From positions 1 through 32,248 of the forward strand of contig QCJX01000002.1 in NCBI GenBank assembly GCA_003215725.1: a stretch of 32,248 bases of DNA, written 5' to 3'. Of this stretch, positions 1 to 32,248 are shown in pieces. Positions within the stretch are counted from its first letter, which is position 1; the number at the start of each line of letters is the position of its first letter. The notes below the pieces were generated by a model, which made no database searches, was not told the origin of the DNA, and saw only the letters and a list, made by a program, of their open reading frames with translations. Position numbers and translations under genes: made by a program. This DNA is from Prochlorococcus sp. AG-409-I11. Its GTDB lineage: Bacteria; Cyanobacteriota; Cyanobacteriia; PCC-6307; Cyanobiaceae.

Positions 1-368
1 AGTTCAAAGGAGCAGGTCTTCTGTCTGCAGAGGCAATTCTTTCTTGGTCACTAGCAGGTATTGGCTGGATGGCAGTAGTTGCTGCTTTCTGGGCTTCAAC
101 AAATACCACTGTTTATCCAATTGATTGGTATGGAGAGCCATTGCAAATCAAATTTAGTATTGCTCCTTATTGGGTAGATACTGGAGATATTTCTGATTGC
201 ACTTCTTTCTTTGGTCACACGACTAGAGATGCCTTGGTAAATGTTCATTACGGCTTGGGTTTCTTTGCTTTGCAAGGTCATCTATGGCATGCCTTGCGTG
301 CAATGGGATTTGATTTCAAACGCTTGTGGAACAGAACTGGTCCATATGGCATTCCAAGAACTCTTTAA
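1..368 (+). CDS. pcb: Pcb chlorophyll a/b antenna protein, 3' end only
   Basis: This is the C-terminal part of a Pcb light-harvesting protein; its 5' end lies outside the window. The reading frame is open from base 3 to the TAA at 366-368. The visible part covers the last lumenal loop (FKGAGLLSAEA) and the last two membrane helices, including NTTVYP, PYWVDTGD, and the closing GHLWHALRAMGFDFKR. It is colinear with the two full-length pcb genes downstream (1613-2698 and 3081-4166). Pcb proteins are six-helix thylakoid proteins of the CP43/IsiA family that bind divinyl chlorophylls and feed photosystem I or II. Here one copy has NVHYGLGFFALQ where the other two have NVHYYLGFF. A terminator follows at 416-450. 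The identity is clear; which photosystem it serves cannot be told from this fragment. Confidence 0.95.
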   Translation, partial: FKGAGLLSAEAILSWSLAGIGWMAVVAAFWASTNTTVYPIDWYGEPLQIKFSIAPYWVDTGDISDCTSFFGHTTRDALVNVHYGLGFFALQGHLWHALRAMGFDFKRLWNRTGPYGIPRTL

Positions 369-415
369 TAAGAATTTTAGATTCTTTCTTTAAAAGAGCT
401 TTTATTAAACCATCT

Positions 416-450
416 AAAAAAGCCTCGCCAATAAGGCGAGGCTTTTTTTG
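416..450 (+). terminator. Rho-independent terminator of the first pcb gene
   Basis: A 9-bp perfect stem (AGCCTCGCC, 421-429, with GGCGAGGCT, 435-443) closes a 5-base AATAA loop. It is flanked by an A-run upstream and a run of seven Ts (443-449). It lies 48 bases after the pcb stop codon. The stem is identical to that of the terminator after the second pcb gene at 2757-2788. Confidence 0.93.
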
Positions 451-575
451 TTGATTAGAAATAGGGAATTTCTTATCTCATCAATGATTACTGGAATTAT
501 TAGAAAACCAATTTAGAGTTTTTGCTTCTAACATTCCAACGCTTGGTGTTCACAAAATTGCTTTTTCAAAAAAGA

Positions 576-625
576 AAGCAATAAAAAAAGCTCTGCATTG
601 CTTTGCAGAGCTTTTTTTATTGCTT
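576..625. terminator. Bidirectional terminator with 22-bp perfect arms
   Basis: Two perfectly complementary 22-base arms (576-597 and 604-625) enclose a 6-base loop. The core is GCTCTGCA/TGCAGAGC, bordered by a seven-A run on one side and a seven-T run on the other, so it can end transcripts from either strand. It sits between the convergent pcb gene (ends 368) and the small membrane-protein gene (ends 660). The upstream pcb already has its own hairpin, so its main client is probably the minus-strand gene. Confidence 0.9.
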
Positions 626-659
626 CAGAAAAGATCTGTTTTTTTGAGCTTCTTAGTTA

Positions 660-848
660 CTATCTGTCAGGTTTAGCCCATGGATCGATTCTTTTTGAAT
701 CGTCTGAATAATAAAGGAATTGAGATGCTCCAAAGAAAGCTCCTAGCCCACAAAGAGCAGGTATGAGAGCAAACCCTCCTGAAGGTTTGATTAAACCTAT
801 ATCGGATGGATGAGGGAGGGCAGCAAGAATGTGAGTGAAATCAATCAT
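660..848 (-). CDS. Small single-helix membrane protein with HPSD/KPSGGF motif (copy 1)
   Basis: This encodes a 62-residue protein that I cannot assign to a named family. It begins MIDFTHILAALPHPSDIGL, followed by KPSGGF, one hydrophobic helix (about residues 27-47), and a short polar tail rich in D, K and R. A clear paralogue lies at 9388-9573 in this window. The two share HPSD(I/L)GL(I/V)KPSGGF, a glycine-rich helix and SQF-Y near the helix end, which argues strongly that both are real genes. It converges on the first pcb gene with a bidirectional terminator between them. Its size and position among antenna genes suggest a thylakoid peptide, perhaps a small photosystem or antenna subunit, but that is inference. 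It does not match the PsaI, PsaJ, PsaK, PsaM, PsbK or Hli sequences I know. Confidence 0.85.
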   Translation of the reverse strand: MIDFTHILAALPHPSDIGLIKPSGGFALIPALCGLGAFFGASQFLYYSDDSKRIDPWAKPDR

Positions 849-1612
849 TGAGTTTTAGAGGGTGACAAGTGTTTTTATAAATAACCCAGGTGGCCACTGC
901 GCCATACCCGTGCCGAGTAATTTTACATCAGTTTTCAAAACCATAGTGACTGGAGATGAACCTTTAACTAGTAAGAGAGGTGTGGAAGATTTAATGCTTT
1001 GAACTGGGGATCGATCCACACTTTCGCTGAGAAGCTAGATTCCATCTATCTCCATTGAAATGGCAGGCGTTGGATTTATAGGACAGAACAGTTTTTTTGA
1101 GCTCTTATGCTCTGGATTAGCGGTTTCAAAATTTCAAGAGGATTTACTAATTAGTATGAATTTCTAGAGGCTCCTTTCAGAAGCAAAACAATTTGGAATG
1201 GAGTGGAAAAAAATTTGGAGACCTGTAAGTCAGATGAAGTCTGATGATTGTTCTAGAAGATTCAGAGTTTTTTAAATTAAATTTTTGGGTTTTTACGGAT
1301 GGAATTTATGATTCATAGAACATTTGAAAAATTAAAAATTTTATTGATCGTAATTGCCATGCTAGGAGGCTCACGAGAGAGAGGATGGTTTTGTTGATTT
1401 CCCAAAAGCAAGGTGCTGCAGTCATTTAGCATTAATTGAGTAGAGCTGAAATTCTCGTTTGCAAGAAAAAAAAATCCTTTTATGACCAAGTTTTGCCTAA
1501 ATCTAAGGAACTTAGAATTGCTTCCTAAATAAAGACCTTTAACTATTCTGCGCATATCAATTGAGCAGCTTGTAGTGTTCATATGGTTTTTTGCTTTTAT
1601 CCCTTAAGAATT
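849..1612. other. 764-base intergenic region between small-protein gene and pcb
   Basis: No convincing gene is visible. It must contain the promoters of the divergent minus-strand small-protein gene and of the pcb gene starting at 1613. Two very short plus-strand frames were seen: ATG at 1198 (25 codons) and a hydrophobic 32-codon frame beginning with the ATG in the TTTACGGATG string near 1295. Neither has a homologue in the window. That string recurs upstream of the next pcb gene near 2998. A long untranslated leader, an unrecognised small RNA or remnants of a decayed gene are all possible. Confidence 0.5.
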
Positions 1613-2698
1613 ATGCAGACCTATGGAAATCCAGACGTCACCTACGGGTGGTGGGCTGGTAATTCTGGGGTCACCAACCGCTCAGGCCGATTCATTGCTT
1701 CTCATGTAGGGCATACAGGATTGATTTGTTTCGCGGCTGGTGGAAGCACCCTTTGGGAGCTTGCACGCTTTGACCCTTCGCTACCAATGGGGCATCAGAG
1801 TTCGATCTTCCTTGCCCATTTGGCGTCTATAGGCATTGGATTTGACGAGGCTGGTGTCTGGACAGGGGCAGGTGTAGCTTCAATCGCCATTGTTCACCTG
1901 GTCTTCTCCATGGTTTATGGAGCTGGTGGCCTTTTACACGCAGTACTTTTTGAAGAAAAGGTTGAGGATTCAGAGGTTATCCAGGCCAAAAAATTTAAAC
2001 TGGAATGGAAAGACCCTGATAATCAGACCTTTATTCTTGGTCATCATTTGATCTTTTTTGGTGTTGCTTGTGTCTGGTTCGTTGAATGGGCCAGAATTCA
2101 CGGCATATATGACCCAGCAGTTGGAGCGATACGTCAGGTTAATTACAACCTCGACCTTTCAATGATCTGGCAACGTCAATTTGACTTTCTTGGTATAGAC
2201 AGTCTTGAAGATGTAATGGGAGGCCATGCCTTCTTGGCATTTGCCGAGATTACTGGTGGTGCTTTCCATATTATTGCCGGCTCTACTCCTTGGGAAAATA
2301 AGAGACTTGGTGAATACAGCAAATTCAAAGGTGCAGAATTGCTTTCTGCAGAAGCTGTACTTTCATGGTCTCTAGCTGGTATTGGCTGGATGGCTATTGT
2401 TGCTGCTTTCTGGTGCGCTACTAACACAACTGTTTATCCAGAGGCTTGGTATGGAGAGCCTCTCCAACTCAAGTTTGCAGTATCTCCTTACTGGGTAGAT
2501 ACAGGTGACCTTTCAGACAGCACTGCTTTCTGGGGCCATAGTACTCGTGCAGCTTTGTCAAATGTCCATTACTACCTTGGATTCTTCTTTATTCAAGGTC
2601 ACCTATGGCATGCACTTCGTGCAACTGGGTTCGATTTCAGCAAGGTTCGTAGTGCAATCGGAAACGATCAAAACGCTACTATTACTATCAACTCTTAA
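1613..2698 (+). CDS. pcb: Pcb chlorophyll a/b antenna protein
   Basis: This encodes a complete 361-residue six-helix antenna protein of the CP43/IsiA/Pcb family that binds divinyl chlorophyll a and b in the thylakoid membrane. The start is the ATG at 1613 (MQTYGNPDVTYGWW), the same first residues as the next pcb gene; the frame is open ten codons further upstream but this is not conserved. Family features are ASHVGHTGLI, WELARFDPS, GIGFDEAG, HHLIFFGVAC and the closing GHLWHALRATGFDF. Many histidines in the helices are placed as chlorophyll ligands. The large loop between helices 5 and 6 carries a GSTPWENKR segment that the following copy lacks. A terminator is at 2757-2788. Whether it is a photosystem I- or II-associated type is not settled here. 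Confidence 0.97.
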   Translation: MQTYGNPDVTYGWWAGNSGVTNRSGRFIASHVGHTGLICFAAGGSTLWELARFDPSLPMGHQSSIFLAHLASIGIGFDEAGVWTGAGVASIAIVHLVFSMVYGAGGLLHAVLFEEKVEDSEVIQAKKFKLEWKDPDNQTFILGHHLIFFGVACVWFVEWARIHGIYDPAVGAIRQVNYNLDLSMIWQRQFDFLGIDSLEDVMGGHAFLAFAEITGGAFHIIAGSTPWENKRLGEYSKFKGAELLSAEAVLSWSLAGIGWMAIVAAFWCATNTTVYPEAWYGEPLQLKFAVSPYWVDTGDLSDSTAFWGHSTRAALSNVHYYLGFFFIQGHLWHALRATGFDFSKVRSAIGNDQNATITINS

Positions 2699-2756
2699 GG
2701 TTTGAGTCTCTGTTGGTGGTTTTGTATCCCTTGCATCGATTTGATCTTGAGTAAGT

Positions 2757-2788
2757 TAAAAAGCCTCGCCATTTGGCGAGGCTTTTTT
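2757..2788 (+). terminator. Rho-independent terminator of the second pcb gene
   Basis: The stem AGCCTCGCC/GGCGAGGCT (2762-2770 with 2775-2783) closes an ATTT loop and is followed by a T-run to 2788. The stem is identical to that after the first pcb gene, consistent with duplication of a whole pcb unit including its terminator. Confidence 0.93.
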
Positions 2789-2948
2789 GCTTTTAATGTA
2801 TTTATTTTTTGCAGTTAGGCGTTTTCAAATTTTGTTGAAAAGTCTCTTTAGAAAGACTTTGGGAGTGAAGATCATAAAAATAAATTTTTTAAAAACCCAG
2901 TCAGGGACTTAGGAAATAAGTTGATTATGAGGGTTTGTTACCGCACCT

Positions 2949-2978
2949 TTGAAAGCATCCTTTTATGCACTGTATAAA
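2949..2978 (+). promoter_or_regulatory. Candidate promoter of the third pcb gene
   Basis: TTGAAA (2949-2954) lies 18 bases before TATAAA (2973-2978), a good match to a sigma-70 type promoter. It would give a leader of roughly 95 bases before the ATG at 3081. The surrounding 382-base gap (2699-3080) otherwise holds only the preceding terminator. Predicted from spacing and sequence only. Confidence 0.5.
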
Positions 2979-3080
2979 ACCCTTATGCCGCAGGGACTTT
3001 ACGGATGCTGAACCGCTTTACTGTGCATGCACCAATTGAGTGTAATCTTCGAAGGTTATTACTGCCTTGAACACTTAATT

Positions 3081-4166
3081 ATGCAGACCTACGGAAATCC
3101 AGACGTCACCTATGGGTGGTGGGTTGGTAATTCTGTAGTGACCAACAAGTCAAGCCGATTCATTGGCTCACATGTTGCGCATACAGGATTAATTTGCCTA
3201 GCAGCTGGTGCAAACACCCTTTGGGAGCTGGCTCGCTACAACCCATCGATACCGATGGGACATCAAGGAATGGTTACTATTCCTCATTTAGCTTCTCTCG
3301 GCATTGGATTCGATGAAGCTGGTGTTTGGACAGGCGCAGGTGTTGCCACTATCGGTATTTTTCACTTGATCTTCTCCATGGTTTATGGAGGTGCAGGGCT
3401 ATTGCATTCTTTGTTCTTTAGTGAGGACACTCAAAATAGTTCTGGTGTATTTGCTGATGGCCGTCCAGAGCATCGTCAAGCAGCAAGGTACAAGTTGGAA
3501 TGGGATAACCCTGACAACCAAACTTTTATTCTTGGTCACCATTTAATTTTCTTTGGAGTTGCTTGCATCTGGTTCGTGGAATGGGCCAGGTGGCATGGAA
3601 TCTATGATCCAGCCCTAGGAGAGGTGCGAACAGTTTTTCCTGGATATGGAGATTTTGGAAGGATTTGGGGACATCAGTGGGACTTCCTTTCCATTGATAG
3701 CCTTGAAGAGGTAATGGAAGGACATGCCTTCTTAGCTTTCTTAGAGATTTCAGGCGGTGCATGGCACATTGCAACCAGGCAAATTGGGGAGTATGACAAA
3801 TTCAAAGGATCAGGCATCCTCTCAGCCGAGGCCATCCTTTCTTGGTCACTTGCTGGAGTTGGTTGGATGGGAATTATTGTTGCTTTCTGGTGTGCCCAAA
3901 ACACAACTGTTTACCCAGAAGCCTGGTATGGAGCTCCATTGGCCTTTAAATTTGGCATTTCTCCTTATTGGGTAGAAACAGTTGATATTGCTGATGCGAC
4001 TGCACCGTGGGGACATACTTCACGCGCATGGCTATCAAATGTTCATTACTATTTAGGATTCTTCCTGATTCAAGGTCACTTATGGCATGCATTGCGTGCT
4101 TTAGGCTTTGACTTTAAGAGGATTCCAAGAGCCCTTGTACGTTTAAGTGCATCATCTGCTACTTAA
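3081..4166 (+). CDS. pcb: Pcb chlorophyll a/b antenna protein
   Basis: This is the second complete pcb gene of the array, encoding 361 residues with six membrane helices. The ATG at 3081 (MQTYGNPDVTYGWWVGNS) matches the start of the gene at 1613; the frame is open further upstream but that extension is not shared. Compared with the neighbouring copy it has a longer loop after helix 2-3 (FFSEDTQNSSGVFADGRPEH) and a much shorter helix 5-6 loop (GGAWHIATRQIGEY, missing the STPWENK-like part). The two have therefore diverged in the regions facing partner complexes while keeping the helices. It ends with the conserved GHLWHALRALGFDFKR. It is followed by a different terminator at 4237-4269. The identity is certain; its partner photosystem and expression conditions are unknown. 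Confidence 0.97.
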   Translation: MQTYGNPDVTYGWWVGNSVVTNKSSRFIGSHVAHTGLICLAAGANTLWELARYNPSIPMGHQGMVTIPHLASLGIGFDEAGVWTGAGVATIGIFHLIFSMVYGGAGLLHSLFFSEDTQNSSGVFADGRPEHRQAARYKLEWDNPDNQTFILGHHLIFFGVACIWFVEWARWHGIYDPALGEVRTVFPGYGDFGRIWGHQWDFLSIDSLEEVMEGHAFLAFLEISGGAWHIATRQIGEYDKFKGSGILSAEAILSWSLAGVGWMGIIVAFWCAQNTTVYPEAWYGAPLAFKFGISPYWVETVDIADATAPWGHTSRAWLSNVHYYLGFFLIQGHLWHALRALGFDFKRIPRALVRLSASSAT

Positions 4167-4236
4167 GAATTAAAGGGTTGCTAAACTTAAAGTTTTATAA
4201 GGCTTAAATATCTAGGCTTTTTTAATTCTTGCTCTT

Positions 4237-4269
4237 ATGCCTCGTCATTTTGACGGGGCATTTTTTTTT
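4237..4269 (+). terminator. Rho-independent terminator of the third pcb gene
   Basis: An 11-bp stem with one G-T wobble (4237-4247 with 4251-4261) closes a TTT loop and runs into nine Ts (4261-4269). It lies 70 bases after the pcb stop. The stem core differs from the two upstream pcb terminators. Confidence 0.92.
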
Positions 4270-4346
4270 ACAAGATATTCCAAAATAATATCTTATGACT
4301 TTAATTTTGGTTTAATCAAAACTACTTGATTAAAAATTTGAATCTA

Positions 4347-4463
4347 TTAATGCTTAAGATTCAAGAAAAGTATTAAGCCAACTAATGTTGCAATTATTTG
4401 AAGAGCTATGGTGTGAATCATTTCATTAAAATATTTGATTATTTTGTATCGTATAAAACCCAT
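4347..4463 (-). CDS. Possible 38-residue membrane peptide
   Basis: This is an ATG-initiated frame of 38 codons. The first 14 residues are basic and aromatic (MGFIRYKIIKYFN), followed by one hydrophobic helix from about residue 16 to 35 (TIALQIIATLVGLILFL) and a KH end. This is the layout of a small inner or thylakoid membrane peptide. No Shine-Dalgarno sequence is visible, which is common in this genome. It is too short to recognise and AT-rich sequence makes hydrophobic frames by chance, so it is only a candidate. Confidence 0.35.
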   Translation of the reverse strand: MGFIRYKIIKYFNEMIHTIALQIIATLVGLILFLNLKH

Positions 4464-4618
4464 TAAATCAACTGTTGAAAGCTCTTGCTTTTATCCTTAC
4501 CTTTAATTCGCAAGCTATTTATTGCTATAACAAACAGCTTTTTAATTTTTCAGCAGCAAGCTGTGAAAAATTTAATGAGTAAGCTTTTTATACCTTGATA
4601 TTTTTTCTTTGATAACCA

Positions 4619-4756
4619 TTATGCAGCTTTCCCCCTGATTTCATTTCGCTGTTCATTCTCTAATGCTTTTGTGACGGCTTCTGTTAAGGGCAAATTCCCT
4701 CTTGCCTTAGACATAGCAAGAGCTTCTTCAAGCTTTACCTTTAATTCCTTATCCAT
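4619..4756 (-). CDS. Small hypothetical protein, charged helix
   Basis: This encodes a 45-residue protein, MDKELKVKLEEALAMSKARG followed by NLPLTEAVTKALENE and a basic end (RGKAA). It is predicted to be entirely helical and rich in K and E, with no membrane segment. The frame continues 15 codons upstream of this ATG to an in-frame stop but contains no other usual start. Its composition is unlike random AT-rich sequence and it reads as a real soluble small protein. The pattern of alternating hydrophobic and charged residues could suit a ribbon-helix-helix-type or regulatory peptide, but no DNA-binding motif can be shown. It lies alone between the pcb array and hli. Confidence 0.5.
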   Translation of the reverse strand: MDKELKVKLEEALAMSKARGNLPLTEAVTKALENEQRNEIRGKAA

Positions 4757-5285
4757 AAAAGAACGTTTACTAGGCTGGATTGCTTTGTCTAAGACATTAC
4801 TCTAACTATAGTTACTTGAACATCAGACAACTGTCAGTATTTGTATTGATTTGCACATTTAATCTACTTTCTTAATTCAGAACAAGCCTGAAATGAAAAG
4901 CGAAAAACTTTTAAAAGAAGAGCTTAATGTCTTTATTGTCATTATCAAACCAGCCTTCTCATTAGTTGGGAGATGGAAGATTAAGTAACAAATATTACTT
5001 AATAAGTGCATTTCGTCAGCAGCCTATTTTTTCTGCTAATTATCTAATTTTCCTTGAAATTATTTAATAGACATATAATTTATATATCCTTAGAAAGCCT
5101 ATAAATATAGATATATTGCTCTTCTTAGGAAGAAGTCTTTGCGATACTTCTTCCGTTAGTCACACTTCTCAACATATTCTGTTATAGTTCCTTTGAGATT
5201 CCTTGCTTGCTTTTAGGTGACAATATATTTGTTTCTTGAATAAGCAACTGTTGATCGATCTCTCAAACTTATTACACACTGCCCC
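4757..5285. other. 529-base region upstream of hli
   Basis: This stretch is very AT-rich and without a convincing gene. It holds one 31-codon plus-strand frame (4893-4988, beginning MKSEKLLKEE) that could be a short helical peptide but has no support beyond composition. The promoter of hli must lie toward the 3' end. Confidence 0.4.
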
Positions 5286-5423
5286 ATGACATCTTCTAAC
5301 CCTTCTGCAAAAAATTATTGGAAGGAAGCTGAACTTACCAATAGCCGACTTGCGATGATTGGATTCTTCGCGCTTGTTCACAACTATTTAATTACTGGTT
5401 GGGTTATTCCAGGAATCTTTTAA
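5286..5423 (+). CDS. hli: High-light-inducible protein (Hli/SCP), 45 residues
   Basis: The gene encodes a 45-residue single-helix chlorophyll-binding stress protein. The diagnostic motif of the family is present: EAELTNSRLAMIGFFALVHN, with the E and N/R pairs that bind chlorophyll and stabilise helix packing. A short tail (TGWVIPGIF) follows. Hli proteins bind pigment and protect photosystems or newly made chlorophyll proteins under excess light or other stress. It is one of the short Prochlorococcus forms with few residues before the helix. It stands alone, with its own terminator overlapping the stop codon, about 1.1 kb after the pcb array. It is short enough to be missed by routine gene calling. 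The minus-strand frame over it is an artefact. Confidence 0.93.
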   Translation: MTSSNPSAKNYWKEAELTNSRLAMIGFFALVHNYLITGWVIPGIF

Positions 5424-5449
5424 AAAGTTGAGTTAACTCAACTTTTTTA
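5422..5449 (+). terminator. Terminator of hli
   Basis: A near-perfect palindrome, AAAAAGTTGAG and its complement around a TTAA centre, begins inside the hli stop codon and ends in six Ts (5443-5448). It is A/T-symmetrical, so it could also act on transcripts from the other strand. Confidence 0.8.
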
Positions 5450-5600
5450 TAAAAAAAGAAACAGTCTTGAAGTATTATTAACTTATTTTTTTTAATTAAA
5501 AAATTAGCTTTCTATATTATATCAATGACTAGTATAAAGTGATTATTAATAGTAACCACTGAGTGTTGCTCTGACTAGGAATAATCTTATTTAAAGATTA

Positions 5601-5774
5601 TTATATTCCGCAGCCCAAATGAATTAACCCTCTATCAACTAGTCTTCCTAGCTTAATAGCAGTAGCTTCTTCTGTCCTAGAGAAACTGCTTTGATGTCTA
5701 GCTATCCATTGAATCTCTTCTTTGGTGAGACCACTTGTGTATATAGATTCGAGAAATACCAACCCTAGATTCAT
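5601..5774 (-). CDS. Small conserved-type hypothetical protein (57 aa)
   Basis: This encodes a 57-residue soluble protein starting MNLGLVFLESIYTSGLTKEE and containing FSRTEEATAIKLGRLVDRG before LGCGI at the end. The balanced composition, the SGLT-EE helix start and the EEATAIKLGRL segment look like a genuine folded small protein of the kind shared among marine picocyanobacteria, though I cannot name a function. Its ATG overlaps the TGA of the upstream frame at 5771-5854 (ATGA), so the two are probably translated together. No clear ribosome site of its own is visible. Confidence 0.6.
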   Translation of the reverse strand: MNLGLVFLESIYTSGLTKEEIQWIARHQSSFSRTEEATAIKLGRLVDRGLIHLGCGI

Positions 5775-5854
5775 GACACTCGATCGTAATAGTCATCAAA
5801 GACCAAGCCCTTTATTATTAAGTAGAGTTTTTCTTGTGATCGGTTGATCCCCAT
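5771..5854 (-). CDS. Short upstream ORF coupled to the 57-residue gene
   Basis: A 27-codon frame, MGINRSQEKLYLIIKG...DDYYDRVS, ends in the ATGA that starts the next gene. The frame is open 17 codons further upstream (through VFDGRV) with GTG and TTG codons that could serve as starts, so the protein may be about 28-38 residues long. Its first part lies in a direct repeat that recurs at 6581-6618. It may be a translation-coupling leader or what is left of a larger gene. Function unknown. Confidence 0.4.
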   Translation of the reverse strand: MGINRSQEKLYLIIKGLVFDDYYDRVS

Positions 5855-5863
5855 CACCCGACC
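5829..5863 (+). repeat. Direct repeat, copy A
   Basis: The segment contains GATCCCCATCACCCG within a stretch of about 35 bases that matches 6581-6618 except for four substitutions and a 3-base gap. Both copies have the same orientation and enclose the 67-residue gene at 6133-6336. On the minus strand both copies read through the same frame (VMGI(N/S)R), so they may be remnants of paralogous coding sequence. Confidence 0.7.
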
Positions 5864-6132
5864 ATCAAATACTCTAGTGCCTGTCAATGCTAGGTCAAGC
5901 TTTTGTCACACTAGATGCAGCGTCTCTTGGATTTTATTGCAAGTTTGAGGCCTTGCGCTTACTTCATGAGCATTGTTTTTGTGTAATCAGACCAATTTGC
6001 TGAATATCTGAAACTTTTATTAGCTCATATAAAACCTATCTTTTAGGAAAAAAGTCAATGCTCTTTTGTTTGGTTTATATAGGCTTTAAATTAATTAAGA
6101 ATTCTATGACTAGCTAACATTTATAAAGTGGT

Positions 6133-6336
6133 TTAATCATCAAATTCTGGCTTAGGCTTTTTCTTGGTTTTGCCAGCGAGTAATTGATATAAAGCATCAA
6201 GAGAGTTGTAAACCTCTTTAAGTTCCGTTAGTTCCGGAAGCAATCCATCTTTATTGAGCATTTGATCTAAATCCCTTAGCTCTTGGCGGATATAGCGCAA
6301 ATGAGAGCTGACTTCTTCTCTTTTACTAGTTGACAT
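6133..6336 (-). CDS. Conserved-type hypothetical protein (67 aa)
   Basis: This encodes a 67-residue soluble protein, strongly charged and predicted to be two helices: SHLRYIRQELRDLDQMLN and LTELKEVYNSLDALYQLLAG. A lysine-rich tail (KTKKKPKPEFDD) follows. The heptad-like spacing of leucines suggests a helical hairpin or coiled coil. I recognise no family or motif. There is no membrane segment or signal. The gene lies alone between two short direct repeats (5829-5863 and 6581-6618). The balanced composition makes a chance frame unlikely. Confidence 0.7.
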   Translation of the reverse strand: MSTSKREEVSSHLRYIRQELRDLDQMLNKDGLLPELTELKEVYNSLDALYQLLAGKTKKKPKPEFDD

Positions 6337-6551
6337 TAATTGTTTTTGTATCTCTAAAGACTAAATCTAGGAGACCACTCTTCACCTGATGAATTTTATG
6401 GAAATGACGAAGATTCAATAAGAACCTTTGTGGTCAAGGACTTTTGGCTGTTGAGTTAACTTTTTAATGTAACAGGATTGTTTAAAAATAAATTATGTAT
6501 TGAAAGTATTTGAATAATTCAGCTTTTCCTTTAGGAGTTTTGATAGCGAAT

Positions 6552-6587
6552 GAAAAGCCCTCAGATGTCATTCTGAAGGCTTTTCTT
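6552..6587. terminator. Terminator-like hairpin
   Basis: The stem GAAAAGCC/GGCTTTTC (6552-6559 with 6578-6585) is extended inward by TCAG/CTGA around an 8-base loop, with T-rich sequence after it. No plus-strand gene precedes it nearby. It may be left from a lost gene or serve the decayed minus-strand frame overlapping it. Confidence 0.5.
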
Positions 6588-6741
6588 GAAATGGTCGACT
6601 GATCCCCATCACCCGGCCAACCTGACCTTAATGAATGTCATAAGAAATGTCATGAGTAGTAAGCACTACAAATAGCGCTTTGGCGTCGTCTGAACTCATT
6701 ATGTAGCGTATTGAAAATCTGTCACCTAGGCGAAAAATTTT
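6568..6741 (-). pseudogene. Possible decayed small gene with in-frame stop
   Basis: Reading the minus strand gives an open stretch with protein-like composition: FRLGDRFSIRYIMSSDDAKA, then LFVVLTTHDISYDIH and TAA (6628-6630). The same frame then continues GQVGRVMGISRPFQEKPSE to TGA (6568-6570). The second part carries repeat copy B and resembles the frame at 5771-5854. Either a 23-residue peptide is made from the ATG at 6697-6699, or a once longer gene was interrupted. I see no named homologue. Confidence 0.35.
6581..6618 (+). repeat. Direct repeat, copy B
   Basis: This is the second copy of the repeat at 5829-5863, in the same orientation and 752 bases downstream. The shared core is TGATCCCCATCACCCG followed by (A/G)CC. 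Confidence 0.7.
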
Positions 6742-6892
6742 TTAGGGGTATTTCTACTAAAAATAAAAAACTCTCTTTCTCCTAAAGCAGAAGTTAAAAC
6801 CTTTGATTCTTTGTTATTGATATCTGGTGTTTTGTGGCAATGCTTTTTACTGGGTTCCACAATGGGAGCAGTTAATTAATCTAATTAGTTGA

Positions 6893-7186
6893 ATGGCTTT
6901 TTCTAATCACGAGGAATTAAAGCTCAAACTAGGTAACCTTATATTGGCTATATGGCTTTCAACAGTTCCTACTCTCATTTCCTATGGCGTTTTTGGAATT
7001 CATGGTTTGAATGTATGCAGAAAAATGGAAAGTCAACTTGAGATTGTTCAAAAAGCAGAAATCAAGGAGATATGTGATCAATCTGCATGGGATACAACTA
7101 CAAGCTATATCTTCTTGATCGGCTTTTTTATTACTCTTCCTACTTGGTTTTGGTTTTATATATCAATGAAAAGAAAAAAGATATAA
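6893..7186 (+). CDS. Hypothetical two-helix membrane protein (97 aa)
   Basis: This encodes a 97-residue protein with a polar start (MAFSNHEELKLKLGN), a first membrane helix at about 15-38 (ILAIWLSTVPTLISYGVFGI), and a polar middle with two cysteines (VCRKMES... EICDQSAW). A second helix lies at about 70-90 (YIFLIGFFITLPTWFWFYI), with a basic end KRKKI. By the positive-inside rule the C-terminus would be cytoplasmic, and the cysteine-bearing loop may be on the other side. I recognise no family. No SD is visible before the ATG. Confidence 0.6.
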   Translation: MAFSNHEELKLKLGNLILAIWLSTVPTLISYGVFGIHGLNVCRKMESQLEIVQKAEIKEICDQSAWDTTTSYIFLIGFFITLPTWFWFYISMKRKKI

Positions 7187-7242
7187 ATTATTAATAGCCA
7201 ATATATTCTTTCCATAATACTCTTTGAGATTAAGCTGGCTTG

Positions 7243-7545
7243 TTAGATAGAAAACGTAAGAGGTTCTGTTTTTGTACCTTTGACAAACTTATAACTAACA
7301 TTACTTATATTTTCTTTGTAAATATCATCCAAGAAACACTTAAGTGATGATTCTAATGATTTTTCAGATAAGAATGGTCCATACAGGTATATAGTTTTTG
7401 GTTCCAATGTTTCTACTTCTGCCCACCATGCATGGCCAAGAGTATTACTTGTAGCTAATATTAATTCCCTGCAAAGGAATAGATTCATCAATAAAAAATC
7501 GATTAAATAAAAAGCACCTTGATTAAATTTAGGTTTTGATTTCAT
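7243..7545 (-). CDS. DUF1816-family small protein
   Basis: This encodes a 100-residue protein whose middle matches the cyanobacterial DUF1816 pattern: AWWAEVETLEPKTIYLYGPF (about residues 39-58), a following S-E-ES helix with a DDIYKEN segment, and a TEPLTF ending. The family is typified by a tryptophan-led strand, a (Y/F)GPF turn and an acidic helix, and is widespread in cyanobacteria. Its function is unknown; some members are found near phycobilisome or stress genes. The first roughly 19 residues may not be translated, since M20 (MNLFLCRELI) is an alternative start. The final KGTKTEPLTFSI fits picocyanobacterial members. Confidence 0.78.
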   Translation of the reverse strand: MKSKPKFNQGAFYLIDFLLMNLFLCRELILATSNTLGHAWWAEVETLEPKTIYLYGPFLSEKSLESSLKCFLDDIYKENISNVSYKFVKGTKTEPLTFSI

Positions 7546-7659
7546 GAGTTAAGTCAAGTCAATAACTTGTTTTATTTAGACTTTCCACGCATCCCATTTG
7601 ATTCAATAATCTTGAATTTCCTGTTTAGGAGGAAGATCTTATTTTCGATGGCTCCTTTT

Positions 7660-7863
7660 CTAACAAATAACTTGGAAAAAAGTCAATAATTCATGAATAT
7701 TGTCTTTGACTTCTGATGAGATTAGTTCTCGAATCTCATTTCGACAATTCTTTAATTGGCTAACTTGGTCATTCCTTGACAAGACTTTGATGAAATTACA
7801 GGAAAAATAGGCAAAACCATCCATGACATTTGCAAGAGTTTCGTCTAAGAAAGATATAGCCAT
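7660..7863 (-). CDS. Hypothetical protein (67 aa)
   Basis: This encodes a predicted soluble helical protein, starting MAISFLDETLANVMDGFAYF, with charged helices after it (LKNCRNEIRELISSEVKDN) and two Cys residues. Its ATG lies only 15 bases from the ATG of a divergent small ORF at 7879. If both are real they share an extremely short control region, so one of the two could be spurious. No recognisable family. Confidence 0.45.
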   Translation of the reverse strand: MAISFLDETLANVMDGFAYFSCNFIKVLSRNDQVSQLKNCRNEIRELISSEVKDNIHELLTFFQVIC

Positions 7864-7878
7864 TGAATTGAGAAAGGT

Positions 7879-7992
7879 ATGGACGTTCTCATTCCTGTAG
7901 TCTTTGGAGCTGCACTTAGTCTATTGGCTCTCGTGGGAGTTCGAGAGTTAATCAAGGAGCTTTCCTTTGTGGGTAGGAAAAATAAGGCATGA
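7879..7992 (+). CDS. 37-residue single-helix membrane peptide
   Basis: This is a small frame starting MDVLIPVVFGAALSLLALVG, followed by a charged tail (VRELIKELSF... RKNKA). A hydrophobic helix of about 19 residues followed by a basic amphipathic tail is typical of small thylakoid or plasma-membrane peptides. AAGG (7874-7877) lies just before the ATG, though closer than ideal. No known photosystem subunit matches. Confidence 0.5.
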   Translation: MDVLIPVVFGAALSLLALVGVRELIKELSFVGRKNKA

Positions 7993-8146
7993 CTATATAG
8001 AAGTAAAAAATAAGTGATTTATCTCATTTCAAAAAGGTTGCCTTCCAATAGAAAGTAGTTAAAGCTATTTGGCTTTCTTCTAGATCTAAAAGCTTTTAGG
8101 AGGTTTGTTTTTTAAGTTCTTCCGCTCAATTTAATGAGGTATATCC

Positions 8147-8299
8147 ATGGAGATTAAAAACGAAACCTTTTTAAGTGGGCCTAGCTGCTCTTTGGTTAGG
8201 AATCCAGCGGCATTACAGGCTATGTTTAGCTTGGCATGGCGCAAAGGGAAGAAGGAAAGACCTCTTTGGTTATTAAAAGAGTTGGATAAATTTTGCTGA
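8147..8299 (+). CDS. Hypothetical small basic protein (50 aa)
   Basis: This encodes a 50-residue protein, MEIKNETFLSGPSCSLVRN, then PAALQAMFSLAWRKGKKERP and LWLLKELDKFC. GAGG at 8136-8139 sits seven bases before the ATG, a good Shine-Dalgarno site in a genome where these are scarce. The composition is basic with two Trp and two Cys, the last residue being Cys. An 80-codon frame on the opposite strand overlaps it but has no such support, so I prefer this one. Function unknown. Confidence 0.5.
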   Translation: MEIKNETFLSGPSCSLVRNPAALQAMFSLAWRKGKKERPLWLLKELDKFC

Positions 8300-8547
8300 G
8301 ATAAAAATGCAGAGACTTCTTTTGAGGGTCGCTTGAGTGTTTCAATGAAACAAATGTCAATATCTAAGTGCATTATCTAAAGTAAATAATTATTTTTTAG
8401 ATAGCAGACTTTCTTGAAAATAGTATATTCATTAAATAATTTGATCTTTTAAACAAGATCATGAATCCTTTTTAGATCCTTAATAAGGGAGGTAATTAAT
8501 ATACCTATTAACGCTATATTGCATTTTAATGAAGAAGGAGGAGGGAG

Positions 8548-8706
8548 ATGCCTCATGAAATTTTTATTTTTACAAGTAGGAGGAATGGAAACCCTGCGCC
8601 CATAGAATTAAAACTTGGGGATGTAGATCTAAATTTTTTAATTCATATCATTGTTATTAGCATATTGCATTTAATTGATGCTCTTTATTTCGTAAATAAC
8701 TTATAA
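8548..8706 (+). CDS. Hypothetical small membrane protein (52 aa)
   Basis: This encodes a 52-residue protein whose start is set by a strong ribosome site: GGAGGAGGGAG runs right up to the ATG at 8548. The polar first half (MPHEIFIFTSRRNGNPAPIE) leads into a hydrophobic helix near residues 29-49 (NFLIHIIVISILHLIDALYF). A second, out-of-frame ATG at 8565 gives only a very short frame. No family is recognised. The strong SD is unusual here and supports real translation. Confidence 0.5.
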   Translation: MPHEIFIFTSRRNGNPAPIELKLGDVDLNFLIHIIVISILHLIDALYFVNNL

Positions 8707-8735
8707 AGTGTGACAGTAACGGTAATTTACTTGCT

Positions 8736-8930
8736 TTAAAAAGGGAACAAACGTTTTGATTGTGATTTAATTTTTTTTCCATTAGAATATACGTAAACTC
8801 TTTCTACCACTTGCCCTTTACTTACTTTTATTGAAGAAAGTCGAGAGGCTTTCCTTCTTTTTCTCTTGATTAAGCATGTTAGCCATAGAGAAAGAAAGCC
8901 AATGAAAAAGGCTAAAAATAGGAAGTGCAT
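8736..8930 (-). CDS. Hypothetical membrane-anchored basic protein (about 64 aa)
   Basis: This encodes one N-terminal membrane helix (MHFLFLAFFIGFLSLWLTCL) followed immediately by a strongly basic cytoplasmic part (IKRKRRKASRLSS) and a short strand-like segment (VVERVYVYSNGKK). The ATG at 8930 is chosen; a TTG two codons upstream (8936) is the alternative. A longer minus-strand frame at 8818-9003 overlaps it in another phase and is rejected. Type II anchors with a basic tail like this are common among small cyanobacterial proteins of unknown role. Confidence 0.5.
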   Translation of the reverse strand: MHFLFLAFFIGFLSLWLTCLIKRKRRKASRLSSIKVSKGQVVERVYVYSNGKKIKSQSKRLFPF

Positions 8931-9003
8931 AGACAATTTCTTCTGTTATGAAGTAAAGCGTGAAGTATGAAAATTGCCAGCCTTTATTCAACAAAAAAAT
9001 CAT

Positions 9004-9387
9004 TTGAGCTTTTCATTGTGACCTTTTGATATGGATTTAAGTAATTTCTCCCTTTTCAATTTCTCTTGGCACTAGCTGTTGGAATATTTTGTTTCTCTTC
9101 CAATAATGGTTACCTTCTTGAAGCCTAGGAAAGAGTTGATTCCTGACCCAATCAAAAGATTTTGGACTTCTTTGAATTGAAGGTCAGTAAAAAACGCGAT
9201 AAAAACAAGGTTTCAGTTACCTGAGGGCATTGAAATATCTCAAAAGTTTTTAGTTGTGAATAGAGGAAATTAGGCAAAAAACGGCGATTTTTCTGACATT
9301 TTTTATAGGCCCAGTTTTCAAGATGCAACAGAGTGTGTCTCGAACATGGGCTTGTGGGTTATAAATGTCGAGCTGAGCCATTTATTA
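9004..9387. other. 384-base gap upstream of the second HPSD/KPSGGF gene
   Basis: I see no supported gene. A 24-codon frame starts at about 9107 (MVTFLKPRKE) but has no other evidence. The promoter of the following gene probably lies near the TTTTTTATAGG string around 9300. An ATG at 9346 is in frame with the next gene, but its extra 14 residues are absent from the paralogue. Confidence 0.4.
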
Positions 9388-9573
9388 ATGATTCATTTTT
9401 TAACTCACCTCCTTACAACTCCCCCACATCCATCTGATTTGGGACTTGTTAAGCCTTCAGGCGGCTTCCAGCTTCTGCCAGTAATTTTCGGCCTTGTAGC
9501 CATCCTTCAAGTTTCCCAATTCCACTGGTATGCTCGGGATGAAAACGATCCAACCAAGCGTTTTCAGCGCTGA
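9388..9573 (+). CDS. Small single-helix membrane protein with HPSD/KPSGGF motif (copy 2)
   Basis: This encodes a 61-residue paralogue of the gene at 660-848. It begins MIHFLTHLLTTPPHPSDLGL, continues KPSGGF and a helix (LLPVIFGLVAILQV), and ends SQFHWYARDEN with a polar tail. Alignment with copy 1 (MIDFTHIL...) sets the start at 9388 rather than the ATG at 9346. It has its own strong terminator at 9598-9640, so it is a stand-alone transcript. Conservation of the segment before the helix (HPSD-GL-KPSGGF) is stronger than that of the helix itself, suggesting that this segment binds a partner or cofactor. The role is unknown; association with the photosynthetic membrane is an inference from small size and from copy 1 lying among the pcb genes. 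Confidence 0.85.
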   Translation: MIHFLTHLLTTPPHPSDLGLVKPSGGFQLLPVIFGLVAILQVSQFHWYARDENDPTKRFQR

Positions 9574-9597
9574 TCCTTTTTAAAAGCCAAAACTTTT

Positions 9598-9640
9598 AAA
9601 AATGCTTAACCTGGTTAAAACCTGGTTAAGCATTTTTTTT
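9598..9640 (+). terminator. Rho-independent terminator of copy 2
   Basis: A 14-bp perfect stem (AAAAATGCTTAACC, 9598-9611, with its complement 9624-9637) encloses a 12-base loop and ends in eight Ts. The stem-loop also contains the direct repeat CCTGGTTAA. It lies 25 bases after the stop. Confidence 0.92.
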
Positions 9641-9706
9641 ATTCTTTCGTTAAAAGAGAACTTCAAGGAGAAAATGTATATTCTTTTAAAGACATTACGA
9701 AATTAG

Positions 9707-10267
9707 TTAAAAGGCCATAAATAAAGAAACCATTAGTCTGAATAATTCAAAGTAAATAATAGCTTCGAAAATTTTAAAGGTAAACTTTGTTTCTTTAAGT
9801 CTTTTGGGCATTATTTGATTAATTCTTTCTCCAACTTTTTGACTCTCAATTATATTAGTGACTGATGCAGATCCTTTTACAATGTCATATTGATTTTGTG
9901 ATTCAGATTCATTTGAACCTGTGGAATTAGATTTCACATAGCTATTAACTTTCTCAGGGTTACTCTGCTTTTTCGTTTCCCATTCTGCTTCTGCCTCTAG
10001 TCTCTCAACTTCTTTCTTGAGTTGGTTGGTGTATTCACTGTCTGGTGATTCTGATGTCTCCTCAGATTCCTTGTCATTTATCCCCAATGCATCTGCGCAG
10101 GCATCTGCTAATCGCGTATTTCCTTTTTGTTTCCATTCCATCATTGCTTCTTTGAGACGAGTTTGTTCATTGTTTGATGAATCTTCGTCTGTAGTCGCAT
10201 TGAGATCCTCTGCTACTTCCCTTTTGGGATTAACTTCGGAGGATTGATTTTCTGCTGAATTTTCCAT
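9707..10267 (-). CDS. Acidic, tail-anchored hypothetical protein (186 aa)
   Basis: The N-terminal half is very acidic and low-complexity, full of E, S, D and N, and probably disordered. A short ordered segment, LKEAMMEWKQKGNTRLADAC (about 38-57), and a charged coiled-coil-like stretch (LKKEVERLEAEAEWETKK) follow. The end has a basic patch (MPKRLKETKF) and a single C-terminal hydrophobic helix (about 166-186), so the protein looks tail-anchored with its bulk in the cytoplasm. The segment WKQKGNTRLADACADALGI could be a small protein-binding helix pair. I know no named family for it. Confidence 0.6.
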   Translation of the reverse strand: MENSAENQSSEVNPKREVAEDLNATTDEDSSNNEQTRLKEAMMEWKQKGNTRLADACADALGINDKESEETSESPDSEYTNQLKKEVERLEAEAEWETKKQSNPEKVNSYVKSNSTGSNESESQNQYDIVKGSASVTNIIESQKVGERINQIMPKRLKETKFTFKIFEAIIYFELFRLMVSLFMAF

Positions 10268-10532
10268 TCCTTAACTTTATGCATTTTTTGAAGATGAGAC
10301 AAAAACTTTTAATCGTTATAGAAATTGCTTATCGGTGGGACCTCTCCTCTTTTTGTCTTTATCAATAGTTTGTTTCTCTTTTGATCTTTGAAGATATGCA
10401 AAAGGTCATGAATTCCTCAATTGCCAAGCAAAAATCCTGTCATAGATTAGTGTTTAATCTCTATGCCATCACTTTTCGCTAAAGGGTCAGTCGCAAAGAT
10501 CTAGCATAAGTCACTTTTAAGATGACTATTGG

Positions 10533-11327
10533 TTGGAGATAGTGCCAGGCCATTCGATTAGAGGGTTTTTTCCTGACAATTACCAAATGAACAGGTATTT
10601 CTCTCAACAGTTTAAATCTGAGATGACTTATGCCCAAACTGAATTATTGCTAATAGGCATAGCTAGTTTAATTTTCATAATTTGTATAGTTGCACTGATT
10701 CAGCGAAATTCCTTTGACAAAACAAAGGAAATTGAGAAGACTGATTCTTCCCTTTCAAGTGATGATGATCAAATAGTAACAGCTTTAATTATTCAAGAGA
10801 AAAAACTAGACAATAGTCTTGAAGATATTAAGACAAAGAATACTGTCTCCTCTAAGAAAATAAAACAGCCTTTTTTAAAGACTGTTTCTGAGAGCTTTGA
10901 AGAGACTAAAATTGATACTGACAACCTTATTGAACATTTCTTATTGGCTGGTACTTTCCTTGCAGATGGCTTAGTAGAAGCTTATAAAATAGTAAATCAA
11001 CAATCAAGTGTGAAGCCTAGCCAAATATCTAAGTCTATTGAAATTGCTAAAATAAGAAGTAAACTTTACCAGAGAGATGAAAAAGACTTACGAGATATTC
11101 TTAAAGGAATTGAGTTGATTCCCAATTTAAATAAGAAACAATTGATAGATATTATTATTTCTAACAAAGAGGCCTTGAAGAGTTTAACTTTAGAAGAGAA
11201 GAAATCTAAATTATTAAAAATGACAAATAAAGAATTAAGGTTTTTATTGAAGGATGTAGACAAGGTCTATAGGCTTAGAAAAGCTCAAATGGTTGAAATG
11301 ATTTTACAAAAAGAAATTTTAAAGTAA
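10533..11327 (+). CDS. Membrane-anchored protein with two SAP-like repeats
   Basis: This encodes up to 264 residues. One membrane helix lies at about 37-56 (LLLIGIASLIFIICIVALIQ), then a long charged linker. Near the C-terminus are two related helical units, about 178-209 (LYQRDEKDLRDILKG... NKKQLIDII) and 228-258 (LKMTNKELRFLLKDV... RKAQMVEMI). Their pattern, a leucine-rich helix, a short turn and then a K-x-x-(L/M)-(I/V)-(D/E)-(M/I)-I helix, resembles SAP/HeH or Rho-N folds, which bind nucleic acids in other proteins. This is a resemblance only. The longest frame starts with TTG; ATGs at 10587 and 10623 are alternatives, and the one at 10623 (MTYAQTELLL) begins just before the helix. Confidence 0.65.
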   Translation: MEIVPGHSIRGFFPDNYQMNRYFSQQFKSEMTYAQTELLLIGIASLIFIICIVALIQRNSFDKTKEIEKTDSSLSSDDDQIVTALIIQEKKLDNSLEDIKTKNTVSSKKIKQPFLKTVSESFEETKIDTDNLIEHFLLAGTFLADGLVEAYKIVNQQSSVKPSQISKSIEIAKIRSKLYQRDEKDLRDILKGIELIPNLNKKQLIDIIISNKEALKSLTLEEKKSKLLKMTNKELRFLLKDVDKVYRLRKAQMVEMILQKEILK

Positions 11328-11547
11328 GTTCACTTATTAATTAAGAATATATAGATTGAATCTTTTAGGGAATCATTAGTAGATCTACTTACTAAGATCT
11401 TATAAAGAATATAGATTTAAAATCCTTTCCCATATAGGCAATAGCTTATATCTTTATTGTCTCTTTAACTATTCTTCTCTAGACAGCTGAGAGTAATAAA
11501 GCTGAATAATAAAAGAAAAAAATTAGTTGAAGTTGGCTAATGGAGGT

Positions 11548-12096
11548 TCAGTTAAAAGGACTTACACCTTGCAAGGGAGAAACAAATAAGATTTCCATTG
11601 CAAACCCTGTTAAGCAAAAAGGTAATAGCCATATAGCCATAAAACGTGCGCCAAAAAATCTTATATTTTTGCCATTTGTGAAATCATATTTGACTGATGT
11701 ATAAATGGTTTCTTGATGCTTGATTTTGTAATCACTTTCCTCAAAAGCGTTTATAAAATTTAGGTTCTTAATCAAGGAAATTAACTTTCTAAGAATGATT
11801 ATAGGTATTACCCATATCGCTAGAAATCTAGGTCCTAGCAAATTTAAAGGATGAGGGAATTCATGGCTATTCATTAATGAGCGCTTAGTAAAGGCATTTT
11901 CGATTTGTGAATAAACATCTTGGTAATCACTTGTAAATGTTCTTACCTCTGGGGTGATTATTGCTTTAGAACCTATTGATTCATTGGCAGAATAACTCTC
12001 TTCAGGAGAAGAAAAACCATTTGTCTGGTTACTAATTCTACGTAAGTTATTTTTTTTATCTACTGAGATGTGTTGACTCATTTTCTTTGAATTCAT
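11548..12096 (-). CDS. Hypothetical protein with duplicated GxRFxAIW membrane motif
   Basis: This encodes a 182-residue protein with an 80-residue polar, serine- and asparagine-rich N-terminal region and two hydrophobic helices. Each helix begins with the same motif: LLGPRFLAIWVIP (about 86-98) and FFGARFMAIWLLP (about 147-159). This is an internal duplication separated by a polar 40-residue linker. The shared pattern (L/F)-G-(P/A)-R-F-(L/M)-A-I-W-(V/L)-(I/L)-P suggests two equivalent membrane hairpins or half-helices. I do not recognise it as a named family. It stands alone, with 220 bases of AT-rich sequence on the 3' side. Confidence 0.62.
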   Translation of the reverse strand: MNSKKMSQHISVDKKNNLRRISNQTNGFSSPEESYSANESIGSKAIITPEVRTFTSDYQDVYSQIENAFTKRSLMNSHEFPHPLNLLGPRFLAIWVIPIIILRKLISLIKNLNFINAFEESDYKIKHQETIYTSVKYDFTNGKNIRFFGARFMAIWLLPFCLTGFAMEILFVSPLQGVSPFN

Positions 12097-12513
12097 TTTT
12101 GAGATTAAGTGTTTAACATAAAATAAGCATTTTCCGCATTATGTATAGACAATTTATGCATTTTCCTGTTGATTTGATCACCTATCAATGTATTCATTGT
12201 TTTATGCCATCAAAACCCTTCTTTTATTAAGGTATAAATTTAATAATGAGACTAGTAAGTATATTTTTCAATCAGGGATACTATACAAAATTTTTCTTCT
12301 TAGCTAGAAGAATCAATTACTCTTGGATTATTTGACTTTTGTTGACATCATCGAATACTTTAATTAACAACTGATCATCTAATGTCTCATTTTCTACTAA
12401 AAATTGAATCTCTCTACACTTTACTTATTTATACATGACCGAATAATTTATTGTAGCTACCAAACCTGAATAGCTATTTTTTATGGAGTTTTTTTAAATA
12501 CATTCTCTTTGGA
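12097..12513. other. 417-base AT-rich gap
   Basis: No supported gene is visible. A 29-codon plus-strand frame near 12246 (MRLVSIFFNQ) is hydrophobic but unsupported. The region must contain the divergent promoters of the flanking genes. Confidence 0.4.
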
Positions 12514-12765
12514 TTGAGCGGGATCAGTTTGATTTTTTGGATATCTGTTATTTGCATTTGGCATGCTGAGATGATTCCAGGATTTTTCAATGAGAAGGAT
12601 ATGGTTAATAAACCTCAATTAATTTCTGAAGACACAAGCTCTTCAGCACTATCATTTTTGATTGATGAGCAAAGTACTAGAGAGTTAACTAAAAAACGTA
12701 GCCTTACAAATAGAAGTATTTACTCGAGACAATCGTTTTTGATTTCTAACTTTTATCCAGTTTAA
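12514..12765 (+). CDS. Hypothetical small protein with N-terminal helix (about 83 aa)
   Basis: The frame opens with a TTG and encodes a hydrophobic N-terminus (SGISLIFWISVICIWHAEM, about residues 2-20) that could be a signal anchor. About 60 polar residues follow, rich in S, T, R and K (EQSTRELTKKRSLTNRS). The first ATG would give a 64-residue protein without the helix, so the start is uncertain. It converges on the MIF homologue with only 13 bases between the stops. No family recognised. Confidence 0.45.
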   Translation: MSGISLIFWISVICIWHAEMIPGFFNEKDMVNKPQLISEDTSSSALSFLIDEQSTRELTKKRSLTNRSIYSRQSFLISNFYPV

Positions 12766-12778
12766 GATATTAAAAACT

Positions 12779-13117
12779 CTATCCAAATGTTCTACAATTA
12801 AATCCCCATTTACTAGCTTCTATATCATCAAAATTTATATAAATTCTGTTGGTCTTAATACCTGTTTCAGACTCAATCAGCTTACATAAGCTATTTGCCA
12901 TTTCCATAGGCTTTAGTGAACCAATTGATTTTACTTCGAGATAGCAACATGGATCGCTATTCCCGGCAAATGTCATACTTACTTGCTCATCAAGCATGGT
13001 CATTACATAAGATTCAGGCTTACCAGTTAATTTTGTAAGTTCAGTTGAAACAGCCTTAAGAAGTTTCTCTGGATGTTTTATGCTTTGTTTTGTGGCTTTG
13101 ATGGAAATTAAAGGCAT
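12779..13117 (-). CDS. MIF/tautomerase-superfamily protein
   Basis: This encodes a 112-residue homologue of macrophage migration inhibitory factor. The catalytic Pro2 follows the initiator Met (MPLISIKATK), and TGKPESY (31-37) carries the active-site Lys33. FAGNSDPC and EVKSIGSL match the MIF core, and the C-terminal IYINFDDIEASKWGFN... TFG aligns with the end of MIF. Family members are trimeric and tautomerise keto-enol substrates such as phenylpyruvate; marine Prochlorococcus are known to carry one. The CxxC of animal MIF is not kept: here the site reads CCYL, retaining only the first Cys (Cys57) next to a second at 58, so the thiol-oxidoreductase activity ascribed to animal MIF is unlikely. 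Its physiological substrate is unknown. Confidence 0.92.
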   Translation of the reverse strand: MPLISIKATKQSIKHPEKLLKAVSTELTKLTGKPESYVMTMLDEQVSMTFAGNSDPCCYLEVKSIGSLKPMEMANSLCKLIESETGIKTNRIYINFDDIEASKWGFNCRTFG

Positions 13118-13318
13118 AACTTGATTTCAGTAATCAGCTTGACACATTGAAAATATGCCCCAATGAGATCTCTGTCATCGTTTTGTTGTACTTAAAAAGA
13201 AAGTTGCTATGCATTTAAAAGCTTTCTGGCAGAAATGCTTTTGTTTTTCATTTAAAGAACTTGATCTCCACAGCTAGTGTTTTTTTTCGTTATATTCTAT
13301 CTAATTTAAAAACTTTCA

Positions 13319-13498
13319 ATGGATGACAAAATAGAGGTAGCATTGGAAGATGAAATAAGCCAATTAGAGCCTACTAATCAGAGAACCTTTCTGATGGCTT
13401 CAATACTGGTTTCATTAAACCTATTTTTAATGGTTTTTGTTGGCCTTTTTTGGACAAACCCCTTTGTCCATGAATTCTTAACCGGTAGACCCCTTTGA
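13319..13498 (+). CDS. Hypothetical single-helix membrane protein (59 aa)
   Basis: This encodes a 59-residue protein with an acidic N-terminal part (MDDKIEVALEDEISQLEPTN), then a hydrophobic helix at about 24-45 (LMASILVSLNLFLMVFVGLF), ending WTNPFVHEFLTGRPL. The acidic start and Pro/Gly-containing end resemble small thylakoid proteins. It has no named homologue that I recognise. The charged and hydrophobic parts are sharply separated, which supports a real gene despite its length. It precedes the lumenal pentapeptide-repeat gene by 130 bases on the same strand. Confidence 0.6.
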   Translation: MDDKIEVALEDEISQLEPTNQRTFLMASILVSLNLFLMVFVGLFWTNPFVHEFLTGRPL

Positions 13499-13628
13499 AA
13501 TATGGTTTTTTTTAAGCTATGAGATTTTTTATGAACCTTCTCTCAGGTAAAACCTTCTATCCATTAGCTGATATTTATTTTCGTAAGGTAGATAATTTAA
13601 GAATAACTAATAATCTGTTATTAAACCA

Positions 13629-14183
13629 ATGAGCATATCTCCCGTGAAAGCACTTTTTCTAAAAGTAATTTTTGGTTTCGTTCTGTTCTTATTCATCTCT
13701 TCACCTTCTTTAGCTGTTTTGGAACAGGGTGATGAAGTCCCCAATTATGTGAGGTCAAACATCACTGGGTTTGATTTTCATGGTCAAGATCTTTCAAAGT
13801 CCTCTATTGCTGGAGCTGTTGCTAGAGATGCAGACTTTAGTGATGTAGACCTACATGGAACTGTACTAACCCTTTCTGATCTTAAAGGGGCAAACTTGAA
13901 TGGTATAAACCTTACTGATACTCTTGCTGACAGAGTTAATTTTCAGAAAACAGACCTCAGAAATGCTGTACTTACTAATATGATTGCTTCAGGTAGCAGC
14001 TTTGCTGGAGCAAGAATAGAAGGAGCGGATTTTAGTTATGCTGTTTTAGATAGCGATGATCAAAGGAATCTTTGTAAGATTGCTGAAGGTGTTAACCCCG
14101 TAACCCATATTTCAACTACTGAGAGCTTGGAATGCTCTGAGCAAATTACTGGTGGATATAGACCTGCGATGCCCGGGAGTTAA
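13629..14183 (+). CDS. Thylakoid-lumenal-type pentapeptide-repeat protein
   Basis: This encodes a 184-residue exported protein. Residues 1-29 form a signal peptide ending SSPSLA. Residues from about 44 to 140 are pentapeptide repeats of the A(D/N)Lxx type (GFDFHGQDL, DADFSDVDL, GANLNGINL, KTDLRNAVL, GADFSYAVL), which build a right-handed square beta-helix. The C-terminal part DDQRNLCKIAEGVNP and SLECSEQ carries Cys149 and Cys169, which could form a disulfide; this ending is shared with lumenal pentapeptide proteins of cyanobacteria and chloroplasts (TL15/TL17-like). Their biochemical role is not established. The protein should act in the thylakoid lumen or periplasm. Confidence 0.88.
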   Translation: MSISPVKALFLKVIFGFVLFLFISSPSLAVLEQGDEVPNYVRSNITGFDFHGQDLSKSSIAGAVARDADFSDVDLHGTVLTLSDLKGANLNGINLTDTLADRVNFQKTDLRNAVLTNMIASGSSFAGARIEGADFSYAVLDSDDQRNLCKIAEGVNPVTHISTTESLECSEQITGGYRPAMPGS

Positions 14184-14280
14184 TTAATTACTGACAACTC
14201 TATTTTGCATTCTTTTGTTTTTGTATTGCATCTTTATGAATATTTTGCTTCCTTTGGGGTAATTCATTCAAAGCTCCTCA

Positions 14281-14532
14281 GTGAATCATTACTGGCCGAA
14301 TCGACCTGACCCTAAAGGTTTCTCTATAGAGACGCTTGCAAAGCGATATCGAGAAAGACTAGCTAACTCTGACTTTGAAAGTGAAAGAACCAAAGATCAT
14401 AAAAATGATACCGCTAGTGATTATTTGCAATTGAATAAGGAAGATGGACTGAAAAAAACAATACAATCAAACAATGAGCACACTACTCATTGGGCTAATA
14501 GATACTTTGATGAATACCATGATGTCGCTTAA
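14281..14532 (+). CDS. Conserved-type hypothetical protein (83 aa), GTG start
   Basis: This encodes an 83-residue soluble, hydrophilic protein. It begins at GTG with NHYWPNRPDPKGFSIETLAK, then a basic helix (RYRERLANSDFESERTKD), a polar linker and an HWANRYFDEYHDVA ending. Aromatic residues at both ends and a charged helix between them suggest a small folded or partner-binding protein. There is no signal peptide or membrane segment. No family is recognised. It follows the pentapeptide gene by 97 bases on the same strand and may share its transcript. Confidence 0.62.
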   Translation: MNHYWPNRPDPKGFSIETLAKRYRERLANSDFESERTKDHKNDTASDYLQLNKEDGLKKTIQSNNEHTTHWANRYFDEYHDVA

Positions 14533-14658
14533 AGAAGACAGCTTTTATAAGCCAGCTATCAGATAAATTTATAAACATAGTTACCATATATAATTTGAGA
14601 TGACATGTTGCTTACTTTATTAGCATTATTTATTTTATGAATTAGCTTTAGCTAAATT

Positions 14659-15021
14659 TTAAATATATTTCTTTTTCCCTTCAGCAGTAAACTTGTAAAC
14701 ACCTCCTTTGGGACCTAAGTATAAAACTTCTCCATTAATTTTAGAATGACCATACTTATTTAATCTTGCTCTATGGATATCTGCTTTTTCCCTTAATTGA
14801 TTTTCATTATCGTGGTCACCAAGATTAATATTGCTATCAGGGTCTACCATTAATGAGTTTGATAAGTTATAAGCTAGGCGAGCTCTGAGTCGATTATTTC
14901 CTTTAAGTTTATTGCGAAACCTACTTATAACTGTATTTTTAGATTGGATATTTCTTCGTAAACTCTGAAAGTATTGGAAAATCAGTATCATCGCCAAAAT
15001 TGAGACTAGAATTATAGTCAT
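14659..15021 (-). CDS. Membrane-anchored protein with C-terminal GGVYxFT motif
   Basis: This encodes a 120-residue protein. An N-terminal helix (about 2-18, IILVSILAMILIFQYF) is followed by a basic region (SLRRNIQSKNTVISRFRNK). The C-terminus is YLGPKGGVYKFTAEGKKKYI. A short motif of this type, GP-GG-Y followed by a basic G-K-K-Y-I/V end, occurs at the C-termini of many unrelated cyanobacterial, phage and algal-virus proteins as a small adaptor-like unit. Here it would sit in the cytoplasm. The middle holds a polar helix (NQLREKADIHRARLNKYG). Function unknown. Confidence 0.62.
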   Translation of the reverse strand: MTIILVSILAMILIFQYFQSLRRNIQSKNTVISRFRNKLKGNNRLRARLAYNLSNSLMVDPDSNINLGDHDNENQLREKADIHRARLNKYGHSKINGEVLYLGPKGGVYKFTAEGKKKYI

Positions 15022-15093
15022 TAGAATCTATGAAATTTTCTTTATGAATTAAAGCGTATACCGATGACTTTTGCTAGTCTTCTAGTTTATCAA

Positions 15094-15303
15094 TCAAGAC
15101 TTGATGATTATGTCAAAGTTAAATCCAAAATTGCTTTTCTTTGAAAGAATCTGCTTTCTATAAACACCTTTCCTGAATGATGAAATTATTATAAATATAG
15201 AATCTATGAACAGTATGGTGGAAGTAATGGCAAGCAAGATCGCATAATATGTTGCCGATTTTTTTTGTTTGCTTTGGACCACTTCCCTTTTTTCTTCTTC
15301 CAT
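15094..15303 (-). CDS. Hypothetical single-helix membrane protein (69 aa)
   Basis: The basic start MEEEKREVVQSKQKKSATYY is followed by one membrane helix at about 20-42 (AILLAITSTILFIDSIFIII) and a basic tail (SFRKGVYRKQILSKKS). Orientation is likely N-out or with both ends near the membrane surface; the charges do not decide it. No family recognised. It lies between two minus-strand genes and has no clear ribosome site. Confidence 0.45.
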   Translation of the reverse strand: MEEEKREVVQSKQKKSATYYAILLAITSTILFIDSIFIIISSFRKGVYRKQILSKKSNFGFNFDIIIKS

Positions 15304-15361
15304 ATTTTATTATTCTTGTACATATAACAATTTAATCTATCTGTCCTAGAGGAGATAGTTT

Positions 15362-16213
15362 TTATGATCTATTGCAATATGGCCCAAAAAAACTTGTACA
15401 TTTAGCACCCAGATGGGCTCCTAAACTGATAGCTTTCTCCAGGCTCCATTTTGAAGCAAGACCTACAGTGACACCTGCAGCAAAGTTGTCTCCGCAACCA
15501 TAAGTATCTACTATTTTTGATTTAAGCTTGGTAGCTTTATATCTTCCGCCAGGCCAGGCCTCTCCGCCAAGTGCCCCCTCTGTTGAAATCCTTACTAACG
15601 GGTTTGGAGAAACTTTTTCTCCAATATCTTTTTCGTCTGGATCAAGTCCACTACCTATCAGTGCATCAAATTTAACATTAGCTTCTTCGAAAATATTGAG
15701 ACCAATTCGTGGTGTTCCTACTAAAACCCTCGCTTCCCTGCATAACTTTAAGCCAGAGCTATCAGTTGCGCTAATAAAAACTCCATCATAATCTACTAGT
15801 TCTTCCCAAGGTAAATTGTCCTTCCCGCTTGGTTGAATACGCTCCCCGGCAACAGTAATAGCCCTCTCACCCATATTATCTATAAAACTAAAGCCTTTTC
15901 TTGTAGGTTGTTCTTTCCAGGTCACATTTAAATTTAACCCTAATTCCTTTAGGCGTTCAAAACTCATTTCTCCTAGTAAGTCTTTCCCAAGGGCTGTAAA
16001 AAAATGTACAGGTTGATTTGTTAATTTTGCAAGGGCTACTGCTGTTACAGCTCCGCCTCCAGCAGGCTCTTCTAAATATCGTTTTGAGTGACTAATTACT
16101 CCTGCTTTTGGTAATTTGTCTACGGCAAGAAAGGTTACCCATTCAACATGACCGATTACTGCCAACTTTAGAAGAGGTATATCTTCTAAGTTATCTTTTT
16201 GCCAAGATTTCAT
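15362..16213 (-). CDS. PfkB-family carbohydrate kinase
   Basis: This encodes a 283-residue member of the ribokinase/PfkB superfamily, which uses ATP to phosphorylate a sugar or nucleoside hydroxyl. The N-terminal glycine motif is PAGGGAVTAVALAKL (about 50-64). The C-terminal signature is VDTYGCGDNFAAGVTVGLAS, with catalytic Asp242 in the GCGD anion hole. The mid-part contains GKDLLGEMSFERLKELGLN, typical of the family. The substrate cannot be told from sequence. It lacks the usual GAGD first position (Cys in place of Ala), a conservative change seen in some relatives. It stands alone on the minus strand. Confidence 0.9.
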   Translation of the reverse strand: MKSWQKDNLEDIPLLKLAVIGHVEWVTFLAVDKLPKAGVISHSKRYLEEPAGGGAVTAVALAKLTNQPVHFFTALGKDLLGEMSFERLKELGLNLNVTWKEQPTRKGFSFIDNMGERAITVAGERIQPSGKDNLPWEELVDYDGVFISATDSSGLKLCREARVLVGTPRIGLNIFEEANVKFDALIGSGLDPDEKDIGEKVSPNPLVRISTEGALGGEAWPGGRYKATKLKSKIVDTYGCGDNFAAGVTVGLASKWSLEKAISLGAHLGAKCTSFFGPYCNRS

Positions 16214-16383
16214 ATTTAAAACCTTAAGAATAAAGAAACACTTGTTTTATCTTACATCTTAATTTTAAGCTCTATTTTAGAAATTCTAATGTTGAAGATC
16301 CTTTGGAATAATTGATGAGGATTGATTTTCCTTGTCGCAACTTAATAGAGCAGTGTAAAGTATAGTTTGTTAATTGTTGCACA

Positions 16384-16761
16384 ATGAATTCTTTTAGGAA
16401 TCTTATTTCTTGGGGTTATCTGATGTTTGCAATCGCTGGAGCTATTTTACCTACTCTTGCAAATATAGATTTTGTAAGGTCTTATGGACCAGGTTTTGAT
16501 ATACAGAATTTTATTGAATTAGCTAATATTAACCCGGCGTCTCAATCATTATCAAGAGATCTGCTGGTTGGAGCTAGTGCTGTGTTTGTTTGGGTCATAT
16601 CAGAGTCTAGAAGACTTAAGATGAGAAATCTTTGGATAGTTATTCTTACTAACTTTCTTATTGCATTTGCTTTTGCAATCCCATTATTTCTTTTCTTAAG
16701 AGAAAGACGTCTTGTTGAACTTGAATCAAAAGGTTTCATTGTTGATTATTCTTTAGATTAA
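16384..16761 (+). CDS. DUF2834-family membrane protein
   Basis: This encodes a 125-residue protein with three hydrophobic segments (about 10-26, 60-76 and 83-104). It matches the DUF2834 layout: an N-terminal helix ending in P-TLANIDF, a polar loop, SRDLLVGASAVFVWVISESR with the conserved D and E/R after the second helix, and a third helix ending PLFLFLRERRL. Members are small integral membrane proteins of unknown function found in cyanobacteria and plants. It is flanked by a minus-strand gene on each side. Confidence 0.85.
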   Translation: MNSFRNLISWGYLMFAIAGAILPTLANIDFVRSYGPGFDIQNFIELANINPASQSLSRDLLVGASAVFVWVISESRRLKMRNLWIVILTNFLIAFAFAIPLFLFLRERRLVELESKGFIVDYSLD

Positions 16762-16785
16762 GTATTTCCTTGAATCTTGTAATCT

Positions 16786-18045
16786 TTAATTGCGATTTGA
16801 AAACCCTTTTATTAAAGGAATACTCACAAAACAAGTGATTCCTACTGTTACCCAAAGCAGTAAAGCATTCCCTTGATTGTCTATTATAAAACCAGCCATT
16901 ATTGGAGCAATGAAGGCACTAATAGCAAAACATTGAGAGTAAATTGCCATTGCTATTCCTCTGCTTTCATAAGGAGAAAGTTGGATAACTGTTTCTGTTG
17001 CAGTAGGTAAGAAAGATGCTAGTCCAATCGCCATTGGTATTTGTGCAATGAATGCCAAGAAGACTCCATATTTGTAAATATTTGAGATAGCTAGAAGGAG
17101 GCAACCTAAGCCAAAATTGAAGATGCTTAATTTCAATCCAAACTCTAGCTTTTTATTTGCTAACCAGCTGCCAATTGGCCATTGAAGAATTACTAAAAAT
17201 GTTAGTTGACTTGCTATTAAGGTTCCACTTGATGCCTCGCTAATTGCTGGCCTAAACAAGCCTCCTATAACTAAATCAAGAGGAAGAGCACTTTGAAGAA
17301 GAGAGAAAATACTTGTAGCTAATACACTTAAGCTAATTATGGGTATGAGTTTAGGTAGAAGGTTCTTTAGAACTTTGTTTCCTGGTAATATTCTTACCTT
17401 TTTTGTATTTTTGTTGGCCAATAGTATTAAATAATCTTTTTTTAAAAGAGGCTTGTTTAACAGTAAGGCTATTAGAAAAAACATACATGAAGTATCTATG
17501 ACATAAACTAATCTGATAAGTCCAGCAGAAGCTGCTATCGCTCCAATCAAAGCCCCAATACTGACTCCTAATGCATCGGCACTTCTTGCTAAAGCGAATC
17601 CTTTGCTAGACGCTATGTTTAAGCAAGTAGAAGGAACTGAGAGTTCAATTGATGGCCAATAGATGCCTGCTGCAATTCCTATTAGGAGCTGACCTTGCAA
17701 ATAAGTGGAAAAGCTATGCGAAAAAAAAAGCCAAAAATCGCCGAGGATCGCAATTACAGCAGCTGTTCGTACTGGACTTGAATAACTAACTCCAGTATCA
17801 AGATAAATTCCTGTTATGAAACGTGAAAAAGTGCCAACCAATGCCGCAAGTGCTAATCCACTACCAATTTGTGTTGCGGAAAAGTTTATTTGGTTAAAAA
17901 TTAAAGGTGAAAAATAGATCACTCCACCAGCTCCTATGGAAGCAAAAAGGCGAACCTTCGTTATTAAACGCAGATGGAGAGGGAACTGTTCCCACCATCT
18001 TTGAAAGGTTTTTGGCCCCTTCAATAACTTCAGTAGCAAGAACAT
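16786..18045 (-). CDS. Major facilitator superfamily transporter
   Basis: This encodes a 419-residue protein with about twelve hydrophobic segments in two halves joined by a basic loop (about residue 215). The first half carries GSGLALAALVGTFSRFITG and the C-terminal half PYESRGIAMAIYSQC, patterns of drug- or metabolite-efflux MFS transporters. The ATG at 18045 is chosen. The N-terminal WWEQFPLHLRLITKVRLFAS segment belongs to the gene, since picocyanobacterial relatives start this way. Its 5' end overlaps the divergent hydrolase gene by about 34 bases. Substrate unknown. Confidence 0.9.
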   Translation of the reverse strand: MFLLLKLLKGPKTFQRWWEQFPLHLRLITKVRLFASIGAGGVIYFSPLIFNQINFSATQIGSGLALAALVGTFSRFITGIYLDTGVSYSSPVRTAAVIAILGDFWLFFSHSFSTYLQGQLLIGIAAGIYWPSIELSVPSTCLNIASSKGFALARSADALGVSIGALIGAIAASAGLIRLVYVIDTSCMFFLIALLLNKPLLKKDYLILLANKNTKKVRILPGNKVLKNLLPKLIPIISLSVLATSIFSLLQSALPLDLVIGGLFRPAISEASSGTLIASQLTFLVILQWPIGSWLANKKLEFGLKLSIFNFGLGCLLLAISNIYKYGVFLAFIAQIPMAIGLASFLPTATETVIQLSPYESRGIAMAIYSQCFAISAFIAPIMAGFIIDNQGNALLLWVTVGITCFVSIPLIKGFSNRN

Positions 18046-19610
18046 TTTCACTTGGATTATTCAGCAGTTTGATAGGTGTTTTTTTTAACTGCATTCCTTT
18101 ACAAGCAGCTGAAAGGTTTTCTGTTCAGTTTGACGGGATGTTGATTCCTATTTCGATAAAGGAGTTGTCTGATTGGAGTAAGGGTGAAGGAGATAACAAT
18201 TCTGAGTTAGCTTCCTGGTTAAACCTTCTTGGCTTTGAAAGTAGAGCAGGGCTAGCAAAAGTACTTCAAGCACCTCTTATTAAAGATAAGAGTATGGCTC
18301 GCCAACTTTTGCGAAGCTGGGTTGGCCGCAAGCTTTTAGATGAAGTAAGTGACTTGATTCGACTTGATGATGATCGCACTGGAAAAAGAGTTTTTAATAC
18401 TTTGGAATCACTTTTGGATAGTCAATCAGAAGTGACAACTTTAGACCTTCTTAAGGCACTGCCTGCAGAAACTATTCATCTAGATTTAGATGAGTGGGTC
18501 AACCTTGCTAGTCGTTGGCGCAATGAGTTAAAGAGTCAGCAAAAACTCGTATCAGATTTAAGAAGTATCCCTTCTCTTCCAAGAAATAGTGCTGTTCCGA
18601 AGAAGCAATTTGAAAAATTTCAAGAACCTTCTGTACACAAAATTTCTATAGACGTATCTCATAGATCAGAACCTTTGAATCTTGAGGTTTGGGAACCATC
18701 TGTGTGGACTTATAAAAGATCGAGTTGGATTTTGTTTATGCCAGGTTTAGGTGGTGATCAGGAGCATTTTCAATGGCTTTCAAAACGATTGAGTAGTCAA
18801 GGTTGGTCCGTTGTGGTCCTTGAGCATCCAGGGAGTGACTCAAAAGCAGTTCAAGCACTTCTAGAGGGAAGCCTTCCTGCACCTGGCGCTGAAGTGCTCC
18901 CAGAACGATTATCTGATTTGCAAGCGGTTTTGAGAGCTCGAGATTTGGGAGATTTAAAAGTATCAGGCAAAAAATTAGTTTTGATGGGGCATTCTTTAGG
19001 ATCTTTAACTGCATTCCTTTCAGCTGGAGCATCACCTCAACCAAACCTTAGAGATCGTTGTCAAAAGGCCCTGGATGACCTTTCGTTGACAAATCTTTCA
19101 GAACTTTTGCAATGTCAAATGGTTGAAGTGAAAATGCCCTCAAAAAAGGAAATTCCAAATTTAGAGGCCATTGTTGCTATAAATAGCTTTGGTAGTTTGT
19201 TATGGCCAAGCTCTTCCACTGCAAAATTAAATATTCCGGTTTTCTTGATTGGGGGAACTTTCGATTTGATTACTCCTGCTATTAGTGAGCAGCTCGGACT
19301 CTTATTAGCTACACAAGCAAACCCTATAAGTAGAGCTTTGCTTGTAGAAGGTGCTAGTCACTTTTCACCGGTTCGAGTAGAGGGACAAAAAGACCAGAAA
19401 AAGGGTGATGATCTTTTTCAATTGGGCGAAGCTTTGGTTGGCTTGAAGCCAATTTCAGTTCAATCAATATTAGCTACGGAAATAGTTAGATTTTTAGACA
19501 CATTAGAAAGAAGTAAAGAGATTGGACTTTCTGTAAATCAAATTACAAACGAATCGATGAAATTTTATATCCTAGATCGTTCAACTGCTGCAAATATCTT
19601 AGGAGATTAG
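18012..19610 (+). CDS. Exported alpha/beta hydrolase (DUF1400-type)
   Basis: This encodes about 532 residues counted from the TTG at 18012. A signal peptide ends in CIPLQA (about residue 32), then AERFSVQFDG. The first part resembles the DUF1400 domain that cyanobacteria fuse before an alpha/beta-hydrolase. The hydrolase has FMPGLGGDQEHF (oxyanion-type loop), the nucleophile elbow GHSLGSL with Ser328, and an acid and His expected near FLIGGTFDLIT and EGASHFSP. It probably cleaves an ester or related bond outside the cytoplasm; the substrate is not known. The TTG start follows GAAAGG; the longer frame to 17907 runs through the MFS coding region and is unlikely. The stop overlaps that of the convergent permease by 4 bases. 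Confidence 0.85.
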   Translation: MAPSITSVARTFSLGLFSSLIGVFFNCIPLQAAERFSVQFDGMLIPISIKELSDWSKGEGDNNSELASWLNLLGFESRAGLAKVLQAPLIKDKSMARQLLRSWVGRKLLDEVSDLIRLDDDRTGKRVFNTLESLLDSQSEVTTLDLLKALPAETIHLDLDEWVNLASRWRNELKSQQKLVSDLRSIPSLPRNSAVPKKQFEKFQEPSVHKISIDVSHRSEPLNLEVWEPSVWTYKRSSWILFMPGLGGDQEHFQWLSKRLSSQGWSVVVLEHPGSDSKAVQALLEGSLPAPGAEVLPERLSDLQAVLRARDLGDLKVSGKKLVLMGHSLGSLTAFLSAGASPQPNLRDRCQKALDDLSLTNLSELLQCQMVEVKMPSKKEIPNLEAIVAINSFGSLLWPSSSTAKLNIPVFLIGGTFDLITPAISEQLGLLLATQANPISRALLVEGASHFSPVRVEGQKDQKKGDDLFQLGEALVGLKPISVQSILATEIVRFLDTLERSKEIGLSVNQITNESMKFYILDRSTAANILGD

Positions 19611-20626
19611 TAGCGCACTCTTGGATCAATTGTAGATATTATTATGTCAATTATTAAGCTAATTATCACTACTAAACTAGCAATAATTACAATTATTCCC
19701 TGGACAATTGGATAATCACGTTGATTGATAGCCTCTTGAAGCCTTAGTGCTATACCTGGCCATGAAAAAGTTACTTCTATTAAGAGCGCTCCGCCTATTA
19801 ATGAAGCTATTGTAAGCCCTGTAATTGTAAGCACAGGCAATAGTGCATTAGGTAATGCATGTCTAATCAATACTTGAGACTCTTTTAGGCCTCGACTTCT
19901 TGCTGCCTCAATAAAATCTGTATCCAATGTTCTTTCTAGATTTACTCTAAGTGCCCTGCTAAATACGCCACTTAGAAGTAAACCCAGTGTGCATGAAGGC
20001 AGTAAAAGATGTCTAATCGACCCTTGAAATGCTGCCCAATCTTTATTCATTATGCTATCTAAAAGAAAGAATCCGCTACCTTCGGGAGAAATCATACTGG
20101 GTGGAAAACGTCCTCCAATGGGAAGCCATCCAAGTATTACTGCGAAGAATATCTGTAGAAGCATTGCTGCCCAGAAGGGAGGCAATGCATAAGTAGTTAT
20201 TCCATATAATCTTGCTGCAAGATCACTTTTCCCTTCAGGTTTTAGAATACTACTAAACCCAATTAAAAAACCAATAAAAATAGCTATTAACAAAGCACAG
20301 CATCCCAACTCTAAACTTGCTGGTAATGCTTGAAGGATAATATCTTTAACAGGCTCTTCGTTATTAAGTGAATAGCCTAAGTTCCCATGGATTAAATCAT
20401 TTAAAAATTTCAGATATTGATTCCATATTGGTAAATTCAACCCTAGCTTTATTCTTAAGAGTTCCCTTGCTTCTAGATCGGCCCGATTCCCTAATATTGC
20501 ATCAACTGGATCTCCAGGTGCGACCCTTAGCAATAGGAAAACCAAACTAGAGATAATCCATAGCATTAAAGGAGCTAATGCAAGCCTAGTTCCGCTATAA
20601 CGTATTAATTCTTTCCATCTGCTCAT
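19607..20626 (-). CDS. Peptide/nickel-type ABC transporter permease (DppB/OppB-like)
   Basis: This encodes a 339-residue inner-membrane permease with six hydrophobic segments. The N-terminus has LLLRVAPGDPVDAILG, the classic DppB/OppB entry. The EAA loop that contacts the ATPase is present as FIEAARSRGLKESQVLIRHALP, and the end contains GALLIEVTFSWPGIALRLQ. It imports peptides, nickel or other solutes together with a binding protein and ATPases. The ATG overlaps the stop of the upstream binding-protein gene (ATGA), so the two are translated together. No DppC-type partner or ATPase gene lies in this window. The 3' end meets the hydrolase gene tail to tail. Confidence 0.94.
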   Translation of the reverse strand: MSRWKELIRYSGTRLALAPLMLWIISSLVFLLLRVAPGDPVDAILGNRADLEARELLRIKLGLNLPIWNQYLKFLNDLIHGNLGYSLNNEEPVKDIILQALPASLELGCCALLIAIFIGFLIGFSSILKPEGKSDLAARLYGITTYALPPFWAAMLLQIFFAVILGWLPIGGRFPPSMISPEGSGFFLLDSIMNKDWAAFQGSIRHLLLPSCTLGLLLSGVFSRALRVNLERTLDTDFIEAARSRGLKESQVLIRHALPNALLPVLTITGLTIASLIGGALLIEVTFSWPGIALRLQEAINQRDYPIVQGIIVIIASLVVIISLIIDIIISTIDPRVRY

Positions 20627-22218
20627 TGATTCAATCTTTTCAAACGGTCTAAAAGCATTAGACCACTTCCGTCAAATTCAGGCTTGGCAAAATTTGTTTG
20701 AGCCCAGGCTCTTGGCTTGACAAGCCACACTGGTAAATATGCCCCCCCATTGGCTGCATATAGTTCAACTTCATTTAGTTTCTCTAAGCGATTATCATCA
20801 AATAACTTTTCACTTTGAATTAAAGCATTTTGTAGTTTAGATGATGCCCAGAAGCTTCCACTTAAAACAGCTTCTCCTTCTTCGCAGATATCATTAATAA
20901 TTTTTTTGCAACTAAGTAATGGTGCGAGGTAAGCTTCTGGGTCTGGATAAGCCCCTGTCCAGTCGAGCATTACAGCTTCATAAGCTCCTTCTCCTAGTTG
21001 TTTATATACGGTGGTAGATTCGACGCCTTTTAGGTTTAAACTTATACAGTCTGATATATCACGGTTTATTTGTTGTTGCCACGTTATAGCTAATAATTTA
21101 TCTGCAGGCACATTTGAACGAAAAGTTAAATCAATTGTTAGTTTCTTATTATTACAGTAGCCTTCTTTAAGAAGTAATTTTTTTGCTTTTTGAGGATTAT
21201 ACTTTGGCCACCTTGGGTTATCATTTTTCTTTAATGATGGAGGAATAATTGCGAGCAACGGTTCCCTTAACCCAAAACTAACATTTTTACTGATAAGGCT
21301 TCTATTAAGGCTGTAAGAAAGTGATTCTCTTACTTTCTTGTTATTTAAAGGAGAGGTATTACTTCTAAAAGTAATATAACCTATTTCCATAGCAGGCCCT
21401 TCGCCTTCTACAAGTTTGCCTTTTTTGGCTAGCTTATTTAGAGCTAATATTTGTATATCTTCCATTGAGGTTGATAAAAGAACATCGACTTCCTTCGTTC
21501 GGATTGAACCAAACAATGTGGTTGAATTTGTGAAGTGAATATAATCTATTCCAGGATTTTCAGTTTTTTTACCCCAGTAGTACTTGAATGGTATAAGTCT
21601 TTGTTTGTCAGTCTGAAAATTATTTAGCTGGTATGGGCCCGTACCTATAAAACGCTTGTTTAGGAATTTATCTTGGTAATTTTTATAAGCCGAGGGAGAT
21701 AGAGGGGTCAGATTAATAGATGTAAGTAAACCTTTTATGGAGCTTGATGGTCTATTTAGAATTAGGCGAAGCACAAAAGGTGAGGGAGTTTCTATTTTGG
21801 AAATTCGTCCATTAATTACATAATTAAGAGTGCCAATCTTCATAAATCTTTTAATACTAAACTCCATAGCTTTTGAATCGAACTTTGTACCATCGTGAAA
21901 TAGAACATTCTCTCTTAGAGGAATAGTTATTGTTAGACCATTATTACTAATCTCTGGTAAGGATTTGGCTAGCCTAGGTTCAAGATCCCCATTTGGTTTA
22001 AGCCTGTAAAGGGTATCCCCTAAAGCACTTATAAGTTGAAGGGTTTTAAGAGTGTTTGCTTGTGCAGGGTCTAGTGACTTAACCTTTCCAGCACTAGCAA
22101 CAATTATGCGATTACTGCTTCTGCTTGGTTTACAGGAAGCTTGACTAAATATAGTCAGAAAACCAATAACAACAGCAATAATTCTTTTTTTTCTTTTGGT
22201 TTTTGATTTCAAAAGCAA
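20623..22218 (-). CDS. Family 5 extracellular substrate-binding lipoprotein
   Basis: This encodes 531 residues. A lysine/arginine-rich start, a hydrophobic helix and SQASC give a lipobox with Cys29 as the acylated residue. The mature part matches SBP_bac_5: SLDPAQANTLKTLQLISALG, LYRLKPNGDLEPRLA, LRENVLFHDGTKF and FIGTGPYQL. Such proteins bind peptides, nickel or related solutes and deliver them to a DppBC-type permease; here the permease follows with an ATGA overlap. The frame begins with TTG at 22218; no ATG is available before the lipobox, so a non-ATG start is needed. Substrate not determined. Confidence 0.93.
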   Translation of the reverse strand: MLLKSKTKRKKRIIAVVIGFLTIFSQASCKPSRSSNRIIVASAGKVKSLDPAQANTLKTLQLISALGDTLYRLKPNGDLEPRLAKSLPEISNNGLTITIPLRENVLFHDGTKFDSKAMEFSIKRFMKIGTLNYVINGRISKIETPSPFVLRLILNRPSSSIKGLLTSINLTPLSPSAYKNYQDKFLNKRFIGTGPYQLNNFQTDKQRLIPFKYYWGKKTENPGIDYIHFTNSTTLFGSIRTKEVDVLLSTSMEDIQILALNKLAKKGKLVEGEGPAMEIGYITFRSNTSPLNNKKVRESLSYSLNRSLISKNVSFGLREPLLAIIPPSLKKNDNPRWPKYNPQKAKKLLLKEGYCNNKKLTIDLTFRSNVPADKLLAITWQQQINRDISDCISLNLKGVESTTVYKQLGEGAYEAVMLDWTGAYPDPEAYLAPLLSCKKIINDICEEGEAVLSGSFWASSKLQNALIQSEKLFDDNRLEKLNEVELYAANGGAYLPVWLVKPRAWAQTNFAKPEFDGSGLMLLDRLKRLNQ

Positions 22219-22259
22219 AGTGGCTGAATTGTTTGATAACTTTGCTACAAGTTGATTAT

Positions 22260-22508
22260 TTAATTGTCTTCTCGCTTATAAGACAAAGCAATTTGTTGCA
22301 TTGAGACCTCAAATACGGGTGAACCTTTAGGAAGTAGAGGCCATTGCCTAATCCAGCATTTTTCATGTTCTTCATCTATACCTATTACTTGAAACCGGTC
22401 TTCACTACTAGTTAGTTGAATACAATCACCAAGATGCAGTTTTAGCAAACTCTTAAGGTCATCTTTAGATAACAGACTTTTTTTGCTATGCATGGAACTG
22501 TTCAGCAT
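22260..22508 (-). CDS. Conserved-type hypothetical protein (82 aa)
   Basis: This encodes an 82-residue soluble protein. After a variable start (MLNSSMHSKKSLLSKDDLKS) come strands that look like a small beta barrel: LGDCIQLTSSEDRFQVIGID, EKCWIRQWPL and PVFEVSMQQIAL. M6 is another possible start. A compact beta protein with conserved Trp-Ile-Arg-Gln-Trp residues of this type occurs in marine picocyanobacteria without known function. It lies 91 bases after hom and 41 bases before the binding-protein gene, all on the same strand, so it could be in an operon with either. Confidence 0.7.
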   Translation of the reverse strand: MLNSSMHSKKSLLSKDDLKSLLKLHLGDCIQLTSSEDRFQVIGIDEEHEKCWIRQWPLLPKGSPVFEVSMQQIALSYKREDN

Positions 22509-22599
22509 GAACTAAAAATGAGAAGAGATCTTTGCTGATTTTTTATATCTATTACTAGAAATACCAATAGATGGTTTGTTTTGCCACGTTTACTTTTAT

Positions 22600-23916
22600 T
22601 TAAAGACAACCCATATGTGCAGTTATCGATTGGACGGATGATAAGCCTTCAATTTCTTTTAGTGATTGCGCTATTTGCCCTTTACTTACAAGGTGAGTAA
22701 TCACAACTATTTCTGCATCACTTTGACTTGCGTCAAACTGGACTATTGATTCAATTGAGACGTTATTTCTTCCAAAGACAGTTCCTATTTGCCCTATCAC
22801 CCCAGGAGCATCTTTGCAATTCAATCGAATATAGTTTTTCTGAAGTATTTCTTTAGACTCTACCAAGTGACACTTCCTCCAGCTACTAGCTGATAGAAGC
22901 GGATCTAGATAGTTATTTAAGTCGACCATTGGTTGCACTCCAGCAATATTTAAAATGTCTGCTACAACGGCAGATGCTGTTGGCCCAGCACCAGCTCCAG
23001 GACCGTAAAACATAACTTCTCCAATAGGATCTCCTTCGACCAAGATTGCGTTATTGACTCCACTTACACTTGCTAGAGGATGATCTTTCGGTACAAGTGT
23101 TGGCTGAACAAAGGTTGCTAGTGGTAGAGAATCATTCCTGGATGAAAACTCTTGAACTCTTTCTGTTATGGCTAATAATTTTAGTTCGTATCCAAGCTGA
23201 GAAGCATAATTTATATCTTTAATTTCCAACTTATTTATTCCTTGTGTTGGTATCTCAGATCTATTAATTGAGCCTCCAAACGCGAGTCCACTTAGTATGG
23301 CTATTTTATCTGCAGCATCAAGGCCTTCAACATCTGCGGCAGGATCAGACTCGGCAAAGCCTAGTGATTGAGCATCTTTTAGAACCTCATTAAATGATGT
23401 TCCTTCTTTTGACATTCGACTTAAGATATAGTTGGTCGTACCATTAATTATTCCACTTATTCTTTTAATTTTGTTCCCACTTAAGGATTGCTTGATGGGC
23501 TCGATAATTGGGATACCTCCACCTACCGCTGCTTCAATTAGCACATAAACACCTGCAGCCTTGGAGGCTTTAGCTATTTCCTCTCCATATCTTGCAATAA
23601 CAGCTTTATTTGCCGTAACAACTGATTTCCCTAATTCAATTGATCTGAGAATTAGAGAACGTGCAGGTTCTAGTCCTCCCATTACTTCAACGACAATATT
23701 AATTGATTCGTCTTCAACAACTGCTAATGGATCTGTTGTTAGCAAAGAGGAAGAAATTAAAACTTTGCGTTGACGCTTTAAGTCTCTAACAGCTACTCGT
23801 TTTAGTTCAATTTCTTCGACGAGTGGATGCCTACCATTTGGATCAGCGAGGATACTTGCAACTCCTGCTCCTACTGTTCCTAGACCAAGAAGGCCTATTC
23901 CAAGTTTTTTCCCCAT
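22600..23916 (-). CDS. hom: Homoserine dehydrogenase
   Basis: This encodes a 438-residue enzyme that reduces aspartate semialdehyde to homoserine with NAD(P)H, on the way to threonine, isoleucine and methionine. The Rossmann motif GLLGLGTVGAGVAS is near residue 8. The catalytic core includes EVMGGLEPARSLI, VVTANKAVIA, GIINGTTNYILSRM and DPAADVEGLDAADKIAIL. A C-terminal ACT domain (about 360-435; PGVIGQIGTVFGRNNVSIES) is the usual site of threonine feedback inhibition. Length and domain order are normal for the long bacterial form. It lies 34 bases downstream of sufE on the same strand. Confidence 0.97.
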   Translation of the reverse strand: MGKKLGIGLLGLGTVGAGVASILADPNGRHPLVEEIELKRVAVRDLKRQRKVLISSSLLTTDPLAVVEDESINIVVEVMGGLEPARSLILRSIELGKSVVTANKAVIARYGEEIAKASKAAGVYVLIEAAVGGGIPIIEPIKQSLSGNKIKRISGIINGTTNYILSRMSKEGTSFNEVLKDAQSLGFAESDPAADVEGLDAADKIAILSGLAFGGSINRSEIPTQGINKLEIKDINYASQLGYELKLLAITERVQEFSSRNDSLPLATFVQPTLVPKDHPLASVSGVNNAILVEGDPIGEVMFYGPGAGAGPTASAVVADILNIAGVQPMVDLNNYLDPLLSASSWRKCHLVESKEILQKNYIRLNCKDAPGVIGQIGTVFGRNNVSIESIVQFDASQSDAEIVVITHLVSKGQIAQSLKEIEGLSSVQSITAHMGCL

Positions 23917-23950
23917 TAGCTTTGTTGAAAGTTTTTGTGTTTAATTGACT

Positions 23951-24418
23951 CTATGAAGCAGTGGGAGGCTCTTGATTGGACAAGTGCTTTGCTTGTGCCC
24001 TCATGTTAAGGAAAATATTCAGAAAGCCATTCGATCTTGAAGGAGTAAGACTGGCGTTTAAGCCTGTCGCCTCAATAAAGTTAGGATCTATATCTAGTAC
24101 TTCTTGTGGTGATAGGTCCTTTAATCCTTCAATGAGTAAAGCTAGTAAACCTTTTGTAATTAGAGCATCTGAATAACCTTGCCATTGGAGCCTTCCATCT
24201 GAAAGTGTCCCCATTACATATACTTGAGAAACACAACCTTTGACTTTTATAGATTCGGTTTGCAATTCTGTTGGAAGGATTGGAAGCTGCTTTGAAAGCC
24301 AAAGAACGTATTCATAACGCCTACGCGGATCTTTTGTGGACTTGAGCTTGGATACGATTTGATCTATGACTTTACTGCCATAGCCAGAACTTGATTTAGG
24401 AATAGAAGCCTCATCCAT
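23951..24418 (-). CDS. sufE: SufE-like sulfur acceptor protein
   Basis: This encodes a 155-residue protein of the SufE family. It receives persulfide sulfur from a cysteine desulfurase (SufS) and passes it on for Fe-S cluster assembly. The fold is recognisable: RRRYEYVLWLSKQLPILP and the active-site loop VKGCVSQVYV with Cys62. The end has FLNIFLNMRAQAKHL. It is 34 bases before hom. The identity is well supported although the enzyme partner is not in the window. Confidence 0.93.
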   Translation of the reverse strand: MDEASIPKSSSGYGSKVIDQIVSKLKSTKDPRRRYEYVLWLSKQLPILPTELQTESIKVKGCVSQVYVMGTLSDGRLQWQGYSDALITKGLLALLIEGLKDLSPQEVLDIDPNFIEATGLNASLTPSRSNGFLNIFLNMRAQAKHLSNQEPPTAS

Positions 24419-24624
24419 GCAACAACAGAATACTAGTAAAGAACAGTAAGCCTAACTAATAAAGTGTGTGCTTTTCTATAAGAATCAATTTTTTATGCAA
24501 TAACTATTTAACAAGGTATTTCACGGATTTACTTAAAAGCTTATTATTTAAATTTGAATAATAAGAAATGAAGTATTCCTTCATGACAATCTTTAAACCG
24601 AAGTTCATTTCTTGGAATTAATTT

Positions 24625-25209
24625 TTAACTTTGTAAGTTCGTGGTTGTTCTAAATAGACCTCGTTCGCTAATCCATCCATCGAATGGAATATCCCAAGTA
24701 TCTGCTTGCAATGGAGTGAATGAAATACAGGAACTAGGAATAACTATTAGGGTAGGAATTCTTCGCCATAGTGGATTCGCTCTCAATCGATCGTAATAGC
24801 CACCCCCATACCCAAGTCTATTTCCATTTCTATCAACGGCCAGTGCAGGTATCAGTAATAAGGCTATTTCTTTTGGAGGGACTTCACGTTCGTTTAATGG
24901 TGCAGGAATACCGCAAAAATCTTTTTGGAGATTACCTTCATTCCATTCATGATAGCTAATTTTTTTTTGACTTTTAGTAACTGGCAGTACTAACCTCAAT
25001 GATAATAATTTTTTAAGAGCTAGCAAATCTACTTCTCCTTTTATAGGCCAATAAAGTCCCACAAAACCATTTGGTTTATCTTTGGAAATTAATTTAGATA
25101 ATGTTCCTTTTACTTCACTTAGTATTTCACTTCTTGTGGAAGAAGAGACTTTTTCTCGAAGCTTAAAATATTTCTGACGCTCTTTTTCCTTAAGAAAGTT
25201 GGTTTTCAT
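24625..25209 (-). CDS. 5-formyltetrahydrofolate cyclo-ligase
   Basis: This encodes a 194-residue enzyme of folate metabolism (MTHFS), which turns 5-formyl-THF and ATP into 5,10-methenyl-THF. The signature is GNRLGYGGGYYDRLRANPLW, the substrate- and phosphate-binding loop of the family. FVGLYWPIKGEVDLLAL and LLIPALAVD also match. It lies 58 bases after ruvC. The length is normal. Only the C-terminal residues (RTTNLQS) are variable. Confidence 0.94.
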   Translation of the reverse strand: MKTNFLKEKERQKYFKLREKVSSSTRSEILSEVKGTLSKLISKDKPNGFVGLYWPIKGEVDLLALKKLLSLRLVLPVTKSQKKISYHEWNEGNLQKDFCGIPAPLNEREVPPKEIALLLIPALAVDRNGNRLGYGGGYYDRLRANPLWRRIPTLIVIPSSCISFTPLQADTWDIPFDGWISERGLFRTTTNLQS

Positions 25210-25267
25210 GATAATCCTTTACTACCTTTATTTAGTTTCTTATAGCCATAACTAACTTTCACAAGTT

Positions 25268-25732
25268 TCATCTTTGAATCCATCCAGTAAGTGCAATCGC
25301 GAGTGCATCTGCTGCATCGTCTGGACGAGGAGGATCGACGAGTTTAAGTTCACGCATTACAGCACTTAAGACCTCGTCTTTATTTGCACTTCCTGATCCA
25401 GTTATTGCGAGTTTGATTTGCATTGGAGCGAACTCCACCGTGGGAATATGAAACCTTGCTAGTGTCATAATTACTACACCTCTAGCTTGTACTACGCTAA
25501 TAGTTGTACTTGAGCGATAGAAAAAGAATTTTTCTACGGAAGCAAGATCAGGCTTCCATTTGCGGATTAATTGACGTAAGTCTTTTGCGATCTCAACCAT
25601 TCGGTCACACTCTTTGTGGTCTTTTTCAGTGCGAATGATTCCGCAATCAAGCATTTTTTGTTGGTCATTATTTATATCTATTACCCCATACCCAACTCTT
25701 GCTAGGCCAGGATCTATTCCTAATATCCGCAA
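25268..25732 (-). CDS. ruvC: Holliday-junction endonuclease RuvC
   Basis: This encodes a RuvC resolvase, which cuts Holliday junctions with RuvAB during recombination. The start is probably the TTG at 25732, giving [15 protein letters not shown] as in other RuvC proteins. AAAGGG lies 8 bases upstream, and the start then lies just after the chlI stop. The ATG at 25765 would add 11 residues inside chlI. Catalytic acids are Asp7 (GIDPG), the Glu of SVEKFFF and the aspartates of [14 protein letters not shown]. The VVQARGVV segment is typical. It follows chlI by 4 bases and is probably cotranscribed with it. Confidence 0.95.
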
Positions 25733-25736
25733 TGTT

Positions 25737-26858
25737 TTATCCCTTTGCAGCCAATTCAAAACCATCTAGATCATCGCTTTCGCTTCTTTCAAAGATTTTG
25801 CAAAACGCTTTGATCACTCTGTCTCCAGAATCAATCTGCTCTAAAGGGTCTTTGCGTAGTCGATGTCTTAGAGAGCAAGAGATTACCCGGGCAATATCTT
25901 CTTCAGATACATCTGTTCTCCCTTCATAAGCTGCTAAAGCCCTCGCAGCTCGATTTGTAACGATGTCACCACGTAAACCATCTACATCAAGTTCCCCACA
26001 TATGGCAGATATGTTTAGACGAAGTTCATTGTCAATATTTACTTCTTGAAGAAGTTTTTGGGCTTCTACCACTTTTTGCTGTAAAGCTTCTTGCTTACTT
26101 TCAGAAGCTGATGAAAAAGATTCAGGATCATTGTCAAAAGCTGTACGTTGTTCAACAACTTGAACACGTAATTCAGCTTCTCTTACGGTTCTAACCTCTA
26201 CGCTCATTCCAAATCGATCTAGAAGTTGAGGTCGTAGTTCTCCCTCTTCTGGATTACCAGAACCAATAAGAACAAATCTTGCAGGATGTCTTATAGATAT
26301 ACCTTCACGCTCAACTGTGTTCCATCCTGATGCCGCGGAGTCCAGAAGAACATCAACTAGATGGTCATCCAAAAGATTTACTTCGTCAACGTAAAGTAGA
26401 CCTCGGTTTGCTTTCGCTAGTAGCCCTGGTTCGAAAGCCCTGACTCCTTCGCTAAGAGCTTTCTCAATATCGATAGTTCCACAAAGACGATCTTCTGTGG
26501 CTCCTAAAGGAAGGTCGACCATGGGAACTTGCTTGTTAGTGATAGGAAGGCTTTCACCTTCATCACTCTTTTGTCGCACATCACTGCTTTGCAGATCTGG
26601 GTCAATAGGAGAGCTGTTATAAGGATCGCCTTCTACGACTTCTATAGCTGGCAGAAGATCTGCTAATGCTCTTATTGTTGTTGATTTTCCTGTTCCTCTA
26701 TCTCCCATAATCATTACCCCGCCAATTCGAGGGTCAATAACGTTGAGAAGAAGGGCTAGCTTCATCTCTTCTTGGCCAATCACGGCAGTAAAGGGGAACA
26801 CCCTGCGCTTCCTTGCTGAACTCACGGGAATATGATTTGAGTTTTTTGATTGTTTCAT
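25737..26858 (-). CDS. chlI: Magnesium chelatase ATPase subunit ChlI
   Basis: This encodes a 373-residue AAA+ ATPase subunit of the Mg-chelatase, which inserts magnesium into protoporphyrin IX at the first dedicated step of chlorophyll synthesis. [16 protein letters not shown] leads into Walker [10 protein letters not shown] (about 52-60). Walker B lies in [33 protein letters not shown] carries sensor and arginine-finger residues, and the helical lid contains [17 protein letters not shown]. Length is normal. ruvC follows after 4 bases. No promoter was identified in the 249-base gap upstream. Confidence 0.97.
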
Positions 26859-27107
26859 AGGCAGGTTACTTAAAACCTAATTGGTTTTCAAAATTGGTTT
26901 TCATGTAACTAACTTTTTAATAGATTCTCTGGGTCTTAAGAAAAATTCTCGAGGTAAGTTGCAATAAAATCATTGTGTCTTAATTTGTTGTGGACTTAGT
27001 TAGACCCTCTAAAATCATTATTTTGGTGAATTTTTGTCTTTGGTGAGATTTGCCCAAAAGACTTTTTATATTGCCAAATTTAAGAATTCAATTTAATGAG
27101 CTCTCTG

Positions 27108-28223
27108 TTATCTGGTTTTGGAGCTTTGAGGTTGCAGGATCTTTGACATTGCAGCTGCCATGTCTCTAATTAGTTCAGTTGATCGTGGATCATTGAAAGG
27201 ACCTTTTACAAGGAAGCCTGCAACTGCTCGTGAGGTGTCAGGCATTTGGATTAATGCCGCATCCCCATAGGCAATACCAATATCACCAGTTTTATTGAAT
27301 ACCTTGTATCCTTTTATCTGCAGTTTGTAATCAGTATTCCCTGAAGACGATCCAAGCCCTTTTAAAATTCCTTCAGGGAGCAAGCTATTTGTTACTGATG
27401 TGCTCATCGTTTCTCGAAATAAATCTCTCGAACGTTGACTTAAAGCTTTCCCTGAATCAACTATCGCAAAAACCCTCGAGAGGTCTTGTGTGCTAGTAGT
27501 GTTTGTTCCTTTTAGATCAGGTAAATAGTTTTTTATTTGTGTATTTTGAAGGCCTAACTCTTGAAAACGTTGATTAATAATCTCTTTCCCACCTATTCTT
27601 TGAATGAGAAGATTAGTAGCAGTGTTGTCACTAATCCTTATCATTTCAGTGGTGACTTCATGAACAGGGAAAACTTTTCCAATCGGCTGATATGCCATCC
27701 AGCCGGCACCACCTCCCAAGGCTTCTTTGTTTATTTTTAGCTTTTCATTCCATGAGATTTTTCCTGAATCAATCATTTCGAGAACTACTAGAAGAATAGG
27801 TATCTTTATAGTGCTTGCAGCAGGTAAAGCTTTATTTGGTGAAAGTTTTGCATAACTACCTTGATCTATTAAGTAAAGAAATGCACTAGCTTCTAAACCT
27901 TTTTGTTCGTTTGCCAGATTTCGCCAAGTAGTACTTAATTCAATGAGTTCTTTCTTAGAGCTAGTTAAATTTTCAGGGAAATATTGTTCAGTGGGAAATG
28001 GCTTTTTAAGCCTAATAAGCTTATTGAGTTTATTAATTGCTATTGAATTAACATTAAACGACTTAGGTTGAAGTCCATTTTGATTATTTTGAATTGCTAC
28101 CAATGTTTTAAGTATAGATCCAGAAATAACTCCTAAACCTACCCCCATTAATAGAACTCTTAAAAGGAGCAATGAAAGTTTATTGATTTTTGAAACTTTG
28201 TTTGTTGAGGTGCTTTTTTTCAA
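27108..28223 (-). CDS. Membrane-anchored class A beta-lactamase-like serine hydrolase
   Basis: This encodes 371 residues. A basic start and a helix at about 16-36 (LLLLRVLLMGVGLGVISG) anchor or export the protein. The serine-hydrolase domain carries all three motifs: STIK at 137-140 (nucleophile Ser137), SDN at 198-200 and KTG at 311-313. The fold is that of class A beta-lactamases and related peptidoglycan enzymes. In cyanobacteria such proteins may act on cell-wall peptides or small-molecule amides; resistance is not implied. The frame begins with TTG at 28223. It follows trmJ by 42 bases. Confidence 0.9.
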   Translation of the reverse strand: MKKSTSTNKVSKINKLSLLLLRVLLMGVGLGVISGSILKTLVAIQNNQNGLQPKSFNVNSIAINKLNKLIRLKKPFPTEQYFPENLTSSKKELIELSTTWRNLANEQKGLEASAFLYLIDQGSYAKLSPNKALPAASTIKIPILLVVLEMIDSGKISWNEKLKINKEALGGGAGWMAYQPIGKVFPVHEVTTEMIRISDNTATNLLIQRIGGKEIINQRFQELGLQNTQIKNYLPDLKGTNTTSTQDLSRVFAIVDSGKALSQRSRDLFRETMSTSVTNSLLPEGILKGLGSSSGNTDYKLQIKGYKVFNKTGDIGIAYGDAALIQMPDTSRAVAGFLVKGPFNDPRSTELIRDMAAAMSKILQPQSSKTR

Positions 28224-28265
28224 GATTACTAGCTGTGGATTTAAAGAATGAAACTGGTTTTGATT

Positions 28266-29003
28266 TTATTGCTTTATTGCCCATCTAACTTGACGCAATA
28301 TCCCCCGAATCAAAGAGACTTCCTCAGGCTTAACTTCGGCTCTGTTTAGGAGAGCTTTTATTTTTGCCATCCTTGGTTGGGCGGTATGTTCCATTAAAAA
28401 TCCAATGTCTAGCAAGAGTGACTTAGTGTCTTCTAAGCAGTTTTCTACTTCTAAAGGATTTGCAGATTTTTTTATCTCATAATTATTTTTTTTGATCTTA
28501 TGTATTTGATCGTTATATTTCTGAAATTCATGCAAAACAATTGCTACTGCGTGTGAAAGATTAAGTGAAGGGTAATTAGGTGATGTCTTAAGCGTTAACA
28601 CCTTTTGTGCTAGAAGGAGTTCTTGATTTGTAAGGCCACGATCCTCTCGTCCAAAAACAATTGCTATTGGTTCTGAGCTAGATCCTTGCGCCAACCATGG
28701 CAATGCTTTTTCTGCTTCAAATAATGGGATATCACCATGGTCAATACGGCCACAAGTTGCCAATACTCTATTGCAATCACTTATTGCATCTAAAAGACAA
28801 TCAAAACTTTGAGCTTGATTAAGTAGTTTTGTTCCTTTTACTGCCATTTTTTTTGCATCTGGGTCCATTGGATCGCATCGCGGAGAAACTAGACGTAATT
28901 CACTTACGCCAAAATTCTCACAAAGCCTTGCAATACTTCCAACATTTAGTGCTCCTGCAGGTTCTACAAGAACTACCTTTAAAAGTTCTTGAATGACTGA
29001 CAC
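28266..29003 (-). CDS. trmJ: tRNA 2'-O-methyltransferase TrmJ (SPOUT family)
   Basis: This encodes a 245-residue SPOUT methyltransferase that methylates the 2'-OH of nucleotide 32 in tRNA using S-adenosylmethionine. The N-terminus VVLVEPAGALNVGSIARLCE with NFGVSELRLVSP is diagnostic. The knot and SAM site follow as IAIVFGREDRGLTNQELLL and SLNLSHAVAIVLHEF. The C-terminal helical extension (MEHTAQPRMAKIKALLNRAE) is the TrmJ-type tail. It begins with GTG at 29003, two bases after the cytM stop. Confidence 0.93.
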   Translation of the reverse strand: MSVIQELLKVVLVEPAGALNVGSIARLCENFGVSELRLVSPRCDPMDPDAKKMAVKGTKLLNQAQSFDCLLDAISDCNRVLATCGRIDHGDIPLFEAEKALPWLAQGSSSEPIAIVFGREDRGLTNQELLLAQKVLTLKTSPNYPSLNLSHAVAIVLHEFQKYNDQIHKIKKNNYEIKKSANPLEVENCLEDTKSLLLDIGFLMEHTAQPRMAKIKALLNRAEVKPEEVSLIRGILRQVRWAIKQ

Positions 29004-29005
29004 AA

Positions 29006-29401
29006 TTAATTTAGAGAATGGAGATAAGCCAGAAGATCTGCCATTAATTCTGGTTCCATTTCAAAACTTGGCATAGGAGGGGTCAAGCCTTTTCTTACTT
29101 GATTAATTATTTGTTTGTCACTGAATTGAAGACTGACTTGATGAAGATCTGGACCTAAAAGCCCTTGACCTGAAACGCCATGACATCCTACGCAATTCAT
29201 TTTGAATAGTTTGCTTCCTTTCAGTGCTGAGCCTTCAAGATTCATTGTTGCACTTAGATAGGGGTCGTTTCGCAAGAATTGTGATTGCCAGACTAAGAGG
29301 CTTATAAAACAGAGGATGCCAAGAGAAAATAACAATATTTTCATGGCAAGCCAAACTCTGGATTCTTTGTTTTCTACGGCGGATGATGTCTTTTCCTTCA
29401 C
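29006..29401 (-). CDS. cytM: Cytochrome cM
   Basis: This encodes a 131-residue c-type cytochrome. A helix at about 19-38 anchors it to the thylakoid or plasma membrane. The haem is bound at CVGCH (Cys70, Cys73, His74), and TPPMPSF carries the probable Met ligand (Met110). DPYLSATMNLEG, LFKMNCVGCHG and the MADLLAYLHSLN ending closely fit cyanobacterial cytochrome cM, whose role in regulating electron flow between photosynthetic and respiratory chains has been studied in Synechocystis. It starts with GTG at 29401 and lies head-to-head with petG, 55 bases apart. It is tightly followed by trmJ. Confidence 0.93.
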   Translation of the reverse strand: MKEKTSSAVENKESRVWLAMKILLFSLGILCFISLLVWQSQFLRNDPYLSATMNLEGSALKGSKLFKMNCVGCHGVSGQGLLGPDLHQVSLQFSDKQIINQVRKGLTPPMPSFEMEPELMADLLAYLHSLN

Positions 29402-29456
29402 GAAGGCACTAGAGCATGAAACAATTGTGATTAATACCCTGTAATTTGGCTAGCAA

Positions 29457-29576
29457 ATGATCGAACCACTTCTATGCGGGATTGTTTTAGGCCTTGTTCC
29501 TATAACTCTTCTAGGCTTATTTGTGGCTGCATGGAATCAGTACCGTAGAGGGAGCTCAATGCCTGATTGGGAGTGA
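29457..29576 (+). CDS. petG: Cytochrome b6f complex subunit PetG
   Basis: This encodes the 39-residue single-helix subunit V of the cytochrome b6f complex: [20 protein letters not shown], then [12 protein letters not shown] and a short acidic end. The MIEPLLxGIVLGL and AAWNQYRRG segments are diagnostic. It is required for assembly or stability of the complex. It is the only plus-strand gene in this part of the window. It lies divergent from cytM and its 3' part overlaps the antisense end of rsmD by 77 bases. Confidence 0.95.
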
Positions 29577-30189
29577 TGAAAACTAACCCGCTAGATCCAT
29601 AAACTCTTCTATCTTTTATGACCCATCCAGAGGGGATTGAAAGCATGCTTTCAGTTGAATGCTCACAAATTACTAAAGAATTGTTTTTCAGCCACTTCCC
29701 TTTTATGAGGCTTTGAAGGATAGGTAAATATATTTTTGATTTATATGGAGGGTCCAAATAAATAAAATCAAATAGATGATCATTGTCTTTAGAGTATTCA
29801 TTAAATCGCCTTGTTTGATTTAAGCATCCGCCCTTTAACCATGAAACTGCATCAGAGTTAATAACTTCAATAAAATTATTATGATTAACTTCATCAGCAG
29901 TTGCTCTTAGATTTGAATTACAGATCTCAGATGTTTTTTTATTAATCTCAATAGCGATAATCTTTTTTGCGCCTCTTTTCAGAGCTTCACACCCCATAAT
30001 TCCTGTCCCACTGCAAATATCCAGCCAATTACAGCCATCTAATTCACCAGAAAGAATATTCATAACTGCCTCTCTTACTCGAGAAGTTGTTGGTCTTGTT
30101 TTTGCCCCACGAGGACTGTTTAGTTTTTTCCCTCCTGAAAGTCGTAGCTGCCCCTTCACAATTCTTCTAGGCCATGACTTCTTAGCCAT
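29500..30189 (-). CDS. rsmD: 16S rRNA m2G966 methyltransferase RsmD
   Basis: This encodes a 229-residue SAM-dependent methyltransferase acting on guanine 966 of 16S r[23 protein letters not shown] is the family start. The SAM loop is [20 protein letters not shown] and the catalytic motif is DPPY (in [13 protein letters not shown]). The ATG at 30189 is chosen; a TTG at 30198 is the alternative, and both overlap the end of hisH by 34 or more bases. The last roughly 25 residues, after VFITP, lie beyond the usual family end and are antisense to petG. It is the last gene of a hisH-rsmD pair. Confidence 0.93.
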
Positions 30190-30797
30190 GCCAACCAACG
30201 TAGTAATAATCTTTCTCCCGCTTCTCCAGACTTTTCAGGATGAAATTGGCAGGCACCGAACTTTCCTTGCCAGACAATTGCCGTTACATCACAACTGCCA
30301 AAGTTGGCTGTTGCAGCCAACTCTTTTTTGTTTTGAGGAATTGCTGAATATGAGTGGACGAAGTACATCCAGTTAGCTGTGTCTTGTTTATCGATTAAGG
30401 GACAATTATTTGTTGGCTTGAGTAATTGCCATCCCATGTGAGGAATTCGTTCATTTTGGTTTTCTGGTAAACGAGCAACATGACCTTTCATTAGTCCTAA
30501 ACCTTCAGAGATCCCTTCATCGCTGGATTCAAATAACAATTGAAGGCCTAAGCAAATGCCGAGAAGAGGCTTTTCGTTTTTGACCCACTTTTTTATTTCT
30601 GGGGAAAGGTTTCTTTTCTTGAGTTGCTCCATTGCAGGATCAAAAGCACCCACCCCTGGAAGAAGTAAGGCTTTGCAATTATTGAGTTCATCAGGTGTTC
30701 TAACAATCTCAACAGATTGATTGAGTCTTTTAAATGCTTGCTGCACTGAGTGAAGATTACCCATGCCATAGTCAATTAGGCCCAGGCTTGATATCAC
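30156..30797 (-). CDS. hisH: Imidazole glycerol phosphate synthase glutaminase subunit HisH
   Basis: This encodes the 213-residue class I glutamine amidotransferase that supplies ammonia to HisF in histidine and purine by-product (AICAR) synthesis. The oxyanion segment is PGVGAFDPAM. The nucleophile Cys82 is in LLGICLGLQLLFE. The catalytic His186 and Glu188 are in CQFHPEKSG. The start is GTG at 30797. It overlaps rsmD by 34 bases, so the two are probably cotranscribed and translationally coupled. Confidence 0.96.
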   Translation of the reverse strand: MISSLGLIDYGMGNLHSVQQAFKRLNQSVEIVRTPDELNNCKALLLPGVGAFDPAMEQLKKRNLSPEIKKWVKNEKPLLGICLGLQLLFESSDEGISEGLGLMKGHVARLPENQNERIPHMGWQLLKPTNNCPLIDKQDTANWMYFVHSYSAIPQNKKELAATANFGSCDVTAIVWQGKFGACQFHPEKSGEAGERLLLRWLAWLRSHGLEEL

Positions 30798-30887
30798 TTG
30801 GCTGAATTGCAGATAATGGTTTTTTCAAACAAAAGCATTTGATGAGAATTTGTTGATTGAAGAAATTCCATCAAACGTGCGAAATGG

Positions 30888-31211
30888 TTATAAGTACTTG
30901 GAAATAGTCCCTGAAAGAGTAGCTTTCGGAACAGCTCCTACTACCGTATCGACTTTTTGCCCTCCTTTGAAAACCATAAGGGTTGGAATACTTCGAATGC
31001 CGTATTGACTGGCAACATTTGGATTTTCATCTGTGTTGAGTTTGAAGACTTTTATTTTGCCCTCAAAGTCCTTGGAAATTTCTTCAACTATTGGAGCGAC
31101 CATTCTGCAAGGACCGCACCATGGTGCCCAAAAGTCTACAAGCACAGGTACATCACTCTTAAGGACATCCTGCTCAAATGAGGAATCAGTGACTGCAGCA
31201 GCGCTTGACAT
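30888..31211 (-). CDS. trxA: Thioredoxin
   Basis: This encodes a 107-residue thioredoxin of the cytosolic type, with the redox-active WCGPC (31-35, Cys32 and Cys35) and the family's [32 protein letters not shown] and the cis-Pro76 region. It reduces disulfides in enzymes of the Calvin cycle and other targets, receiving electrons from ferredoxin- or NADPH-thioredoxin reductase. It lies immediately downstream of Yfr1 in the minus-strand direction, an arrangement kept in marine picocyanobacteria. Confidence 0.97.
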
Positions 31212-31318
31212 ACATTTAAGAAGTTTTATATGAGCAAATTTAGCAACCGTTCTTGCTTATTAAAGAATTTGACCCTTTGGGTCGTATGAAATGTGACGGT
31301 AGCGGCTTCTAGAAATAG

Positions 31319-31378
31319 AAAAAGCCCGACCTCGTCGGGCAGTGTCGTGTGAGGAGTGTGTGGGCATGAAGCCCTCAC
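31319..31378 (-). ncRNA. yfr1: Yfr1 small RNA
   Basis: The minus strand gives an RNA of about 60 nt with the three-part Yfr1 architecture. A 5' hairpin has the stem GGGC/GCCC around TTCAT (31363-31375). An unpaired stretch with the conserved ACTCCTCACAC core lies at 31347-31357. A 3' terminator GCCCGAC/GTCGGGC (31324-31340) ends in five Us. Yfr1 is a cyanobacterial riboregulator found between guaB and trxA, and its single-stranded core is known to pair with porin (som) mRNAs. A TAGTAT -10 box precedes the start. The 5' end at 31378 is estimated from the box, not mapped. Confidence 0.93.
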
Positions 31379-31384
31379 AAATTG

Positions 31385-31390
31385 ATACTA
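31385..31390 (-). promoter_or_regulatory. -10 element of the yfr1 promoter
   Basis: On the minus strand TAGTAT lies six bases before the estimated first nucleotide of Yfr1. No convincing -35 element was found, which is common for strong Prochlorococcus promoters of small RNAs. Confidence 0.6.
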
Positions 31391-31437
31391 ACTCTTGTTT
31401 GCGAATGATTCATTGCATCTTTAAGCAGAACAGCTTG

Positions 31438-32248
31438 TTATTTCCCCATTCCTATTTGCTGTGCTTTTTGGTATACCTTTCCTTCTGTAAGAAGTGAGGG
31501 TGCGACAACCACTTCAACTTCTTGCATTTCTTTGAGAGTAAGAGCTCCAAGGGTGCCCATAGAAGTTTTTAGTGCCCCTAAAAGATTATGGGTCCCATCA
31601 TCTAAACAAGCTGGACCAGTGATAATCCTTTCTAAGCTGCCTGTAGTACCTACATTGATCCTTGTTCCTCTTGGTAGTAGAGGGCTTGGAGTCGCCATTC
31701 CCCAGTGAAAACCTTTCCCCGGTGCTTCTTCTGATCTTGCTATTGGTGATCCAATCATTACAGCATCAGCGCCACAGGCTATGCATTTGCATATATCTCC
31801 ACCAGTAACAATGCCTCCATCGGCAATAACTGGGATGTAATTCCCAGTTTCTTTCTCATAATCCTTTCGGGCCGCAGCGCAATCTGCAACTGCTGTTGCC
31901 TGAGGTATCCCTACACCTAGTACTCCGCGAGAAGTGCAAGCTGCACCAGGGCCAATACCAACCATTATTCCTGCAGCGCCTGCTCTCATAAGTTGCAAAG
32001 CAACTTCATAAGTCACACAGTTCCCAACGACTACTGGGAAGCACATGTTTTGGCAAAGTTCTTGCAGTTCAAGTTTTTCACTATTTTGTGGGCCTATATG
32101 TTCTGTTGAAACAACGGTTGCTTGAACAAAAAATATGTCGGGATTAGCTTCAGCGATAACTTCTTTGAAACGAATGGTGGCAAGTGGAGTACCGCTGACA
32201 GCCGCAATTCCTCCACCATCTTTGATTTCTTGAACTCGCTTTTTGATT
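31438..32248 (-). CDS. guaB3: GuaB3-type IMP dehydrogenase family protein, 5' end missing
   Basis: This gene continues beyond the window edge; the open frame reaches base 32248 without a start. It is an IMP dehydrogenase family barrel of the cyanobacterial and actinobacterial GuaB3 group, which lacks the CBS domains. The active-site loop is [18 protein letters not shown] with the catalytic Cys. [20 protein letters not shown] is the phosphate-binding region, and [20 protein letters not shown] is typical of GuaB3. The exact reaction of many GuaB3 proteins is less certain than that of GuaB; some act as GMP reductase or IMPDH. The coding part shown is about 270 residues. Yfr1 and trxA follow downstream. 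Confidence 0.94.

Follow-up and report, generated by a model that had tools for sequence, protein, structure and literature searches.

Among described membrane proteins, the Pcb/IsiA (CP43-like) antenna proteins resemble the family reported here in their genomic blocks, in the lineages that carry them and in their presumed place in the membrane, and they differ from it in having six helices and approximately 350 aa, against one, rarely two, predicted helices and 47-106 aa in the family; no sequence similarity joins the two. The Hlips or SCPs, one-helix relatives of the light-harvesting complex (LHC) proteins, are likewise small, single-helix members of multigene sets with a possible chlorophyll ligand in the helix; the family, however, lacks the LHC motif, has the opposite light-niche distribution and is linked to pcb genes. 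The small photosystem subunits (PsaI/J/M/X and PsbI/J/K/L/M/T/X), together with PsaG-like antenna linkers, compare with it in size, in their single helix and in a possible docking role, but the family has no Pfam or PDB match, occurs as several paralogues per genome and is not found in cyanobacteria at large. The history of the antenna itself has been traced through 1,691 picocyanobacterial genomes, in which pcb copies rose in the LLVII grade and stayed high in the later LL clades, the expanded pcb set being lost in the HL ancestor (PMC11559063). Because the antenna counts published there rely on KEGG antenna orthologues plus isiA, small unannotated antenna partners would escape them. The Prochlorococcus small-membrane-protein family considered below is, as far as the literature searched can tell, undescribed and confined to low-light Prochlorococcus; no prior description of it was located, and since coverage of the Pcb papers was partial this is not proof.

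The window (the whole stretch of 32,248 nucleotides of Prochlorococcus sp. AG-409-I11 DNA that was analysed) contains two members of the family, copy 1 and copy 2 (Table 1). A preliminary description had taken these to be paralogues of 62 and 61 residues, each followed by a strong terminator of its own, and had placed copy 1 inside the pcb block. All of this holds: BLASTP aligns the two copies at 51 % identity (E 4e-20), a predicted hairpin of marked stability stands 3' of each gene, and copy 1 has a pcb gene on either side. The strand, on which that account was silent, is minus for copy 1. Copy 2 lies past the last pcb of the window, 5.2 kb from the nearest one. When copy 1 is set against its orthologue at locus L004, codon positions 1 and 2 together show six differences and position 3 shows 33 (dN approximately 0.05, dS approximately 2.4), and in many other orthologue pairs the silent sites are saturated. 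Since the differences between orthologues are concentrated at third codon positions, copies 1 and 2 are real, selected proteins under strong purifying selection.

Table 1. Features of the window that bear on the two family copies
Feature	Position	Strand	Details
pcb, 3' part (truncated at the start of the window)	3..368	plus	convergent (tail-to-tail) with copy 1
Terminator hairpin 3' of copy 1	577..624	minus	-33.1 kcal/mol, z -7.6
Family copy 1, subfamily A	660..848	minus	ORF, 62 aa, HPSDIGLIKPSGGF; one predicted TM helix, 28-48; tail SDDSKRIDPWAK
Upstream element of copy 1	874..930	minus	TGATGTAAAATT...CACGGGTATGGCGCAGTGGCCACCTGGGTTATTTATAAA; -10-like TATAAA at 874-879; core GTGGCCACCTGGGTTA at 882-897
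pcb	1613..2698	plus	divergent (head-to-head) with copy 1
pcb	3081..4166	plus	
Upstream element of copy 2	9315..9365	plus	TTTTCAAGATGCAACAGA (9315-9332), then GGGTTATAAATG; -10-like TATAAA at 9360-9365
Family copy 2, subfamily B	9388..9573	plus	ORF, 61 aa, tail HWYARDENDPTKRFQR
Terminator hairpin 3' of copy 2	9598..9637	plus	-20.6 kcal/mol, z -6.1

The two copies had been regarded as the whole of the family, which was too narrow a view, as a profile search shows low-light-type Prochlorococcus genomes to have 1-5 copies each, belonging to at least five types. Type A, that of copy 1, is marked by its tail and is represented by exactly one gene in each of the seven complete genomes in which the loci of the family were inspected; type B, that of copy 2, has the tail pattern HWYARD-NDP; type D resembles A and has a short tail; type C is without HPSD and reads TITVGGFNPLAA...QFIYYGLDANDPSKD; and type L, whose members exist both with and without HPSD, is about 90-106 aa long, has a second predicted helix and carries ...GWGLDSD-SLFSYRWKQF-GVQ...AGP-KIFFP. 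Two-helix members were noted at L059, L066, L130, L132, L137, L142 and L143, mostly remote from pcb; their second half (YRWKQF-GVQ...AGP-KIFFP) is very conserved, and several have an upstream element of their own, AGTTTGTAACGATCT.

Over the 123 sequences compared, conservation is broadest at G24, G25, F26 (or L), G34, Q43, F44 and Y47, with H13, S15 and D16 likewise strongly kept. The claim that the motif before the helix is better conserved than the helix itself survives for copies 1 and 2 and their close kin and fails for the family as a whole, in which HPSD...KPSG is missing from two subfamilies and GGF, G34 and QF-x-x-Y are kept most widely. HPSD-GL-KPSGGF does precede the helix, as had been said; SQF-(Y/W)Y, which had been placed after it, is instead (as SQF-x-YY) the C-terminal end of helix 28-48. 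For copy 1, AlphaFold predicts that single helix, with a pLDDT of approximately 95 for residues 31-40 and a pTM of only 0.38, and for a long form it predicts two helices at low confidence (pTM 0.27). Position 43 is occupied in the family proper by Q (108 sequences), N (five) or H (one), A being seen only in four distant relatives of high-light type. Each of Gln, Asn and His is known to serve as an axial ligand of chlorophyll, which makes it plausible that the helix end carries a pigment, with Q43 as its putative ligand; this is not shown, the basis being a few substitutions and no pigment data.

Neither single sequences nor profiles gave a significant match in Pfam, NCBIfam or the PDB, and a search of PHROGs likewise gave nothing significant; annotated phages and viral contigs yielded no relative. 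The matches to an LHC antenna complex (E 4.9), to PsbX (E 1.2, for the high-light relative) and to a PHROG (E 0.044) are noise. Identity with a known small subunit of photosystem I or II is rejected, there being no match to a curated family or solved chain and no spread across cyanobacteria; so is membership of the Hlip or chlorophyll a/b-binding (LHC) proteins, as ExxNxR is absent from the aligned members and Pfam gives no match. Many high-light-type genomes encode a 41-aa protein, MNYFSSFAIGGFVPSAAIAGVLVLVGLGAFFYLGIKGPTDY, found at L098-L103 (e.g. L102:1480-1605) between glycerate-kinase-like and uppP-like genes, which matches the profile of the family core weakly (E 2e-4 to 9e-3). Like the family it has GGF at the helix start and a comparable spacing to F-x-Y; unlike the family it is without HPSD, has Ala for Q43 and is not near pcb. 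It is possibly the last remnant of the family, or it is unrelated, and homology is uncertain. A candidate of LLIV type (MIPSAAILGVLGILGFAFFFWLAVNDPADA, L128), 1.2 kb from a pcb, is too weak to claim (E 0.08). Other small one-helix proteins, with a GGF-x-P-x-AA start (e.g. MNLLASFSLGGFNPYAAAVGVLSLVLFALVGLVAGPNLSKFDKDA), were seen at L121, L126 and L132:3262-3483; they have no Pfam match.

Co-occurrence with pcb was assessed in a sample of 400 genomes of the Prochlorococcus-containing family, the 251 that are at least 90 % complete being used for the counts. Small-protein profile counts were set against counts of full-length pcb, from which IsiA was excluded by an E-value limit and for which at most five pcb candidates per genome were scored. 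The small proteins occur in all 32 near-complete genomes with an expanded pcb set (E <= 1.4e-12) and in 0 of the remaining 219, that is, in none of 68 high-light-type genomes (genus g18, 1.4-1.8 Mb, 1-2 pcb), neither of two LLIV-type genomes (g30, 2.4-2.6 Mb, two pcb) and none of 149 genomes without pcb. Genus g18 presumably includes MED4, MIT9301, MIT9515 and MIT9215, and the HL and LLIV labels for g18 and g30 are inferred, partly from pcb number. One of the 32 carriers (G195), assembled in 40 contigs and from a genus that is otherwise expanded, shows just two full-length pcb, and two incomplete genomes with 3-4 pcb, G041 (65 %) and G307 (77 %), gave no match to the family. A class-level cyanobacterial sample gave matches in Prochlorococcus-type genomes only, and a direct test of 22 further cyanobacterial genomes, among them ones with 3-5 Pcb/IsiA-type genes, gave none with the same profile that does recover matches in the Prochlorococcus-containing family. 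Presence of pcb alone is thus insufficient, as high-light- and LLIV-type genomes and other cyanobacteria with multiple Pcb/IsiA genes are without the family.

The presence of the family shows the same two turning points as the published pcb expansion (PMC11559063). This evidence from co-occurrence is strong, yet because all carriers are Prochlorococcus it comes down to about a single gain and a single loss and lacks the weight of many independent events. The preliminary description had called for a test of co-occurrence with pcb and of absence from phycobilisome-only strains, and had named two findings that would refute a Pcb-associated role, namely presence independent of pcb and a match to a photosystem subunit already known. 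The counts bear out the link to pcb, and neither refuting result was met: in near-complete genomes presence follows the pcb expansion exactly, and Pfam, NCBIfam and the PDB contain no such match.

Association with pcb extends to gene order. Of the 32 copies in ten complete genomes, 22 are no more than 500 bp from a pcb and 23 no more than 1 kb, against a chance expectation of 0.35 copies within 1 kb, and most of the pcb-remote copies are long forms. A pcb lies within 1.5 kb of 78 copies at the named loci L004-L059 and in the window; at that distance the upstream pcb neighbours are divergent in 70 of 70 cases and the downstream ones convergent in 64 of 66. Related strains do not contribute independent loci; the antiparallel pattern nevertheless recurs across genera. 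One of the genomes, G010, is taken here to be that of SS120. PMC2644788 gives RefSeq numbers for PcbA-H, and the eight pcb positions of G010 can be matched to these in the order in which they occur, close numbers falling where the genes lie close. With the genes so assigned, all five family copies of this genome flank PcbD, PcbB, PcbH and PcbE, and none stands at PcbC or PcbG. These last two are PSI-type Pcbs, and it is mainly because the SS120 copies flank D, B, H and E and not C or G that the antenna served is inferred to be, probably, the PSII-type Pcb. A preference for one pcb clade is rejected, as the pcb tree puts the family-flanking pcb genes in several LL types.

The family genes are preceded by blocks that keep a fixed distance to the start codon and end in a -10-like TATAAA or CTATAAC box. 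The block upstream of copy 1 recurs before subfamily-A genes in other genomes, and a genome-wide scan of nine genomes found matches to the A element with 0-1 mismatch only before subfamily-A genes; a similar scan of seven genomes found perfect matches to the B element only before family genes. These scans covered the A and B elements only, not L or C. The consensus is TGATGTAAAATC...CACGGGT-TGGC--AGTGGCCACCTGGGTTA(T)-TATAAA for the A type, TTTTCAAGATGCAACAGA...GGGTTATAAATA for the B type, which also stands before some A genes, AGTTTGTAACGATCT...TATTAATA for the L type and TTTTTCAACATGCAACGAGAT for the C type. On sequence evidence, these blocks are DNA elements and not coding sequence, because the reading frame across them differs between genomes. 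No motif shared between family and pcb promoters was found, the scanned A and B elements being private to the family, and because these match only at family genes, with none seen at pcb, the family proteins seem to have expression control of their own. A further block, which reads GGAATAGTTAAAGGTCTTTATTT on the strand of the family gene, is found repeatedly in the spacer between family and pcb genes, for example at 1530-1560 of the window; it may be part of the pcb promoter.

The best explanation, held with a little more confidence than doubt, is that the family supplies the expanded Pcb antenna, probably that of PSII type, with single-helix (rarely two-helix) proteins that act as accessory subunits or as assembly or docking factors. 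It builds on what is observed, namely that the family exists and is under purifying selection, that among near-complete genomes it is found exactly where the pcb set is expanded, that its genes are linked head-to-head with pcb and that conserved elements precede them. The helix would insert beside Pcb subunits; the pre-helix HPSD-GL-KPSGGF would pack at the membrane surface, where one Pcb subunit meets the next or where Pcb meets the photosystem core; and the side-chain amide of Q43 (in QF-x-YY, near the helix end) may ligate or hydrogen-bond a divinyl-chlorophyll at the Pcb interface. That the proteins sit in the thylakoid, touch Pcb, bind pigment and serve the PSII side is inferred, without protein-level data. 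The earlier suggestion of subunits or assembly factors tied to Pcb is accordingly upheld in its link to pcb, by co-occurrence and by linkage across low-light lineages, and remains an inference as to function. Counted against this explanation are the copies not adjacent to pcb (two-helix forms and copy 2), the lack of a family match in G041 and G307 (both < 80 % complete) despite at least three pcb each, and the low pTM of the AlphaFold models. A bolder form of it, possible but doubtful, holds that LL-specific single-helix chlorophyll-binding linkers join PSII-type Pcb variants into larger arrays, their gain having enabled the LLVII expansion and their loss having accompanied the origin of HL.

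Other roles would account for part of the evidence. The proteins may be Hlip-like single-helix pigment carriers or photoprotective proteins that hold chlorophyll or carotenoid during Pcb synthesis or repair and are not structural, as their size, single helix, several copies per genome, candidate chlorophyll-ligand residue and, for each copy, conserved promoter-like element and terminator would allow; this is unlikely, given that the Hlip motif ExxNxR and any Pfam match are lacking and that the family belongs to large-antenna low-light genomes and is missing from high-light ones, the reverse of what photoprotection would lead one to expect. Less credible again is that they belong, as lineage-specific small subunits, to the PSI or PSII core, or to a PSI-Pcb ring rather than a PSII-Pcb antenna, with no photosystem chain in the PDB matching even by profile and the SS120 copies standing away from PcbC and PcbG; what speaks for it is that constitutive PSI-Pcb rings fit the strain distribution as well as the expansion of PSII-type Pcb does, LL strains such as SS120 making constitutive PcbG18-PSI rings and MIT9313 making them only under iron stress (PMC8635728). 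Ranked last is a role that stems from genomic position alone, be it an unrelated membrane protein in a pcb duplication hot spot or antiparallel transcription that tunes the adjacent pcb. The strict antiparallel, head-to-head layout speaks for such a role, as does the fact that family copies change in number along with the pcb array, but selection acts at the protein level, many genomes keep unlinked copies and long forms, strong terminators in the window would end family transcripts before the pcb frames, and the conserved elements are kept even far from pcb, as at copy 2.

Since the family tracks the pcb expansion, lies head-to-head with pcb and has its own conserved upstream elements, its members form a concrete list of candidates for missing parts of the light-harvesting apparatus of low-light Prochlorococcus, searchable in the proteomes of SS120, MIT9211 and NATL and in future cryo-EM maps of Pcb-photosystem complexes. 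Elsewhere in the window, the Yfr1 small RNA (Rfam RF01116, E 1.9e-9) lies at 31321-31378 on the minus strand, between a thioredoxin gene and a guaB-like gene.
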